NCBI GenBank assembly: GCA_019637075.1
Contig: JAHBWI010000005.1
Span: 1 to 64,000 of the forward strand
Reading direction: 5' to 3'
DNA: 64,000 nucleotides
From: Nitrospiraceae bacterium
GTDB lineage: Bacteria; Nitrospirota; Nitrospiria; Nitrospirales; Nitrospiraceae
Part shown: positions 1 through 64,000 of the stretch, one piece after another
Layout: every line of letters starts with the position of its first letter
Numbering within the stretch: position 1 is the first letter of the stretch
Position numbers and translations under genes: made by a program
Notes under the pieces: model-generated
Databases searched by the model: none
What the model saw: only the letters and a program-made list of their open reading frames with translations
What the model was told of the DNA's origin: nothing

Positions 1-911
1 CGGACGATGCAATCAAGGAAATGACGCGCTTCGGTCTTCAGCGCCTCAGTGTTATCGAGTTGCGGCGCCCACATGTCGCCGGCGCGGTAGCCCACCAGCA
101 TCTTGTACACGGCCTCGCTGCCGCCCTTTTGGAGCTCCGTCGTCACGCCCTTGTCGTAGACCTTGACCTTTTCGCTGGGCTCCACATCGTCATAGATGAC
201 CATCTTCCGGCTCCCACCGATCAACGTGCGGCGCACCTTGACCGGCGCAAGCCAGTTCACGTGGATGTGGGCGATCAACGATGAGTCGTAGAACAGCGTC
301 AGGTATGCGATGTTTTCCGGCTCTTTCGGAAAATGCCGCATGCCGGTCGCGGAGACAGCCCGGGGGCGCCCCGGCAGAAGGTGTTCCATGATCGAAAGAT
401 CGTGTACGGCCAGATCCCAGAGAACATTCACGTCATGCTGAAAGAGGCCGAGATTCACGCGGACTGAGTCATAGTAATAGAGGTCTCCGACGTCACCCTT
501 GTCGATCAAGTCTTTGATCGCCCGAACGCTGCCGGTATAGACGAAAGTGTGATCGACCATGAGTGTCAGACCCCGTCGGTCGGCTTCTTCGGTCAGCCTG
601 ACGGCCTGTTCCGTCGTCATGGTCAAGGGCTTCTCCACCAACACATGTTTTCCGGCCTGCAGCGCCTGGAGCGCCAGATCGAAGTGGGTGGACACCGGTG
701 TGGCGATCACCACGGCATCCACCGCCGGCGACTTCAGCAGATCTTGAACCCGGGTCGTGACGGTCACGCCGGGATAGCGGGAGGCGGCCAGACTCAGCCG
801 TTCCATCCGAAGGTCACTGACCGCCAACACCCTGGCATCGGGCATCTCATGAAAATTCCTGACCATGTTGGGGCCCCAGTAACCAAATCCGATCACGCCG
901 ATTCCGATCAT
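1..911 (-). CDS. Gfo/Idh/MocA-family nucleotide-sugar dehydrogenase, partial (runs off window start)
   Basis: Reading the minus strand from the ATG at 911 gives about 303 residues open to the window edge. The N-terminus holds a Rossmann dinucleotide-binding loop (IGVIGFGYWG, G-x-G-x-x-G), and near residue 95 is the family EKP motif (VLVEKPLTM) whose lysine is catalytic in relatives. The mid-part (DLAVHDLSIMEHLL) fits the conserved histidine region of WlbA/WbpB-type UDP-sugar 3-dehydrogenases. The start codon lies one base after the stop of the acetyltransferase gene upstream, so the two are co-transcribed. In WlbA-WlbB systems this enzyme oxidises the sugar that a partner aminotransferase and acetyltransferase then modify; that exact substrate is inference. 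The C-terminus is outside the window. Confidence 0.9.
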   Translation of the reverse strand, partial: MIGIGVIGFGYWGPNMVRNFHEMPDARVLAVSDLRMERLSLAASRYPGVTVTTRVQDLLKSPAVDAVVIATPVSTHFDLALQALQAGKHVLVEKPLTMTTEQAVRLTEEADRRGLTLMVDHTFVYTGSVRAIKDLIDKGDVGDLYYYDSVRVNLGLFQHDVNVLWDLAVHDLSIMEHLLPGRPRAVSATGMRHFPKEPENIAYLTLFYDSSLIAHIHVNWLAPVKVRRTLIGGSRKMVIYDDVEPSEKVKVYDKGVTTELQKGGSEAVYKMLVGYRAGDMWAPQLDNTEALKTEARHFLDCIV

Positions 912-912
912 G

Positions 913-1389
913 TCAGGCACTCCTCTGCTTCAAGGCCTCGAATCGCGCCGGCACCCCCAGTACGGTGGTACGAGGCGGGACGTCATGGGTGACGACCGCG
1001 CCGGCTCCGACCAACGCGCCCTCCCCGATCGTAACCCCACACATAATGACTGCTCCGCTGCCGATCGACGCACCCCGCTTGACCAGAATCGGAATGACCG
1101 TCCAGTCGGCTTCCGATTGCAGATGTCCGTCGATACTGGCCTTTGGGTAGCGGTCGTTGATAAACACGACTCCATGTCCCACAAACACATCGTCTTGAAT
1201 CGTGACGCCCTCGCAGATAAAGGTGTGCGAGGAGATCTTGCACCGCTCTCCCACAGACGCATTCTTCTGAATTTCGACGAACGCGCCGATCTTGGTATCT
1301 TTTCCGATCCGGCACCCATACAGGTTCACCAGTTCCGGATGGTGGATCACGACGCTGCTGTCGACCATCACGTTCGGGCTGATAGGCAT
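913..1389 (-). CDS. Left-handed beta-helix (hexapeptide) sugar N-acetyltransferase, WlbB/WbpD-like
   Basis: A 158-residue protein made almost wholly of hexapeptide-repeat turns (for example IGKDTKIGAFVEI and IGSGAVIMCGVTIGEGALVG), the fold of trimeric acyltransferases. The stretch VFVGHGVVFIND is typical of WbpD/WlbB enzymes that N-acetylate 3-amino UDP-sugars using acetyl-CoA. I chose ATG 1389 because the family's N-terminus aligns there and GGGAG precedes it; the open frame continues upstream to 1731 but that part looks non-coding. It is followed after one base by the sugar dehydrogenase, consistent with one glycan pathway. The final product could be O-antigen, capsule or a flagellin glycan. 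A sigma-54-like promoter sits just upstream. Confidence 0.85.
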   Translation of the reverse strand: MPISPNVMVDSSVVIHHPELVNLYGCRIGKDTKIGAFVEIQKNASVGERCKISSHTFICEGVTIQDDVFVGHGVVFINDRYPKASIDGHLQSEADWTVIPILVKRGASIGSGAVIMCGVTIGEGALVGAGAVVTHDVPPRTTVLGVPARFEALKQRSA

Positions 1390-1424
1390 CCTACGACTCC
1401 CGCTTCGTTGCCGCTTGCATGACT

Positions 1425-1440
1425 GGCAAGATACATGCCG
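1425..1440 (-). promoter_or_regulatory. Candidate sigma-54 promoter of the acetyltransferase/dehydrogenase pair
   Basis: The minus strand reads CGGCATGTATCTTGCC. GG and GC are exactly 12 bases apart as in the -24/-12 consensus TGGCAC-N5-TTGCA. The predicted start is about 24 bases before the ATG at 1389, leaving room for the GGGAG ribosome site. The rest of 1390-1606 shows no gene. Confidence 0.5.
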
Positions 1441-1606
1441 GGCGCCATACCGCTCAGGGCGTTGAATTGCCCGGCTCCGGCTGCCTTTCCGCCAATGGCC
1501 GGACACGGAGTCGGCAAGTTCTGCCTGGTACCTAGGAAGATTTGGATCGACGGGGCAAGCGAGACAACGAACACGAGGCGAGGGAGCGTGAAGCAGGATC
1601 AGGAGA

Positions 1607-2329
1607 TCAACGTACGGAGGACGATGCATCGACCGCTCGGCTAGCCCATTGCTCAAGGGTCTTCTGCACCGACGCCCCCCACCCGCGATATTCAATGGAT
1701 TCTTTCCCGTCGAATCGGAACTCCACACCAAGCTCGGTCACGTCGCCGACGGGTGCGATATTTCGTACGATGCCCGCCAAGTTACTGATGTGGCCGATGC
1801 CCAGAACCTCAAACTCCATGCGAAGACACATCCCAGGAAAGAAATCATGGGCGGCACGCTGGAGCGAGATACAACAGCCCGCCGCGCTGAGGTCTCGTAA
1901 CAACCCGCCGATCCGGTCCGGCGTCTCGGAGCGGGGTGTCGGAAGTCCGTCACTCACCCGCGTCAAAACCAACGGCTCGTTCGTGGCAATTCGGCAATGT
2001 TTGCGAAGGGCTACTTCTTCCCGGTTGGTCGGATAGGTCAGGAGAAGAAAGGGAAACGGGACGTGGTGGGTTGAGAGGACCTCGCTCCGGAACCCCACCA
2101 TGCGGCCCTGGTACATATATCTAATGACGCACTGAGATCCGGCTGCGCAAGGCACCGGCTGCCCCAATTGAAAGGGCCACTCGCACATCAACCATGCCCC
2201 TTCCCTCCATCCGAGCAACGATGACCCGTACTGACTGCGGTTATCGGCCCCTGAAAGGTGCATTTGGAGGGGTAGGCCTACCGCCAAAAACGATCCAGCA
2301 GACTGACAGGGAAGACTTGGTTCGCCCAT
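1607..2329 (-). CDS. YcgR-like c-di-GMP receptor (YcgR-type N-domain + PilZ)
   Basis: The protein is 240 residues. Residues about 45-105 resemble the YcgR/PilZN domain (RYMYQGRMVGFRSEVL, FPFLLLTYP), and 106-235 form a PilZ domain with both c-di-GMP-binding motifs intact: R109-x3-R113 (RKHCR) and D146-x-S-x2-G151 (DLSAAG). In enteric bacteria YcgR binds c-di-GMP and slows the flagellar motor; a similar brake role here is inference, supported by the sigma-28-like promoter and by the flagellar locus starting 4 kb away. ATG 2329 has AGAGGA six bases upstream. It is transcribed divergently from the HD-GYP/kinase operon. Confidence 0.85.
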   Translation of the reverse strand: MGEPSLPCQSAGSFLAVGLPLQMHLSGADNRSQYGSSLLGWREGAWLMCEWPFQLGQPVPCAAGSQCVIRYMYQGRMVGFRSEVLSTHHVPFPFLLLTYPTNREEVALRKHCRIATNEPLVLTRVSDGLPTPRSETPDRIGGLLRDLSAAGCCISLQRAAHDFFPGMCLRMEFEVLGIGHISNLAGIVRNIAPVGDVTELGVEFRFDGKESIEYRGWGASVQKTLEQWASRAVDASSSVR

Positions 2330-2377
2330 AACGTCCTCTGTTGGCCAAGAATGTGCAGCAACAGGCTCTTATGAGTC

Positions 2378-2405
2378 GTATCGGCATCTATCTGGAAAAC
2401 CTTAA
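2378..2405 (-). promoter_or_regulatory. Sigma-28 (FliA)-like promoter of the PilZ gene
   Basis: On the minus strand TTAAGGTT, 12 bases, then GCCGATAC. The bacterial flagellar sigma consensus is TAAAGTTT-N11-GCCGATAA; here the gap is 12, as in the other four sites of this window. The expected start is about 40 bases before the ATG at 2329. Confidence 0.7.
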
Positions 2406-2431
2406 GCTCCCCTGTAGGCAACAGACCGGAT

Positions 2432-2459
2432 TTAAGCGGATTCCACCAACAACCGATAT
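2432..2459 (+). promoter_or_regulatory. Sigma-28 (FliA)-like promoter of the HD-GYP/hybrid kinase operon
   Basis: On the plus strand TTAAGCGG, 12 bases, then ACCGATAT. It lies back to back with the PilZ-gene promoter, 26 bases away, so one short intergenic region drives two c-di-GMP genes in opposite directions. The -10 box ends 65 bases before the ATG at 2525. Confidence 0.6.
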
Positions 2460-2524
2460 CGTTGAGCGACGCGTATCACCTGCTGTCGACGACTGCTACT
2501 CACCCTGACGCCTGTATAGGAGCC

Positions 2525-3763
2525 ATGGCCAGCACAAAGCGAATCACCATCGACCAGCTCAAGCCCGGCATGTTCGTCGTGGCGATGGATCAGCCGTGGT
2601 ACCGAACCCCGTTTCTTTTTCACAAACGCCTGATCGCCGGCCCCGACGACATCGACCAAATGCGTCGGCACGGCATCCATGAAATCACCATCGACATCGA
2701 AAAGGGACTCGACCTCGACGCCACGCCTGTGGCGGTAGTCACCCCTTCCTCACCGGCGCCCGTCGCCCCGGCCGAGCAACCACCGCAGACGCATCAAGCT
2801 TCACCGACAGCCATGGAAGCCGCCCAAGTTTCGTATCGTGAGGCCACGGCGGCCATGGAACGCATTTTCGCTGAGCTCGAGGCAGGGCATGCGCCGAATA
2901 TTGAGGCCGTCAAATCCGTCGTGGCGAAGGTCATGGATCAGATCCTCCTCCACCAGGAATCCATGCTGGCTCAGTTTTGCGTGCAGAAGATGCGCCGCTT
3001 CGATCGCACGTTGGCCAGTCACGGCTTGGACGTGTGCGTGCTGTCCTTGATCGTCGCGCACGAATATGGGCTCAAAGAGACGGAGCAAGACCAACTCGGC
3101 ATGGGCGCCATGCTGCATGACGTCGGATACGTGCGCCTGCCGCGCAATCTCTACCGGAAAGCCGGGTTGCTCAGCCCACAAGAGAACTCCTTGATGAAGC
3201 AACATCCGCAACTGTCCATCGCCGTCATGGCCGAAGCCGGCGATGTACCGGACCTCACGCGCCAAATCATTTCCCAACACCACGAACATGAGAACGGCAG
3301 CGGCTATCCGAACAAGCTCAACGGCGCAGCCGTTTCGCCGCTGGCTCAAATCGTGGGATTGGTCGATACGTACGACGGAATGGTGAGCTTTCGAAACGGC
3401 CGCCCGCCGCTCCTGCCCCACGATGCGATTCGACAGCTGTTCGTCCTCGGCGAGAAAGGCCGATTCGACAAAGCCCTGATCGAAGTGGCCATTAAGGCCT
3501 TAGGCGTCTATCCGATCGGCAGCCTGATCAAATTAAACACGGGCGAGTCCGCCGTCGTGGTGGGCCTCAACCATGAACACCGGCTCAAGCCGCGCATCCG
3601 GATCATCACGGACCAGAAGGGGCAGGCATGCATCGAGCCTATCGACGTGGACCTCTCGACGCAGAACGGCCAGCAACCGCAACGGACCATCCTGCGCGCG
3701 CTCGACCCCAAACAAGAGCACGTGAACGTCCCGGCCTACCTTGAAGCGGCAGCGGGACACTGA
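2525..3763 (+). CDS. HD-GYP domain protein (probable c-di-GMP phosphodiesterase family)
   Basis: The protein is 412 residues from ATG 2525 (TAGGAG just upstream); the frame is open from 2462 but the family N-terminus MASTKRITIDQLKPGMFV begins here. Residues 1-75 match DUF3391, a common leader of HD-GYP proteins; a Pro/Ala-rich linker follows; about 120-330 is the HD-GYP domain with MLHDVGY and HHEHENGSGYP. The HD and GYP signatures are present, but the lysine usual after HD-x-G is tyrosine, so activity is not certain. Family members hydrolyse c-di-GMP. The kinase gene follows after 6 bases. Confidence 0.85.
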   Translation: MASTKRITIDQLKPGMFVVAMDQPWYRTPFLFHKRLIAGPDDIDQMRRHGIHEITIDIEKGLDLDATPVAVVTPSSPAPVAPAEQPPQTHQASPTAMEAAQVSYREATAAMERIFAELEAGHAPNIEAVKSVVAKVMDQILLHQESMLAQFCVQKMRRFDRTLASHGLDVCVLSLIVAHEYGLKETEQDQLGMGAMLHDVGYVRLPRNLYRKAGLLSPQENSLMKQHPQLSIAVMAEAGDVPDLTRQIISQHHEHENGSGYPNKLNGAAVSPLAQIVGLVDTYDGMVSFRNGRPPLLPHDAIRQLFVLGEKGRFDKALIEVAIKALGVYPIGSLIKLNTGESAVVVGLNHEHRLKPRIRIITDQKGQACIEPIDVDLSTQNGQQPQRTILRALDPKQEHVNVPAYLEAAAGH

Positions 3764-3769
3764 ACCACC

Positions 3770-6598
3770 GTGAAACATTCAGCATCGCCTCGACGTCGCA
3801 AGAACCCGAATCAAGGGCACAGCCCGTTTGATTCGGACTCCATGTCCGGATTGTTGTGGAATGCACTCCCTCTGGGCATCTGCCTGCTGGGAGCAGACCA
3901 ACGGATCCTCTTTGCCAACCGGGAAGCCGCCAGACTGTTGGCAACGCCGGCCAAAGCCTGCCTCGGTAAAACCCTCGCCGACCTTCTCGGCCTCGAGCTC
4001 GTGCCCACGTCGTCGCTTCGATCAGCGGGAATCTGGCGAATCCCCGACCCGCCCCACGCCGATGCCCAACACCCGGCCGCGGCCTCACCGGCCTCCGCCA
4101 TAGAATGGATGCACCTGCGCTTGTCCGGAGTGCCTGAGGTGTCCGGACTCCTCACCCTGCGGGATGTCTCGCGAGAAGTGGCGCTCGAACAGGACCGCAA
4201 TCGGCTGACTTCCGTCGCCGAGGAAAGTCCCTATCCCATCGTCGAACTCGACACCGACTGCACCATGCTCTACGTAAACCCTGCGATGGTCGAGGTGCTC
4301 TGTCGCTTCGGGTACGACGAACACGGCACACCGGACATCCTCCCGGACAACCTTTCTGAATTGGTGCCGGCATGCCTCCGCGAGGGCCGCCCCATTTCCT
4401 CCCAAGTCGTCGTACGCGGGAGCGCCTGCTATGCCTGGACCCTTTGCCCCGTGCCGACGCATCAGCTGGTCAGGGCCTATGCCATCGACCTCAGCGAAGT
4501 TCACGCCACCCACAAGGCCTTGAACGACACGGCCGATCACCTGCGAGAGAGCAACCGTCAACTCGACCAAGCGCTGCAACAGGCTCAGGCAGCGACCCGG
4601 GTAAAGTCCACCTTCCTGGCCACGGTCAGTCACGAACTGCGCACACCGATGAACGGTGTGATCGGCATGACCAGTCTGCTGCTGGATACACCTCTGTCGG
4701 AAGAACAGCGTTCGTTCGTTCAAACGATCCAACAGTGCGGGGAGACGCAGCTGACTCTGATCAACGATGTGTTGGAATGCAGCAAGATCGAGGCAGGCAA
4801 ACTCGAGTTGGAGCATCTCGACTTTCAACTTCGAACCACGGTGGAAGACGTCCTCTCCCAATTTGCCGAACGGGCCCAGGCCAAGGGGCTCGAAATCACC
4901 GGTCTGGTGCATGCCGCGGTGCCGAATGCGCTCCGGGGCGATCCCGCCCGGCTTCGACAGGTGCTGACCAACTTCATGGGCAACGCCATCAAATTCACGG
5001 AGCGAGGCGAGGTCACGCTCCAGGCCTTCTTGGAATCTGAGACCCCCGACGGCGTGGTCATCCGATTTGAAGTGACCGACACCGGAATCGGCATCAACGA
5101 GGAGAATCAGACCAGGCTCTTCCAGCCCTTCACGCAGGCCGATAGTTCGACGACGCGCAAATACGGCGGCACCGGTCTCGGACTTGCGATCTCAAAGCAG
5201 CTGATCGAGCTGATGGGCGGTCAGGTCGGCCTGAAGAGCCGGGTCGGACATGGCACCACGTTTTGGTGCACGGCCAAATTCACCAAGCAACCGGTCTGCC
5301 AGCCGGCGATCATCCCCAACGCCGAACTGAGCGCTCGCCGAGTGCTGATCGTCGACGACAACGAATCCAACCGAACGATTCTCCATCATCTGGTGTCCGG
5401 TTGGGGTATGAAAGACGACCAGGCCCAGAACGCCGAACAGGCCGTGACGATGGTGCGCGCCGCGGCTGCAGCAGGTACGCCCTACGACGTCGCCGTGTTG
5501 GATATGTTGATGCCGGGGAAAGACGGCCTGCAACTGGCACGGGAGCTGAAAGCCCAGCCTGAATCCGCCGGGCTCCGGCTGGTCGTCCTGACGTCGCTCA
5601 TTCAGCCGGGCCATGCCGAACAGGCCCGGCGTGCCGGCTTCGATGCCTACCTGACGAAACCGGTTCGGCACGACACGCTGCAGAATTGCCTTCGAGCCGT
5701 GTTCGGGCTGCAGGCCCCGGCTCCGCCCCCGTCAAAGACCACAGGCCCTCTCCCATCGACGGTGCCGCCCCTCATCACGCGGCATACTCTGGCGGAACAA
5801 GTGTCTCGGCCTCGCATCCTCGTCGCCGAAGACAATCTGGTCAATCAAAAATTGGCCGTCCGCATGTTGGAGCGGTTGGGATACCAGGCTGATATCGTCG
5901 GAAACGGTGAGGAAGCCTTGGGAGCATTGGAACGAGCGCAGTACAGCGCCATCGTGATGGATTGCCAGATGCCGGTCATGGACGGGTACGAGGCCGCGCG
6001 CCGCATTCGTGAGCAGGAGCTGCGATCGGACCAGCAGGCTCAACGCCCGCACATCCCAATCATCGCCTTAACGGCCAACGCCATGCAGGGTGATCGCGAG
6101 CGCTGCAAAGCCGCCGGGATGGATGACTACCTGTCGAAACCCGTCAAAACCGATGACCTTGGGCATATCCTCGCGCGTTGGGTGGTATTGAGCCCCGGCA
6201 CCCCGGCTAAGCCAGGAGCTGCCGCCAGAGCGGTGAAGAGCAGTTACTCGGCGGTCTTCGATGCCACGACCATGTTGGCCAACCTCGGCGGTGACACCGA
6301 CCTGTTCGAGCAACTCCTTCGTCTTTTCCTCGATCGCCAGTCGATGATGATGGCCGAGATCCGGACCGCAGTGGAACGCGCGGATGCTTCCCTATTGGAA
6401 CGCGCCGCCCACACCATGAAGGGCACTGCAGCCAACCTCTGCGCGCCCGATGTCGTGCTGGTCGCCAGTCAATTGGAGGCGATCGGCCGACTAGGCTCGC
6501 TCACCGATGCCGCCGGACTGTACAGTCAACTCGACCGGCGCGTGCGACAGCTCGTCGACGTGATTCACCGCCACATGGCCATGCCGAAGACGGCCTAG
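3770..6598 (+). CDS. Soluble hybrid sensor kinase: PAS-PAS-HisKA-HATPase-REC-REC-HPt
   Basis: The protein is 942 residues from GTG 3770. Two PAS-like regions (about 25-135 and 140-245) and a coiled coil precede HisKA with H288 ([10 protein letters not shown]), the HATPase domain (NAIKFT, DTGIGI, GTGLGL), receiver 1 with D578 (VLDMLMP), receiver 2 with D731 (VMDCQMP) and a C-terminal HPt with H881 ([12 protein letters not shown]). This is a full BarA-like phosphorelay in one chain. No membrane segment is visible, so it should sense a cytoplasmic cue. It is translationally close to the HD-GYP gene, under a flagellar-type promoter. No free response regulator sits next to it; its output is unknown. 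Confidence 0.9.
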
Positions 6599-6600
6599 TC

Positions 6601-6619
6601 CCGCGCAGGATTCTCGCGG
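6601..6619. terminator. Weak hairpin between convergent kinase and fliW genes
   Basis: CCGCG and CGCGG flank a 9-base loop just after the kinase stop codon. There is no T-run on either side, so termination is only a suggestion from its position between converging genes. Confidence 0.25.
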
Positions 6620-6662
6620 ACCAAGCAGCGGTCGCCTTCGTCAATTCAGGATTGCAATCAAC

Positions 6663-7139
6663 TCAGCAGGCGGAGGTCTGGAGCGGAACGGTCGGCGCAG
6701 CCGGCCGTGCGGATGGGGACTCGAAGAGCGGATAGCGTGTGGGAATGTCGTCGGGGAGAACCAACTGTTTGCACCGGCGGGTTCGATGATTCATGACCAA
6801 CGGGCCGCGGAGATTGGCAGTCACTCTGGTGGGATCTTCTGACGGGATGGTCAAAATGGTGACGACCGAGACAGCATCGTCTTCTCGTCCGTCCAATTCC
6901 CGTATCGCATCCTGCGTCAACTCCACCTGGTAATCCGGCTTGAACAACACCGGATCCAGGACGACGAACGCCAGTTCAGGATTCTCGACACACTGCAACC
7001 ACTTGATCGGTGCATCGGTATCATGATCGAGCAGGACATATCGGGTCCATTCGGGAAAGCCGAGAATCCCGGCCGGAAAAGTCAGCAACGTCTCGTCCTT
7101 GACCTCGAGCGCCCCGAAGCGTGTCGTACTAAACTTCAC
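6663..7139 (-). CDS. fliW: Flagellar assembly factor FliW
   Basis: The protein is 158 residues, the usual FliW size, with the hallmark GILGFPEW near residue 25 and the conserved core YVLLDHD...WLQCVENPELAFVVLDP. FliW binds CsrA allosterically and is released when flagellin accumulates, coupling CsrA repression to flagellin level. It lies 9 bases after csrA, the standard pairing for this switch. The extra C-terminal tail after residue 140 (Ser/Pro/Ala-rich) is not typical. Flagellin itself, the third partner, is not in the window. Confidence 0.95.
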   Translation of the reverse strand: MKFSTTRFGALEVKDETLLTFPAGILGFPEWTRYVLLDHDTDAPIKWLQCVENPELAFVVLDPVLFKPDYQVELTQDAIRELDGREDDAVSVVTILTIPSEDPTRVTANLRGPLVMNHRTRRCKQLVLPDDIPTRYPLFESPSARPAAPTVPLQTSAC

Positions 7140-7148
7140 AAGCGCCTC

Positions 7149-7394
7149 CTATCTTCCCCGCCGGCCGTTTCGCGTGCCGAGCTGGCGGAACGCATCGAGC
7201 GGAATGGCGCCGGTCTCAGCAGCCACCTTATTCTCTTCCTGGATACGAGCGTGGACTTCATCTCGATGCACTTCCACGTTGGAGGGCGCCTCGATGCCGA
7301 GACGGACCTGACCTCCCTTGATGCCAAGGACCACGATCCGAACGTTGGGGCCTATCGTGACGCCTTCTCCTCGACGTCTGGTCAACACAAGCAT
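7149..7394 (-). CDS. csrA: Carbon storage/translational regulator CsrA
   Basis: The protein is 81 residues. The N-terminus MLVLTRRRGEGVTIG and the following VLGIKGGQVRLGIEAP are canonical for CsrA, including the RNA-binding N-terminal strand and the core EVHRDEV. CsrA dimers bind GGA motifs in mRNA leaders; in the CsrA-FliW branch the main target is flagellin mRNA. It is longer than E. coli CsrA (61 residues) by a C-terminal extension, as is usual for FliW-regulated homologues. A sigma-28-like promoter of its own lies upstream, so it need not depend only on read-through from flgL. Confidence 0.97.
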   Translation of the reverse strand: MLVLTRRRGEGVTIGPNVRIVVLGIKGGQVRLGIEAPSNVEVHRDEVHARIQEENKVAAETGAIPLDAFRQLGTRNGRRGR

Positions 7395-7432
7395 GGTAGC
7401 CTTCCTTGGCGAGTGGACAGATCCTTGAATGA

Positions 7433-7460
7433 GTATCGGTCGCCAAGGAACACGACTTGA
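7433..7460 (-). promoter_or_regulatory. Sigma-28 (FliA)-like promoter of csrA-fliW
   Basis: On the minus strand TCAAGTCG, 12 bases, ACCGATAC, located in the short gap between the flgL stop and csrA. Start expected about 30 bases before the csrA ATG. Same spacing and box as the flgM site. Confidence 0.6.
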
Positions 7461-7467
7461 GACGAAT

Positions 7468-8358
7468 CTACTTGAGGTAATTCAGCAAGGACTGGTCAAA
7501 AATTCTCGAAAACGCCTCGCTGGAGGCCTGGACGGCGACCTCCTGCAACCGCAACTGGGTAATCGCGGTGGCGAGGTCCGCGTCCTGATTATTGGAAATC
7601 GACTGCGTAATCGTCAGCGTCGCCGTGTCCAGCGCGTCCTTCGTGACCTGCAGCCGGTTTCCCACCCCTCCGATCGTCCCCTGGGCATCGTTCAACTGCG
7701 AGGTCGCCAAATCCAGATTGCCCAACTGCGTCTGGACGCCGGTTCGGTCGTTGCTCTCGAGCGCGGTCAGCAGATCGCGGACCGTATTGAACACATTCGT
7801 CGTCGCTCCGCTGAACACCGTGTTCCCGGGAATCAGAATCTGGACCGTTTGATTTTCACTCACGGCAATAGATTGCGTTTCGCTGTTTCCCGCATAGGCC
7901 ACGGTATCGCCGGTCGTAATCGAATAGGGCCGCACATCGGTCTTGGTCCCCGCAAAAATCGACTGCCCGCCGACCTCGGTGTTGGCAACTTGCATCAGCT
8001 GCCGATCGAGCTGGCGTACTTCCTGCGCAATCGACACTCTCCCCTGCGCCGAGGTGGTATCGCTCGCGCCTTGAATCGTCAACTCGCGTATGCGCGCCAC
8101 CAAATCCTGCGCCTGGGAAACCGCTTTGTCGGCGGCATCGATTCGGGCTTGCCCGAACTCGATGTTCCGAATCCACTGTTGCGTTTGCGATAAGGCCGAC
8201 TTGTCGAGCACGATCTCGCCGAATGCCATGGGATCATCCGAGGGGCGCTCGACCCGCTTTTGGCTTGAGATCTGCTCTTGACTATCCATGATCTGCGATC
8301 TGGTGCGCTGCAGGTTCCCCAGCAACGTGCCGTAGAGTTGTAGATCGGCCACTCTCAT
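7468..8358 (-). CDS. flgL: Flagellar hook-associated protein 3 (hook-filament junction)
   Basis: The protein is 296 residues with the flagellin-like N-terminal helix (LQLYGTLLGNLQRTRSQIMDSQEQISSQKRVERPSDDP) and the matching C-terminal helix (DLATAITQLRLQEVAVQASSEAFSRIF). FlgL joins the FlgK ring to the filament and is secreted by the type III export gate. It is close to the E. coli length (317). It follows flgK by 26 bases in the flgM-flgN-flgK-flgL block, a late-gene arrangement behind a sigma-28-like promoter. Flagellin shares this fold, but adjacency to flgK and size favour FlgL. Confidence 0.93.
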   Translation of the reverse strand: MRVADLQLYGTLLGNLQRTRSQIMDSQEQISSQKRVERPSDDPMAFGEIVLDKSALSQTQQWIRNIEFGQARIDAADKAVSQAQDLVARIRELTIQGASDTTSAQGRVSIAQEVRQLDRQLMQVANTEVGGQSIFAGTKTDVRPYSITTGDTVAYAGNSETQSIAVSENQTVQILIPGNTVFSGATTNVFNTVRDLLTALESNDRTGVQTQLGNLDLATSQLNDAQGTIGGVGNRLQVTKDALDTATLTITQSISNNQDADLATAITQLRLQEVAVQASSEAFSRIFDQSLLNYLK

Positions 8359-8384
8359 GACGACAAGTCTCCTGTCATTTCAGC

Positions 8385-9779
8385 CTACTGCTTGATCGAT
8401 AAAATGGTTTGCAGCATTTCATCGCTGGTCGTGATCAGCTTAGAGGCCGCCTGAAATGCCCGCTGGTACTTGAGGAGATTCACGAGTTCCTCATCCAGCG
8501 ACACCCCCGACACCTCCGCACGATGGGCTTCCAGCTGAGACTGTAGAATCTCCTGGGCGGACAGATTCTGCTGGGCATCTTGCAGGGTCGAGCCGAAACT
8601 TCCGGCTGCCGCGCTGTAGTAGTCTTGAAAGGTCGAGTTGCTCAATCCCGCGATGGCCGTGGTCTGGAGCGCCGCAACTGCCAGGGCGTTCACATTGTTT
8701 CCGGGAGTCCCGGCGGCGGTTGAAGAGGCCGCAATCTTGAGACGGTCCGTCACCGCCACGCTGATCGTCGCCGCACTCGTACCCGTGGTCGTAAAGAAGG
8801 CCTGCGTCGTGGACCCATCAAGCCCGTACCCGGCTTGGTGCTGGGTATTCACCTGGCTCACCAACTGCGCCGCGAGCGTATTCAACGTCGATTGCAGTGA
8901 TGGAATCGTCGTATCACGGGCATCCAGCAACCCTTTCAACTTCCCGCTCGTGATGACCGATTGCAGCGGAGTGTTCGCGCCGCTGCCCGCGTCGTACATC
9001 ACATCGACAAGCCCGGCGTTGCCGCTGTTGGCCACGCCCGAAAGATCGTACGTCTTCTGCCCCGCCACCAAGGCCTGCCCGTTGCCGATGAACACGCTGA
9101 CTTGGCCGGTCGAATCTTCCAGCGAAGAGATGTCGATCGTCTCCGCCAGCTGATTGAGCACTCGGCCGCGCTGGTCCCTCAAGTCGTTGGCCTGCTGTCC
9201 CGCGCTCTCCGCCAGCTTAATCTGCGCGTTCAGGTCGGCGATCTGGTCCGCGTAACCGTTGATATCCGTAATGCTTTGCCGGATCTGCCCGTCCAAGGAT
9301 TCCCGTTGATCCGCCAGCTGATTGGCCGACTGGTTGAATCGGCTCGTCAGCACGCCGGCCTTCGACAGCAGAACCGTTCGGGCCGTCAGATCCGCGGGAT
9401 TTGTGGAGACGTCCTGCCAGGCCTTGAAAAAATCGTTGAGCGCGGTGCCGACGCCCAAATCATTCGAATCGGAGAACAACGGCTCGACCTGGGTCAGTGC
9501 ACTTCGGCTTGCGGTGAACTGGCCCAGTCGCTCATGGGAAGTCTGAAGCTGTTGCTCGACAAAGGTATCCACTGAACGCCGGATCTCCTGAGCCTCGACG
9601 CCTGTCCCAACTTGGCCCGGATTGGAGTTCTGAGGCTGCGTCTCACTCAGGATTGCTTGTTGTCGTGAGTATCCTGGCGTATTGACGTTGGAAATGTTTT
9701 GACCGGTCACGGACAGCGCCTGCTGAAACGTGGCCAGCGCGCTGGTACCGATGCCGAACAGTCCGTTCAATCCCGACAT
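8385..9779 (-). CDS. flgK: Flagellar hook-associated protein 1
   Basis: The protein is 464 residues. It starts with the rod/hook-type motif (GIGTSALATFQQALSVTGQNISNVNTPGYSRQQAIL) and ends with the FlgK-type C-terminal helix (VSLDEELVNLLKYQRAFQAASKLITTSDEMLQTILSI). It is shorter than the enteric protein (about 547), so the variable surface domain is reduced. FlgK forms the first junction ring on the hook and depends on FlgN as its export chaperone; flgN lies 4 bases upstream in the same transcript. Confidence 0.95.
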   Translation of the reverse strand: MSGLNGLFGIGTSALATFQQALSVTGQNISNVNTPGYSRQQAILSETQPQNSNPGQVGTGVEAQEIRRSVDTFVEQQLQTSHERLGQFTASRSALTQVEPLFSDSNDLGVGTALNDFFKAWQDVSTNPADLTARTVLLSKAGVLTSRFNQSANQLADQRESLDGQIRQSITDINGYADQIADLNAQIKLAESAGQQANDLRDQRGRVLNQLAETIDISSLEDSTGQVSVFIGNGQALVAGQKTYDLSGVANSGNAGLVDVMYDAGSGANTPLQSVITSGKLKGLLDARDTTIPSLQSTLNTLAAQLVSQVNTQHQAGYGLDGSTTQAFFTTTGTSAATISVAVTDRLKIAASSTAAGTPGNNVNALAVAALQTTAIAGLSNSTFQDYYSAAAGSFGSTLQDAQQNLSAQEILQSQLEAHRAEVSGVSLDEELVNLLKYQRAFQAASKLITTSDEMLQTILSIKQ

Positions 9780-9783
9780 GGCA

Positions 9784-10230
9784 TTATCCTTGAGTTCGAA
9801 GCCGTGCGCCGCCGCCCGGAACCATCACGCCGGACGAGGAATACAATGCGGCTGATTCAGGCAGCCGTTGCCACAACCGAAGAGTGCCCTCTAAAAACTC
9901 CAGCGATTGGCCGATCAGCGTCGCATTGAACCGGTTCATCCGATCGGTTTCCGCAATTGCAGCCGCCAGCGCCGACTCTTCCTGGCGGACGGCAGCAGAG
10001 GGTTCTCCCTGAGGCATCATGGAGGCTCGTCGTTGCCCCTCAAGACCGCGGATCTCGTCAAGAAGCCGCTCTTTCCGCATGGTGACGCTGGAGAATTGTC
10101 CGAAGGAGAGGGAACGGATGGCTTGCTGCTCTTCCGTCAGCAACCCTTGGAATTCGGTCATCTTCGCCCGCATGCGGCGAAGCAACGATTCAGGCTGGTT
10201 GTGTGACTGGTCTTGTACGGTCGACACCAT
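9784..10230 (-). CDS. flgN: FlgN-type export chaperone for hook-associated proteins
   Basis: The protein is 148 residues, mostly alpha-helical (LLRRMRAKMTEFQGLLTEEQQAIRSLSFGQFSSVTMRKERLLDEIRGLEGQRRA read in part), matching the FlgN pattern of a long helical hairpin with the LTxEQxAL-like segment. In other bacteria it keeps FlgK and FlgL unpolymerised and delivers them to the export gate. The identification rests on helical pattern and its place between flgM and flgK, as sequence identity in this family is low. Confidence 0.85.
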   Translation of the reverse strand: MVSTVQDQSHNQPESLLRRMRAKMTEFQGLLTEEQQAIRSLSFGQFSSVTMRKERLLDEIRGLEGQRRASMMPQGEPSAAVRQEESALAAAIAETDRMNRFNATLIGQSLEFLEGTLRLWQRLPESAALYSSSGVMVPGGGARLRTQG

Positions 10231-10305
10231 GTCTCCTCACCCAATGGACGATCCTGTGATGACCTGCATGGGGCGAGGAGAGGGGCGAACCCTTGAACGG
10301 CAGAG

Positions 10306-10614
10306 TTACGAGATGATCGAATCGGTCAAGACATTGCGAATGATTGAATCCGCAACCTTCTTGCCGTCGACCGTATAGGTCCCCGCGTTCACTGCCCCCT
10401 GTACCTGCTCCACCCGTGCCTGGCGCTCCGTGTCCGGCTGCTCCGCCATAGCGCGAAGGCGCTGGAGTTCCTTTGCTTGCTCTGAAATCTGCACCCGGTC
10501 CTGCGCGCCCCCGTCCTGGGACTCGGTCTTCTTCTTCGACGCGCGCTGGGTGTCCTGCACCCCCAACAGAATCTTCGCCAGATCTGCCGCCCGGCCGTTG
10601 TTGGAGATCTCCAT
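10306..10614 (-). CDS. flgM: Anti-sigma-28 factor FlgM
   Basis: The protein is 102 residues: a disordered, charged N-terminal half and a C-terminal sigma-binding part (VQISEQAKELQRLRA, RVEQVQGAVNAGTYTVDGKKVADSIIRNVL), the standard FlgM signature. It binds FliA and is exported once the hook is complete, freeing FliA for late genes. It is preceded by GGGGAGGG and by a strong sigma-28-like promoter, so it should be induced by the factor it inhibits, the usual negative feedback loop. Confidence 0.95.
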   Translation of the reverse strand: MEISNNGRAADLAKILLGVQDTQRASKKKTESQDGGAQDRVQISEQAKELQRLRAMAEQPDTERQARVEQVQGAVNAGTYTVDGKKVADSIIRNVLTDSIIS

Positions 10615-10677
10615 ATCTGCTATCCCTCCCCGATTCCGAAAAGGAGCCCCGAAGAGCCTTTCCTCAGGTCGACTCCT

Positions 10678-10705
10678 TTATCGGTGAAACCTTTCGGGAA
10701 CTTTA
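10678..10705 (-). promoter_or_regulatory. Sigma-28 (FliA)-like promoter of flgM-flgN-flgK-flgL
   Basis: On the minus strand TAAAGTTC, 12 bases, ACCGATAA, the best match in the window to the flagellar sigma consensus. It sits in the 106-base gap between flgJ and flgM and marks the switch from hook-basal-body genes to late genes. Confidence 0.8.
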
Positions 10706-10720
10706 GCAGATTCGTCGCTC

Positions 10721-11053
10721 TTACCGTACCCTTTCCGTATAGGCATCGATGACCTGGGTAATTCCGATTCCCCCGGCCTGGGTGGCCAAGCGGGCGATTT
10801 CCTGATCGTAGAACGAGTACCAGACCTCTTCGCCCTTCCGGTCCAGCATCCCCTTAGGAACGGTTTCCCTCATAGTTTTCATAAGATAGGAGATAAAATA
10901 CGACTCAAACTCTTGCCCGGCCTTATGCAACTCTTCCGGGGACCGTCCCTTGATCTGGTCTACCTGAGAGAGCTCCGCCGGTAGCCGAGAGGCTGGGGAG
11001 ACGTTCATCTTCGCGAGGTCAACCTGCCCAGAAACAAGACTATTGATATCCAT
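10721..11053 (-). CDS. flgJ: Rod-binding protein FlgJ, rod-cap domain only
   Basis: The protein is 110 residues and matches only the N-terminal rod-binding domain of FlgJ (AGQEFESYFISYLMKTMRETVPKG, EEVWYSFYDQEIARLATQAGGIGI). The C-terminal glucosaminidase domain of the two-domain enteric protein is absent, and no peptidoglycan hydrolase gene is next to it, so another enzyme must open the wall for rod growth. Single-domain FlgJ is known in several phyla. It follows flgI by 28 bases. Confidence 0.9.
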   Translation of the reverse strand: MDINSLVSGQVDLAKMNVSPASRLPAELSQVDQIKGRSPEELHKAGQEFESYFISYLMKTMRETVPKGMLDRKGEEVWYSFYDQEIARLATQAGGIGITQVIDAYTERVR

Positions 11054-11081
11054 AACTTAGAGTATTTCCCTAATGTATACG

Positions 11082-12392
11082 CTAGACTATTTCAAGGTTG
11101 GCCTGGAGGGCACCGGCGGCCCGTAAGGCCGATAGGATCGCGACTAAGTCTCGCGGGGTCACCCCGACTGCATTGAGGGCTCGCACCACTTCGCCCAGGG
11201 TCACGGTCTGATCGACTACGATCAGTCGAGATTCCTGCTCCTTCACCTCAGTCTGCACATCGGGAGTTACGGTCGTCTGCCCTTGGGTCGAACCGACGAC
11301 GGGAGCCGGAGGCTGCGAGACATTGAGGGTGTTTTTCACCGAGATGGTGAGATTGCCGTGGGAGATCGCGCAGGTCGACAGGCGGACGTGTTCCCCGAGG
11401 ACCACCGTGCCGGTTCGCTCATTGACCACCACCTTGGCAGCCACATCCACCGACACATCCAACCCTTCCATCGTGGCAATGTATTCCACGACACGACCGC
11501 GGAACGTGGCAGGCAAGGTCGCCTTCACCATCCCGGCGTTCACCGGAACCGCCGATCCCTTCCCAAAAGTCCCGTCGATCGCTTCAGCCGTTCGAATCGC
11601 CGTCGTGAAGTCCGGATGCCGCAAGAGGACGGACACGGACTCCCACGTGTCGATGTCCACGACCACTTCCCGTTCGACGATGGCGCCGGCCGGCACCACG
11701 CCTGCGGCCTGATGGTTCTTCGTCACGGTCGCGCCGCCTGCTCCACCGGTTCCCCCGAGGAAACCGCCGATGGAGACCGGCCCCTGAGCCACGGCGAATA
11801 CCTGCTGATTCGGCGCCTTCAGGGGTGTCATCAACAATGTCCCGCCCTGCAAGCTTTTCGCGTTCGCCATCGACGACACGATCGCATCGAGCGTCATGCC
11901 TGGCTTCACGAACGGCGGCAGCTTGGCCGTCACCATCACGGAGGCGATATTGCGGGTCAGTAACTGGATCGGGTCGATCACGAGGTTGATGCCCATCTTG
12001 TTCAACATGGACATCATGGCTTGAATCGTAAACTGACCACCGATGACCTGGTCACCGGTGCGGTCCAATCCGACCACCAATCCATAACCGATCAGTTGGT
12101 TCTCGCGCACCCCTTCAATGGTGGCGACATCCTTGACGCGCACGGCCTCGGCCATCGAACTCCCCGCCAGCCAGAACACCAATCCAGCCAACATCCCGAC
12201 CAGCGCGCGCCGAAGGGCAAACCTACCGGCCGCCTGCGTCTTGACCGGCTCCGGTTTGGCGGCCGCCGCCGGATTCCAGGATCGCGGCAGCAGGGCCGGA
12301 TCAACGTCCGCTGTTCGCACAACGCCGCTCGACATCATCAGCCGTAGAGATTGCATGATCAGCAGGCGTTCCTTGGTTCGTCGCATCGTCAA
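11082..12392 (-). CDS. flgI: Flagellar P-ring protein FlgI with long N-terminal extension
   Basis: The protein is 436 residues from ATG 12392. The mature part (RVKDVATIEGVRENQLIGYGLVVGLDRTGDQ through the C-terminal VTPRDLVAILSALRAAGALQANLEIV) is a typical P-ring protein. The hydrophobic signal (RRALVGMLAGLVFWLAG, cut near SSMAEA) begins only at about residue 59, so the signal peptide has an N-region of some 55 extra residues. No ATG/GTG with a good ribosome site and charged N-region is available nearer the signal, though ATG codons at residues 13 and 19 could also be used. It assembles in the periplasm around the rod, with FlgA as chaperone. Confidence 0.95.
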   Translation of the reverse strand: MTMRRTKERLLIMQSLRLMMSSGVVRTADVDPALLPRSWNPAAAAKPEPVKTQAAGRFALRRALVGMLAGLVFWLAGSSMAEAVRVKDVATIEGVRENQLIGYGLVVGLDRTGDQVIGGQFTIQAMMSMLNKMGINLVIDPIQLLTRNIASVMVTAKLPPFVKPGMTLDAIVSSMANAKSLQGGTLLMTPLKAPNQQVFAVAQGPVSIGGFLGGTGGAGGATVTKNHQAAGVVPAGAIVEREVVVDIDTWESVSVLLRHPDFTTAIRTAEAIDGTFGKGSAVPVNAGMVKATLPATFRGRVVEYIATMEGLDVSVDVAAKVVVNERTGTVVLGEHVRLSTCAISHGNLTISVKNTLNVSQPPAPVVGSTQGQTTVTPDVQTEVKEQESRLIVVDQTVTLGEVVRALNAVGVTPRDLVAILSALRAAGALQANLEIV

Positions 12393-12438
12393 GACCGCTC
12401 CTCAGTTCGAATCGTTGCAGGCGTTCCTATCACAGCGC

Positions 12439-13161
12439 TTAGAACGGATAGATCCAATCCAGAATTCGCACGAACCATCCGGGCCGTTGCACGTCGTCCA
12501 CCACGCCCAGGCCGGAGTACTCGATCTTGGCATCGGCAATGGCCGTCGACTGCACCGTGTTCTTCGTGTTCACGTCCACCCTCCGGACGATGCCGGCGAT
12601 GGTCATGATCTGACGTTCGGAGTTGACGGTCACTTCCCGTCGTCCTTCGACCCGGAGATCTCCGTTCGGGAGGACCTCGGTCACAATGGCCGAGATCGTA
12701 CCGGTCAAGGTATCTTCGCGGTTGGTCGCACCTTTGCCGCCGAATTTATTCTTGGCACTGGCATCGACACCCAGCCCTCTCGTCGCTTCGGCGCCCAGTC
12801 GTATGCCCGGAATGCCGAGATATCCCAGTCCGCTCCCTGACAAGCTGTTCGTAATCGTGGAATCCTTTTCCGCGCTGGTATCGGCACTCTTGGACCCCTT
12901 GTGCTTTTCCACGATGACGATCGTGATGATGTCCCCCACCCGCATGGCCCGCAAATCTTCATAGAGATAGGCGCGCCCGTTTTCTTCCTGCCAGAGCGAC
13001 CCCGTCGTTTTGGGCGGCGGCAGTTTGGCCGTCTCGACCCGCTGCTGTTTGCTGCTGGGTGAGGCCGAGCAGCCCCCGAGCGTCTCCAGCGAGGAGAGTG
13101 CCACCACACCGATCAAGACGACATGCGCGGAACGGGACAGTCTAGAAGTCAACACGAACAA
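12439..13161 (-). CDS. flgH: Flagellar L-ring lipoprotein FlgH
   Basis: The protein is 240 residues. The N-terminal signal ends in a lipobox (LGGC) and is followed by family motifs (GSLWQEENGRAYLYEDLRAMRVGDIITIVIVE, GDLRVEGRREVTVNSERQ). FlgH forms the outer-membrane bushing around the rod, so the cell has an outer membrane. The start overlaps the end of flgA by 20 bases, suggesting translational coupling. Confidence 0.95.
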   Translation of the reverse strand: MFVLTSRLSRSAHVVLIGVVALSSLETLGGCSASPSSKQQRVETAKLPPPKTTGSLWQEENGRAYLYEDLRAMRVGDIITIVIVEKHKGSKSADTSAEKDSTITNSLSGSGLGYLGIPGIRLGAEATRGLGVDASAKNKFGGKGATNREDTLTGTISAIVTEVLPNGDLRVEGRREVTVNSERQIMTIAGIVRRVDVNTKNTVQSTAIADAKIEYSGLGVVDDVQRPGWFVRILDWIYPF

Positions 13162-13966
13162 CCCCCGGGGCTACGATCTTGGCGCGCAATTCTTTGCCTG
13201 AATCCGCGTTGGACACGGTAATCGTCTGGCCGAGTTCGCCGTGGGACTTCGTCACGCCGACCGTCTGTATCGCCAGCCCCCCCTGGCGGGCTTCGATCGT
13301 GACTCGATCGCCCTTATGCACGGCAAAGGGCTTTCGCACAGCCGTCAATCGGATGGGGCTCTGGGGGGCCAGCGGCCGCATCGCCGCTTTTCCCACCACA
13401 TCGGACGGATCGGTCGCGACCGGCTGTTTGAGGTCGAATACGATCATGCGATCCGTCGTCACGTCTTCGGCTTCGATCTGCTCATCCGCCTTGATAAGCC
13501 GAACGGGCACCACCACCTCGAGTATCGCAGCCACGTCCGCCGTCGCCTCGAGGGTCCGCACCAACCGTCCGTTCACCGCAAGATGTACCAGGAACATCCG
13601 TCGCCCCAAGGTCTCCTCTGCCCCACCCCCGCTCACCTTAATATCGAGCGTGCCCAACGGCATGACGACCGGCTCCTGCGGATCGCCCAAGACGACTTGA
13701 GAATCCACGGCCCGACCGATCAGCTCCTTTCGCATATACGTCTGGATCGCGCTCCGAATCTGCTCCGGATAGACGAGGCGTCCTCCTCGCGTGCGTACGG
13801 CGCTTCCACCAACCCGTGGCATTGCATCGTGGACCGGCATGATGGACGATCGTTGTGCACGCTTGTCCGCGTCGCCGGCGAGCAACGTCCCGGCCTGCGC
13901 CAGCAGCATGACGGCGACAAGTATGATGGTGACTGGTTTCACAGCGCCTCCCTTCAGGCCGTTCAA
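13142..13966 (-). CDS. flgA: Flagella basal body P-ring formation protein FlgA
   Basis: The protein is 274 residues with a signal peptide (VTIILVAVMLLAQAGTLLAG) and a C-terminal SAF/FlgA domain: IKADEQIEAEDV, VVGKAAMRPLAPQSPI, VHKGDRVTIEARQGGLAIQTVG. FlgA is the periplasmic chaperone that assists FlgI polymerisation into the P ring. It lies between flgG and flgH, 5 bases after flgG. Confidence 0.92.
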   Translation of the reverse strand: MNGLKGGAVKPVTIILVAVMLLAQAGTLLAGDADKRAQRSSIMPVHDAMPRVGGSAVRTRGGRLVYPEQIRSAIQTYMRKELIGRAVDSQVVLGDPQEPVVMPLGTLDIKVSGGGAEETLGRRMFLVHLAVNGRLVRTLEATADVAAILEVVVPVRLIKADEQIEAEDVTTDRMIVFDLKQPVATDPSDVVGKAAMRPLAPQSPIRLTAVRKPFAVHKGDRVTIEARQGGLAIQTVGVTKSHGELGQTITVSNADSGKELRAKIVAPGVVRVDF

Positions 13967-13971
13967 GCTGA

Positions 13972-14763
13972 TTACCGACGAAGATTGTTGGCGACCTGCA
14001 TCATTTCGTCTGATGCCTGAATCGTCTTCGAATTGATCTCGTAACTCCGCTGGGCGATGATCATGTTGACCATCTCCTCCGCCAGATTGACGTTAGAGCT
14101 TTCCAAGAACCCCTGCTGCAACGTGCCGAATCCGGTGGAGAAACCGCCCGTGCCCTGCAACGCCGGTCCCGATGCAAAACTGTCGAGGAACAGATTGTTT
14201 CCCATCGACACGAGGCCCGAGGGGTTGTCGAACCGCACCAATTGGATCTGGCCGACCTGGGAGGCCTGCGTCACACCAGGCAGCAAGACCGAAACCGTGC
14301 CATCCTGGCCGATGTCGATTTTCAGCGCGCCGGAAGGAATCGTGATGACCGGCGTCAGCTGATCACCGTCGCCCGTGACCAGGTTGCCGACGTTGTCGCG
14401 CTTGAACGATCCGTTCCGCGTGTACATGATCGTGCCGTCCGGGCGCGCGACCTGAAAGAAACCGGGACCGTCGATGGCGAGATCCAGCTCGTTACTGGTC
14501 TGCCGGACGTTCCCCTGGAGCCATTCCTTGGCGACGGTGATCGGCCGGACACCGGAACCGACCTGGACACCCGTGGGAAACACGCCGACGTTTGAAGCGT
14601 TCGTACCGGGAAGGCGTTGGATTTGGTAGAGGAGATCCGCAAACTCGGCGCGGCTCCGCTTGAAGGCGTTCGTATTGACGTTCGCGAGGTTGTGCGCGAT
14701 TGTATCGACGTTGATCTGCTGAGCCGTCATGCCTGTGGCGGCCGTCCACATTGCGCGAATCAT
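13972..14763 (-). CDS. flgG: Distal rod protein FlgG
   Basis: The protein is 263 residues, nearly the E. coli length (260). It starts with the rod motif MIRAMWTAATGMTAQQ followed by IAHNLANVNTNAFKRSRAEF, and ends with the conserved ESSNVNLAEEMVNMIIAQRSYEINSKTIQASDEM. FlgG forms the distal rod inside the L and P rings. It is second in the operon after flgF, 9 bases away. Confidence 0.97.
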   Translation of the reverse strand: MIRAMWTAATGMTAQQINVDTIAHNLANVNTNAFKRSRAEFADLLYQIQRLPGTNASNVGVFPTGVQVGSGVRPITVAKEWLQGNVRQTSNELDLAIDGPGFFQVARPDGTIMYTRNGSFKRDNVGNLVTGDGDQLTPVITIPSGALKIDIGQDGTVSVLLPGVTQASQVGQIQLVRFDNPSGLVSMGNNLFLDSFASGPALQGTGGFSTGFGTLQQGFLESSNVNLAEEMVNMIIAQRSYEINSKTIQASDEMMQVANNLRR

Positions 14764-14772
14764 ACGCTCCTC

Positions 14773-15543
14773 CTACTGAACTCGACCGACATCCTGAATC
14801 GCGGTTTCCGTCATCCGATCCAATGTTTGGATCAGCTTCTGCGCCGATTCATAGGTCCGCATGCCCTGAATCATCTTGACCATCTCACCCAAGGCATTTA
14901 CGTTCGATTCTTCGACATGTCCGGATTGCAACTGCGGATTGGCGGCCGGTTTCGGCTTCCCGCCCATGAACAACCCTTCCGTGTACTTCTGCGGCATCCC
15001 GTTCTCCGGAAAATCCACCACCTTCACCGTGCCGACCGGATTGCCGTCCACCTGTATCCCACCCTGCGCATTGACCTGGATGGTTCCCGCCGGGATCCGG
15101 ATTTCTCCTTTGGTTCCCATGACCGGATGGCCGAGGTTGGTGACGAGCCGGCGTTGGTTATCGAGCGAGAACATGCCGTTCCTCGTATACCGCACACCTT
15201 GCGGCGTCTTGACCTCGAAAAATCCGTTCCCCTGCAACGCCATGTCCAACTGGTTGCCTGTGATGCGGATGCGCCCCGGCTCAAAGGCGGTGCGCAACGC
15301 ATGGGGTTCCGCAAAGACCCGTTCGGTCGGTCCTGCGGGACGCGAGGTAATCGAGGCCGCCAGGGACATCGACGGCATGGCCGTCTGAACGGTGGCGCTC
15401 GCGCGGGCGAGCAAGCCTCGAAACGCCTGTTGGTCCTGCTTGAAGCCGGTGGTGTTGACGTTCGCCAAGTTATTGGCAAACACCTGCATCTGCTTTTCTT
15501 GCGCCACCGCGCCGGACAGGATGGGATAGATCGCTCGATTCAT
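14773..15543 (-). CDS. flgF: Proximal rod protein FlgF
   Basis: The protein is 256 residues. The N-terminus (AIYPILSGAVAQEKQMQVFANNLANVNTTGFKQDQQAF) and C-terminus (EESNVNALGEMVKMIQGMRTYESAQKLIQTLDRM) are those of flagellar rod proteins; length and position before flgG point to FlgF. It is the first gene of the flgF-flgJ hook-basal-body operon and is preceded by a good sigma-54 promoter. Confidence 0.93.
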   Translation of the reverse strand: MNRAIYPILSGAVAQEKQMQVFANNLANVNTTGFKQDQQAFRGLLARASATVQTAMPSMSLAASITSRPAGPTERVFAEPHALRTAFEPGRIRITGNQLDMALQGNGFFEVKTPQGVRYTRNGMFSLDNQRRLVTNLGHPVMGTKGEIRIPAGTIQVNAQGGIQVDGNPVGTVKVVDFPENGMPQKYTEGLFMGGKPKPAANPQLQSGHVEESNVNALGEMVKMIQGMRTYESAQKLIQTLDRMTETAIQDVGRVQ

Positions 15544-15586
15544 CGTAGGGACTTCTTCCGGTTTAGATTACTCTCACCGAGAGAAT

Positions 15587-15602
15587 AGCAATCGATATGC
15601 CA
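15587..15602 (-). promoter_or_regulatory. Sigma-54 promoter of the flgFGAHIJ operon
   Basis: The minus strand reads TGGCATATCGATTGCT, 44 bases before the flgF ATG. GG and GC are 12 bases apart and only one base in the -24 box departs from TGGCAC. It needs an NtrC-type activator; three such genes are in the window. The rest of the 15544-15869 gap holds the terminator below and no gene. Confidence 0.75.
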
Positions 15603-15648
15603 TCGCCCGAAGATCGACCAACTGCAGGGCAAGAAGCCGAGCCGTGAT

Positions 15649-15671
15649 GAAAAACGCCTTCAACTGGCGTT
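15649..15671 (-). terminator. Rho-independent terminator after the degenerate GGDEF gene
   Basis: On the minus strand AACGCC, a 7-base loop and GGCGTT are followed at once by more Ts (GGCGTTTTTC). It would stop the transcript from the upstream gene before the flgF promoter. Confidence 0.6.
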
Positions 15672-15869
15672 ATTACCTGCGGTGCGGCCTGCGGCGCGGA
15701 TCAGAGATGGGAAAATCATGCTGGGCGGATCGTGACCGGGAGAGAGAACCAGGCAGACTTTACCGGGCTGACGGAAAGGCCTGCCTAGCGGCGTCGGGAC
15801 CGACGAACGGAGAATAGCAGCCCATCCGAGGACAAGCTGACAAGGGGCCTTGATGACGGTGAGATTCGA

Positions 15870-16811
15870 TCAGACTGACGCGCGGGAGGAAGAACCAGCG
15901 ACGGACGCGGAGGCCTGTGGTGCAGCCACGCTTCCCTGCAGGCCATAGACAGAGTGGCCTTCGGCCCTGGCTTTTCCGACCGCTTCGCTCGCGGCACGGA
16001 GCAAGCCGGCTGCGTCCATGCCGTCTTGGCTGGACAGGCTGATGCCGATGCGACTGGTGAGAAACACTTCGTGGCCTTCCACTGTAAATGGCAGCGACAC
16101 GGTACCCTGCATTTTACTCGCAATGGAGATGACCTGATCCGTGGAGCCGATTTGGTCCAGCAACACCGCGAAGGTGCGGTCGGCGAGCCTCGCCACCGTA
16201 TCAGTGCTGCGGAGGGCGCTTTTCACCCGGGCGGCCTGCACGCGATAGATCAAGTTGATATTCATCTGGCCCTGCAACTCGGTCGAGAGAGAAAAGTGAT
16301 CCATCTCGACGAGCAGCAGCGCCACCTGATGGTTCTGCTTATGGGCTCGGGGCACCGCTTGATTCAACAGCGACAGGAACAACCGCTGGGTCGGCAGACC
16401 CGTGACTGCGTCGTAGGTCGTCTGGATCGCGGCATTCGTTTCACCGCCGGCATAGCGGGCTGTCCCCTGAGGCTTGCCTGAACGGGTTCCCCGGTACACC
16501 ACCACGGCCACCGCCGCGACCAGGACCATGCCCACCCCCCACATCATGGGCGAAAACGCTTGCAACGCCGAGGCGGTCAGCAGGCCTGTCGCACTAATCC
16601 AATACAAGCCTCCGGCCACCAACATAACCGACGCCACCATACCCAGGCGTGTGGAATCGAGCGGAGTAGAGTACGGTCCTCCGACCCCCTGTCCAAAGGT
16701 GATGATATGCCCCCGACCACCGGAAGAGCGACCGCCCCCCTGATCGGCGGGATCGGATGGCTGGAAGCTGCGTGTGACCTTACTATCCATGCAAGCGGTA
16801 TCTCTGATCAT
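15870..16811 (-). CDS. Membrane protein with degenerate GGDEF domain
   Basis: The protein is 313 residues. A low-complexity N-terminus is followed by two membrane helices (about 57-78 and 86-108), then a GGDEF-like domain from about 130 (YDAVTGLPTQRLFLSLL) to 295. The signature is RLADRTFAVLL where active diguanylate cyclases have R-x-GGDEF, and the metal-binding aspartate region is VEMDHFSLSTEL, so catalysis is very unlikely. Such domains can act as nucleotide sensors or protein-binding modules. A sigma-28-like promoter and its position between fliA and flgF suggest a flagellar role. ATG 16790 is an alternative start. Confidence 0.75.
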   Translation of the reverse strand: MIRDTACMDSKVTRSFQPSDPADQGGGRSSGGRGHIITFGQGVGGPYSTPLDSTRLGMVASVMLVAGGLYWISATGLLTASALQAFSPMMWGVGMVLVAAVAVVVYRGTRSGKPQGTARYAGGETNAAIQTTYDAVTGLPTQRLFLSLLNQAVPRAHKQNHQVALLLVEMDHFSLSTELQGQMNINLIYRVQAARVKSALRSTDTVARLADRTFAVLLDQIGSTDQVISIASKMQGTVSLPFTVEGHEVFLTSRIGISLSSQDGMDAAGLLRAASEAVGKARAEGHSVYGLQGSVAAPQASASVAGSSSRASV

Positions 16812-16863
16812 GATGCGGACCGGGATAGAACGCCCGTAAACCCTTCAGCCCTTGGCAGATGAA

Positions 16864-16891
16864 ATATCGGAATGCGGAGAGGGAAACTGAA
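16864..16891 (-). promoter_or_regulatory. Candidate sigma-28 promoter of the degenerate GGDEF gene
   Basis: On the minus strand TTCAGTTT, 12 bases, TCCGATAT. The boxes are weaker than at flgM but the spacing is identical. It lies between the fliA stop and the gene start at 16811. Confidence 0.45.
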
Positions 16892-16989
16892 GACTGGGAC
16901 GTGAGGGGTACGATCGAGAAGATCCGCTCGGTACTAACGGAGCACAACGGGCGCGATCACCTAGAAACCGCCCATCGGCATTGTTGCCG

Positions 16990-17748
16990 CTAGGCGTCGA
17001 CCGGGTGAAGCCTGGCCTTGAGGTGGAGGATCGCTTTCGAGTGAATTTGGCAGACCCGGGATTCAGTCACCTTAAGAGCCTGCCCGATTTCCTTCATGGT
17101 CAACTCTTCGAAGTAATACAGGGACAAGACCGTCCGTTCCTTCTCCGGAAGCTCCTGGATGGCACTTTCCAGCACCTTACGCTCTCGATCGTTCACCAAG
17201 ACGGACAAGGGGTCCGGCTGATTGGGATCCGTCAAAACGCTCAGCACGGTATGCCCGTCAGGATCCTGGACACCGAGGTCGTCCAAACTGATCACGACGG
17301 CACCGCGCGATCGGGTCAGGAAGTCATCCAATTCTTCCTGGGACATCCGCAGTTCCGACGCCACTTCCTGGTCCGTCGGGGGATGGCCCAAGCGATTCAA
17401 CAGTTCCGTATAGGTTTTTTGGAGCAAGGTGATGCGTTCGTGCACGGAACGGGGAATCCAATCCATGGACCGGATTTCATCGAGCATGGCCCCGCGAATC
17501 CGAAACTCCGCATAGGTTTTGAATTTCGCCTCGCGTTTGGGATCATACTTGTCCATCGCATCCATGAGGCCGATAATGCCGACGGAGACCAGATCCTCCG
17601 CATCCAGGTAAGCCGGTAAGCGGAACGCCAGCCGATGCGCCATGGCTTTCACCACGTGGGCAAATTCCTGAATCACCCGCTCCCGATCGGACTCCAGAAT
17701 GGGCTTTTTTACCGCACTGCCGGTCGAGCTGCCTTTGCGTCCGTCCAT
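16990..17748 (-). CDS. fliA: Flagellar RNA polymerase sigma factor FliA (sigma-28)
   Basis: The protein is 252 residues. Region 2 is clear (LPAYLDAEDLVSVGIIGLMDAMDKYDP, KFKTYAEFRIRGAMLDEIRSMDWIPRSV), then region 3 (LGHPPTDQEVASELRMSQEEL) and region 4 (LPEKERTVLSLYYFEELTMKEIGQALKVTESRVCQIHSKAILHLK). This is the WhiG/FliA subfamily. It is the last gene of the fliL operon, 16 bases after flhG. Its candidate targets in this window are the five promoters with NCCGATA -10 boxes. Confidence 0.97.
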   Translation of the reverse strand: MDGRKGSSTGSAVKKPILESDRERVIQEFAHVVKAMAHRLAFRLPAYLDAEDLVSVGIIGLMDAMDKYDPKREAKFKTYAEFRIRGAMLDEIRSMDWIPRSVHERITLLQKTYTELLNRLGHPPTDQEVASELRMSQEELDDFLTRSRGAVVISLDDLGVQDPDGHTVLSVLTDPNQPDPLSVLVNDRERKVLESAIQELPEKERTVLSLYYFEELTMKEIGQALKVTESRVCQIHSKAILHLKARLHPVDA

Positions 17749-17764
17749 GGGGTCAGTCGTCCTT

Positions 17765-18628
17765 TCATCCGTGCGCCGACAGCAACTGCTGCCACAGGAA
17801 CTGCACCGTGCCCTTCGGCAATGCAGGAGGAGTCAGCCGACCGACGGCCCCGGCCAGGTCGCGGAAGGACCGGCTGACTCTCGTATGGGGAAACTCATCG
17901 ATCACGGCGCGTTGATGCGTCACGGCCAACGGCACATAGTCATCCAGCGGGATGCAGCCGAGATAATCCAATGAAACGTGCAGGAAGCGGCTCACCGCAG
18001 TCTCGAGTTTCGCGAACACTTGGGCCGCCTCTTTGGGCGATTTCGCCATGTTCACGAGGACGTGAAACCGACGCTCCCGATATTGCCGCAACATGACCTT
18101 CATCAAGGCATAGGCATCCGTCAACGAGGTCGGCTCCGGAGATACCACTACGATGATCGACTGAGCAGCCGCGGCAAAATAGGTGACCGTCGACGAAATC
18201 CCCGCTCCCGTATCGATCAAGAGGACATCCATTGCCGAGGCCAGCCGCTCCAGCTCTTCCTGAAGCAAGAGCTGTTCCGTTTCCGTCAGGCTCGTGAGTC
18301 GGGGGATTCCCGAGCTGGCAGGGAGCACCATGATGCCGGAAGGCCCCTTCAGCGCGATGTCCTCGAGCCGGCAGACCTTGTTCAGCACATGCTCGAGCGT
18401 GTATTTCGGCGTGAGTCCCAACAAGATGTCGATATTGCCCAACCCCAGATCCGCGTCGAGTACCAAAACCCGTTTCCCGCTCTGAGCCAAAGCAATGGCG
18501 GTATTCGCGACGACGTTGGTCTTGCCGACCCCACCCTTGCCGCTGGTCACTGTAATGACTTGCGTGCGAGAGGCGGCCGCTCCACTATCCTGTTCCCGTA
18601 CTTGCTGGTCCAGCATGCCTTGTTGCAT
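17765..18628 (-). CDS. flhG: MinD-like ATPase FlhG/FleN (flagellar number regulator)
   Basis: The protein is 287 residues from ATG 18628. The deviant Walker A ITVTSGKGGVGKTN, the DADLGLGNID motif and LIDTGAGIS are those of MinD/FlhG proteins. FlhG works with the FlhF GTPase to set flagellar number and place; in FleQ systems it also restrains the master regulator. The frame extends further upstream over flhF, but the N-terminal QQGMLDQQVREQDSG resembles the short activator helix found before the P-loop in this family. Confidence 0.93.
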   Translation of the reverse strand: MQQGMLDQQVREQDSGAAASRTQVITVTSGKGGVGKTNVVANTAIALAQSGKRVLVLDADLGLGNIDILLGLTPKYTLEHVLNKVCRLEDIALKGPSGIMVLPASSGIPRLTSLTETEQLLLQEELERLASAMDVLLIDTGAGISSTVTYFAAAAQSIIVVVSPEPTSLTDAYALMKVMLRQYRERRFHVLVNMAKSPKEAAQVFAKLETAVSRFLHVSLDYLGCIPLDDYVPLAVTHQRAVIDEFPHTRVSRSFRDLAGAVGRLTPPALPKGTVQFLWQQLLSAHG

Positions 18629-18665
18629 GGTGTGGTGTTGCCTCCCTGTCCTATCGCACTCCGAG

Positions 18666-19943
18666 TTATCGCCCCTTGCTCCCGAATACCAGGCCGGCAT
18701 CCGGTTGTCCTTCGCCCTGCCCCAACCCAATCATGCCGGGTGCCCGCAGGGAACCGCCGAGCAGAAGATCGCCTAAACGATCGACGTGCGCCTGAACCAG
18801 ATCGTCCGGTACCCGCTGCCCGATTCCCCAATAGGACAGCGGCAGACCCGTCCGATGGGTCGTTTCGAAAATTCCGCCGTATCCCCTGGTCTCATCCAGC
18901 TTCGTAAACAGCAATCGCAAAGCCGGAAGATCGATGCAGTTCGACGCCATGGCGACGAGATCGGGCACCCTGGTCCCGGCCGACATCACCAGATGGATTT
19001 CGAGCGGATATCCGAGACCGATCACTCCACGCCACCGTTGGTCCGCCAAGGACTGGTAAGGCACGAACCCGGGGGTATCGATGAGAATGAGTTCCGCCTC
19101 TCGATGTTCTTCAATCGCCGCCCGCACCTGCTCCGCCGTCCCCGCCACAGACAATTCAATCCCGAGCACCTCCGCATAGAGGCGCAACTGTTCGACGGCC
19201 GCCGGCCGGAAGGTATCCATCGTGATCAGGCCCACGCTGCGCTGTTCCACCAGCCCATAGTGAGTGGCCAATTTTGCGATCGTCGAGGTCTTGCCGACGC
19301 CGCTTGGTCCGACGAACAGGGCTACTTTCTGCTCTCCGCCGGCCGAAAGCAGCGGACCCACCGTCGAAATCCGAGACAGCAACACCGTGCGCAGCAGTTG
19401 GAGCGACGACGTCCTCCCGGTTTGCCCCGGTTCCACCAACGTGGACTGGAGTTCCCGGAGGCATTGGTCCGCCGTTCCAGCCTCGACGCCATGCGACAAA
19501 AGATCCTCATAGACCCGCTCGAACGTGTCGACGCCGCGGCCCAACGGCTTCAGCACGGCACTCCTGGCGGGAACCTCCTGGGTCTTGCGAACCTGACCGC
19601 TCGCCGGAGGCGTGGGACGAGGCTGGCGCGGCGCCACACTTTCCGTCATGGCTCCATGCAAGGTCTGCTCGAAATTCGTCTTCTGGGCGGCGGACCCGGC
19701 ATCGCTTCGAAGTCCGCTGCCGACTTCAGTTGCCTCAGCCTCCGCCATGGACAGGTCGGCCGCCAAAGCCTCCTCATCGCTGGCCGCCACAACCTCCAGC
19801 ATGGTGCCGCCCAGGAGACCGAAGCCGTTGCCCCATGACCGAACCCGCTTCGTCGACAGAATGACCGCGTCCGGTCCGAGCGTGTCCTTGATCTCGCGGA
19901 TCGCATCGTGCATCGACCTGACGTGGAAGGTCCTGACGTTCAT
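18666..19943 (-). CDS. flhF: SRP-type GTPase FlhF
   Basis: The protein is 425 residues. The N-terminal B domain (MNVRTFHVRSMHDAIREIKDTLGPDAVILSTKRV) is followed by a low-complexity linker and an NG domain with P-loop VGPSGVGKTSTIAKLA, MDTFRPAAVEQL, LIDTPGF and FTKLDETRGYG. FlhF recruits the first basal-body components to the cell pole. The start overlaps the flhA stop by 4 bases (ATGA), so the two are translationally coupled. Confidence 0.96.
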   Translation of the reverse strand: MNVRTFHVRSMHDAIREIKDTLGPDAVILSTKRVRSWGNGFGLLGGTMLEVVAASDEEALAADLSMAEAEATEVGSGLRSDAGSAAQKTNFEQTLHGAMTESVAPRQPRPTPPASGQVRKTQEVPARSAVLKPLGRGVDTFERVYEDLLSHGVEAGTADQCLRELQSTLVEPGQTGRTSSLQLLRTVLLSRISTVGPLLSAGGEQKVALFVGPSGVGKTSTIAKLATHYGLVEQRSVGLITMDTFRPAAVEQLRLYAEVLGIELSVAGTAEQVRAAIEEHREAELILIDTPGFVPYQSLADQRWRGVIGLGYPLEIHLVMSAGTRVPDLVAMASNCIDLPALRLLFTKLDETRGYGGIFETTHRTGLPLSYWGIGQRVPDDLVQAHVDRLGDLLLGGSLRAPGMIGLGQGEGQPDAGLVFGSKGR

Positions 19944-22048
19944 GCCAAGCTCCTGCTCTCAACCACTTCAAGGTCGAGCCGAACGGTCTCCAGCGCCTGG
20001 AGACGAATGACGCTGTCGACCTCGTTCAGACCGAGCACCGGCACCGAATGGAGGATGCGGTCCGTCAGTTTCCGAAGATGCCGCCTGAGCGAGGGTGAAC
20101 AGAGGATGACCGGTTGATGCCCACGGCCGACCATGCGTTCGGCCGCCTGCTTGAGCGCCGCCACCAGTTTTTGCGATATCTGCGGGTCCGGTGCCCACTG
20201 CGTACCCTGCGGGGCCGAATTGGCTTGGTCCGCCAAAGTCCGATCCAGCCGGGGATCGAGCCCGATGATCGGTAGCGTGCCGTCGGGCGCAAGATATTGC
20301 CGGGTAATCGTCCGTCCCAGGCTCTGACGTGCCACCTCGGTCAAAATTTCCGGGTCCTTCGTGGTCGTCGCGTGGTCTGCAATCGTTTCCATAATCGAAC
20401 GCAAATCGCGAATGGGCACACCTTCTCGCAAGAGCTGCGCCAGAATTCGAACCAGTGATCCCAGAGGAATCATTCCCGGAATCACTTCCTCGACCAGCTT
20501 CGGATGGATCTTCGCCAGTTGATCCAACAGCGACTGCGCCTCCTGACGACCGAGCAATTCATGCGCATGCCGCTTGATCAGTTCCGAGAGGTGCGTGGCG
20601 ATAGCGGCGCCAGGATCCACCACCGTGTAACCCGCCATCTGCGCCTGTTCCCGCGCTTGCTCCGGTACCCAGAGCGCCGGCAACCCGAAGGCAGGCTCCT
20701 TGGTCGGCAGCCCGTGTACGGCTCCGCGTTGCGCCGTTCCCGGGTCGATCGCCAAGACGTGGGCCGGCATCACTTCCGATTTGGCGATCTCCACACCCTT
20801 CAGGAGAACCGCGTACTCGTTCGGCCTGAGTTGAAGGTTGTCCCGAATGTGGATCGGCGGCAAAATAAATCCCATCTGTTCGGCAAATTGTCGTCGCAAG
20901 CCCTTAATGCGCTCCAACAATCCGCCTCCGCTTGCAGCCTCCACCAAGCCGATCAATCCATAGCCCACCTGCACTTCCATCAGATCCAGCGGAACGACCT
21001 GCGGCGTGGCTTCCTCGGTCTTGGCGGTCGGAGCCGGCTGCGCCGCAGGGGCCTCCTCCGCTTTCTGTCGCTCGTTGAGCAGATACGCGACGTAGGCTGC
21101 GGTGCCGCCGAGCATCAAGAACGCGACATGTGGAAGACCCGGTACCAGTCCCAAGGCCAAGAGAATCCCGGCCGCCGTCCCGACGGCTTTGGGCGAAATC
21201 AAGACCTGCCTGGTGATTTCGAATCCGAGATCGACTTCGGAGGCCGCGCGAGTGATCACGATACCGGTTGCCGTAGACACGATCAGAGCCGGCACCTGCG
21301 CCACCAACCCCTCACCGACCGTCAACAGCGTGTAGGTTTGCGCCGCCGCAGCCAACGTCATTCCTTGCTGGAGCACACCGATGGTCAAGCCACCAAGGAT
21401 GTTGACGGCGGTAATCACGATGGCCGCCACCGCATCACCGCGCACAAACTTGCTCGCACCGTCCATGGCGCCGTAGAAATCCGCTTCCTCCGCAATCTGC
21501 TTCCGCCGGTGCCGCGCCTCCGACTCGTTGATCAAACCGGCATTGAGATCGGCATCGATGCTCATCTGCTTGCCGGGCATGGCGTCCAAGGTGAACCGGG
21601 CGGACACTTCGGCCACGCGCCCGGCACCTTTGGTGATCACGACGAAGTTGATGATGACCAGAATCAGAAAGACGATCAGACCGACGGTATAATTCCCGCC
21701 GACCACGAAATTTCCGAAAGCTCGAATGACTTCGCCGGCCGCGGCGACACCCTCCGAGCCGTGCAGGAGAATCAGCCGCGTCGATGCGATGTTGAGCGAC
21801 AACCGCAGCAGGGTTACCATCAGCAGAATGGACGGGAAGACCGAAAACTCGAGCGGCCTCCGCACCTGCATACCCACGAGCAGAATGATGATCGAGAGTG
21901 TGATGTTGAAGCTGAGCAGAAGGTCGAGAAAGAACCGCGGCAGGGGCAACAGCATGACCATCAGCATGGCCACGACACCGACTGACATTAGAATGTCCGG
22001 GTGCTTGATGATCGACGTACTCGGTATGGACTTGTTCTCTGCAGCCAT
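19940..22048 (-). CDS. flhA: Flagellar export gate protein FlhA
   Basis: The protein is 702 residues. The N-terminal half has eight hydrophobic segments and the FHIPEP loop (GRVAEVSARFTLDAMPGKQMSIDADLNAG); the C-terminal half is the cytoplasmic docking platform that receives chaperone-substrate complexes. Length matches E. coli FlhA (692). It lies 21 bases after flhB and is coupled to flhF. Confidence 0.97.
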   Translation of the reverse strand: MAAENKSIPSTSIIKHPDILMSVGVVAMLMVMLLPLPRFFLDLLLSFNITLSIIILLVGMQVRRPLEFSVFPSILLMVTLLRLSLNIASTRLILLHGSEGVAAAGEVIRAFGNFVVGGNYTVGLIVFLILVIINFVVITKGAGRVAEVSARFTLDAMPGKQMSIDADLNAGLINESEARHRRKQIAEEADFYGAMDGASKFVRGDAVAAIVITAVNILGGLTIGVLQQGMTLAAAAQTYTLLTVGEGLVAQVPALIVSTATGIVITRAASEVDLGFEITRQVLISPKAVGTAAGILLALGLVPGLPHVAFLMLGGTAAYVAYLLNERQKAEEAPAAQPAPTAKTEEATPQVVPLDLMEVQVGYGLIGLVEAASGGGLLERIKGLRRQFAEQMGFILPPIHIRDNLQLRPNEYAVLLKGVEIAKSEVMPAHVLAIDPGTAQRGAVHGLPTKEPAFGLPALWVPEQAREQAQMAGYTVVDPGAAIATHLSELIKRHAHELLGRQEAQSLLDQLAKIHPKLVEEVIPGMIPLGSLVRILAQLLREGVPIRDLRSIMETIADHATTTKDPEILTEVARQSLGRTITRQYLAPDGTLPIIGLDPRLDRTLADQANSAPQGTQWAPDPQISQKLVAALKQAAERMVGRGHQPVILCSPSLRRHLRKLTDRILHSVPVLGLNEVDSVIRLQALETVRLDLEVVESRSLA

Positions 22049-22069
22049 AGGATTGCCGTTCTACTCCCG

Positions 22070-23152
22070 TTACGCTTGCGGCAGTTTTCCGCGCACGCGA
22101 TACACGAACGCCAGGATCTCGGCGACCGCGCGGTAGAGATCTTCCGGCACCTGATGCCCGACCTCCACCAGCTTATAGAGGGTCCTGGCGACCAGCTTGT
22201 TTTCCACGATCATCACGCCATGGTGGCGGCCGATCTCCCGGATCTTTTCAGCCACGAACCCGGCGCCCTTCGCCACCACGACCGGCGCTCCCATCGTCTT
22301 GGGATCGTATCGAAGCGCCACCGCCAGGTGAGTCGGGTTGGTGACGATCACGTCGGCTTTGGGCACCGCCGCCATCATGCGTTTCCGAGCCAGTTCTTTT
22401 TGCATCGAACGCACTTTGGACCGGAGTTGCGGATCACCCTCCGCCGACCGGTGTTCTTCCTTGATCTCTTCTTTTGACATCCGCAGGCTGCGCTCCCATT
22501 CGTAGCGCTGGTAGGCGTAGTCCATCGCACCGATGGCCGCTGCAGCCCCACCCATCATCAGGGACGCTTTCATGAGTTCGCTGCCGACGGTGAGCAGGAG
22601 CGGCTGCACGCCGTACTGGCTCAAAGCCGGAAGCTGGTCGAGGTCACCCCGGATCGCCAAGTAGCCCATGCCGCCGATGGCGAAAATCTTGATCCATGAT
22701 TTCATCAGTTCGGTGACGGCGCGGAACGAGAAGAGGCGGGAGAAACCCGAGAGCGGATTGATGCGGGAGAAATCCAGGGACATGGCGTCCTGACGCCACA
22801 ACAGCCCTGTCTGCATGACGTTGGCGCTGATGCCGATCACCGCGATCCCGCCGATGAGCGGCGCCAGAATCATGAAGACATCCAGGCCGATCTGGCGCAG
22901 GATGAGATGCACATGGTCCAAAGTCAATGCGCGCTGAGAGGACTCCTGCATCGCCTTCAGCAACCACCCTTGCAAGGCGCCCTTGAGGTTCTCCACCAGC
23001 GCGGGCGCAAACCAGGACAGGGCCCCGAGGCTGCCCAGGAGGCCGACCGCCATCATCGCATCGCGGCTGAACGCGATCTGTCCCTTGCGGCGCGCATCCG
23101 CTTTCCGTTTGGGTGTTGCCTGTTCTGTACGATCCGCTGCGTTTTCAGCCAT
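22070..23152 (-). CDS. flhB: Flagellar export switch protein FlhB
   Basis: The protein is 360 residues with the N-terminal KTEQATPKR-like start (DRTEQATPKRKADARRKGQI), four membrane helices and a cytoplasmic domain with the autocleavage motif NPTH in VTNPTHLAVALRYD. Cleavage between N and P underlies the switch from rod/hook to filament export, triggered by FliK. The gene overlaps the end of fliR by 8 bases. Confidence 0.97.
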   Translation of the reverse strand: MAENAADRTEQATPKRKADARRKGQIAFSRDAMMAVGLLGSLGALSWFAPALVENLKGALQGWLLKAMQESSQRALTLDHVHLILRQIGLDVFMILAPLIGGIAVIGISANVMQTGLLWRQDAMSLDFSRINPLSGFSRLFSFRAVTELMKSWIKIFAIGGMGYLAIRGDLDQLPALSQYGVQPLLLTVGSELMKASLMMGGAAAAIGAMDYAYQRYEWERSLRMSKEEIKEEHRSAEGDPQLRSKVRSMQKELARKRMMAAVPKADVIVTNPTHLAVALRYDPKTMGAPVVVAKGAGFVAEKIREIGRHHGVMIVENKLVARTLYKLVEVGHQVPEDLYRAVAEILAFVYRVRGKLPQA

Positions 23153-23942
23153 GACCCAAGAGGTTCATCAATCCGAGCATGTGCTCGATCATCGTCGTGA
23201 ATTCGTGCTCGAACAGGGACACCGTGTAAGGCAACGCCAACCCCATCGCAAACAGGCCTGCCGAGATCGTGATCGGAAAACTCAAGGCAAAGACATTCAT
23301 CTGCGGCACCGCCCGCCCCAGTATCGACAGGATCGTGTTGACGATCAGCAAGGTGACGAAGACCGGCGCCGCCATTTTGAGGGCGACGCCGAGCATGTTT
23401 TGCGCCAACTGGATGATGTCCTGGGCCAGGCTATCGGACAGGTGCGCCGCGAACGGCGGCACCAGTTCGTAGCTCAGTCCGATGGCATGCACGACAAGTA
23501 CATGGGCGTTGATCGAAAGAAACACCAGGGACCCCAACGTCATTTGAAATTGTGAAATCAAGGGGGTGTTCTGTTGAGTGGTGGGATCGAGCAACTGAAT
23601 GACACTGAACCCCATTTCACTCCCCACCAATTCACCGGCGACTTGAAACCCGGCAAACAGCAGGCGGACTGCCAACCCGATCGTCAGTCCCACCAGGAAT
23701 TCACTCATGACCCCAGCGATCACGAACATGGGATCCTCCGGAAACTTCGGCAGCTGAATGATCGGGGTAAGCACCAGGCCCAGCATCGTCACCAAACCCG
23801 CCTTCACGGGAGCCGGGATCGTCTTCGTGTTCAAAATCGGAAACACGCTGATGATCCCCGCAATCCTCACCACGAGGATGCTGAACGATTGAAACTGCGG
23901 AAGGGCCAGATGGATCGCCTGCGTCACATTCATCGTCCGCAA
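23145..23942 (-). CDS. fliR: Flagellar export gate protein FliR
   Basis: The protein is 265 residues with six predicted membrane helices and the family segments FSILVVRIAGIISVFPIL, GLVTMLGLVL and QVAGELVGSEMGFSV. FliR forms the export gate core with FliP and FliQ. It is encoded between fliQ and flhB in the conserved order fliP-fliQ-fliR-flhB, 8 bases after fliQ. Confidence 0.96.
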   Translation of the reverse strand: MRTMNVTQAIHLALPQFQSFSILVVRIAGIISVFPILNTKTIPAPVKAGLVTMLGLVLTPIIQLPKFPEDPMFVIAGVMSEFLVGLTIGLAVRLLFAGFQVAGELVGSEMGFSVIQLLDPTTQQNTPLISQFQMTLGSLVFLSINAHVLVVHAIGLSYELVPPFAAHLSDSLAQDIIQLAQNMLGVALKMAAPVFVTLLIVNTILSILGRAVPQMNVFALSFPITISAGLFAMGLALPYTVSLFEHEFTTMIEHMLGLMNLLGHG

Positions 23943-23950
23943 ATCCCGAG

Positions 23951-24220
23951 TCAGTGGATCAGTTCCGGAATGCGCGTGATCAATTGCGTCATGAAGCTGA
24001 TCAGCTCGCCCATCATCCAGGGCAGGAACAGGATCGTCGCGGCGAACACCGCCAAGACCTTCGGCACGAACGAGAGCGTGGCTTCGTTGATCTGCGTCAT
24101 TGCCTGGAACGTGCTGACGGCGAGCCCCACGATGAGACTCAGCCCGAGCACGGGCGCGGACACCACGATGGCCGTTTCAATGGCCTGTCGACCGATCTGG
24201 GTAACCATCTCCGGAGTCAT
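23951..24220 (-). CDS. fliQ: Flagellar export gate protein FliQ
   Basis: The protein is 89 residues with two membrane helices, exactly the size of E. coli FliQ. Motifs: TPEMVTQIGRQAIETAIVVSAPVLGLSLIVGLAVSTFQAMTQINEATLSF (seen in part). It packs around FliP in the export gate. It lies between fliP and fliR, 12 bases after fliP. Confidence 0.96.
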   Translation of the reverse strand: MTPEMVTQIGRQAIETAIVVSAPVLGLSLIVGLAVSTFQAMTQINEATLSFVPKVLAVFAATILFLPWMMGELISFMTQLITRIPELIH

Positions 24221-24232
24221 AACGCCGCTCCT

Positions 24233-25030
24233 TTATTGAAAGCTCTTCACCATGGATCCGACGACCAGATACCATCCGTCAGCCAGCACGAACAGAATCA
24301 GCTTGAACGGTAACGAAATCACCACCGGCGGCAGCAGCATCATGCCCATCGACATCAAGACGCTGGCGACCACCATGTCGACGATCAAGAACGGGATGTA
24401 AATGAGAAAACCGATTTGGAACGCGATCCGGAGTTCGCTCAACACGAAGGCCGGAATCACGACGTGGGTCGGGACCTGATCGACGCTGGCGGGCTTGGGC
24501 GTGTGCGCCAATTCCATGAACAGCTCAAGATCCTTGTCCCGCATCTGCTTGAGCATGAAACCACGGATGGGTTGAATACCCCGATTCCAGGCCTCCTCGT
24601 AGCCGATCTGCTCGGCGATCAGCGGTTGGATGGCGTCCTTGTAAACCGCCTGCCCGACCGGTGCCATGACGAACATGGTCAGGAACAGGGCCAGGCTCAC
24701 CAGTACCTGGTTCGGGGGAACCTGTTGCGTCCCCATGGCCTGCCGCAGAAATGACAACACGATGACCATCCTGGTGAAGGAGGTCACCATGATGAAGACC
24801 GCCGGCGCGAGCGACAGCACGGTCAGCAGCGCCAGGATCTGAAGCACCACCGCTGTTTGTTTGGTGCCGCCCTCCCCTAAGTCGATCGTGAGGGACGGCC
24901 CCTGCGCCGCCTCGGCCGCATGAACCGAATGGATGAGCAGGATGGCGAGTAGGCCCATGAGGATACCGGCCAGCCCGCGAACGCGGGTCGCCGCCCCTCG
25001 CTCCGCACCGGTTCTTGCTTTACCCGACAT
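24233..25030 (-). CDS. fliP: Flagellar export gate protein FliP
   Basis: The protein is 265 residues with a signal peptide (ILMGLLAILLIHSVHA) and the FliP core (VFIMVTSFTRMVIVLSFLRQAMGTQQVPPNQVLVSLALFLTMFVMAP; here cited in part) ending in helices SVLMSMGMMLLPPVVISLPFKLILFVLADGW. FliP pentamers form the pore of the export gate. The start overlaps fliO by 11 bases. Confidence 0.96.
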   Translation of the reverse strand: MSGKARTGAERGAATRVRGLAGILMGLLAILLIHSVHAAEAAQGPSLTIDLGEGGTKQTAVVLQILALLTVLSLAPAVFIMVTSFTRMVIVLSFLRQAMGTQQVPPNQVLVSLALFLTMFVMAPVGQAVYKDAIQPLIAEQIGYEEAWNRGIQPIRGFMLKQMRDKDLELFMELAHTPKPASVDQVPTHVVIPAFVLSELRIAFQIGFLIYIPFLIVDMVVASVLMSMGMMLLPPVVISLPFKLILFVLADGWYLVVGSMVKSFQ

Positions 25031-25382
25031 GTTTGTCCTCGTGGCCCGCCACCGCCATGCCGAACAGCCCGAGCGGCACAGGCCGCTCAGCGGCCTTCTC
25101 CAACAACGTCGAGACCTGTGCGGGATCGGTGATGCGGCCCAGGGAGACCATCTCGGTGGGGGTCGTCCCGACGATCAAGACTTCCCCGCCGACGGCGACC
25201 AGTACCACATGTTTGCGGGGAGCGATGGCTCCGCTGCCCACCACTCGGATCAGCGATGATCCGTCCTGAATCAGGAAGCGGCGGCCGAATCGCGAGCGCA
25301 GGAGCGCCAACAGCCCCAGGACAAGGGCCAGCACCACTCCGAGCGCCGAGGCCATCCGTATTGCACTTTCCCAAACATCCAT
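25020..25382 (-). CDS. fliO: FliO-like export apparatus assembly protein
   Basis: The protein is 120 residues: one membrane helix (ASALGVVLALVLGLLALL) then a small cytoplasmic domain (SSLIRVVGSGAIAPRKHVVLVAVGGEVLIVGTTPTEMVSLGRI) with the FliO pattern. FliO helps stabilise FliP during gate assembly. Sequence conservation in the family is low; the call rests on that domain and on position between fliN and fliP. Confidence 0.88.
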   Translation of the reverse strand: MDVWESAIRMASALGVVLALVLGLLALLRSRFGRRFLIQDGSSLIRVVGSGAIAPRKHVVLVAVGGEVLIVGTTPTEMVSLGRITDPAQVSTLLEKAAERPVPLGLFGMAVAGHEDKHVG

Positions 25383-25432
25383 GGAATTTCAGCCGGCTCC
25401 ACAGGCCCGGGTCGGAACCCTGGGCGCATCGA

Positions 25433-25807
25433 TTATCCCAATTGCTGAATGCGCTGATTGGTGCTGACGACGTCGGTCAGGCGGATGCCGAACTTTTCAT
25501 TCACAACCACCACTTCGCCCCGCGCGACCAGCTTGTTGTTGACAAGAACTTCCATCGGCTCGCCTGCCAATTTATTCAGCTCGATGACCGACCCCTGCCC
25601 CAACTGAAGCAATTCGCGGATCAGCATGCGGGTCGACCCGATCTGCACGGTCACCTGGAGGGGAATGTCGAGCACGAAATCGATGTTTTTGTTTCCAGGA
25701 ATGGCGGGGGTGGTATCCATCGTCGGGAACGACGTCGCCTGCGGAGTTCCTCCGGCGTCAGCGCCTCCGACTGCACCAGATCCTGCGGTTGCATCTCCAT
25801 TGGCCAT
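25433..25807 (-). CDS. fliN: Flagellar motor switch protein FliN
   Basis: The protein is 124 residues. An Ala/Gly-rich N-terminus precedes a SpoA (surface presentation of antigens) domain: FVLDIPLQVTVQIGSTRMLIRELLQLGQGSVIELNKLAGEPMEVLVNNKLVARGEVVVVNEKFGIRLTD in part. FliN forms the bottom of the C ring and binds FliH, tethering the export ATPase. That link matters here because FliH carries a receiver domain in this genome. Confidence 0.96.
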   Translation of the reverse strand: MANGDATAGSGAVGGADAGGTPQATSFPTMDTTPAIPGNKNIDFVLDIPLQVTVQIGSTRMLIRELLQLGQGSVIELNKLAGEPMEVLVNNKLVARGEVVVVNEKFGIRLTDVVSTNQRIQQLG

Positions 25808-25834
25808 GGACGACTCTCCTCTTCCTGCGTCGGA

Positions 25835-26806
25835 TTAGCTCAACACCTTGGTTACGCGACAGGCATGATTACCTTTGAAGACGCCCGGCTGCCCATGGAA
25901 CTTCGCGTCGCCTTCCACGAGACAGAGCAACGGATCTCCCGGGTGCTGATCCAGCATCAACACGTCGCCGGGAGTAAAATTGAGCAGGTCCTGCACGTTG
26001 ATCCTCGCGGTGCCCAACTGCACGGTCATCGTAACGGGACAATCCTGCAACGATTCCTTGAATCGGCTGCCCCAACTGCTGTCCTGTTCCACGTTGTCCG
26101 CGAAGAGACCGGAGTACAGTTTTTCTTTGATGGGCTCGAGCATCGAATAGGGATAGGCGATGAACATATCGCGTGAGGCTTCGCCGACGACCACCTGCAG
26201 CGTCACCACCACCACGATCTCCGTCGCGGTGACGACCATCGCAAACTGAGGATTGCTCTCGGTCCGCGTATAGCCGATCTTGACCTGCATCACGGCCTGC
26301 CAGGCCTTTTCCAGGTCGGCCAGCGCTTGCTTGACCACCTTCTTGATCAACCGCACTTGGATCGTGGTGAACTCGCGTCCCTCCGGTTTGACATGTGTCT
26401 GCGCCCGCCCGCCGAAAAAGAAATCGACGATCAAATAGACCAGCGAAGCATCCATGACATAGAGGCCGTTCCCTCTGAGCGGCTCCATCATGAACACGTT
26501 GAAGGACGAAGGAAGCGGCACCTTCTTGATGAAGTCGCCGAATTTCATGATCTGTGTGCCGACCACGCTGAACTCGACTTTTTCGTGCAACAGAGACGAC
26601 CAGGACACGGATTGCTGCCTGGTGAACCGGTCGTTGATCATCTCCATCGTGGGCATACGCCCACGAATGATGCGTTCTTGATTCGTCAGGCTATAGGACT
26701 TGACCCCCGACGGATCCTCCTCCTCCTTGGGCGTGGTGTCGACTTCGCCCGACACCACCCCGCTCATCAGGGCATCGATTTCTTCCTGCGAGAGTATCTT
26801 GTCCAT
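25835..26806 (-). CDS. fliM: Flagellar motor switch protein FliM
   Basis: The protein is 323 residues from ATG 26806; a longer frame to 26896 runs over fliL and is less likely. The N-terminus MDKILSQEEIDALMSG holds the EIDAL motif that binds phosphorylated CheY in other bacteria, so chemotactic switching is expected. The middle domain (SVVGTQIMKFGDFIKKVPLPSSF, VDFFFGGRA) and C-terminal SpoA domain (LGTARINVQDLLNFTPGDVLMLDQ) are complete. Confidence 0.96.
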   Translation of the reverse strand: MDKILSQEEIDALMSGVVSGEVDTTPKEEEDPSGVKSYSLTNQERIIRGRMPTMEMINDRFTRQQSVSWSSLLHEKVEFSVVGTQIMKFGDFIKKVPLPSSFNVFMMEPLRGNGLYVMDASLVYLIVDFFFGGRAQTHVKPEGREFTTIQVRLIKKVVKQALADLEKAWQAVMQVKIGYTRTESNPQFAMVVTATEIVVVVTLQVVVGEASRDMFIAYPYSMLEPIKEKLYSGLFADNVEQDSSWGSRFKESLQDCPVTMTVQLGTARINVQDLLNFTPGDVLMLDQHPGDPLLCLVEGDAKFHGQPGVFKGNHACRVTKVLS

Positions 26807-26828
26807 GGCGCCAGCCGACTGCTCCGGG

Positions 26829-27368
26829 TTACTGAATGACGAAGTCCGTGAAGTACGCCGACTTGACCGATCGACGGGGCAACACGCCGTTGACACGCTG
26901 TGTGACCTCGTCGCGCAGCTGCGCCTTCCCCTGAGGAGCCCGGATCGTCGTCGAGTCCTTGCTCGTCAGCAGCACCAAAATGCTGTCGCGGATCTGAGGC
27001 GTGCGATTCTTGATCTCTTCCACCGTCTCCGGACTGTCGACCTCGAGCTTGATGCTGATCTTCAAGTACCGGATCTCCGGTGAATCGGCGAGATTGACGA
27101 TGAAGGGATCCAAGTCCGCGATAGCACCGGGGCTGGCTCCTCCCCCGTGACCGCCCTTCCCCCCATCTCCGTGGCCGCCCTTGTCGGAGGCACCCTCGGC
27201 CTTGCTCTCTTCGGCCGCATGTCCCCCACCGCCTCCGCCCCCCATCATCTTGATCATGACGAACGCGCCCCCGAGCATCAGAACGAGCATCCCTGCGAGA
27301 AGAATGATCACCATCTTCATGGGGACGCCTGCCGGTGCCGCGACTTTCTCTTGTGCTGCTTCTGCCAT
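26829..27368 (-). CDS. fliL: Flagellar basal body-associated protein FliL with Gly/His-rich linker
   Basis: The protein is 179 residues from ATG 27368, which has CAGGAGGA seven bases upstream. One membrane helix (about 18-40) is followed by a 40-residue glycine- and histidine-rich linker (GGGGGGGHAAEE, GGHGDGGKGGHGGG) and the FliL domain (LDPFIVNLADSPEIRYLKISIKLEVDS). FliL surrounds stator units and affects motor torque. It is the first gene of the fliL-fliA operon, directly behind a perfect sigma-54 promoter. Confidence 0.93.
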   Translation of the reverse strand: MAEAAQEKVAAPAGVPMKMVIILLAGMLVLMLGGAFVMIKMMGGGGGGGHAAEESKAEGASDKGGHGDGGKGGHGGGASPGAIADLDPFIVNLADSPEIRYLKISIKLEVDSPETVEEIKNRTPQIRDSILVLLTSKDSTTIRAPQGKAQLRDEVTQRVNGVLPRRSVKSAYFTDFVIQ

Positions 27369-27411
27369 AATGGTCCTCCTGCAGACGCTAATTGCCAGAA
27401 CTGACCAGGAC

Positions 27412-27427
27412 TGCAATGCATGTGCCA
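27412..27427 (-). promoter_or_regulatory. Sigma-54 promoter of the fliL-to-fliA operon (perfect consensus)
   Basis: The minus strand reads TGGCACATGCATTGCA, identical to TGGCAC-N5-TTGCA. It lies 44 bases before the fliL ATG and should drive twelve genes up to fliA. In the 27369-27704 gap the only other feature seen is the hairpin after flgE. Confidence 0.85.
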
Positions 27428-27663
27428 CCTCGAGACGCGCTGGACGCGGCGATTCGCATCCTGTCGTTGCGTCAGGTCCTCAGAAAACCAGGGATTTTAT
27501 TCTGAGCGCTCGAATAGACATGCAGGACCTGATGATTTGCCGCTGGCTGACGTCAGCTCGGTGACGGGCCGAAACGGGAGACCGACAGAAACTTGACGAG
27601 AAAGAATCAGAGAGAGCGCGCGGCTCGAGAAAGCAGGACTAGGCAAAAAGTATCCAGTGAAGA

Positions 27664-27691
27664 CCCGGGCGACTCAGGGGAGCCGCCCGGG
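27664..27691 (-). terminator. GC-rich hairpin downstream of flgE
   Basis: An 8-base perfect stem (CCCGGGCG / CGCCCGGG) with a 12-base loop starts 13 bases after the flgE stop. A TTTTT run follows only about 14 bases later, so termination is plausible but not textbook. Confidence 0.45.
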
Positions 27692-27704
27692 CGAGTGGCG
27701 AGGC

Positions 27705-28931
27705 TTACCGTTTGAGGTTCACCAACTCTTGCAGCATCTCATCGCTGGTCGTGATGGCCCGCGAGTTGGCCTGGAACGCCCGCTGCGTGATGATCATGTC
27801 GACGAATTCCTTCCCCAGGTCGACGTTCGACTGCTCGACCGCGCCTGATACGACGCTACCCAAACCGTTCGTCGTCGGCGCGCCGGCCAAGGCGCTGCCG
27901 GATTCGACCGACTCGAGGTAGTGGTTGTCTCCCGAGTTCACCAACCCGTCCGGATTGATAAACCGGTTCAGGACGATCTGCGCCAAGGCGTGCGTCTGAC
28001 CGTTCGTGAACTGCGCCACGACCTGTCCGGTCTTGTCGACGCTGATCCGTTCCAAGGTGCCGGACGCGTATCCGTTCTGCGTCTGACTGATCACGCCTGA
28101 CGGGGACCCATACTGGGTCATGCCGGTGAAATCCACGGTCACTGTCTGCGGCGTCGTGGCTCCGCCGGGGATGGTCAGGGCCATCGCTTGCGAGCCGCCG
28201 GTCGAGAGGGCTCCGGCCGCCGTAAAGACCAAGTCGGTGCGCGCCGTTGCCGCGCCGCTGTCGACCCTCGAGTAGACGTTCCAGGTCAAGGCCGTCGACG
28301 ATTTCCGGAAAAACATCTCCAACTGGTGCGCGTTGCCCAATGAATCGTAGAACGTCACGCCGTTCGAGAAGTTGTACGTCGTCGGGTCGGTCGCGCTGAA
28401 CGCAGTCGACGGAGCAGTGGCGTTCGCATTGAGGTTGGCGACGATGTTTGCCGTGGTCGTAGACTTCGGCGCAAACGCCGTCGTGTTCAACGTGATGTTG
28501 CCGACTGTGCTGGTGATATTGCCGTTCGTATCAGCTTGGTACCCCTGCAACAGAAAGCCGGCGGCATCCACCACCTGTCCCTGGTTGTTGACCTTGAACT
28601 GTCCCGCCCGGGAATAGTAGGTGGCCCCGGCGGAATCGTGCATCAAGTAAAACCCGTTCCCGTCGATCGCCAGGTCGAACGTGTTGCCCGTCGTGGTCAT
28701 GGAACCTTGCGAGAAGTTCCGTTGCACGTCGTTCATGAACACGCCCAAGCCGATCTGATCGCTGCCTGATCCGCCGGTGAGGCTGGCAGAGATCAAATCC
28801 GAGAACGTCGCACGGCTCGATTTGAATCCGGCCGTACCGACATTGGCGATATTGTTACCGATGACTCCCATGGCATTCCCATAGGAGCTCAGCCCCGTAA
28901 CTGCGGTAAACATGGACGTCAGAATACCCAT
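27705..28931 (-). CDS. flgE: Flagellar hook protein FlgE
   Basis: The protein is 408 residues, close to E. coli FlgE (402). The N-terminus (MFTAVTGLSSYGNAMGVIGNNIANVGTAGFKSSRATFSDL in part), the NTFDLAIDGNGFYLM motif and the C-terminal EQSNVDLGKEFVDMIITQRAFQANSRAITTSDEMLQ are hook-protein features, and the central Thr/Ala-rich domain is the exposed hook surface. It is encoded after flgD, as in most genomes, and is last in the fliK-flgD-flgE operon. Confidence 0.95.
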   Translation of the reverse strand: MGILTSMFTAVTGLSSYGNAMGVIGNNIANVGTAGFKSSRATFSDLISASLTGGSGSDQIGLGVFMNDVQRNFSQGSMTTTGNTFDLAIDGNGFYLMHDSAGATYYSRAGQFKVNNQGQVVDAAGFLLQGYQADTNGNITSTVGNITLNTTAFAPKSTTTANIVANLNANATAPSTAFSATDPTTYNFSNGVTFYDSLGNAHQLEMFFRKSSTALTWNVYSRVDSGAATARTDLVFTAAGALSTGGSQAMALTIPGGATTPQTVTVDFTGMTQYGSPSGVISQTQNGYASGTLERISVDKTGQVVAQFTNGQTHALAQIVLNRFINPDGLVNSGDNHYLESVESGSALAGAPTTNGLGSVVSGAVEQSNVDLGKEFVDMIITQRAFQANSRAITTSDEMLQELVNLKR

Positions 28932-28987
28932 CGTGCGTTCCTCCTCCGGTCGGCCGCTCCTATCAGAGCGTCGACATCATGGCCTCG

Positions 28988-29293
28988 CTACGCAGTCTTC
29001 GTCGTGGACTGTGTCTGCTGTGAAGGCGTTTGTCCCTGCGCCGCCTGCTGCAATTGCACACTCTGCTCCGTCAAGCTCACCAACTTCGTCAGCTGTTCGA
29101 TCTGGCTGAACTGCGCCGTCTGGGCGATGAAGTCGGTATTTTCCATCGGCTTCAGGGGATCTTGATTCTGCAATTGTGTGACCAAGAGCTTTAAGAAATC
29201 GGCCTGCCCCAAGGCCTTCTGGCCGTCGGCCGCAGTGGTGCTCGATGCGGAGGTCGTACTGCTCGTCTGTGTGATGGCATTGCTGATATCCAT
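28988..29293 (-). CDS. flgD: Hook capping protein FlgD, minimal form
   Basis: The protein is 101 residues. It contains only the conserved N-terminal part of FlgD ([41 protein letters not shown] in part) and a Gln/Thr-rich tail. The C-terminal Tudor/FnIII-like cap domain of the 230-residue enteric protein is missing. The frame ends cleanly with a stop followed by flgE after 56 bases, so this looks like a genuine short form. FlgD caps the growing hook so that FlgE can polymerise. Confidence 0.9.
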
Positions 29294-29304
29294 AGGTCCT
29301 CCCC

Positions 29305-30786
29305 TTACGCGAAGTAACTCATGCGGCCGTTTCCCACCTGACGCGGAGTCGGCGGGCCGTCGGCCTCCTCGACCTTTCCTGCGCTCCCCTCCACCGCGCG
29401 GCCGGCGGTCTGTCCGGGCCGCTGGTACCCAGTCCCGGCGTCACCCCGTCCTTGTTGTTGCTGATCGACCGTCACACGGAGAAAGCCCATTTCCAATCCC
29501 GTAGTCCGCAGAGACGATTCCAACTGGTGTCCCTGCTGCACTAACCCTTGGCCCAATACACCATGCTCGGTCCGAATGTGGGTATGGACCGTCTGCTCTG
29601 CCATCATGACCCTGACCCGCAACGGCCCCATATCCAGTGGATCGAGATCAACGGTGACACTCTTGAACGTTTGCGGCAGCGGCGACGCATCCTCGGGCTG
29701 ACGCACCGTGCTCGTGGCCTGAGGAGCGGACAGGCTCCGGGGCTCCCCGTTTCCCGTCGCGGATGAAGCAGCCGTCCCGTTTGTCCCGGCTTCCACCATC
29801 GTGTGGCCGAAGCTCGCTTGAGGGCCCGACGGAGGTCCGGCTGCTCCCGTGGTCTTCGACTGCTCGGCCTGCGAAGTCATGTCGAATTGCCTGGATGTCT
29901 CGCCCGAAGACGAGTCTCCCGAGGTCCAGTGGGCCGTTTCGGCCCTGAATTCGGCGAAAGACAGCTCAACGTCCTGGTTGCTCGACGCAGGAGACGATGA
30001 CATGGCATCCTTGAGCTCCTGAATCTTTCGATCAGCCTGCATCAATAAGTCGGTCACTTTCGACAGCAGGGAGGACTCTCCATCCTTCTCCTCCGACTGC
30101 TTTTCCATCGATGGGGAAACCGCCGCGACATTCTCCTTGGTCGCTTCCGCACCCTCGCCCTGTTGAGGCAGTGCCGTCGCTGAAGCGGCATCCTGGCCCG
30201 GCGCCTGCGCGTTTCCTTGAGCTTTCAGCGCTTGGGCTGTGAGGACCTGCTGTCCATTTGCAAGCGGCGTGACGGAAGCCTCAGTAGGCATCGCTTCGTT
30301 TGCGGACTCGCTGGGCCCTGCCTTGTCATCCGGCGCATCGACGGGGGCGCTCTGTTGCTCCTGCTTGGGCTGGGCGTTTGCAGCCGCCAGACTCACGGTC
30401 TGCGCATCCGGCGAAGAGTTCTCTTTCTCTGCGGGCGCGTCCTCATCGCGCTCATCCTGGCGTCGCGCCTCGATCGGCTCATCCCGTCGGCTTCGTTCCG
30501 GCTTGCTAGCCTCATGAGACGCGTCAGCGCGACGCCCTGACCGCGAGGCCCGATGCGCGTCCTGCGCTTCTTTGGAACCGGAATTGTGCTGGTGATGGGC
30601 GGCGATGGCGCCGTCAGCCCGTTCGCGGCCACGGTTCGCCCCGGCTTTCGCCTGTTCCAACACCCTGCCGAAGCCGCTTTGCTGTAGCGACTCGTCTGGA
30701 GTATCGACGCGGGCATTGAAGTCAGGAAGAGGCAAACGTGTCTGTTGGACCGATGTCGTGACTGCCTGCTGTGATGTTGGTGTCAT
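29305..30786 (-). CDS. fliK: Flagellar hook-length control protein FliK
   Basis: The protein is 493 residues. The long N-terminal part is low-complexity and rich in Ala, Glu, Gln, Ser, as in FliK rulers; about 365-440 is the conserved C-terminal Flg_hook domain ([40 protein letters not shown] in part). FliK measures the hook and triggers the FlhB switch. It is first in the operon with flgD and flgE. No strong ribosome site precedes the ATG. Confidence 0.88.
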
Positions 30787-30836
30787 GGTATCGCACTCTC
30801 TCGATGAACGATTTCAGCTCTTCACCGGAGAGACTT

Positions 30837-30852
30837 TACAAACGGCGTGCCA
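30837..30852 (-). promoter_or_regulatory. Candidate sigma-54 promoter of fliK-flgD-flgE
   Basis: The minus strand reads TGGCACGCCGTTTGTA: a perfect -24 box but GT instead of the invariant-type GC at -12. It lies 50 bases before the fliK ATG. The mismatch at -12 is the main reason for caution. Confidence 0.5.
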
Positions 30853-30945
30853 ACGGCCCTCGAACGAAATCCTGCCGTCAGTCGCCTGTTTGAAAACGAA
30901 CAAGATCGGAGCATAGAGCGAGAGGAAGATTCTGCAGGGAGTCGG

Positions 30946-30960
30946 CGGCAAAACTTGCCG
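30946..30960 (-). terminator. Small hairpin after the motE-like gene
   Basis: CGGCAA and TTGCCG with a 3-base loop lie 23 bases after the motE-like stop, without a T-run. It could slow or end the flgB operon transcript before fliK. Confidence 0.3.
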
Positions 30961-30983
30961 TGCCGCACGTGAGATGGGAACGA

Positions 30984-31688
30984 TCAGGGAGCGTTGAGCA
31001 ACTGTTCGGTGAGATGTGCGGCGCGTTCCGGCCGCACAGCGGCCAGAATCGCCCCGGCCGACTTGCCTTTCAGGAGACGGAGAAGTTCGATAGCCTTGCG
31101 CTCCGGCATGCGCTCGATACGCGATGCGGCCTCTTCCGGCGGCATTGCCTCGTAGATTTTCGCGAGCTGAGCCTGGCTCACATTGCGGGTATCCGCCGCG
31201 ACCTTCTCTTCCTTGGCCTTACGGTCGGCCTCGACCTTGGCAGCGGCTTCGCTGCGCCGCTTCTGACCCTCGGCCGTCTTCTCGTACCGCGTCACGATTT
31301 GTTCGAGCTCGGCTTTGAGTTCGAGAAGGTGGGTCTCCGCGCCACGCAATGCCGCCTCCCGTTTATCGAGTACACGCCTGCGCTGTTCGAGCATGTCCAG
31401 GATCTCACGGGGAGCCGACGTGGCGGGACCATGGATGGCCGGCGCCTCTGTGCCGTGCGCGCCGCCCTCCTTCGGAGTCGCATTCGACTCCCCTTGGCCG
31501 GAATCACCCGCCCCGCCTTCAATCGGCTTGCCACCGGTGGCGGCGGATTCTGAGCCTGATGCTTGAGGCAATGGGTTGAGCATGCCAGCCAGCGAGAACA
31601 GCGCCGCAGCAAGAACCCCTGCCCTGCCCCGCATCATCCCTGCGTGCCTTCTCTGACCGGTCGCTAGCTCTGACACTTCACTCGCCAT
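30984..31688 (-). CDS. motE: MotE-like periplasmic protein (MgtE N-domain family)
   Basis: The protein is 234 residues: N-terminal hydrophobic signal/anchor (GVLAAALFSLAGML), a Ser/Gly/Glu-rich stretch, a long coiled coil (about 100-170) and a C-terminal MgtE-N-like helical domain (AKIYEAMPPEEAASRIERMPERKAIELLRLLKGKSAGAILAAV in part). This is the architecture of MotE, found downstream of fliJ in many alpha-proteobacteria and other phyla, where it chaperones the stator protein MotC; the family is often annotated as FliJ-associated. Role here is inference. It is last in the flgB operon, 13 bases after fliJ. Confidence 0.7.
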   Translation of the reverse strand: MASEVSELATGQRRHAGMMRGRAGVLAAALFSLAGMLNPLPQASGSESAATGGKPIEGGAGDSGQGESNATPKEGGAHGTEAPAIHGPATSAPREILDMLEQRRRVLDKREAALRGAETHLLELKAELEQIVTRYEKTAEGQKRRSEAAAKVEADRKAKEEKVAADTRNVSQAQLAKIYEAMPPEEAASRIERMPERKAIELLRLLKGKSAGAILAAVRPERAAHLTEQLLNAP

Positions 31689-31701
31689 GATCCTGAGTCC
31701 C

Positions 31702-32127
31702 CTACCTCGCGGCCTTCCGTCCCCAACTCCGATCGTCGATCAACCGCTGGTCAGCCTGGTCGATTCGACGGCGCAAGTCTCGCAACGCCCGCTCGTGCAA
31801 AATATCAAGCTTCTTTCTGTACCGAGAGGCTTCGAGCACCTCGTCCCGCTTCGTCATCCACCGCCCATGCATCACCGCCCGGGCCTGCTCCGCAGCGGCT
31901 TTGGCCGACAAGGAGGCGTCCATATCCCCCAAACGACCGCTCAACTCATCGACCGTGCTTCCGCTCCGGGCTTGAGAAAGATAGCGTTCGGCCGCCTCGT
32001 CAGCCCGCCGACCTTGCAACGCAACATGTTCTTCAGCCGTCCTGAGCGCCTCCGCGAGCTCGGCCAATTCCAGTTTCGCCACCTGCTCGACTTGAAGGGC
32101 GTAGGCCCGCAGCACGTCCACTTTCAT
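31702..32127 (-). CDS. fliJ: Flagellar export protein FliJ
   Basis: The protein is 141 residues forming one long helical coiled coil (YALQVEQVAKLELAELAEALRTAEEHVALQG, then ASRYRKKLDILHERALRDLRRRIDQADQRLI). FliJ is the central stalk of the FliI hexamer and links it to FlhA. The ATG overlaps the fliI stop by 4 bases, the common coupling for this pair. Confidence 0.88.
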   Translation of the reverse strand: MKVDVLRAYALQVEQVAKLELAELAEALRTAEEHVALQGRRADEAAERYLSQARSGSTVDELSGRLGDMDASLSAKAAAEQARAVMHGRWMTKRDEVLEASRYRKKLDILHERALRDLRRRIDQADQRLIDDRSWGRKAAR

Positions 32128-33431
32128 TGGATCTTCTGAGCCAACTGGAGCAGCTCTTCCACCGACTTCGCATAGCCGACGGGCTGCTGGATCTCCTGCC
32201 GGAGAAACTGGGTGATATCGTCGTGTGCCGCCACGGCCTTGTCCAACTCCTTGCTCGTCCCGGGTTTGTAGGCACCCAACGTGATCAGATCCTCAGATCG
32301 TCGATACAACGCCGTCCGTTCCACCACCAGCCGCGCTGCGGCATAGTGTGTCGGCGACACGACGTCCCGCATTACACGGCTTGTGCTCTGCATGATATCG
32401 ATCGCGGGGAAATGGTTGCGCGCCGCCAGTTCGCGCGAGAGCACGATATGCCCATCGAGGATCGACCGCACCGCATCCGCCACCGGGTCGTTGAGATCGT
32501 CTCCGTCGACCAGCACGGTATACAGCCCCGTAATCGCCCCGCCGCTTTGTGCGGTACCGACCCGTTCGAGCAGCTTGGGCAAGACGGCGAACACCGATGG
32601 GGTGTACCCCTTGGTCGTCGGCGGCTCTCCGATGGCCAGTCCGACTTCGCGTTGGCTGTAGGCCAACCGTGACAGGGAATCCATCATCAGCAGGACTTGC
32701 TTGCCGCAGTCCCGAAAATATTCCGCAATGGCCGTCGCCACCAAGGCACCACGGATACGCACCAAGGGAGGCTGGTCCGACGTGGCCACTACGACCACCG
32801 AACATTCTCTGGTTTCGGGCGTCATATCCCGCTCCAGGAATTCCTTCACCTCACGGCCCCGCTCGCCGATCAAGGCAATGACGCGAACGTCCGCCCTCGT
32901 GTAACGGCTGATCATGCCGAGCAACACGCTCTTCCCCACGCCGGATCCGGCAAAGACCCCGATCTTTTGCCCCTGCCCGCAGGTCAGAAGCGAATTGATC
33001 GAGCGAATCCCCAAGTCGATCGGCTGTGTAATGCGGGTCCGATGCAACGGGTTCAACGGCACGGCATGGAGCGGATAGCGCAGATCCGAGCGCAACGGCG
33101 GAAGACCGTCGAGCGGATTCCCCAATCCATCCAGGATGCGGCCCAACACCTGCGGGCCGACCGGCACGGAGGCCGCGTGCCCTTTCATGACAACGCGGCT
33201 ACCAGGCCCGATCCCCTGCATTTCCCCCAAAGGCATCAGCAGCACGCGTTCTTCACGAAATCCCACGACTTCGGCCATGACGGTCCCATGACCGTCTTCC
33301 CGGGTGATCTCACAGATTTCCCCGACGGAAGTGAACGGCCCGGAGGCCTCGATCACGATCCCGACCGCTTGCGCCACGCGTCCGGTAACGGAAAGCGGTT
33401 CGACCTGTTCTAGACGGTCACGCAGCTTCAC
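32124..33431 (-). CDS. fliI: Flagellum-specific ATP synthase FliI (export ATPase)
   Basis: The protein is 435 residues, the usual length. Walker A is GVFAGSGVGKSVLLGM near residue 160; further motifs are GERGREVKEF, LLMMDSLSRLAYSQREVGLA and the type III ATPase signature with PSVFAVLPKLLERVG. It energises unfolding and release of substrates at the export gate. It overlaps the 3-prime end of the REC-fliH gene by 14 bases, so partner stoichiometry is likely coupled. Confidence 0.97.
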   Translation of the reverse strand: MKLRDRLEQVEPLSVTGRVAQAVGIVIEASGPFTSVGEICEITREDGHGTVMAEVVGFREERVLLMPLGEMQGIGPGSRVVMKGHAASVPVGPQVLGRILDGLGNPLDGLPPLRSDLRYPLHAVPLNPLHRTRITQPIDLGIRSINSLLTCGQGQKIGVFAGSGVGKSVLLGMISRYTRADVRVIALIGERGREVKEFLERDMTPETRECSVVVVATSDQPPLVRIRGALVATAIAEYFRDCGKQVLLMMDSLSRLAYSQREVGLAIGEPPTTKGYTPSVFAVLPKLLERVGTAQSGGAITGLYTVLVDGDDLNDPVADAVRSILDGHIVLSRELAARNHFPAIDIMQSTSRVMRDVVSPTHYAAARLVVERTALYRRSEDLITLGAYKPGTSKELDKAVAAHDDITQFLRQEIQQPVGYAKSVEELLQLAQKIQ

Positions 33432-34470
33432 CGGCTTCTCGCTTTCGAAGGGCTTCGCCTAAACGCAACAGTTGCGTATCCAAGGTCGCGTCGATCAGGA
33501 GACTGGCGGTTTGGACCATGCAGCCGCCCGGTGTCACAGACGGATCGCTCTCCAGCTTCACGGTCAGCAGCCCGTGGGGCGCCTGCGCGAGGGATGCCCG
33601 TATCGCTTCCAGATGGGGCAGATCAGACGGATGCACGCGGACACGGACCAAGCCGCTCTCATGAAGGTGCGACAGGGCTGTCTTCACTTGCGTCACGATC
33701 ACTTCACGCTTCTCGGCCACAGCCTCGTGAATCACTTTCTGGGCGATCAGGAATGCCAGGGAAGCCACTTCCTCTTCCACCGTATCGACCAACCCACGCC
33801 ACGTCTCTTCAAGCTTGCCGACCACGGAGGACACCAGCCCCTGTTCTCGTTGCCGCTGGCCGGCCACACGTTCCGTCACTTTCCGCTCGCCCTCCATGAC
33901 ACCGCGTTCGAAATCCGTCAGGCCGTCCTCGCCCACCGGCGAATTGCCTCGTCCGAAATCGGCCAACGGAACGGATCGCAGCTTGATATTGCCGGATCGG
34001 ATCAGTGTGTTCTTCAGAACCGTATTTTCCTGGCGCAGGCGGTAGAGCTCGAGCAGCCGCGTGACCGTCAATTGCACGAAATCGTTCTGGAACGGCTTGC
34101 TCAGAAAATCCGACGCTCCGGCCTTCATCGCTCGCACAGCCGTCTCGACGTTCCCGTATCCGGTCATCACGATTCCGAGAATCCGCGAATCATATTCCAG
34201 GGCTTGCTGCAAAATCGTAATGCCGTCCGTTCCCGGCAGTTGGACATCCGTGATGAGAATCGCCACCGGTTCGCGACGCAATTGGGCCATCGCTTCTTGA
34301 GCATTCCCGGCGGTACAGACCAGATGTCCCGTGCTGCGCAACATTTCCGCGAGCAGATCACGAATCGCCTCCTCGTCGTCGACGACGAGGATCGCCCTGG
34401 GAGTCAGCTCTTTTTCCGGCACGCCGGAAAGGGCCGGATGCGCTTGAAATCCGGCCGACACGGTCCCCAT
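33418..34470 (-). CDS. fliH: Response-regulator receiver domain fused to FliH (export ATPase regulator)
   Basis: The protein is 350 residues. Residues 26-140 are a full receiver domain with acidic pair D31/D32, phospho-acceptor D75 (ITDVQLPG), T103 (VMTGYG) and K125 (SKPF), closest in style to NtrC-family receivers. A helix (about 140-160) and linker lead to a FliH domain at 185-350: FERGVMEGER, LAFLIAQKVIHEAV, VRVRVHPSDL, DPSVTPGGCMVQT, LLIDATLDTQLLRL. The ATG follows the fliG stop with no gap (TAA-ATG) and GAGAGGAG lies just before, so the receiver is part of the translated product. FliH dimers hold FliI and bind FliN; a switchable version could gate export. The cognate kinase is unknown. 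Confidence 0.93.
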   Translation of the reverse strand: MGTVSAGFQAHPALSGVPEKELTPRAILVVDDEEAIRDLLAEMLRSTGHLVCTAGNAQEAMAQLRREPVAILITDVQLPGTDGITILQQALEYDSRILGIVMTGYGNVETAVRAMKAGASDFLSKPFQNDFVQLTVTRLLELYRLRQENTVLKNTLIRSGNIKLRSVPLADFGRGNSPVGEDGLTDFERGVMEGERKVTERVAGQRQREQGLVSSVVGKLEETWRGLVDTVEEEVASLAFLIAQKVIHEAVAEKREVIVTQVKTALSHLHESGLVRVRVHPSDLPHLEAIRASLAQAPHGLLTVKLESDPSVTPGGCMVQTASLLIDATLDTQLLRLGEALRKREAGEAA

Positions 34471-35466
34471 TTACATCATCTCCTCTCCGCCGGCGCCGGC
34501 GATGACGATTCGTCCTTCCTCTTCCAGCTTGCGGCACACCTTGAGGATGTTCTGCTGGGATTTTTCCACGTCGGCTACCTTGACTGGCCCGCGCGTTTCC
34601 ATATCCTCCTTGAGCATCTCGGCCGCACGGCTGGACATGTTTTTGAGAAACTTGTCCCGAATCTCCGGCGAAGACCCCCGCAAAGCGATCGGCAGATCCT
34701 CCTTGCTGATTTCTTTCATCAGCTCCTGCATGGCCCGATCTTCCAGCTTCACGAGGTCGTCGAAGACGAACATCAGGGCGCGAATGCTGTCGGCCAAGGC
34801 CTGATCACGCTCCGTAATCTTGGCCATGATCGAGCCTTCGGTGTTCTTGTCGAGGCGAGTCAGGATATCCGCCATCAGCTCAGGCCCGCCGACCGTCATG
34901 CTGGAAGTGCCGGTCGTGGCGGACAGGACTTCCTGCAGACTGTCACTCAACTCGGTCAAGACTTCCGGCTGTACTTCCTGCATCGTCGCCAATCGGATCG
35001 CCACGTCGTTCCGCAGCTGATCCGGCAGCAAACCCAGGACCGGACCGGCCTGCTCGGCCTCCATCTGCGCCAGGCAGACCGCAATCGTCTGCGGATGCTC
35101 CGCTCGCATCAGCTGGGCAACGGTTTTTGCGTCCACCCACTTCAGGGAATCGATGCCGGGATAGGTCTTCGTATTGAGGGAGTCCAGCATGCGGGTAGCC
35201 TTTTCGGGGCCGAGAGCCTTGATCAGGATGGCCTTCATGAACTCCTTGCCCTCGAACGCCACCTCACCGGAGGCGCTGGCCTTCTCGAATTCCGTAATCA
35301 CGCTGTCTTCCTCTTCCTTCGTGATATTCGCCGTGTCGCGCATGTAGGTGCCGAGCTTGCGAATATCCCGCGGATCGAGCGACTTCATCACCACCGCGGC
35401 GGCTTCCTCCCCGATCGCCCTCAGGAGAATCGCCGCTTTCTGCTCACCGGTCAGTTGTTTGGCCAT
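34471..35466 (-). CDS. fliG: Flagellar motor switch protein FliG
   Basis: The protein is 331 residues, matching E. coli. It has the EHPQT motif in the middle domain (MRAEHPQTIAVCLAQM), the MFVFDDLVKLEDRAMQELMKEI segment and the C-terminal torque helix region (DLPIALRGSSPEIRDKFLKNMSSRAAEMLKED in part) with charged residues facing the stator. FliG couples FliF to FliM and generates torque. It is directly abutted by the REC-fliH start codon. Confidence 0.97.
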   Translation of the reverse strand: MAKQLTGEQKAAILLRAIGEEAAAVVMKSLDPRDIRKLGTYMRDTANITKEEEDSVITEFEKASASGEVAFEGKEFMKAILIKALGPEKATRMLDSLNTKTYPGIDSLKWVDAKTVAQLMRAEHPQTIAVCLAQMEAEQAGPVLGLLPDQLRNDVAIRLATMQEVQPEVLTELSDSLQEVLSATTGTSSMTVGGPELMADILTRLDKNTEGSIMAKITERDQALADSIRALMFVFDDLVKLEDRAMQELMKEISKEDLPIALRGSSPEIRDKFLKNMSSRAAEMLKEDMETRGPVKVADVEKSQQNILKVCRKLEEEGRIVIAGAGGEEMM

Positions 35467-35479
35467 AGAGGGAGTCTGC

Positions 35480-37036
35480 CTATGCGTTATTCTTCAGCCA
35501 TTGTTTCACGACGACGGCCGTGTTGGCGGGGTTGCTCTTGGCCATCTCCAGGATCTGGGCCGGTTGCTTGCCGACGATGGCGGCTTCCACCTGGCCCACC
35601 GAGGCCGGCAATGTCGGAGTCTCCGCCGGGATCGGCGGTGCCGCCGTAGCGGCCAGCATTCCCAAGAGCGGACGGACGACCATGAAGAGAATGAGCAAGA
35701 AGAGCACGCCACCGACCGCATACCGCACGTAGGGCATCCACATCTTCGTCGATTCAACCGCCGCTTCCACGCCGGGTCCGGCCGGTTCTTCGGATGCAAA
35801 GCCGAACTGCACGTTGACCACCTCGACCTGGTCTTGCCGCTCCGCAGAGTACCCCATGGCCTTCTTCACGATCTCCTCGAACCGCTTCATTTCCTCCTCG
35901 GTCCGCGGCACATACTTCTTCGGCGTCTCGGCGGCACCCTCGGCGGCCTTCGCGGCTTCATAACTGCCATCGACGAGTACTGCGACGGACAACTTCTTGA
36001 TCGTTCCGGTCGGTTCGACGATGCGCGACACGGTCCGGCTGATCTCGTAGTTCACGGTCTCGTTCTTCGTCTGATTACTGTTCGAGCTGGTCTGGCCGCC
36101 CTCGCCTTCGGCGCCTCCCGGCACGTTCGATTCGACGCCGGGCACTCCGCCGGATGCGGCATTCACGCCGCTGGATTTCTCCTGCCCCCGCTGCTCGCTT
36201 CGCACCACCTGCCCGTTCGGGTCGAACCGCTCCTCGGTCGTTTCGATCTTGCGGAAATCCAAGACACTCGACACCCTCACGACGGCCTTGTTCAGGCCGA
36301 CGATCTTTTCGAGCATCGTCTGGATACGGGATTCGATGTCCTTCTCGAGTGTGCGCTGGTATTCCAGCTGAGTCCCGGAGAGACCGGCCGTTTCATCGGT
36401 GGATACGTTCGAGAGCAAATTCCCATGCCCGTCGACGACGGTCACGTCACGCGCTTGAAGCCCTTCCACGCTGCTCGAGACGAGGTGAACCACACCCTGG
36501 ATTTGCGCGCGGCTCAGAGATTGACTGGCCCGCAAGGCGATCACCACGGAGGCGCGGGGTCGATCCTGTTCCGTTGCAAAGAGCTTTCGTTCCGGCATCG
36601 CCAGGTGCACGCGCGCGCGCTCCACCTCCGGCATTTGCGCGATGGTTCTGGCCAATTCTCCCTGAAGCGCCCGTCGATAGTTGAGCTTTTGCACAAAGTC
36701 CGACATGCCCAGCGTCGACCGGTCGAAGATCTCATAGCCGACACCGCCGCCGTGCGGCAGTCCTTGGCTTGCCAATTCCAGCCTGAGGTCATGCACCTGC
36801 GCGTTCGGCACAAGGATGGTCGTGCCGCCGTTGGTGGTCTCATACGGCACCTTGCCGTCCTTGAGCTTGTCGATGATCGATGCCGCGTCATCCGTCGCCA
36901 GGTTGGCAAAGAGCACCTGCATGTCCGGCTGTTGGGTCCACAATGTGACGGCAATCAGACCGGCCACGGACCCGGCAAGGGCAAGGAGAATGATGAAGCG
37001 CTGGCTGATCGTGAATTGGCTGAAGTTCGGCAACAT
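35480..37036 (-). CDS. fliF: Flagellar MS-ring protein FliF
   Basis: The protein is 518 residues. Membrane helices lie at about 14-33 (FIILLALAGSVAGLIAVTL) and 433-453 (YAVGGVLFLLILFMVV), enclosing a periplasmic region with ring-building motifs (SLGLSDFVQK-like GMSDFVQKLNYRRALQGELARTI). The cytoplasmic tail (QILEMAKSNPANTAVVVKQWL) is the FliG-binding helix pair. It founds the basal body. It is 13 bases upstream of fliG. Confidence 0.97.
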   Translation of the reverse strand: MLPNFSQFTISQRFIILLALAGSVAGLIAVTLWTQQPDMQVLFANLATDDAASIIDKLKDGKVPYETTNGGTTILVPNAQVHDLRLELASQGLPHGGGVGYEIFDRSTLGMSDFVQKLNYRRALQGELARTIAQMPEVERARVHLAMPERKLFATEQDRPRASVVIALRASQSLSRAQIQGVVHLVSSSVEGLQARDVTVVDGHGNLLSNVSTDETAGLSGTQLEYQRTLEKDIESRIQTMLEKIVGLNKAVVRVSSVLDFRKIETTEERFDPNGQVVRSEQRGQEKSSGVNAASGGVPGVESNVPGGAEGEGGQTSSNSNQTKNETVNYEISRTVSRIVEPTGTIKKLSVAVLVDGSYEAAKAAEGAAETPKKYVPRTEEEMKRFEEIVKKAMGYSAERQDQVEVVNVQFGFASEEPAGPGVEAAVESTKMWMPYVRYAVGGVLFLLILFMVVRPLLGMLAATAAPPIPAETPTLPASVGQVEAAIVGKQPAQILEMAKSNPANTAVVVKQWLKNNA

Positions 37037-37085
37037 AGCGAGAACAATCCTTTAGTCCGGACGCCTGCGTACGGAGGGCCTGTCG

Positions 37086-37400
37086 TCAGATCTGCATGCG
37101 CTGAATTTCTTCGTAAGCGGAGATCAGCTTATTGCGCACCTGCATCATCAATTGAAACGACACGTCGGCCTGTTGCAAAGCGACCATCGTTTGGTGAATG
37201 TTCTGCGACTGCCCGGTCACCAAATCTTCAACCGCCTTGCTGGCGCCGCTTTGGGCCTGATTGATGGAACTGATCGCATCCTTGAGCGAGCCCATGAATT
37301 GCGAGGTGGCGCCCGGTTCCGCAGATTGTCCCGGAGCAAGAATGTCGGCGACGTCGGGCGGACGAGGCACGCTCATGCCCGTGAGTTTGAGGTCTGTCAT
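37086..37400 (-). CDS. fliE: Hook-basal body protein FliE
   Basis: The protein is 104 residues from ATG 37400, two bases after the flgC stop; the longer frame to 37433 would overlap flgC. The C-terminal part (VEDLVTGQSQNIHQTMVALQQADVSFQLMMQVRNKLISAYEEIQRMQI in part) is the FliE signature. FliE joins the MS ring and export gate to the rod. Confidence 0.94.
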   Translation of the reverse strand: MTDLKLTGMSVPRPPDVADILAPGQSAEPGATSQFMGSLKDAISSINQAQSGASKAVEDLVTGQSQNIHQTMVALQQADVSFQLMMQVRNKLISAYEEIQRMQI

Positions 37401-37402
37401 GA

Positions 37403-37852
37403 CTATTTCCCGATCTCCAGCGCGCGATTCCACATCGTACGCGCGGCGGTGATGGCTTGCACGTTGGCTTCATAGGCGCGGGAAGCGCCGATCATATTGA
37501 CCATTTCCTCCATCACGTTCACATTGGGCATCTTGACGTAGCCGTTCTTGTCGGCGTCGGGATGGCGCGGGTCGTAGACCGTTTGTCCGGGCTTGGTGTC
37601 CTCAACCACGCGCGTCACCTTGACGCCGTCCAGCGCATGCGCACCGGGTCCCGACGCCGCCTGGCGCAGTGCGCGCTGAAAGGCCCCTCCCACAGGAGCG
37701 GATTGAAACACGACGTCGCGGCGCCGGTAGGGCCCGCCGGCGCTCGTCCTGGTCGATTGGGCGTTCGCCAGGTTGCTCGCAATGACGTTCAAACGGTGCC
37801 GTTGCGCATCCAGAGCCGACACCGACACAGCAAGACTATCGGTCATATCCAT
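37403..37852 (-). CDS. flgC: Proximal rod protein FlgC
   Basis: The protein is 149 residues, typical size. The start (LAVSVSALDAQRHRLNVIASNLANAQSTRTSAGGPYRRRDVVF in part) and the C-terminal MPNVNVMEEMVNMIGASRAYEANVQAITAARTM are rod signatures. The GGPYRR segment is specific for FlgC. It lies between flgB and fliE. Confidence 0.96.
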   Translation of the reverse strand: MDMTDSLAVSVSALDAQRHRLNVIASNLANAQSTRTSAGGPYRRRDVVFQSAPVGGAFQRALRQAASGPGAHALDGVKVTRVVEDTKPGQTVYDPRHPDADKNGYVKMPNVNVMEEMVNMIGASRAYEANVQAITAARTMWNRALEIGK

Positions 37853-37887
37853 CGGTCACCTCGCGGTTGAAGCCCGGATTCCGGGCG

Positions 37888-38295
37888 TTAACGTCCTTCG
37901 CGGATCGCGGCCAACAACGACCGGAACCGCATGCTGATGATGGTTGCCGCCGTGTTGTACTGCATGGCGTTGTCTGACATCTTGGCCATTTCCAACTCGA
38001 TGTTGACGGTATTCGCGTCAAGCGGCAGATCTCCCGCCCCGACTTCCTCAATCCGTCCCGTCACCCGTTGGAAGCCGTCACCCTTGGGTCCGATGTGGGT
38101 GGGATGAGTCGATACCAGCGTGATGGGAAGCTTGCCTCGCTGAGCCGAGGCTAACGCTTCTCCGAAGTTCAGCTCCGTGGCACGGTATCGGGGCGTCTCC
38201 TCGTTCGCGATATTCGCCGCGATAACCTTCTGCCGGGCCCCCCGGAGATCCAACGATCGCTCCAACAGATGCATCGTCTTGTCGATGATGTTCAT
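37888..38295 (-). CDS. flgB: Proximal rod protein FlgB
   Basis: The protein is 135 residues from ATG 38295, preceded by GGGGGGAG; the frame is open to 38328 but MNIIDKTMHLLERSLDLRGARQKVIAANIANEETPRYRATEL (in part) is where the family begins. C-terminus VNIELEMAKMSDNAMQYNTAATIISMRFRSLLAAI is a rod motif. It is the first gene of the nine-gene flgB-to-motE operon. Confidence 0.95.
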   Translation of the reverse strand: MNIIDKTMHLLERSLDLRGARQKVIAANIANEETPRYRATELNFGEALASAQRGKLPITLVSTHPTHIGPKGDGFQRVTGRIEEVGAGDLPLDANTVNIELEMAKMSDNAMQYNTAATIISMRFRSLLAAIREGR

Positions 38296-38323
38296 CCGCT
38301 CCCCCCTTCCTGCAACAATACGG

Positions 38324-38339
38324 TGCAATCGGCATACCC
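38324..38339 (-). promoter_or_regulatory. Candidate sigma-54 promoter of the flgB operon
   Basis: The minus strand reads GGGTATGCCGATTGCA: perfect -12 (TTGCA) and correct GG-to-GC distance, with a weaker -24 box. It gives a short leader with the GGGGGGAG site before the flgB ATG. Confidence 0.45.
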
Positions 38340-38445
38340 GCCCCGTTCACCGAGCCTGCTGAAAACCCCCTCATCCGACAACCGGGCAAATGGATCCCCT
38401 GGGTAGTTTTCGCTGAAACCGGGCAATTTTTGCCGCCTATAGGCT

Positions 38446-39864
38446 TTAGGGCTTTTCTGCCGCCACTTGGTACCCCAGATCCCGATACTCGCGGAGTTTG
38501 TTCCGTAACGTACGGATGCTGATGCCCAGTTCTTTGGCCGCATGGGTCCGATTCTCTTTCACCCGTGCCAAGGTCTTGAAGATCAGGTCCCGTTCCATCT
38601 CCCAGAGCGAACCATGCGCAGACGAGGCCGGTACGGGCTCGACAACCTCCGGGTCCCTCGGCGGCACAGAGCCGTCTCCCCCCAGCAGATGCTCGACATC
38701 GACGACGCCACCGGAGGCCACGAGGATTGCGCGCTCCATGACGTTTTCCAGTTCGCGCACGTTACCCTTCCAGGTACGGCCCTGCAGCTCCCGGATGGCT
38801 CGCTCCGATAGTGTCGGCGCAGTCAGTCCATTACGCGCCGCCGAAGCTTTGAGAAAGTGGCGAGCCAGCAGTGGAATATCCCCCGTTCGCTCGCGCAGCG
38901 GCGGCACCGTCACGGGAAACACGTTCAACCGGTAAAACAAGTCCTCGCGGAACCGCCCCTGAGTGACCTCGTGATAAAGGGAGCGGTTGGTGGTGGCGAT
39001 CACTCGAATGTTGACCGGGACCGGCTCGCGCCCGCCGATGCGATCGACTTCGCGCTCCTGGAGCACGCGCAGTAGCTTGGCCTGCAAACCGAGATTCATT
39101 TCGCTGATCTCGTCGAGAAACAGCGTTCCCGTATGGGCCATTTCGAATTTGCCGAGCTTGCGCTGAATCGCCCCGGTAAACGCGCCGCGTTCATGGCCGA
39201 AGAGTTCGCTCTCCAGGAGGCTGTCCGGAAGTGCCGCGCAGTTCAACGCCACGAAGGGGCGATGGGCACGCGGGCTCCGCGCATGGATGTAACGGGCCAT
39301 CAGCTCCTTGCCGGTACCGCTCTCTCCGCTGATCAACACGGTGGCCTGGCTTGCAGCCACGCCTTCCAGCGTAGTCAGGAGCCGAATCATGCCGGGATCT
39401 TGCGTCAGGATGGCCCGCGCTTCCATCGTGACCGAGCCGGCCTGTTCATCGGGCACCGAACAAGCCTGCAGGTTCAGAATTACACGCTCGAGCAGGTCGG
39501 TGGAAAAAGGTTTGAGGATGTAGTCGTTCGCGCCGTATTTCATGGCCTCTACGGCCGTTTCCACGGTCCCGTAGGCGGTCATCAACACGATGGCGGTCTG
39601 GGGCGATTTCTGTTTGATCTCTTTGACCAGTTCCAACCCATTCATGCGCGGCATCTTCAGGTCGGTCACCACGAGCCAGGGTTTCAGACGCTCCACCTGC
39701 TCGAGAGCATCGGCCCCATCGATAGCCCCCTTCACCTGGAATCCCATGCGCCTGACCGTTTCAGACAGAGCCGTCCGCATAGAGGGTTCATCGTCGACGA
39801 TCAACACTAAGCGGCTCTCCTCGCCGGACGATCCAGGGCCTTGAATGCCTTGATTGACGCTCAT
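38446..39864 (-). CDS. Sigma-54-dependent response regulator, FleR/FlrC-like
   Basis: The protein is 472 residues: receiver (DDE, phospho-acceptor in VVTDLKMP), AAA+ domain with GESGTGKE, intact sigma-54 contact loop GAFTGA, and a Fis-type helix-turn-helix ([23 protein letters not shown]) that closely follows FleR/FlrC proteins. FleR/FlrC is phosphorylated by FleS/FlrB and opens sigma-54 promoters of hook and basal-body genes. It overlaps the kinase upstream by 4 bases and lies just before flgB. Its likely targets are the sigma-54-like sites at flgF, fliL, fliK and flgB. Confidence 0.9.
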
Positions 39865-41156
39865 TCCTCATTCTCCTCTTCCGCCGATACCGGATCTGCA
39901 ACCAACAAGTGTTGATAAGGGCTCTTGTCACCATGAGAGGTAGGCCGGCTGTCTCCTTGGACTGGTCCTTTGGGGAGGACGATAATGAAGGTCGTGCCTT
40001 GACCTGCGACACTTTCCACATCGATTCGTCCGTGATGCGCCTCGATCAGGGCATGCACGATGGCAAGGCCCAAACCAGTGCCGTGATCCTTCGTCGTAAA
40101 GAACGGGTCGAACACCCGCGAGAGGTGCTCCGGCGCAATCCCGCAGCCGGTATCGCTGACCGTCACCTGCACTTCGGATAGATCCGCGGATTCCGCCCGT
40201 TGGAGCGTCACCCCAATCGTCAAGGTGCCCCCAGTCGGCATGGCCTGCACCGCATTCAACACAAGATTTAACAAGACCTGCTTCATCTTGGCCGCATCGC
40301 ACCAAAGCTGCGGCACGAGCGGATCCAGATGAAATCGTACTTCGATCGGCGCGGTCGAGATCGCGTGGGCCGCCAGCGTCAACACGTCGACGATCAACGG
40401 CTCGGTATCGTGCCAAGCGGCTTTCGAACAATCCGGCCTCGTATAGACAAGGAGATTGGATAACAGACGATCCATGGATTGGACTGCGACGGAGATGTGC
40501 TCGGCATATGCCCGAAGGTGAGGAAATTCCCGAAGGTCCTTGCGAAGCATCGAGGCGAACAGTTCCACGCTTCCCAGGGGGTTTCGAATCTCATGGGCGA
40601 TACAGCCCACCATCTGGCCCATGGCTTCCAAGCGGTTTCGTCGCTGGAGTCGTTCCTCCAGCTGACGGATGCGAGTGACGTCGTGAATGAGGACCAGGCG
40701 ACCGATAGAGGCACCGGATGCGTCGGTCAAGTCGGTCTGGGAAAGCGCAATCGCCACACCGTTGGGGAGGATCATCGGGTAGGCGCGATGGTCCTTCGTG
40801 ATCTCGTGCAGGACTTCCGTGGCGGTCCTTCCACGAAGCCGCTCCTGCGGGATGCTCAACAACCGTTCGGCCGACTGGTTACACCGCACGATGATATCGC
40901 CGCGGTCCGCGACAATGACGCCGGTATCGAGAGACTCCAGCACGGCGGTCACATGGGCGCGCATTTCCTCGGTCTCGCGCAGATGCTCGCGCAGACTGGC
41001 GTTCGTCTGCGCCAACTCCAAATCCATCTGGTGTAGCCGTGTCGTGAGTGCGGCGTAGGATTGCTGCAGGACCGTCGCGGCCTGATCGAAGTCATGGAAG
41101 GCCCGGGTAAGGAGCTCGCTCTGGCCTTGCTGAGGAATCGGCAGAAACGCGGTCAT
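39861..41156 (-). CDS. Cytoplasmic sensor histidine kinase, FleS/FlrB-like
   Basis: The protein is 431 residues. A coiled coil (about 20-65) leads to a PAS domain (VLESLDTGVIVADRGDIIVRCN in part), HisKA with IAHEIRNPLGSVELFASML, and HATPase motifs NLVLNAVQAMP, DTGCGI and GTGLGLAIV. No membrane helix is visible. The arrangement matches FleS/FlrB, the soluble kinase for FleR/FlrC. The gene overlaps both its neighbours by 4 bases, forming a tight TPR-kinase-regulator operon. The signal is unknown; in other bacteria it reflects completion of the MS ring/export gate. Confidence 0.88.
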   Translation of the reverse strand: MTAFLPIPQQGQSELLTRAFHDFDQAATVLQQSYAALTTRLHQMDLELAQTNASLREHLRETEEMRAHVTAVLESLDTGVIVADRGDIIVRCNQSAERLLSIPQERLRGRTATEVLHEITKDHRAYPMILPNGVAIALSQTDLTDASGASIGRLVLIHDVTRIRQLEERLQRRNRLEAMGQMVGCIAHEIRNPLGSVELFASMLRKDLREFPHLRAYAEHISVAVQSMDRLLSNLLVYTRPDCSKAAWHDTEPLIVDVLTLAAHAISTAPIEVRFHLDPLVPQLWCDAAKMKQVLLNLVLNAVQAMPTGGTLTIGVTLQRAESADLSEVQVTVSDTGCGIAPEHLSRVFDPFFTTKDHGTGLGLAIVHALIEAHHGRIDVESVAGQGTTFIIVLPKGPVQGDSRPTSHGDKSPYQHLLVADPVSAEEENEE

Positions 41157-43315
41157 GGACGACCTCCTTCGGCTTTGGCAGGCGACGACGTATCAGCCGC
41201 CAGCACGGCGGCGATTCGCTGCACCAGAATGTCGTCATTCTCCTTGAGTTCCTGCAGCCCCGCCCGAGCGAGTTCCGGCTGCTTGGCTTCTTTCGCCAAA
41301 CGGACGATTTGAAACCGAATCCAGACCGTTTGATCAGCTGTCGGAGAGACCCCCAGCGCCTTTTGGTAAATCGTCATCGCCTTGGCATGCTGGTTGAGAC
41401 GATGGAGGGCATCGGCATACAGAACCATTTCACCCGCGTTCAGCACGGCACCGGTCTTCGTCACCTCGTCATACGCCACAATGGCCTCGTCCAATCGCTT
41501 GGCCAGCGCTAGAGCGTTGGCGATTTTGAGCACCACCAACGGCCGCCGTTCGTCCTTGGGGTGATGCTGCAACCATTGCCGTCCGAGCTTGACGAGGGCC
41601 AGGTGGTTCCCCTCCTGACCCAACGCGGCCAGCAATCCCAGCAGAGACTCGGCGCCGAACCGTCCGATCGGATATTGCAACCGGTACCGCTCAAACACTG
41701 CGCGTGCCGCTTGCGGGTCTCTCTGGTCCAAATAACTTTCCCCCAGGCCCAGCAAGGCCGCCTCCTGAAGCTTTTCGGCGGCGGGGTCACGAATGACCGA
41801 CTGATAAATCCGTGCGGCTTCGACGGGAAAGCCGGCCCGTCGATGGGCGTCGGCGATCCGGACGATCAGTTCGCTTCCCGCATAGAGTCGATCCGCGAAC
41901 GGTCCGTGCTGGTGGTACATGGTCAAGAGTTCAAAGTCGTCGCCCTCTCTGATCGCCCGTTCCAACCGCGGCTGCAAATGTGCCACCAGACGCGCGCCGC
42001 TCTTTTCCGGCCAAGGATCACCCTCGATTTTTCCCGCTCGCTCCACCACCTTCTGGTAAATCGCGATCGCCTCGGCCTGCTTGCCCGCGCGCTCCTGCGC
42101 CTCACCGAGGTGAAACATCGCTTCGCTGCCGACGGTCGTGTCCTCGTATTCCTTTCCCATCGTCTCAAAGACTTCGTGCTGGCTCATTGTCTCGCCGGGA
42201 TGCAGCGGAACATCCGAGATGAGCGCAGTCACGGTTTGCCGAAGGTTCACGGCGCCGTCGTCCGGCTCGGTGCGCGCGTCAACATCCGCGTAACGAATCC
42301 GCGCCATGCCGGAGACCGGCGTGCCTTGATACTGGCGTGTCGCCGCGGCATAGAAGAATCTGGCGGAGTTCCATTGGCCCGCATCGCGGAAGGTATCGCC
42401 CAAGTGAATCAGGACGAATGGGGCTTCTTGTTTGTGAGGAAAGACGTTGTAGAACAACAACAACTGTTGCCGGGCGACCGGCAGACGTTTGAATTCCGTG
42501 GCGGTATCCGCGTATCTGAGGAGGGCGTAGGGATCTTTACGGAAGATGCTGGGCCAACGCTTCGACGTCGCTTCAAAGAGTTCATCCGCATCCTTCATGC
42601 GCCCTTCTCGATATACCGCATGAGCCTGTGCCAGCATGGCGGCTGCCACCAGAACAGGGTCGGTCGTATGACGTCGGACCATCTCGAACGTCTGACCGGC
42701 CTCTCGCCACTTCGTCAAGCCGAGAAAGGCGTACCCCATCCCGAGAAGGGCCCGATTGGCATCGTAGGAATCGACGTCCGAATGTCCCAACGTCCGTTGA
42801 TAGGCGACCTGTGCCTCCTGATACCAGCCTTGCTCCCGGTAGAGGTCGCCGATTCTCCATCCCGCGCGTCTGGCGTTGGTGGACTTGGGATCGTCCCGTA
42901 GCAGAGCCCGATAGCGTTCGATAACCTCAGAACGGCTCCCTTCGGTGCCCTGAAGCTTGAGTTGGGATTCTGCGAGAAACGCCTGAGCGGCGGCGATCAA
43001 CGGATGGTCGGGGTTCTCCTTGGCAAACGCCAGGAAGGTCAGGCGCGCATCCAGCACATCGCCTTTTGAGAAGGCCGCGGCGCCGTGATCGAACTGCTCC
43101 CAGTCTTTACTGAGGGTTAGGCGTTCGAAACGAGGACCACCGTCCGGGAGTTGTGCGTGTAGGAGTTCCGAAGGTTCCGGGAGGGATTCAGGAATAGTCC
43201 GAACCTCGACGTCCCGACCAGCCCCTAGGGTTGAGTCCGCAATAGTCAGCAGGCAACCAAGCCCGACAAGGAGCGCACCCACCGCCAGCAATGTAGAGAC
43301 CTGCGACTTTTGCAC
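41153..43315 (-). CDS. Membrane-anchored TPR-repeat protein of the FleSR-like operon
   Basis: The protein is about 720 residues. An N-terminal hydrophobic segment (LLAVGALLVGLGCLLTI) should anchor it, with the bulk probably periplasmic. From about 85 to 700 it is a string of TPR-like helical pairs (GWRIGDLYREQGWYQEAQVAYQRTLG, LGEAQERAGKQAEAIAIYQKVVE, LGLGESYLDQRDPQAARAVFERY), so a protein-binding scaffold is likely. GTG 43315 is preferred; a TTG at 43324 is in frame. The stop overlaps the FleS-like kinase start by 4 bases, linking it to flagellar control. I do not recognise a named family. Confidence 0.75.
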   Translation of the reverse strand: MQKSQVSTLLAVGALLVGLGCLLTIADSTLGAGRDVEVRTIPESLPEPSELLHAQLPDGGPRFERLTLSKDWEQFDHGAAAFSKGDVLDARLTFLAFAKENPDHPLIAAAQAFLAESQLKLQGTEGSRSEVIERYRALLRDDPKSTNARRAGWRIGDLYREQGWYQEAQVAYQRTLGHSDVDSYDANRALLGMGYAFLGLTKWREAGQTFEMVRRHTTDPVLVAAAMLAQAHAVYREGRMKDADELFEATSKRWPSIFRKDPYALLRYADTATEFKRLPVARQQLLLFYNVFPHKQEAPFVLIHLGDTFRDAGQWNSARFFYAAATRQYQGTPVSGMARIRYADVDARTEPDDGAVNLRQTVTALISDVPLHPGETMSQHEVFETMGKEYEDTTVGSEAMFHLGEAQERAGKQAEAIAIYQKVVERAGKIEGDPWPEKSGARLVAHLQPRLERAIREGDDFELLTMYHQHGPFADRLYAGSELIVRIADAHRRAGFPVEAARIYQSVIRDPAAEKLQEAALLGLGESYLDQRDPQAARAVFERYRLQYPIGRFGAESLLGLLAALGQEGNHLALVKLGRQWLQHHPKDERRPLVVLKIANALALAKRLDEAIVAYDEVTKTGAVLNAGEMVLYADALHRLNQHAKAMTIYQKALGVSPTADQTVWIRFQIVRLAKEAKQPELARAGLQELKENDDILVQRIAAVLAADTSSPAKAEGGRP

Positions 43316-43329
43316 GGAAGTCAAAAGTC

Positions 43330-43345
43330 AGCAAGTCCCGTGCCC
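43330..43345 (-). promoter_or_regulatory. Possible sigma-54 promoter at the TPR-FleSR operon
   Basis: The minus strand reads GGGCACGGGACTTGCT with correct 12-base GG-GC distance. The predicted start is only about 4 bases before GTG 43315, which leaves no room for a ribosome site, so either the transcript is nearly leaderless, the start codon is further in, or this is chance. Confidence 0.35.
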
Positions 43346-43485
43346 TCGCCCGGCAAGAAACTCAGTGGAAACAACGCGTGATTTGAAAGGGAAATTGGCC
43401 CACCTGACGCAGGCCGTCAGAAATCCCGACAGACAGGGCCTGCCGGGCGGTCAAGAAAATGACAGCCGTCAGCAGACTGGAAGGC

Positions 43486-44928
43486 TCAGTGCTGGACCGG
43501 GTACCCATGGCTCTTCGGGTCAAAGCCTTTGCGCTTGAGCTTTTCAACCAATGTGGTCCTGTTCAACTGCAGCAGTTGTGCCGCCCGGCTGGTGATGCCG
43601 TTGGCTTTTCGAAGGGCCTCTCCGATCAATCGATTCTCGTAGTGCTCCAGTTCCTTCGTCAAATTGATGCCGTCCTCGGAGAATCGAATAAACTGCTCTT
43701 GCGGTTCTGCTGCCTTGGACGCTGCGACCTTGAGCGTTCGCTCCGGCAGATCGCTCATCGTGATCCAGCCCTTCTTCTTCAAGACAACCAGCCGCTCGAT
43801 CATATTCTCCAGTTCGCGGATGTTGCCGGGCCACTCATACTCCCCCATCCTCGCCAATGCATCAGGTTCCACCCCTGCAATGTCCGTGTGGCGCAGGTGA
43901 TTGAACTGGCCGATGAAATGGTTGACCAACAGAGGGATGTCGCTCCGCCGATCCCGAAGCGGCGGAATATGGATGGGAATGACGTGCAGACGGTAAAACA
44001 GGTCCTGCCGGAATCGCTTCTCCTGAACGGCCTGTTCCAAATCCTGATTCGTAGCCGCGATGATCCGAACATCCACGTTGATCGTGCGCGTCCCTCCGAC
44101 TCGCTCAAAGCACCGTTCCTGCAGCACCCGGAGGAGCTTTACCTGAAGCGGCAAACTCATTTCACCGACTTCGTCCAAGAATATCGTGCCTCCGTGAGCG
44201 AGTTCGAAACGTCCCAGGCGCGTGTGGGCCGCTCCCGTGAAGGCGCCTTTTTCGTGCCCGAATAGCTCCGATTCCAGCAAATTTTCTGGAATCGCGCCGC
44301 AATTGACTGGAACCAGTGGCCTGTCCCGCCGCATGCTATTGAAATGGAGCATACGCGCGATGAGTTCTTTCCCCGTCCCGCTTTCCCCTTGAATCAATAC
44401 CGTGCTATCGCTATCTGCGACCTTTTCAACAAAATCCAGTACCCTCCGCATCGGAGCGCTCGTGCCGACCAAGTGCTCGAGTCGATACTGATCGCGAACC
44501 GCTTTGCGAAGGAGATGATTTTCCTGCTTGAGCCTGTGCACATCCAGGGCCTTCTTCACGATCACGGCAACGGTTTCCGGTTCGAACGGTTTGGTGACGA
44601 AATCAAACGCCCCGGCCTTCATCGCGCGCACGGCGTAGTCGACCGTCCCAAACCCCGTCATGACGATTGAAATGACTTTGGAATCAACCTTTGAAATTCG
44701 ATCGATCACTTCGAGCCCATCGATGCCGGGCATCTGCAGGTCAGTCAACACGACGTGAACCGGTTGGTCCTTCACAGCTTCCACACCGGCCAGACCATCG
44801 GATACAACCGTCACTTGATACCCTTCGGCGGCGAGCGTTTCATTCAACACCTCGCGAACAGCGGGGTCATCATCGATCACGAGGATATGCGACTGGCTCA
44901 TGGCTTGGCCTCCCGTCATAGTCCGCAC
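43486..44928 (-). CDS. Sigma-54-dependent response regulator, FleQ/FlrA/FgrM-like candidate master regulator
   Basis: The protein is 480 residues: receiver (DDDPAVRE, acceptor in VLTDLQMPG), AAA+ domain with GESGTGKE and intact GAFTGA, and a C-terminal helix-turn-helix. The tail (LTKELEHYENRLIGEALRKANGITSRAAQLLQLNRTTLVEKLKRKGF in part) resembles FleQ/FlrA, which share RTTLVEK in the recognition region. Unlike FleQ it keeps a full receiver with phospho-acceptor, as in Geobacter FgrM. No kinase is adjacent. Placement beside FleSR-like genes supports a master role over sigma-54 flagellar promoters; that is inference. Confidence 0.8.
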   Translation of the reverse strand: MRTMTGGQAMSQSHILVIDDDPAVREVLNETLAAEGYQVTVVSDGLAGVEAVKDQPVHVVLTDLQMPGIDGLEVIDRISKVDSKVISIVMTGFGTVDYAVRAMKAGAFDFVTKPFEPETVAVIVKKALDVHRLKQENHLLRKAVRDQYRLEHLVGTSAPMRRVLDFVEKVADSDSTVLIQGESGTGKELIARMLHFNSMRRDRPLVPVNCGAIPENLLESELFGHEKGAFTGAAHTRLGRFELAHGGTIFLDEVGEMSLPLQVKLLRVLQERCFERVGGTRTINVDVRIIAATNQDLEQAVQEKRFRQDLFYRLHVIPIHIPPLRDRRSDIPLLVNHFIGQFNHLRHTDIAGVEPDALARMGEYEWPGNIRELENMIERLVVLKKKGWITMSDLPERTLKVAASKAAEPQEQFIRFSEDGINLTKELEHYENRLIGEALRKANGITSRAAQLLQLNRTTLVEKLKRKGFDPKSHGYPVQH

Positions 44929-45079
44929 AGGGCTCCCCGCCGGCTTTTACCAGCGAGCGGCTCGAAAGCTCCGTTGTCAGCGACGTACAAGTTGGCTTCA
45001 GCTTATGGGGAATTTCAATTGAATTCAAGGACGAGATGGCCCTACTCCTCGCTTTGGGGCCGAGTTCGCCTTAACGACC

Positions 45080-45108
45080 TTGACAGGCCGGCTTGGGAGA
45101 TGTACGGT
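45080..45108 (+). promoter_or_regulatory. Candidate housekeeping promoter for tRNA-Thr
   Basis: TTGACA, 17 bases, TACGGT. The -35 is perfect, the -10 weak. It lies about 57 bases before the tRNA. Confidence 0.4.
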
Positions 45109-45164
45109 TTCCCGTTCGTTTTGGTAGTTACCCCGCTGATCAGACTGGTCGGTAGTCTCAGAGG

Positions 45165-45239
45165 GCTGGCGTAGCTCAATGGCAGAGCAGCGGTTTTGTA
45201 AACCGCCGGTTGGAGGTTCAATTCCTCTCGCCAGCTCCA
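45165..45239 (+). tRNA. tRNA-Thr (anticodon UGU)
   Basis: A cloverleaf can be drawn: acceptor GCTGGCG pairs with CGCCAGC, anticodon stem GCGGT/ACCGC encloses loop TTTGTAA with TGT at positions 34-36, and the T arm contains GGTTCAATTCC. The CCA end is encoded (45237-45239). Confidence 0.96.
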
Positions 45240-45416
45240 CACCTTCCGCTTCCCCTCATCGTACTAAACGGCTTCCCCTCGGGCAGTGCACCGCCCGGTA
45301 TAGGCAATCCAAGTCCAGACGATCCCCCCGTTGGAGGTACCCAGTTTAGGGACTAGTCTCGCTCCTACCCCTCAGATACTCTGGGCACCTTCACGGGTAG
45401 CAAATGGAGTGCCGTC

Positions 45417-45782
45417 ATGGAAGCTCGCTACAGCCAACGGGTCTCGGTTGAATGCGGGGTCGTATTTGCCGGTGACCATACGATTGGTGAAGGACGCACG
45501 CTCGATCTCTCCCTGCCTGGCTGCCTGCTCCAAAGTGCCACTCCCCTCATCGCCGGAGACTATGTCCAACTGCGGTTGTTTCTCCCCGATTTCGAAACTC
45601 CACTACATGTTCCTCTTGCGGCGGTGCGATGGGTGGATGGATCCCGAGTCGGAGTCGAGTTTATCCGGACATCACAAGAGGAACAACGACGGCTCAAGCA
45701 GTTCGTGCAGCAACGAATGCGGCGAAACGCAACAGCGACGTGGACGGAAGGTCTTGCGGTCATTGATGGCATGCAGTCCTGA
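45417..45782 (+). CDS. Single-domain PilZ protein
   Basis: The protein is 121 residues, essentially one PilZ domain. R-x3-R is present as RYSQR near residue 4 and the second motif as DLSLPG near 30, so c-di-GMP binding is expected. The last 25 residues are a basic/Gln-rich helix. It is followed 37 bases later by a second PilZ-like gene on the same strand, after tRNA-Thr and converging on the GlrR-like operon. No partner is evident. Confidence 0.8.
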   Translation: MEARYSQRVSVECGVVFAGDHTIGEGRTLDLSLPGCLLQSATPLIAGDYVQLRLFLPDFETPLHVPLAAVRWVDGSRVGVEFIRTSQEEQRRLKQFVQQRMRRNATATWTEGLAVIDGMQS

Positions 45783-45819
45783 CCACGTTTCTCAACACGA
45801 CCACCCTGAGGCCCATCGC

Positions 45820-46161
45820 ATGGCACAACACTTTAAGATTCGGACGTACCATCGGGAACCGATTTGTGTGCCTGGCTACTATTTGTCAGGAGACTTCCTC
45901 GGAAAGGCGACGGTCTGGAACATCTCGACAGGAGGGTGGCACCTGCAAGGCGACCATCAGGTTAGAGTGGGGATGGAATTGTCGCTGCGTATTGAGTTGG
46001 CTCCCCATACCCGAGCGATTGAAGTCGAACAAGCAAGGGTTCAGTGGGTACGGGGGCTGGATTTCGGCGTTCGTATTGAAAAGATCGGTGCGCTCGCGGC
46101 GAAGCGATTGGGACAACTCGTTGGTACCAGCCGCCAAGAGTCTTACGCGGTCAGGCGCTAG
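45820..46161 (+). CDS. Second PilZ-like protein
   Basis: The protein is 113 residues from ATG 45820. RTYHR near residue 8 and NISTGG near 36 fit the two PilZ motifs, with Asn replacing the usual Asp, so binding may be weaker. The beta-strand pattern (LSLRIELAPHTRAIEVEQARVQWV) fits the PilZ barrel. Its stop codon overlaps the stop of the converging regulator gene within the tetranucleotide CTAG. Confidence 0.7.
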   Translation: MAQHFKIRTYHREPICVPGYYLSGDFLGKATVWNISTGGWHLQGDHQVRVGMELSLRIELAPHTRAIEVEQARVQWVRGLDFGVRIEKIGALAAKRLGQLVGTSRQESYAVRR

Positions 46162-47570
46162 GCTTCCTTCAGATCCTCCTCATCAGCCATCTCCGCGATC
46201 TCAGACTCAGTGCGCCCTTTCATCATAGAGGGATGAAGTCCGTATTTCTTGAGCATCTTGTAAAAATCAGCCCGGTACCGGCCGGCAAATTGGGCCGCGC
46301 GCGAAATATTCCCACCGGTCAACTGCAGGACATTCCTGAGATAGGACCGTTCGAACTCCTCCTTGGCCTCTGTCAGTGGCTTCAGGGCGACATCGGGTGC
46401 AGTCCCGACATTGGGCAGAAGTTCGGGGGTAACCATATCCTGCCGCGACATGACCACAGCTTTTTCAATGGCATTTTCCAATTCACGGACATTCCCCGGC
46501 CAGGGATACACCGTTAACCGATGCATGGCCGCGGGAGTGAACCCACGGACATCCTTCTTGGACAGTTTCGCGCTCTGCTTCAGGAAGTGCTGAGCGAGTA
46601 AGGGGATGTCTTCTTTACGTTCCCGCAAGGGGGGAATGGCGAGGGGAACCACGGAAATGCGGTAGTAGAGGTCATGGCGAAACGTACCCGCCTTAACGGC
46701 CTCACCAAGGTCCTTGTTCGTCGCCGCGATGATCCGCACGTCGACCTTTGTCGCATGCTCCGCCCCGACCTCGCGAACCTCCCGCTCTTGGACCGCACGC
46801 AGCAATTTGACCTGCATGGCCAAGGGCATTTCACCGATCTCATCGAGAAAAAGCGTGCCCCCGCTGGCACTCTGAAAAAAGCCACGCTTGGCCGCCATGG
46901 CACTGGTAAAGGCCCCGCGAACATGGCCGAACAGTTCACTCTCAAACAGCGTTTCTGGAATGGCAGCACAATTGATCGCGACAAACGGCCCTTTAGATCG
47001 CCGGCTGTTCGTATGGATCACCCGCGCAAGAACCTCTTTCCCCGTCCCGGTCTCGCCGACCAAGAGGATCGTCGCGTCCGAGTCGGCCACCTGCGCCACC
47101 TGCTGAAACAGCCGCTGCATCGCCGGACTGCGCGCAATCACATTCTCCAGTCCATACAGTTCCTTGACCAGAGACTTGAGACGCTGGATCTCACGGGACA
47201 TCCGTTGCTGAGACAGCGCTTTATCGAGCGTGGCCTTCAGTTCCTTGTCATCGAAGGGTTTGGTCAGATAGCCGAACGCGCCCCGCTGCATCGCTTCGAC
47301 CGCATTAGGAATGCTGCCGTGCGCCGTGAGAATGATGACCGGAAGCCCCGGCTGTGTTCGCAGCAAATCTTCGGTCAAGTCGAGCCCGTCTTCCCCGCGA
47401 AGCCGCAGGTCCGTGACCGCGATATCAAACGTCTCTTGCCGCGCCGCCGCAAGGGCATCCTGCCCGGTGGTACAGGGGGTCACGGCAAACCCCATCGCGG
47501 ACAGCCGCATCTTCAGAAGATGCAACAACCCTTCGTCATCATCCACCATGAGAACGCGTTCTTGCTCCAT
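46158..47570 (-). CDS. Sigma-54-dependent response regulator, GlrR/QseF-like
   Basis: The protein is 470 residues: receiver (VDDDEGL, acceptor in VTDLRLRG), AAA+ domain with GETGTGKE, and a C-terminal helix-turn-helix (GNISRAAQFAGRYRADFYKMLKKYG) that matches the GlrR type (x-RxxFYKLL). The sigma-54 contact loop reads GAFTSA instead of GAFTGA. Gene order kinase-lipoprotein-regulator equals the enteric glrK-qseG-glrR operon, where it answers envelope stress and controls glmY and rpoE. No GlmY-like RNA was seen here. A basic/acidic tail of about 25 residues is extra. Confidence 0.85.
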   Translation of the reverse strand: MEQERVLMVDDDEGLLHLLKMRLSAMGFAVTPCTTGQDALAAARQETFDIAVTDLRLRGEDGLDLTEDLLRTQPGLPVIILTAHGSIPNAVEAMQRGAFGYLTKPFDDKELKATLDKALSQQRMSREIQRLKSLVKELYGLENVIARSPAMQRLFQQVAQVADSDATILLVGETGTGKEVLARVIHTNSRRSKGPFVAINCAAIPETLFESELFGHVRGAFTSAMAAKRGFFQSASGGTLFLDEIGEMPLAMQVKLLRAVQEREVREVGAEHATKVDVRIIAATNKDLGEAVKAGTFRHDLYYRISVVPLAIPPLRERKEDIPLLAQHFLKQSAKLSKKDVRGFTPAAMHRLTVYPWPGNVRELENAIEKAVVMSRQDMVTPELLPNVGTAPDVALKPLTEAKEEFERSYLRNVLQLTGGNISRAAQFAGRYRADFYKMLKKYGLHPSMMKGRTESEIAEMADEEDLKEA

Positions 47571-47578
47571 ATAGGTTC

Positions 47579-48349
47579 CTAGGGTTTTAATTGTTCCATC
47601 GGTTGAACAGGCAACACCGCGGCCGGCGGTTTGATCGGCCGAATCTTTTCCCGCATTTCTTGATCGATTCGCTTCAGGGCTTCGAGCTGGCTCGTGAGTT
47701 CTTCGATCTTCCGGTCCCGATCACCGATCTGGCGCTGCAAACTTTGCACCGTGAGCGGCTCCGCCGCGGGTCGCACGCTTTCACGCCTGGAACTCAGCGA
47801 CTCAACCCGCTTTTCCTGCTCCTGCAATTCCCGTTGCAGCGTTTCCACCGATTGGGCTTCCAGCTCTTGCATGGCCCTCAGCTGCTGAATAACAAGTTCG
47901 CGATCGAGCAAATCCCTCACCGCGCGCTCGGTCGCTTGAGACAACATGCTATGAGCTTTGGCCGAAGCAGGGCCCGTGAGGACGGAGCGTACCCAGGACT
48001 GGTTCTCGGAGATCTCACCGGATTGCAGCAATTGAAGCCACAGACGACTCGACGCCGCCAACTGACTTTTGGGGGCTACAGCGATCACTTTTTCGAAATA
48101 ACGGGTAGCCGTTTCCCGGTTTTCGTACAAGGCCGCCAACGCGCGCGTGAAGAATACATGATCGCACGTGTTTTTACTAGCACATTTGGAGGCTAACGTT
48201 TCTTCCCGCTTCGTCAACGTCTGCAATGCCTTCGTTTCTGCAGGATCAGCAAGGAAGTACGGTGTCTGAGCGGCAGGCGGAGCAATGGTGCTGCATCCCT
48301 GACAACTCAGCAGGACCGCGAGTGCATATCCCGAGTAGCGGAACATCAT
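47579..48349 (-). CDS. QseG/YfhG-like coiled-coil lipoprotein
   Basis: The protein is 256 residues. A short signal ends in a cysteine-rich lipobox-like stretch (LLSCQGCS). The centre (KCASKNTCDHVFFTRALAALYENRETATRYFEKVIAVAP in part) is TPR-like, and residues 150-225 are a coiled coil (LQRELQEQEKRVESL). It overlaps the kinase gene by 4 bases and precedes the GlrR-like regulator by 8, exactly as qseG does; QseG is an outer-membrane lipoprotein that activates its kinase. Which cysteine carries lipid is uncertain. Confidence 0.72.
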   Translation of the reverse strand: MMFRYSGYALAVLLSCQGCSTIAPPAAQTPYFLADPAETKALQTLTKREETLASKCASKNTCDHVFFTRALAALYENRETATRYFEKVIAVAPKSQLAASSRLWLQLLQSGEISENQSWVRSVLTGPASAKAHSMLSQATERAVRDLLDRELVIQQLRAMQELEAQSVETLQRELQEQEKRVESLSSRRESVRPAAEPLTVQSLQRQIGDRDRKIEELTSQLEALKRIDQEMREKIRPIKPPAAVLPVQPMEQLKP

Positions 48350-49821
48350 CCCACCAATGCGCCCGGTTTCGTCAGTCGCAAGATAAGCCGCACCGTTGTG
48401 CCCTTGCCCGTTTCACTTTCGACCCAAATTCTTCCACCATGCGCTTCCACCACGCGCTTGGCAAGCGCCAGTCCCAACCCGCTGCCGGCGGTCGCGTGCC
48501 GGGCCTTGGTCCGGCCCTGGTAGAACCGATCGAACACATGGGGAACCTCCTCGGCAGGAATTCCCGGACCCGCATCCGTCACCGACACGAAGAGCAAGCC
48601 CTCTTCCGATCCAGCGGTCATATTGAGTTTGACAACCCCGCCCTCCGGGCTGAATTTGAGCGCATTGGAAAGCAAATTGTCGAGCACTTGCTCAATGCGT
48701 GCCGTATCGGCCTTGACCCAGTGACGCTCGCGGGGAGCCTCGACGACCAATTGTACATGTTTTGCATCGGCGAGGAGACGAATCTTATTCACCGACACCT
48801 CCGCAATCTTGCGAAGGTCCGTCGGCACAAAGCGATACTCCAGCATCCCCGCTTCCATTTTGGACAGATCGAGAATGGTCGAGATCAGCGACATCAACCG
48901 CCGACTGCTGTCCGACATGATGCGCAACGTCGTCCGTTGGTCCTGCGTGAGCGGACCAGGAATCTCATCTAACAACAGGTGGGTCCCCTCCTGAATCGAT
49001 GCCATCGGAGTCCGCAATTCATGCGACACGTGAGCCAAGAACTCGCTCTTGATGTCGTCCAGTTGCTGGAGTTTCTTCCCCATCCAATGCACCGTCTCGC
49101 TGAGTTCCCGCAGTTCCCGAGGAGCACGCATGTCCAGGGCCGCCTGGAAGTTCCCCTGCCCGATCTCCTGGATGGTCGCCTGAAGCCGTCTCAGGGGCCG
49201 GAGAATGTTATAGCTGGCGACCGCCGCCAACCCGAGACCGAACAGCAACGCCACCAGCACCAGTTGTTCGGTCACCGCCTCGGCCTGGACGGAACTGGCT
49301 CGGGACTGGTTCACCCCAATCGTGATCTGCGCCTCGTGCAGCCCAATGTAACTTTGCAGCGCGGAGGCCATCCGATCGGCCAGGGCGCTCCGACGCCCCT
49401 CATACCCTGCCGCCGACTCCTGTGGGGACGCGGCCGGACCGGCCAATTGCGAATGGAACAGGGCCAAATGCTCCTGTTGCACCCGTTCGACCTCCTTCAA
49501 CAGCTGAATGCCCTGCTCGGCCGACTCCCTCGTCTGTAGCATCTGCAGCGCATGCTGGAATTCTTTCGTTTCCTCGTCGAAACTTTCGAGAAACGTCGCA
49601 GCCGGCACGGCGAGATATTTCTTTTGACTCTGCACTTGCGTGTAAAACGAAGCCAGAAGATGCTTGGCGGACTCGATTTCCGGATGATGCCGTGACACGA
49701 CCTCCGAGCTGAGATCCGCGAGATTTCTGATTTGCAGCAGGGCGTAGACATTCACGGCGGCCATGACACCGATGATCACGAGATAGGTCAGAACCAACCG
49801 CCAGAAGATGGAAAGCCGCAC
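48346..49821 (-). CDS. Membrane sensor histidine kinase, GlrK/QseE-like
   Basis: The protein is 491 residues. Two membrane helices (about 8-30 and 187-207) enclose a helical periplasmic domain; HAMP follows (RPLRRLQATIQEIGQGNF), then HisKA with [22 protein letters not shown], a segment typical of GlrK, and HATPase motifs NLLSNALKFSP, DAGPGIP and GSGLGLALAKRVV. It is first in the three-gene operon and should phosphorylate the GlrR-like regulator. Confidence 0.88.
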   Translation of the reverse strand: MRLSIFWRLVLTYLVIIGVMAAVNVYALLQIRNLADLSSEVVSRHHPEIESAKHLLASFYTQVQSQKKYLAVPAATFLESFDEETKEFQHALQMLQTRESAEQGIQLLKEVERVQQEHLALFHSQLAGPAASPQESAAGYEGRRSALADRMASALQSYIGLHEAQITIGVNQSRASSVQAEAVTEQLVLVALLFGLGLAAVASYNILRPLRRLQATIQEIGQGNFQAALDMRAPRELRELSETVHWMGKKLQQLDDIKSEFLAHVSHELRTPMASIQEGTHLLLDEIPGPLTQDQRTTLRIMSDSSRRLMSLISTILDLSKMEAGMLEYRFVPTDLRKIAEVSVNKIRLLADAKHVQLVVEAPRERHWVKADTARIEQVLDNLLSNALKFSPEGGVVKLNMTAGSEEGLLFVSVTDAGPGIPAEEVPHVFDRFYQGRTKARHATAGSGLGLALAKRVVEAHGGRIWVESETGKGTTVRLILRLTKPGALVG

Positions 49822-49950
49822 GCCGCCCCCTTACCGGAGATGTGCAGTGGAAGACGCCTACACCTGTAGGTCCAGCCATACACCAGAACTGCAAGGGGCT
49901 CAACTTTTTCCGATGTTTCGACCGGGAGTGAAGGGAAATCCCGACGAGCC

Positions 49951-50766
49951 TCACCGGGGACGCTCGTCGAACTGCGCTTGGTAGAGCCGCTGACGGCGGG
50001 AAGTCGAGGTCAGTGCCAGGAACAGATGCCCGCGGAACAGCAACATGGCAACCGTCAGCGGCGGGGTCAGGAGAAACGCCATCACACCGGTCACTTCGGC
50101 CGCGATCCCGAGATCGGTCAACCAGGCGGTCAAGATGGTGAACGGCAAGATCAGCAGATGCATGAAATCCAAACCGGCGCCCCGCCCCAACCGACTGGAG
50201 AGCTTGAAAAACAACGAGAGCCCCAAAGGGGCCAACACGAGGGCCAGCGGCAAGAACCATTCGATCCAGTTGTCCAAGACGAAGTCGTAACTCCGTTTAA
50301 GGACATCCAGCGGCGAATCATGCCTCGTGAGGTAAATTACCTCGGGGGCGGCATTGAGGAGAATGAACAGGAGGAGGAAACAGGCGGCCACCAGAAACTG
50401 GCTGTCCGGATTTGCCTGGAGGCTGGTGTCGAGTAAAAGCGTGGGAAGCCACAACACAAAGCCCACGCTGATCACATCCCAAAAGTAATGGCCCATGCTG
50501 TCCATAACGTCGCGCGGGGTCATCGACCGCATGCCGCGGACGGATTGCTCCACGAGGCTGAGCGTGGCCCCGATCAACAAGGCGTTCACCGCGCCCAGGA
50601 TGAATCCGCCGGCCATGCCGAGAGGCCGAGCGAGCATCCCCGCAAGCACCATCAAGACCCCGAACACCACCACCGCGACGATCGTCACCCACCCGCGGAC
50701 GAGTGAGCGCACCGTCGCGCGAAAGGCATCGCGATACAGGCGCAGCGTCAAGGTCACCAGAGTCAA
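49951..50766 (-). CDS. Multi-pass membrane protein of unknown function
   Basis: The protein is 271 residues with about six hydrophobic segments (for example VTIVAVVVFGVLMVLAGML, LVAACFLLLFILLNAAPEV, FLPLALVLAPLGLSLFF). It starts with TTG 50766, which has GGGAG six bases upstream; GTG 50757 is an alternative. No enzyme motif is visible. It stands alone, divergent from clpB, with its own promoter-like site. Confidence 0.7.
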   Translation of the reverse strand: MTLVTLTLRLYRDAFRATVRSLVRGWVTIVAVVVFGVLMVLAGMLARPLGMAGGFILGAVNALLIGATLSLVEQSVRGMRSMTPRDVMDSMGHYFWDVISVGFVLWLPTLLLDTSLQANPDSQFLVAACFLLLFILLNAAPEVIYLTRHDSPLDVLKRSYDFVLDNWIEWFLPLALVLAPLGLSLFFKLSSRLGRGAGLDFMHLLILPFTILTAWLTDLGIAAEVTGVMAFLLTPPLTVAMLLFRGHLFLALTSTSRRQRLYQAQFDERPR

Positions 50767-50842
50767 TTCGCGCTCCCTGCCAGGAATAGCTCGGTCGGAG
50801 ACACGACGGTGGACGGGCGTCTTCCAACCGGACGAAGCCGGG

Positions 50843-50872
50843 ACAATAGTCTGGAAATCCCGAAGAGGTCAA
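50843..50872 (-). promoter_or_regulatory. Candidate promoter of the membrane-protein gene
   Basis: On the minus strand TTGACC, 18 bases, TATTGT, about 77 bases before the TTG start. Confidence 0.4.
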
Positions 50873-50922
50873 GTCAGGCGTGGAGCAGAAAATGGCCGGA
50901 GCCGTCCCAACCCATCACGCTA

Positions 50923-50950
50923 TTGACTTGTTCGGCCAGGTGATTATCCT
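50923..50950 (+). promoter_or_regulatory. Candidate promoter of clpB
   Basis: TTGACT, 16 bases, TATCCT, ending 37 bases before the clpB ATG. It looks like a housekeeping promoter. No CIRCE-type inverted repeat is visible. Confidence 0.45.
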
Positions 50951-50987
50951 TTGTGCAACAAGGCATTGAACCATCCAGGAGTCACCG

Positions 50988-53591
50988 ATGGACATGAATC
51001 GCATGACCGTCAAGCTTCAAGAGGCCCTGCAAAGCGCCTCGTCCAACGCTATGCGCCGAGGCCACCAGGGCATCGACGCCGAGCATGTCCTATTGTCGCT
51101 CTTGGAACAGGAACGCGGCGTGACAACCGCCCTCCTGGAACAGGCCGGTGTATCTCCCGGCGCGGTCAAGCAAGCCGCGGAACAGGCCCTGTCGAAAATT
51201 CCCCAAGTCCAAGGCCCCGGCGCCGCCCCGGGGCAAATTCATCTCACCCCGCGCTTGGCCCAGATCCTCACCAAGGCCGAGGACAGCATGAAGGAGCTGC
51301 GGGATGAGTTCATCAGCGTGGAGCACGTCCTCCTTGCCATGGTCGAAGAGGGGGGGATATTCCGGCGCCTCAACCTCACCAAAGACAAGTTGTTGGGGGC
51401 ACTACAACAGGTGCGAGGCAACCAACGGGTCACAAGCCAGGATCCCGAAAGCACCTACCAGTCCCTTGAGAAATACGGTCGCGACCTCACCCGCTTGGCC
51501 GGGCAAGGCAAGCTCGATCCTGTCATCGGGCGGGACGACGAAATCCGGCGCACGATTCAGATCCTCTCCCGGCGCACCAAAAATAACCCGGTCCTCATCG
51601 GTGAGCCCGGAGTCGGGAAAACCGCCATCGTGGAAGGCCTCGCCCAGCGTATCGTGAAGGGCGACGTCCCGGATGGACTGAAACAGAAGCGGCTCATCGT
51701 CCTCGATATGGGCGCGCTCGTTGCTGGGGCCAAGTTCCGGGGCGAGTTCGAAGAGCGGCTCAAGGCGGTGCTCAAGGAGATCCAGGCCTCGCAGGGACAG
51801 GTCTTGCTGTTCATCGACGAAATCCACACCGTAGTCGGAGCCGGCGCCGCGGAAGGCTCGATGGATGCGGCGAACCTGCTCAAGCCGATGTTGGCACGCG
51901 GCGAACTCCACCTGATCGGCGCCACCACCTTGGACGAATATCGCAAACACATCGAAAAGGATGCCGCGCTGGAGCGCCGCTTCCAAACCGTTCTGGTGGA
52001 TCAGCCCAGCGTCGAAAACACCATCTCGATTTTGCGCGGTCTCAAAGAGCGCTATGAAGTCCATCACGGGGTGCGGATCAAGGACGCGGCGCTCGTCGCG
52101 GCGGCCAAACTCTCGAACCGCTACATCGGCGATCGCTTCCTGCCGGACAAGGCCATCGACCTGGTGGACGAAGCGGCCGCTCGTCTCCGCACCGAAATCG
52201 ACAGCCTGCCCGGCGAACTCGATGAAGTCTCCAGGAAGGTCCTCCAACTCGAGATCGAACGCGAGGCCCTCAAAAAAGAAACGGACCAGGGCAGCAAGAC
52301 CCGGCTTCAGGCCATTGAAAAAGAACTGACCGAGCGCAATCGGGATCTCCAAGCCTTAAAAACACGTTGGGAGTCCGAAAAGGCGTCCGTCGCCAAATTG
52401 CGAAAGACCCGGCAACAGATCGAAGAAGTGAAACTGACGATTGAACGGGCTGAGCGGGCCTACGACCTGAACAAGGTCGCGGAGCTCCGGTACGGCGAGT
52501 TACCCCGGCTGGAGCGCGAATTGGAACTCGAACAGCAACACCTCGGGAAGAAACAAGGTGAGAGCCGTCTCCTGAAGGAAGAAGTGGACAAAGAAGACAT
52601 CGCCGAGGTCGTCAGTCGGTGGACCGGCATCCCCGTCACGCGCCTGGTGGAAGGCGAGCTTGAAAAGCTGTTGAAGCTGGACGAGCTGCTTCACAAACGC
52701 GTCGTCGGTCAGGAGGAAGCCGTATCCGCCGTCGCCGACGCCGTGGTGCGGGCCCGTTCCGGCATCAAAGATCCCAACCGCCCGATCGGTTCGTTCCTGT
52801 TCCTCGGTCCGACCGGGGTGGGCAAGACCGAACTCGCACGGGCGCTTTCTGCCACACTGTTCGACGACGAAGCCAACCTGATTCGGATCGATATGTCCGA
52901 ATACATGGAAAAGCACACCGTCGCCCGCTTGATCGGCGCGCCTCCAGGCTACGTTGGCTACGAGGAAGGCGGCCAGTTGACGGAAGCCGTCCGACGACAT
53001 CCCTTCTCGGTCATCCTGTTCGATGAAATCGAGAAGGCACACCACGATGTTTTCAATATCCTGCTGCAGGTCTTGGATGACGGTCGGTTGACGGACTCTC
53101 AAGGTCGCACGGTGGATTTTAAGAACACCGTGTTGATCATGACCTCCAACATCGGCAGCCATCATATCTTGGATGCACAACAGGCGGGCGCGTCCTACGA
53201 GACGATGCGCGCGCAGGTCACGGGCGAGTTGCGGAAGCACTTCCGCCCCGAGTTCTTAAACCGTGTCGATGAGATCGTGGTGTTCCACGCGTTGACGGGT
53301 GATCACTTGAGCCGCATCGTGGAGATTCAGCTGGAACGGCTGCACGCCCGGCTGGCCGAGCGTCGCATCACCCTGAACATCACGCCGGCAGCATTGAGGA
53401 ACCTCGGCGAGCGCGGCTATGACCCGATCTACGGGGCACGCCCCCTGAAGCGCCTCATTCAGCAGGACATCGAAACACCGATGGCGAGACAATTGATCAA
53501 GGGAGAGCTGCGGGACGGCGATACGGCCACGGTGGATCTCAAGGACGGCCACATCGTGATTGTGCCGACCGTGGCGCCCTCCAACGGGTAA
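50988..53591 (+). CDS. clpB: ATP-dependent disaggregase ClpB
   Basis: The protein is 867 residues, the full ClpB length. Order: N-domain (about 1-150), AAA-1 with GEPGVGKT and the [11 protein letters not shown] Walker B, the coiled-coil middle domain (about 405-525) that distinguishes ClpB from ClpA/ClpC, AAA-2 with [11 protein letters not shown] and [10 protein letters not shown], and the C-terminal [16 protein letters not shown]. With DnaK it rescues aggregated proteins. GGAG lies seven bases before the ATG. Confidence 0.98.
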
Positions 53592-53640
53592 ATCGGACGG
53601 AGAGAGGTCGATCGCGCCCCGGGCGTGACCGAACGAGGGG

Positions 53641-54066
53641 CTAGCCCAGGGACGCGGGGCCGCCCTGTGCGTCGGTATCTTTTCCGGTGAAGCGCTTCTT
53701 GTCGATCCGGCACTCGGTGGGCGACACGTCCATCTTATGCCCCTTCATCGTATAGAAACTCCCCTGTCGCAGCGCAACGCAATCGCTCGCGCGCAATTCC
53801 ATCTGGAACACGACCGCCCCCGATTCACCGTGCTTGAGCGTGACCGATGTCGGTGTCTTTGCCAATTCGTACGTCCGCCGTTCATTGAACATCAGCGTGC
53901 TGTCGACGACCTTCGCCGTCATGCGGCCGACCTCGTCGAAGAGGGCAAAGTTCACCAGCAAGGCCCGCGAAGGCTGCTTGATGCTCACCTCGAACTGGGG
54001 CACACCTTCGATATCGATGACTCCGTTGACGTTTCGGTAGAGATTCGAGCCGATTTCAATATCCAT
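53641..54066 (-). CDS. Conserved-looking hypothetical protein
   Basis: The protein is 141 residues with a regular beta-strand pattern (VIDIEGVPQFEVSI, MTAKVVDSTLMFN, TSVTLKHGESGAVVFQMELRA), two cysteines and a polar tail, no signal peptide and no membrane helix. I do not recognise the family; the pattern suggests a small beta-sandwich or barrel. It converges on clpB and lies 43 bases after a small membrane protein gene on the same strand. Confidence 0.6.
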   Translation of the reverse strand: MDIEIGSNLYRNVNGVIDIEGVPQFEVSIKQPSRALLVNFALFDEVGRMTAKVVDSTLMFNERRTYELAKTPTSVTLKHGESGAVVFQMELRASDCVALRQGSFYTMKGHKMDVSPTECRIDKKRFTGKDTDAQGGPASLG

Positions 54067-54109
54067 TCCGCACCACTCCTTTTATCCAACGTAGGTTCAA
54101 GACAACGCC

Positions 54110-54340
54110 CTACGCTTTCTTGATCCGATCCAAAATCAGGGCGATGCACCCGCCCAATAACCCGCCCCCGAGAATGGTGGTCATCAACTCGACCAGTTTC
54201 AATTCCCACACGGACCCCTGCGCCTGCATCACTTCACGAATGCCGCCCTGCAACATGATGACGGCCAAGGCCATCGTCGCGCCGACGATGAACCACCAGG
54301 CGAACACCTTGACGGTATGGATGACAGGGGTCGATTTCAT
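54110..54340 (-). CDS. Small two-helix membrane protein
   Basis: The protein is 76 residues with two hydrophobic helices (FAWWFIVGATMALAVIML and TTILGGGLLGGCIALILD) and a basic end. The start overlaps the yifB stop by 4 bases, so it is co-translated with it. Function not recognised. Confidence 0.6.
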   Translation of the reverse strand: MKSTPVIHTVKVFAWWFIVGATMALAVIMLQGGIREVMQAQGSVWELKLVELMTTILGGGLLGGCIALILDRIKKA

Positions 54341-55869
54341 AGCTCGAGGCGGCGGTCGAAACTCCGATACTGAATGGCTTCGGCGATATGCGCCAAGGCA
54401 ACGCGCTCTGCGCCGGCCAGGTCGGCGATCGTCCGCGCGACGCGGAGGATCCTACCATGGGCACGGGCCGAAAGCCCAAGCTTCGTCATCGCTCGTTCCA
54501 ACAGGTCTCGGGACGCCGAATCAAGCCCACAATACTGCTTCAGGTGCCGCGGTTTCAATTGCGCATTCGCGGCAATCCCGTCTTCGCGATACCGGGACCG
54601 CTGTCGCTCCCTCGCCTCTACCACCCGGGCACGGATCACCGCAGAGGCCTCGGCCGGCGACGATTCCTCCCGCAGCGCCTGAATAGGCAGGGCCGGAACA
54701 TCGATATGGAGATCCAGCCGATCGAGCAACGGACCGGACAGCCGACTCCTGTATCGCCTGACTTGAGCAGCATGGCACACACATTCGTTGGCACGGGTCC
54801 CAAAGTACCCGCAAGGACAGGGGTTCATGGCCGCCACGATCATGAAGCGGGCGGGAAAGCGAAGCGAGCCGCTGGCCCTGGTGACCGTGACTGTCCCGTC
54901 CTCCAACGGCTGCCGCAAATTATCCAGGACGGCCCGCCCGAACTCCCCTGCTTCGTCGAGAAAGAGCACTCCGTGATGCGCCAGCGACACTTCGCCGGGT
55001 CTCGGCACGGATCCCCCGCCGATCAAACCGGCTTCCGAGATGCTGTGGTGAGGCGAACGAAAGGGCCGGCGGTTGAGCAACGGTCGCTCACGGGGCAAGG
55101 TCCCCGCCACACTATGCACGCGGCTGGCCTCCAAGGCCTCGTCCAGTCCCAAGGGCGGCAGGATGCCGGGCAATCTTCGGGCAAGCATGGTCTTTCCCGA
55201 CCCAGGCGGGCCAACCATCAGCAAGTTGTGGCCGCCGGCCGCCGCCACCTCGAGCGCTCGCTTGGCATGCTCTTGCCCCTTCACATCGGCAAAGTCTTCG
55301 TCCTCCCGCCTCTGCCCTTCGGCCTCCAGTCGCAGACCGTCGGCAGGCTCGATGGCTTGGACGCCGCGGAGAAATTCCACCGCCTGCGGCAACGTACGAA
55401 TGGGAAACACCTCGCACCCCTCCACCATCGCGGCCTCGGCGGCATTCTCGGCCGGCACGAGCAAACGGTGGCTCCCCCGGCAGGTCAACCCAATCGACAG
55501 GACGCCGGAAATCGGTTTGAGCCTGCCGTCGAGGGATAATTCCCCGACAAACACGTGGTCGGCCACCGCCTCACGAGGAATGATCTCCTCCGCGGTGAGA
55601 ATGCCGAGGGCGATCGCGAGATCCAATCCCGCCCCTTCCTTCTTGATGGTCGCAGGCGCGAGATTGACCGTGATTTTTTTGACCGGAAACTGAAAGCCAC
55701 AATTTTTCAGCGCCGCGCGAACGCGGTCACGACTTTCTCGCACGCTGGCATCCGGTAAGCCCACGATCGAGAACTGCGGCAAGCCGGCCGAGATATCGAC
55801 TTCCACGTCCACCAAATGAGCGTCGACTCCGACGATGGCCGCACTCAGCACATTAGCCAGCACATACAC
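54337..55869 (-). CDS. YifB/ComM-family Mg-chelatase-like AAA+ ATPase
   Basis: The protein is about 510 residues from GTG 55869 (GTG 55863 is also possible); the frame is open to 55965 but relatives start at VLANVLSAAIVGVDAHLVDVEVDI (in part). N-terminal Lon-S5-like domain (SGGLP-type: ISAGLPQFSIVGLPD), AAA+ domain with MVGPPGSGKTMLARRLPGILPP, and a C-terminal domain with a CPCGYFG cysteine pair. ComM homologues are helicases that extend recombination during transformation; general role here unproven. Confidence 0.92.
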   Translation of the reverse strand: MYVLANVLSAAIVGVDAHLVDVEVDISAGLPQFSIVGLPDASVRESRDRVRAALKNCGFQFPVKKITVNLAPATIKKEGAGLDLAIALGILTAEEIIPREAVADHVFVGELSLDGRLKPISGVLSIGLTCRGSHRLLVPAENAAEAAMVEGCEVFPIRTLPQAVEFLRGVQAIEPADGLRLEAEGQRREDEDFADVKGQEHAKRALEVAAAGGHNLLMVGPPGSGKTMLARRLPGILPPLGLDEALEASRVHSVAGTLPRERPLLNRRPFRSPHHSISEAGLIGGGSVPRPGEVSLAHHGVLFLDEAGEFGRAVLDNLRQPLEDGTVTVTRASGSLRFPARFMIVAAMNPCPCGYFGTRANECVCHAAQVRRYRSRLSGPLLDRLDLHIDVPALPIQALREESSPAEASAVIRARVVEARERQRSRYREDGIAANAQLKPRHLKQYCGLDSASRDLLERAMTKLGLSARAHGRILRVARTIADLAGAERVALAHIAEAIQYRSFDRRLEL

Positions 55870-56029
55870 CGTTCCCCGGTTCCGGGTGGAACCAATGCTT
55901 TTCTCGATTGATTCGCCGTCAATGCCGTGCGAAGCAAGGTCACGAACAGACGTGCCGTCACACAAACGAGTCAGTGAACGGATCGTTGACAGAGACGAAC
56001 GGCCGGTAGCCTGCCCCCAACACCTTCTG

Positions 56030-56035
56030 TATAAT
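56030..56035 (+). promoter_or_regulatory. Possible -10 element of the secreted-protein gene
   Basis: A perfect TATAAT lies 58 bases before the ATG at 56094. No good -35 is visible at 17 bases. The leader holds a GGGGG/CCCCC stem and the repeated sequence GCCCCCAAC. Confidence 0.3.
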
Positions 56036-56093
56036 GCGCCCTGTTTGCCGGTGGGGGATCAGCGGCACCGCCCCCAACGTGGAAGGATGATCG

Positions 56094-56678
56094 ATGCCCG
56101 TTCGCCTGCTCCATACCGCAAGGCTTCTGGTCGGGATCTTTGCCGTTGCAGTCCTAGCCGGCACGTTCCTCCCACCGGCTGCCTCGGCTCAGATGCCACC
56201 GCAGGGGCGAGCTTCCTCCCATCAGGTCGGGGCGGCGATGGCCCTGTTGGCGGTCTTCGGCGACGCCGGCATCCTGCCGCCCGAAGGTACGCCCGAGGCC
56301 AACCACATCATCAAGGCAGTGATCCAATTCCAATCCGCCTTTCTCAAGAGCCGCAATCCGGCGGTGCGGCACTTTTTCACGGAGGCGCATCAGGCCAAGT
56401 TCGGCGACCGAGGACCGGAGGTGGAGCACGCGTTTGAGCGCAGCGGTTGGACCGCGGACAGCTTCGAGGCCGTCGTCCAGGCGGGACTCGCCCGTCAAGA
56501 ACAGGTATGGACGACCAACGGCCTGCAGGAAGGCTTAAGCGAATTCAATATCGGCAAGCAGGATTTCGAGATTCTCGCGGACCTCTATCAACGCTCGACC
56601 AAGGTCTTTACCGCACAAGGCACGTCGCTCTCGGAAGTCTACGCCGCTCGTCGGCGCGAGATGCCCGGCGCGCGATGA
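56094..56678 (+). CDS. Secreted protein of unknown function
   Basis: The protein is 194 residues with a clear signal peptide (ARLLVGIFAVAVLAGTFL, cut after AASA). The mature part is helical and charged, with no cysteines and no motif I recognise. GGAAGG lies upstream of the ATG. It is followed 54 bases later by the stand-alone ligand-binding domain gene. Confidence 0.65.
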   Translation: MPVRLLHTARLLVGIFAVAVLAGTFLPPAASAQMPPQGRASSHQVGAAMALLAVFGDAGILPPEGTPEANHIIKAVIQFQSAFLKSRNPAVRHFFTEAHQAKFGDRGPEVEHAFERSGWTADSFEAVVQAGLARQEQVWTTNGLQEGLSEFNIGKQDFEILADLYQRSTKVFTAQGTSLSEVYAARRREMPGAR

Positions 56679-56732
56679 GCAGGGTGGAAGATTCCATCGC
56701 AACAACGACCGTTACGAACAGGAGGACACGAC

Positions 56733-56969
56733 ATGGCCACCAAAGCGTACATTCTGATCAAGGTGAAGGCTGGGAAGACCAAGCCCGTGCTGCAGGCGCT
56801 CAAGAGCATTGCCGGAGTCGAGCAGGCCAATCCCTGCTTCGGACAGCCGGACATCTTCGTCTTCATCAACGTGGCCGATGAACGGTCGCTCTCGGACGTC
56901 GTGATCTCCCGCATCCATGCGATCGAAGGGGTGGAGGAAACCGACACCCACATCGTCGCGGAGACCTAA
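56733..56969 (+). CDS. Stand-alone Lrp/AsnC ligand-binding (RAM) domain protein
   Basis: The protein is 78 residues. It matches only the C-terminal effector domain of Lrp/AsnC regulators: AYILIKVKAGKTKPVLQALKSIAGV, CFGQPDIFVFINVADERSL, IHAIEGVEETDTHIV. There is no DNA-binding domain. Single-domain relatives form dimers or octamers that bind amino acids or other small ligands. A strong AGGAGGA precedes the ATG. Confidence 0.85.
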   Translation: MATKAYILIKVKAGKTKPVLQALKSIAGVEQANPCFGQPDIFVFINVADERSLSDVVISRIHAIEGVEETDTHIVAET

Positions 56970-56984
56970 GGCCGGATCAAATCG

Positions 56985-57962
56985 CTAGGTGAGTGGGATG
57001 GGACGCCCCGCCTGCCGGGCGGAACGGTAGCAGGCCTCGGCAATCGCGACGGCGCGGAGTCCGTCGCGGAGCGTGATCGGCGGCGGCGTCCCGGTGCGAA
57101 CGGCCTGCACGAAGGCGCGAAGCGTGGCAATGAGGGTCGGGGCTGCCCCGGTCGGCTCATCCGTGGGCACGAGGCCTGCGGCATGCCGAGTCACCCGGTG
57201 ACCACACCAGTCGGCCGTCACTTGGCCCTCGGTCCCGATCAATTCCAAGCGCCCCACCCGTCCCGACGAGACCCGTGAGACCTCGAAGAGGCAGGGGATC
57301 CCACGCCCCGTCAGCAGCCGTCCGAACACCCGGCGTTCCGGTCCTTCCGGCGGGACCACATCCATCTCGCAGCTCAAGCCGGCCACCTCATCCTCGGTGA
57401 CGAGCCGCACGAGATCCAACAGGTGCACGCCGATCTCCAGCAAACAGCCTCGCCCGTCGAATCCGGCAACCTCCCCGCTAGACGGCTCCATACGGCTCGC
57501 CAGGCTCAGGTACTGTAACGCCCCGACTGTCTGCCGTTGTTGCATCGCCGCCTGGATCGCTGAATCGAACCGCAGGGTTTGGGCCGTCATGGCAAGCAGA
57601 GAGGATTGCTCGGCCGCAGACACAATGGCCTCCGCATCCTCCACCGTCACAGCCAGCGGCTTTTCCACCAGAAACGGTTTGCCTGCGGCGGCGGCGGCAA
57701 GACAAATCTCGCGATTCAACGTCGGCGGTGTCACAACCACCACCGCGTCCACCCGCGGGTCCGCGATCAAGCGTCGATAATCCTGATAGACTGCGACCTC
57801 GATTCCATCCGGCACGCCGGTGCCGGCGCCGAGGTTGCGGCGGCATACGGCGGTCAGCCGCGCCTCCGGCACATCGGCCAGCAGGTGCCGCACGTAGCGG
57901 CCGCCATGGCGTCCCAGGCCGATCACACCGAGATTCAGAGGGCTAGGTTTCAAGACCGTCAT
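56985..57962 (-). CDS. Gfo/Idh/MocA-family oxidoreductase
   Basis: The protein is 325 residues with the N-terminal Rossmann loop (LGVIGLGRHGGRYVRHL) and the family EKP motif (FLVEKPLAVT). The mid-part GCLLEIGVHLLDLVRLV carries the conserved histidine. The substrate is not clear; relatives act on inositol, glucose-fructose or UDP-sugars. It is monocistronic and converges with the Lrp-type gene. It is not close in sequence to the dehydrogenase at the start of the window. Confidence 0.85.
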   Translation of the reverse strand: MTVLKPSPLNLGVIGLGRHGGRYVRHLLADVPEARLTAVCRRNLGAGTGVPDGIEVAVYQDYRRLIADPRVDAVVVVTPPTLNREICLAAAAAGKPFLVEKPLAVTVEDAEAIVSAAEQSSLLAMTAQTLRFDSAIQAAMQQRQTVGALQYLSLASRMEPSSGEVAGFDGRGCLLEIGVHLLDLVRLVTEDEVAGLSCEMDVVPPEGPERRVFGRLLTGRGIPCLFEVSRVSSGRVGRLELIGTEGQVTADWCGHRVTRHAAGLVPTDEPTGAAPTLIATLRAFVQAVRTGTPPPITLRDGLRAVAIAEACYRSARQAGRPIPLT

Positions 57963-58106
57963 CGATGCGCGGCACTCTACTGACCGTCGCCACGGCGGTC
58001 AAGCTGCATCCGGGCCCGACTTCATTGACAATGGCCAAATCGGCTCCCTATAGTACGGCGATCAGAAACCGCTCGGCCTTGTCCGAAAGAAAGGATCTCG
58101 ACGCGC

Positions 58107-58898
58107 ATGACCACCCAGGCAACACCCTTCTCGCTTCAGCAGATCGGCACGGGGACGGCCCGTTTTCCCAGCGGCGTCGCCATTCCGACGATCACGGATG
58201 CCGCCGTCGATCCCTACATTCTCACCAGACCCACGAAGGACGTGCAGGTCGAGTGCATTCAATTTTGGCCGCAGGAAAAAGGCATCTATCCGGGCATCGT
58301 CCTCCTGCATGAAACCTGGGGACTCAACGTCCAGATCAAGGATCTCGGTGCGCGACTGGCTTGCGAGGGGTACGGCGTCATCATCCCGAACCTCTACGGC
58401 CGGTTGGGTGGCATGGTCACGGCGAACGCGGAAGTCGCCGAAGCACTGGCCGCCAAGTGCAATGAGCAGATGCTGTTGCAGGACATCAACTCCTGCTGCG
58501 AATATTTCAACACCCGCGATTACATCAAGCGCAACATCCATGCCGTCGTGGGTTTCGGCATGGGCGGCACGCTCGCGATCCGATTTGCCTCTCAACGGAA
58601 ACGGCTGCGCGGCGCCGTCGCGTACTATGGAAAGGTCACCGCGCCGGAGAGCCTCGGCTCCATTCTCTGCCCGATCCTGTACCACCAAGCCGAGCAGGAC
58701 GCCTTTGTCACGCAGCAAGACATCGACCATTTGAAGGCGGCCCAGGCTCAGGGGAAAAAGATCGAGATCAAGACCTATCCCGGCACACAGCATGCCTTCA
58801 GCAATGAAACGAGGCCGGCCACCTACCACGAATCCGCCACCTCGCAGGCGTGGGATGCGACCGTGAGCTTCCTCAAATCCTGCTTCCAAGGCACCTGA
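58107..58898 (+). CDS. Dienelactone hydrolase-like alpha/beta protein lacking the nucleophile
   Basis: The protein is 263 residues with the DLH fold: LHETWGLN (E69 region), the nucleophile-elbow strand, D198 (AEQDAF) and H229 (GTQHAFS). At the elbow the sequence is GFGMGG, with Gly151 where DLH enzymes have Cys (GYCLGG) or Ser; the codon is GGC. Asp and His of the triad are present. It may be inactive as a hydrolase or use a different chemistry. It is transcribed divergently from the oxidoreductase. Confidence 0.8.
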   Translation: MTTQATPFSLQQIGTGTARFPSGVAIPTITDAAVDPYILTRPTKDVQVECIQFWPQEKGIYPGIVLLHETWGLNVQIKDLGARLACEGYGVIIPNLYGRLGGMVTANAEVAEALAAKCNEQMLLQDINSCCEYFNTRDYIKRNIHAVVGFGMGGTLAIRFASQRKRLRGAVAYYGKVTAPESLGSILCPILYHQAEQDAFVTQQDIDHLKAAQAQGKKIEIKTYPGTQHAFSNETRPATYHESATSQAWDATVSFLKSCFQGT

Positions 58899-58922
58899 CG
58901 CGTGGGCCGACGGCGGAGAATC

Positions 58923-59930
58923 GTGAAATCACCCATGCAAGGCTTGTCACCGCATCCCCTGCTCGCGCTGGTTCTCGGAACCGCGCTGACCATCGGGGCT
59001 GCCCCGTTCAATTCATCCGAGGCTTCGGCAGCGGACAGCTCGGCCACGACCGCCGCCGCGCCAGGCATCCCGGACCGATACCCGGCGTTCCCGGAATTCG
59101 TGAAGGAACTGGGAACGCCATTGTCGGCCCTCTCGAGCGGACAGGACGCCACCACCCTCTTCCGTCAGGAATTCGCTCCCCGCCTCGGGCTGAAGGATGC
59201 GGCGCTGACGATTGGGGTCAAGAACCTTCCCGCTGCCATGGCCAAGGAATTGATTTTGGATGATGTGAAACAAGCCGTGAGCCGCCTGATGAAGGGGCTC
59301 GCCGCCTGGCAACTCGCGGAGAGCGTCAAGGCCGCCGCCACCGGCGGTCCCGCGCCTCAAGTTACGGAAGCCCGAACCGTTTGGCTCACGGAAGAACTCG
59401 AATCGGACCATGCGCTTCGCCAACTGCTGACGCAACTGCAGCAGCAGGCGACGGCCGACGGGTCGGCATTTGCGACGGGATCCGCCGACTCCTCTCAGCT
59501 GTTACTCCGCGCCGTCACGGTTGAAAGCTGGGCGATGCATACCGTGAATCGCGAGTGGTTCAAACTCCACAATTGGAAAGACGCCGTGCGGCAGCAACGG
59601 GCGTTGGCCCGCCTCTGCGGTACCTGGCAATGGATGATTCACAATCACCAGAACCACCGCGAGGACAAGACTTCCGTGATCTTTGCCCCGCCGGGAGCGG
59701 AGCCCTCGGCCAGCCCTGCGGAAATCATCGCGGCAGGCGATACGTTGTATCTCCGCTGGGAAACGAAAGTGGGTGTGCAGGAAGACAGTCTCGTGTTCTC
59801 AGGGGAAGGACAGCGACTCGAAGGCACCTTCGTCAATTCGACCGGTGGGTGGGGTTCGATCACCGGGAAGCAGACCGCAACCTGCGCAGGCGTAGACAAA
59901 CCCACCTCCACTCCCCGCCGGCATCACTGA
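58923..59930 (+). CDS. Exported protein of unknown function
   Basis: The protein is 335 residues from GTG 58923 (GGAG four bases upstream); GTG 58902 and ATG 58935 are in frame. The signal segment (LLALVLGTALTIGAAPF) is followed by a helical region to about 215 and a beta-rich end (LCGTWQWMIHNHQNHREDKTSVIFAPP, TLYLRWETKV, GQRLEGTFVNSTGGWGSITG) that resembles a small lipocalin-like barrel. It follows the DLH-like gene by 24 bases and overlaps the DUF423 gene at its end. Confidence 0.65.
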   Translation: MKSPMQGLSPHPLLALVLGTALTIGAAPFNSSEASAADSSATTAAAPGIPDRYPAFPEFVKELGTPLSALSSGQDATTLFRQEFAPRLGLKDAALTIGVKNLPAAMAKELILDDVKQAVSRLMKGLAAWQLAESVKAAATGGPAPQVTEARTVWLTEELESDHALRQLLTQLQQQATADGSAFATGSADSSQLLLRAVTVESWAMHTVNREWFKLHNWKDAVRQQRALARLCGTWQWMIHNHQNHREDKTSVIFAPPGAEPSASPAEIIAAGDTLYLRWETKVGVQEDSLVFSGEGQRLEGTFVNSTGGWGSITGKQTATCAGVDKPTSTPRRHH

Positions 59931-60319
59931 GCCGTTCTCGCCCGCCACGCCGACCAGGCCACCAGCAGCCAGCCGGCCATGAAGGAAACGCCTCCGAGCG
60001 GCGTGATCGCGCCCAGCCATTTGATGCCCGACAGCGCTACGAGATACAGGCTGCCGCAAAAAAGCGCGAGTCCCAGACAGAACAGCCACCCCGCCCGAGC
60101 CACCTTTCGATCCTGTGTTTCTCGCAGCAGCCATGCGACGACACAGAGCGCGAGCCCATGGTACATTTGGTACCGCGCTGCGGTCTCGTACACCGCGAGC
60201 GCCGGGCCGTCGAGGATCGCCTTCAACGCATGGGCGCCGAAGGCCCCAGCCGCCACTGCAGTTCCGGATACGAGGCCGCCCAGCGCGGCAAATACAAAAG
60301 GCCGTTTGTCATCCGTCAT
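59924..60319 (-). CDS. DUF423 (YgdD-like) small membrane protein
   Basis: The protein is 131 residues with four membrane helices and the family signature AAGAFGAHALKAIL, YQMYHGLALCV and ITPLGGVSFMAGWLLVAWSA. Function in the family is not settled. Its last bases overlap the end of the convergent gene by 7 bases. Confidence 0.92.
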   Translation of the reverse strand: MTDDKRPFVFAALGGLVSGTAVAAGAFGAHALKAILDGPALAVYETAARYQMYHGLALCVVAWLLRETQDRKVARAGWLFCLGLALFCGSLYLVALSGIKWLGAITPLGGVSFMAGWLLVAWSAWRARTAQ

Positions 60320-60393
60320 GAAGACCTCCCCGTCATCGTTACAATCCCGCCGCCGGTCAGGGCGCGCGATTGTATCACGAGTATTCCCGTGGT

Positions 60394-60957
60394 ATGAGAA
60401 CGGTCATGCCGTTTGAATGTCCCCGGTGCCTGCTCACCCATCCGGATTCGGTTCAGTTCTGCGAATGCGGCTACGATTTCACGCCGCACTTCGAGGGGCT
60501 GGGGTTTGCCAAGCCGCCGGAAGCCCAGCGCGGCCGCCTGTTTTCGCATGAAATGGGCCGCGGCAGTTTCTTGGTCGGGATGATCTTGATCTGGCTGGCC
60601 TTGGGCGTCGGCGAACTCTATCGCATCCGGGCGGAGCTGCCGCGACGGCCCAAGATGGAATTGGCGCTCAGCAGTCTGATGGTCGGACTCACCGACCTGG
60701 CAGGCGCCCTCGTCGTCGGGGCCATCGGATGGGCCTGCGTCTGGATTGCCTTGGCGGCGCAGAGCAAACGAGACGGCAGTCTCTGCCCGAAGCGTACGAC
60801 ATTCGTCGTCACGCTCATTGCCGCCGGGATTCTCTTCGTCACCAGAACGGTCGAACCCAGCGTGCTCGTGCAGCACGTGATGCAAATCCTTTTCGTGCTA
60901 GCTGTGGCGATAGCGTCGTATTACGCGGGATCCAGGGGCTGGCTCGGACGGTGGTAG
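60394..60957 (+). CDS. Zinc-ribbon membrane protein of unknown function
   Basis: The protein is 187 residues from ATG 60394 (ATG 60406 possible). The N-terminus holds CPRC and CECGY, a likely zinc ribbon, followed by about four membrane helices (FLVGMILIWLALGVGEL, LAGALVVGAIGWACVWIAL, FVVTLIAAGILFV, ILFVLAVAIASYYAG). No catalytic motif. It stands alone between two oppositely oriented genes. Confidence 0.65.
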   Translation: MRTVMPFECPRCLLTHPDSVQFCECGYDFTPHFEGLGFAKPPEAQRGRLFSHEMGRGSFLVGMILIWLALGVGELYRIRAELPRRPKMELALSSLMVGLTDLAGALVVGAIGWACVWIALAAQSKRDGSLCPKRTTFVVTLIAAGILFVTRTVEPSVLVQHVMQILFVLAVAIASYYAGSRGWLGRW

Positions 60958-60999
60958 CAATTTCCCGGCGCGATTCACCGGAGCGGGTTTGACAGCAGG

Positions 61000-61494
61000 T
61001 CAGTGCTTGGTGAAGTAGCGGTAGAACTCGACGAAATCCTCCGAATCGATCATTAAACGAACCGGCCGGTTGCGAATCCCCTTCAGTAAAGCCCACTCAG
61101 CCGCATAGATCGCCAGGTGATCCGGCGACACGCCATGCGTGCTCCACAGATTCACCGCAGCCGACGACAACACCACCGTGAGGGTTTCGACCGAAGGGCC
61201 GAAGCTGAACTTGTATTCATACCCACCGCGAAACAGGAGAATGACGCCCTCGTGGGACTGAAGGCCCTGCGTGCCGCAGCGATCGCAGCGAAGCGCGTCG
61301 ACCCCCATCCGGTCGTCGAATGACGGCGGCTCACAATGCATGAGCCCGGCGCATTCGGCGGAAGGACACCACCCGAGCGGCGGCCGTCTGGCCTCGCCGA
61401 TAGGTGAGATCATCCCGGACGAGTTGGACGCGGGATCGCGTCGAGGGGCAGATGAAGGCTCCGGCGTCGGGAGTATGCGGGCTGGATCTGCCAT
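61000..61494 (-). CDS. Hypothetical protein with paired cysteines
   Basis: The protein is 164 residues. A Pro-rich N-terminus, then CPSAEC and CDRCG spaced about 27 apart (probable zinc site), then a folded part (FRGGYEYKFSFGPSVETLTVVLSSAAVNLW) and VRLMIDSEDFVEFYRYF. No signal peptide. I do not recognise the family. The exact start within the Pro-rich region is uncertain. Confidence 0.55.
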   Translation of the reverse strand: MADPARILPTPEPSSAPRRDPASNSSGMISPIGEARRPPLGWCPSAECAGLMHCEPPSFDDRMGVDALRCDRCGTQGLQSHEGVILLFRGGYEYKFSFGPSVETLTVVLSSAAVNLWSTHGVSPDHLAIYAAEWALLKGIRNRPVRLMIDSEDFVEFYRYFTKH

Positions 61495-61703
61495 CCATGG
61501 CCTCCTCTCGGGTTAACCCCGAGTGTCACAGGTCATCGAATAGGGTCTCGTCTGCAACGGTTCGGGCATCCTGCCCTCCACGGAAACAATCGCAGACGAA
61601 TCAAGTATAGCAAAGGGAAAATGGCCTCAAGATTGACGGGGGAGCGACGGGGGAAACGACTAAAATGAAACCGCGAAGTGGCCGCTTTTCGAGCAGTTCT
61701 GTA

Positions 61704-61793
61704 TGGTGCCGGAGACGGGAATCGAACCCGTACGGGCTTGTTCAGCCCGAGGGATTTTAAGTCCCTTGCGTATACCAATTTCGCCACTCCGGC
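61704..61793 (-). tRNA. tRNA-Leu (anticodon UAA)
   Basis: On the minus strand acceptor GCCGGAG pairs with CTCCGGC; the anticodon stem GGGA/TCCC encloses CTTAAAA with TAA; a long variable arm (CGGGCTGAACAAGCCCG) marks a class II tRNA, and the T arm has GGTTCGATTCC. CCA is encoded. Confidence 0.96.
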
Positions 61794-61879
61794 TTGGGGC
61801 AGGCCGGAGCGAATCTAACACCGGGGTTACGGAGGGTCAAGGTGAGTTGGGTCGCTGGCGGGCTTTATCACCAACCTGT

Positions 61880-61913
61880 CAAAAGCAAACAGCCTGTCCC
61901 TTGCAGGACAGGC
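61880..61913 (-). terminator. Rho-independent terminator after ytxH
   Basis: GCCTGTCC and GGACAGGC form an 8-base stem with a 6-base loop, followed on the minus strand by TGTTTGCTTTT. It lies 47 bases after the ytxH stop and before tRNA-Leu. Confidence 0.65.
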
Positions 61914-61959
61914 CGCTGCAGTTGCTGCTTCCGCTGTATTCGACTGCGCTTGTTGAGCG

Positions 61960-62220
61960 TTACGCCGCTTCCACGATATGCTTGTCCGACTTCTTCTGCA
62001 CCATCGCTTTGCTTCGCTCTACCATATCCGTCACACCGGTCTTGACCGCTCGGCTGAACCGCGTGGCCTGTACCTGCGCGCGCCGCGCGTAACGTGCCAC
62101 ATCGCGCCTGGTCTCGGTCCCCGCCTTGGGGGCAAAGAGCAAGCCCAACGCCGCCCCGACCACCGCGCCGCCACCGATCATTGCTGCTATTTTTGCCGCC
62201 TCACGCCCCTTCGTCGACAT
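61960..62220 (-). CDS. YtxH-domain small membrane-associated protein
   Basis: The protein is 86 residues: AAMIGGGAVVGAALGLLFAPKAGTETR is the YtxH hydrophobic Gly-rich segment followed by a basic amphipathic helix. Family members are stress-linked in Bacillus but poorly defined. GAGGGAGG precedes the ATG. A sigma-54-like promoter upstream and the terminator downstream make it a single-gene unit. Confidence 0.85.
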   Translation of the reverse strand: MSTKGREAAKIAAMIGGGAVVGAALGLLFAPKAGTETRRDVARYARRAQVQATRFSRAVKTGVTDMVERSKAMVQKKSDKHIVEAA

Positions 62221-62286
62221 GGTGTGCCTCCCTCTGGTGTTACAAGGTTTGTTGTCTCCGGCTCGGCGAGAGCTACCGTTTTATAC

Positions 62287-62302
62287 AGCATCAAGCGTGC
62301 CA
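62287..62302 (-). promoter_or_regulatory. Candidate sigma-54 promoter of ytxH
   Basis: The minus strand reads TGGCACGCTTGATGCT: perfect -24 box including the following G, correct GG-GC distance, one mismatch in the -12 box. A leader of about 56 bases results. TATAAA overlaps its downstream end, so a sigma-70 promoter is an alternative. Confidence 0.5.
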
Positions 62303-62408
62303 CGAGTCGTCATCTTGCAAGGCCGCGGAAATCGCATCGTCGACTTTCTCAGCGTTAAGTCGGTCTAATAAACGGTGTAGTTTTGTCGACATCAAGGGGA
62401 GACAAGCG

Positions 62409-62438
62409 TTACAGAAAATCCACATACGTTCGTATAAG
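62409..62438 (+). promoter_or_regulatory. Candidate promoter of lgt
   Basis: TTACAG, 18 bases, TATAAG, about 95 bases before the lgt ATG. The 62221-62532 gap holds this, the ytxH promoter and no gene I can support. Confidence 0.3.
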
Positions 62439-62532
62439 AAGGCGATCGCCACCAGCAGTCACGCGCATCCCTGCTCACCTTGCATTGCGCCGCCCGCTCA
62501 CATAAGATCGCGAAACAATTCGGAGTCTTCAC

Positions 62533-63348
62533 ATGTTGGCTTGGTACCACACCATCCCCTATCCCAATATCGATCCCGTTTTTCTTCATCTCGGTCCATT
62601 GCAGTTTCGCTGGTACGGGCTGATGTATCTGATCGGACTCACCCTGGCCTACTTCATCATCGGTGCGAGGGCCAAGGCGCAGAACCTTCCCCTGAATAAA
62701 GACCAGGTCTACGACATGATCGTCTATGCGGCGGTGGGAGTCTTCACCGGCGGCCGCTTGGGCTATGTCCTGTTCTATAACCTGTCGTACTACCTCGAGA
62801 ATCCTCTCAAGATTTTGGCTGTGTGGGAAGGCGGCATGAGCTTCCACGGCGGATTGATCGGCACGATCATCGCACTGGTGCTCTTCGCCAAGCGACGGGG
62901 CATTGGCGTCCTGACAATTGCCGACTTGGCTGCCGGGGTCACGCCCGTCGGTCTGGGCTTGGGCCGGATCGGGAACTTCATCAATGGCGAGTTGTTCGGC
63001 CGGCCGACCGACGTGGATTGGTGCATGGTCTTTCCCGGCGGGGGACCGGTCTGCCGCCATCCCTCCCAGCTCTATGAATCGGCCCTGGAGGGCGCGTTGT
63101 TGTTTACGGTGCTGTGGCTCATTGCTCGGAGAATGCCCCCCGCAGGAACCGTCTTCGGATCATTCTTGATCGGCTATGGGATCTGCCGCTTCATCGTGGA
63201 GTTTTTCAGGGAGCCGGATGCCCAGATCGGGTTCCTGTTCGGCACCCTTTCGATGGGACAGCTCTTGAGCCTGCCGATGCTGGTGGGTGGCGCGGTGATC
63301 CTGGTCATCGCGGCACAGCGGCGCGCGCCTGAGCACGGCACCGTGTGA
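62533..63348 (+). CDS. lgt: Prolipoprotein diacylglyceryl transferase
   Basis: The protein is 271 residues with seven membrane helices. Key motifs: FRWYGLMYLIGL, MSFHGGLIGTI with the essential histidine region, and the Lgt signature GRIGNFINGELFGRPTD with its conserved arginine and asparagine. It attaches diacylglycerol to the lipobox cysteine of prolipoproteins in the inner membrane, and so serves FlgH, the QseG-like protein and the TPR lipoprotein nearby. GGAG lies eight bases before the ATG. Confidence 0.97.
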   Translation: MLAWYHTIPYPNIDPVFLHLGPLQFRWYGLMYLIGLTLAYFIIGARAKAQNLPLNKDQVYDMIVYAAVGVFTGGRLGYVLFYNLSYYLENPLKILAVWEGGMSFHGGLIGTIIALVLFAKRRGIGVLTIADLAAGVTPVGLGLGRIGNFINGELFGRPTDVDWCMVFPGGGPVCRHPSQLYESALEGALLFTVLWLIARRMPPAGTVFGSFLIGYGICRFIVEFFREPDAQIGFLFGTLSMGQLLSLPMLVGGAVILVIAAQRRAPEHGTV

Positions 63349-63432
63349 TTGGGAGCGAGGCCGCCACAAGACTTCTGATGGCGCCACGGAACGGCCGGCT
63401 TCGTATCGCCTACCGCGTTTCGTCTTCCTGAC

Positions 63433-63837
63433 TCAACGCGGGTTGGCGTCCATGAAGGACTTCTTTTCCAACCCCAGCGTAGTCTCGTGCTTTCTCAGCG
63501 GCGGCGCATCCCAGATGACTTTGTTGCCCGGCGCAAGGTTGGCTGCCTGGATGTATTGAGCCCTCGCCGCAGCCTTGTCCCCGAGTCGTTCGAGGGTCAG
63601 CGCCAAATTGTAATGGGCCTCGGCCAAGGAGGGCTCAGCCTTGATCGTCGCTTCGTAGACCGCCTTGGCTCCCTGCCAGTCCTGCTGCTTGAACAACCCA
63701 TTGCCCTGCTCCAACTGCTGACTCACGGCGGCAGTGGTTCCCGCCGGCGCATGCAACGTGACCGCCTGTTCCTTCTGCTGCGTCGCGCATCCCATGCTGA
63801 GAACGACTGCTGCCGCAACCAACCATCGAGAGTTCAT
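63433..63837 (-). CDS. Small TPR lipoprotein
   Basis: The protein is 134 residues. The signal ends with VLSMGC, a near-lipobox. Residues 40-105 hold about two TPR units (GNGLFKQQDWQGAKAVYEATIKAEP, AHYNLALTLERLGDKAAARAQYIQAANLAP). Probably an outer-membrane-anchored binding protein. It lies 24 bases after the partial nuclease/helicase gene on the same strand. Confidence 0.75.
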   Translation of the reverse strand: MNSRWLVAAAVVLSMGCATQQKEQAVTLHAPAGTTAAVSQQLEQGNGLFKQQDWQGAKAVYEATIKAEPSLAEAHYNLALTLERLGDKAAARAQYIQAANLAPGNKVIWDAPPLRKHETTLGLEKKSFMDANPR

Positions 63838-63861
63838 GCTCTTGCTCCTTTGGCTAGCGAC

Positions 63862-64000
63862 TCATGGGACCACCGAAACACTCAGCCCGTGGCGCAGAAA
63901 GACGAACTCAAAGCCCGCCACCGGTTCCCGCAACGAACGAGAAACCGCTTCTGAGTAGATTCGCGCCTGCTCACGGTACGCCTGGGCTCGTTCGGCCACC
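63862..64000 (-). CDS. C-terminus of a RecB-family nuclease/helicase-nuclease, partial
   Basis: Minus strand from the window edge to a TGA at 63862-63864 gives about 45 residues. RAQAYREQARIYSEAV contains Q-x3-Y, the terminal motif of RecB-type PD-(D/E)XK nucleases, followed by VAGFEFVFLRHG, which resembles the end strands of AddA/UvrD-type helicase-nucleases. The catalytic part is outside the window. Confidence 0.5.
   Translation of the reverse strand, partial: VAERAQAYREQARIYSEAVSRSLREPVAGFEFVFLRHGLSVSVVP

Follow-up and report, generated by a model that had tools for sequence, protein, structure and literature searches.

A conserved pair of putative divergent sigma-28-type promoters between genes for a YcgR-type c-di-GMP receptor and an HD-GYP protein with a replaced catalytic lysine

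In Escherichia coli, the genes for the c-di-GMP receptor (ycgR) and for a c-di-GMP phosphodiesterase (yhjH/pdeH) are both described as FliA-controlled (PMC5300878). In Pseudomonas putida, the YcgR-like PilZ gene flgZ of the flgM-flgN-flgZ cluster, lying beside flgM, is likewise reported to be under FliA (PMC6093933). Regarding HD-GYP proteins, DvhD of Desulfovibrio vulgaris is described as having an HD-GYP domain that binds c-di-GMP without hydrolysing it (PMC13090378), and VC2497 of Vibrio cholerae, a DUF3391 + HD-GYP protein, is reported as inactive in all assays used (PMC4212101). Among the matches listed by a full-text search, seen as titles and openings of abstracts, no account of the arrangement described below or of a Nitrospira FliA regulon was found; in the same kind of search, Nitrospira, FliA and flgM occurred together in PMC3162934 only.

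The gap between the PilZ and HD-GYP genes

The locus lies in the window, i.e., the whole stretch of 64 kb that was analysed, where the gap 2330-2524 is the interval between the start codons of two divergent genes, one coding for a PilZ protein and the other for an HD-GYP protein, here termed H1. The features of the locus and of its flagellar neighbourhood are the following.

1607..2329, minus strand: YcgR-type c-di-GMP receptor, PilZNR + PilZ (PF12945, E 5.1e-17; PF07238, E 7.8e-6), motifs RKHCR and DLSAAG
2355..2377, minus strand: putative beginning of the PilZ leader, corresponding to the sequence kept directly after the -10 in many relatives
2378..2405, minus strand: putative sigma-28-type promoter of the PilZ (YcgR-type) gene, -35 TTAAG at 2405-2401, N15, -10 GCCGATAC at 2385-2378
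2432..2459, plus strand: putative sigma-28-type promoter of the HD-GYP/hybrid-kinase operon, -35 TTAAG at 2432-2436, N15, -10 ACCGATAT at 2452-2459
2525..3763, plus strand: H1, DUF3391 + HD-GYP (PF11871, PF13487), His/Asp ligands retained, Tyr in place of PmGH K225
3770..6598, plus strand: hybrid histidine kinase with PAS, HisKA, HATPase, receiver and Hpt domains, encoded directly behind H1
7433..7460, minus strand: sigma-28-type promoter of csrA-fliW, training site, 24.1 bits
10306..10614, minus strand: flgM, anti-sigma-28 factor (PF04316, E 1.5e-16)
10678..10705, minus strand: sigma-28-type promoter of flgM, training site, 25.1 bits
16990..17748, minus strand: fliA, sigma-28 factor (TIGR02479, 253.8 bits, cut-off 189.6)

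Both domains of the 240-residue PilZ protein scored above the Pfam cut-offs, and the YcgR-like protein proposed by the first-pass annotation is indeed a YcgR-type receptor carrying both c-di-GMP-binding motifs. RxxxR and (D/N)xSxxG were both found in the window's copy and in 39/39 relatives counted (40 loci were given, and L047 has a partial gene, whole in L057), and a phmmer comparison of the protein with solved structures gave no meaningful match. On the other side of the gap, the HD-GYP protein plus hybrid kinase proposed in the same annotation was also found, the gene of H1 (412 residues) being followed by that of a 942-residue hybrid kinase; a kinase match is next after H1 in 10/10 of the loci L039-L048.

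Both sites of the gap have the sigma-28 (FliA) form of the family flgM promoters (-35 TnAAG, about 15 nt, -10 (G/A)CCGATA), with the HD-GYP side weaker. They are correctly oriented, 48 nt from the PilZ ATG and 65 nt from the HD-GYP ATG, respectively, and their -35 elements are 26 nt apart. Two divergent sigma-28-type promoters are confirmed in the gap at the level of sequence, and both would be read by FliA.

A chance origin of both motifs, or their use by an unrelated regulator, is very improbable, even if one count speaks for it: genome-wide, the exact pattern TAARN15RCCGATA was matched 8 times versus 6 times for the reversed control, that is, with no enrichment. In the 64-kb window, the same pattern with at most one mismatch gave 4 matches versus 0.84 expected, a number reached by 0/100 shuffles; both gap sites are exact, and the other two matches, each with one mismatch, precede csrA-fliW and flgM. 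Against a chance origin also stands the occurrence of the same motif before flgM in 9/9 regions and before csrA in 8/11.

Some of the other exact genome-wide matches directly precede genes that, judged by eye, look like motility or signalling genes. Within the window's own genome, exact sigma-28 patterns were seen in L003, L005 and L006 before a chemoreceptor-like gene and near MotB-like/chemoreceptor-like genes (named by eye).

A scoring matrix was built solely from flgM and csrA promoter sites (n = 17, the window's own two included). With this matrix, the window matches above 20 bits were flgM (25.1), csrA (24.1) and the PilZ-side site, which at 20.4 bits is strong standing alone; no such match appeared in 20 shuffles. 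The HD-GYP-side site, at 11.8 bits, is weak standing alone: it ranks 8th in the window, chance alone being expected to give 2.1 such matches per 64 kb, and its score was reached by 1/100 shuffles of the gap. Among the 108 loci scored (see below), its score is also the lowest on the H1 side, the next lowest being 15.6, and the weight of this site therefore rests on conservation. As a divergent pair with both sites of at least 10 bits within 130 nt, the gap pair is the only one in the window.

Such a low score, lying within the chance expectation for 64 kb, might mean that the HD-GYP-side site has decayed, with only the PilZ-side site working as a sigma-28 promoter here and the operon being read from another promoter. 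We regard this as quite improbable, since the site occupies the H1-side position of the relatives, in the same order, its -35 distance of 26 nt is near the 30-33 nt of genus g18 (with H1-side scores of 15.6-18.4 bits), and the gap 2330-2524 yielded no sigma-70-like site. A decayed site would nevertheless be compatible with the rest of our best explanation.

Downstream of the PilZ/H2 promoter (H2 being a second HD-GYP gene, see below), the sequence after the -10 reads in many relatives roughly TCATCAGAG, a gap, and GTTGnTGTC. No RNA structure was predicted in the PilZ leader by RNAalifold from 55 distinct leaders. The leader element was also considered as a shared regulatory site and rejected: a search of 6 genomes that allowed 3 mismatches found exact copies solely at the PilZ locus, in G034 and G024, the locus copy of G096 had 2 mismatches, and the remaining matches had 2-3. 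Identical copies with 2 mismatches in G103 and G096 lie inside an opposite-strand open frame, and no sigma-28 -10 was found beside them in the adjoining stretch inspected. The pattern did not pick up the PilZ locus itself in G103, G121 and the window's genome. At csrA-fliW (7149-7460, minus strand), CGCCAAGGAAGGC is present in the csrA leader, ahead of the start codon, in 5/8 leaders compared; we take it to resemble the CsrA motif, and it is possibly a CsrA self-binding site.

Conservation of the promoter pair

The family to which the related loci belong is most likely Nitrospiraceae, the named relatives at these loci being three Nitrospira MAGs only. The 115 loci with PilZ that were examined represent 114 distinct places (G130 is present twice). 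Eight further PilZ places lie outside the set, namely those of G133, G134 and G142, one of the copies in G136 (the second), two of the three of G138 and two of G112; G011, covered as L054, has no H1. Seven loci (L095, L100, L127, L137, L145, L166 and L168) were skipped in scoring because of cut genes or contig ends, L145 having no H1 found.

Conservation of the pair in related genomes, suggested by the first-pass annotation as a check on its two sigma-28-like promoters facing apart in one intergenic region, was borne out: both sites were present jointly, on the two strands and in the correct directions, with at least 10 bits in 108/108 scored loci and with at least 12 bits in 103/108. Of the shuffled regions, 0.06% (0.0006) had both strands at 10 bits or more, which speaks against chance matches or an unrelated regulator. 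Among the scored loci, L066 repeats L039, and the regions of L047 and L048 (7951 and 2511 nt) have other genes inside; 105 distinct short regions are left, all of which (105/105) reach 10 bits on both strands, and 100/105 reach 12.

Many of the scored genomes are close kin; identity was compared among divergent representatives (22-34 on the H1 side, 18-28 on the left side). Spacer and flanks showed an identity of 0.28-0.36 versus 0.80-0.91 for the -35/-10 elements, figures that are biased downward for the former, as the representatives were chosen by low identity, and upward for the latter, as the best-scoring site was chosen. In scans of whole regions, each of L039-L046, and likewise L048, had this as its only divergent pair with at least 10 bits per site and a separation of up to 130 nt; two such pairs were found in L047 and none in L049-L056. 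The pair is retained in L048, where a further gene with a weak resemblance to the kinase separates it from H1. The order flgM, flgK, flgL, csrA, fliW, kinase, H1 and divergent PilZ transcript is maintained in L039-L046. As judged from these comparisons, the promoter pair has good support at the level of sequence and is old within the family.

At the genome level, the PilZ gene was found in 118/175 family genomes and FliA above the family cut-off in 128/175. Both were present in 113 of the 175 genomes, FliA only in 15, PilZ only in 5 and neither in 42, counts that are uncorrected for kinship and include some incomplete genomes. The co-occurrence of FliA and PilZ is counted in favour of our best explanation (see below), and the 15 genomes with FliA but without a PilZ match against it.

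Residues of H1 and the removal of c-di-GMP

H1 sequences were aligned to PmGH numbering in 109 rows (one genome twice). D183, H189, H221, D222, H250, H276 and H277 are conserved in 109/109 rows, and the metal ligand D305 in 103/109, the window's H1 included. On the contrary, the K225 position is occupied by Y in 95, F in 12 and E in 2 of the 109 rows and never by Lys, the window's copy having Tyr. At the E185 position S (60), T (46), D (2) and G (1) are found, with Thr in the window's copy, and the GYP motif reads GFP in 86/109 rows, being intact in the window's copy.

In PmGH, D183A and K225A are reported to abolish activity, changes in the GYP motif to reduce it little, and E185A, affecting a ligand of the third metal, to leave some activity (PMC4159591). 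The replacement of E185 in H1 is thus not decisive, since H2 has Tyr at the same position and the E185A mutant of PmGH retains some activity. As for K225, its replacement in all H1 sequences, together with the effect of K225A in PmGH, leads us to predict that ordinary hydrolysis of c-di-GMP is most likely absent in H1. The c-di-GMP removal that the first-pass annotation had attributed to this protein is therefore not supported, the catalytic lysine being replaced in 109/109 H1 sequences. The preserved metal ligands speak for some chemistry.

If H1 were an ordinary active phosphodiesterase and both promoters FliA-dependent, sensing and removal of c-di-GMP would be induced together from the gap. 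This we consider unlikely. The conservation of D183 and of the six His/Asp metal ligands and the intact GYP of the window's copy are in its favour, as is the report that VCA0681 shows activity even though the D308 equivalent is missing, so that one substitution need not kill an HD-GYP enzyme (PMC4212101); against it stand the replacement of K225, a residue needed for activity in PmGH (PMC4159591), in 109/109 H1 and the retention of the same lysine in 42/42 H2.

The substitution is not peculiar to H1, since K225 is absent by alignment in 5/7 other aligned HD-GYP proteins of the window's genome (10 others were matched, of which 7 were aligned and 3 left out, and one non-HD-GYP frame of L177 was excluded). 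The five paralogues, in L171, L172, L173 and L174, have L, E, E, I and M at this position, and the L172 pair adjoin.

The predicted model of H1 (mean pLDDT 74.5, pTM 0.52) has the HD-GYP fold. Foldseek gave DvhD as first match (Z 19.7, rmsd 4.8, 193 residues), tied by VIA-align Z with PmGH (4mcw; Z 19.1, rmsd 2.9, 183 residues) and followed by PA4781 (4r8z; Z 18.0, rmsd 3.0, 188 residues).

In many relatives, the second DUF3391 HD-GYP gene, H2, separates PilZ from the promoters. It was found in 43/115 loci, with H1 in view in 38 of those 43; a 47-residue remnant in L109, a copy in two pieces in L091 and three cut copies are among them. Lys is present at K225 in 42/42 H2 sequences, and GYP in 42/42. 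In genus g18, H2 was found in 0/24 loci. In L105 and L115, the PilZ match starts 302 and 293 nt from the left promoter, and no H2 intervenes. These observations suggest that H2 was lost repeatedly. For the window's genome, a relocated H2 was considered and rejected: the best match to H2 there is H1 itself (31%), followed by paralogues at 26-35%, and therefore no H2 orthologue is present.

Ordinary c-di-GMP removal in the window's genome is more likely performed by another HD-GYP protein. An RpfG-like protein, with receiver and HD-GYP domains (G000:C1:551585-552724, L178), has D183, K225 and the His/Asp metal ligands intact and Ala at E185, and a sigma-28-like site of 18.3 bits is located 54 nt upstream of its gene. 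In the window's genome, this protein could account for c-di-GMP removal at the same stage. The RpfG-like gene was found in 150/175 family genomes (E 1e-60) versus 128/175 with FliA over the cut-off, and is therefore not a flagellar gene everywhere; among the best 30 of the RpfG-like matches, the own one included, a site of at least 11 bits is present 33-91 nt upstream in 15/30 and absent in 15/30.

A flagellar-stage module compared with known systems

Our best explanation, to which we give as a whole a probability of about 0.7, is that of a divergent pair read by FliA, serving a YcgR brake on one side and, on the other, an H1 that is not an ordinary enzyme and has the kinase as partner, with c-di-GMP removal taking place elsewhere. 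The alternatives weighed above overlap with it, and the weights given are not meant to sum to one. According to this explanation, the gap would hold two divergent promoters for the flagellar sigma factor FliA; with the export of FlgM at hook completion, FliA would be freed and both transcripts produced together, and both genes are probably switched on as flagella near completion. The leftward transcript would give the YcgR-type PilZ protein, whose c-di-GMP-bound form should brake the motor, and the rightward one H1 (DUF3391/HD-GYP) with the multi-domain hybrid kinase. H1 would bind the nucleotide, or use it differently, and act with the neighbouring kinase; in many relatives H2, lysine intact, has its place between the left promoter and PilZ.

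The most likely reading of the locus is a c-di-GMP module of the flagellar stage that varies the E. coli ycgR/yhjH logic. As a tentative extension, for which we would not take an even bet, H1 might be a flagellar-stage c-di-GMP sensor derived from an HD-GYP enzyme, with the metal site retained, an aromatic residue in place of the lysine in nearly all members and the nucleotide bound or handled in another way, relaying its state to the adjoining hybrid kinase, and the shared gap with two FliA promoters might keep sensor and YcgR brake in step across Nitrospiraceae. In enterics, FliA is already known to control both a brake and an enzyme of c-di-GMP signalling; that this logic recurs in a distant phylum, with another class of enzyme and a promoter pair maintained over a long time, suggests more than one origin. 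H1 and H2 also offer a natural test of the role of the HD-GYP lysine, one lineage being always without it and the other always with it, in the sequences examined, and the two lying side by side around a single promoter region. For Nitrospira, major nitrite oxidisers living in flocs and biofilms, a switch between swimming and settling matters.

In comparison with the present locus, flgZ of P. putida is described as co-transcribed with flgM and flgN and as also sigma-54-dependent, and the portion of the report available mentions no HD-GYP neighbour (PMC6093933). DvhD, the first structural match to H1, resembles it in that an HD-GYP domain would serve as c-di-GMP receptor, but is described as having a periplasmic dCache domain and as being without the HD and HH metal ligands, whereas H1 has these ligands and DUF3391 (PMC13090378). 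VC2497 shares with H1 the DUF3391 + HD-GYP organisation and one non-conserved key residue; unlike the case of H1, no flagellar promoter is mentioned for it in the available portion of its report (PMC4212101).

The likeness to E. coli ycgR/yhjH consists in a YcgR receptor and a c-di-GMP-type enzyme paired with FliA-type promoters. The E. coli enzyme YhjH is of the EAL type, and ycgR and yhjH are located apart; here, instead, both promoters lie in one gap, the partner is an HD-GYP protein whose lysine is replaced, and its gene is followed by that of a hybrid kinase. The regulatory idea is already known; new are the way in which the genes are arranged, the class of the enzyme and the loss of its catalytic lysine throughout the lineage.
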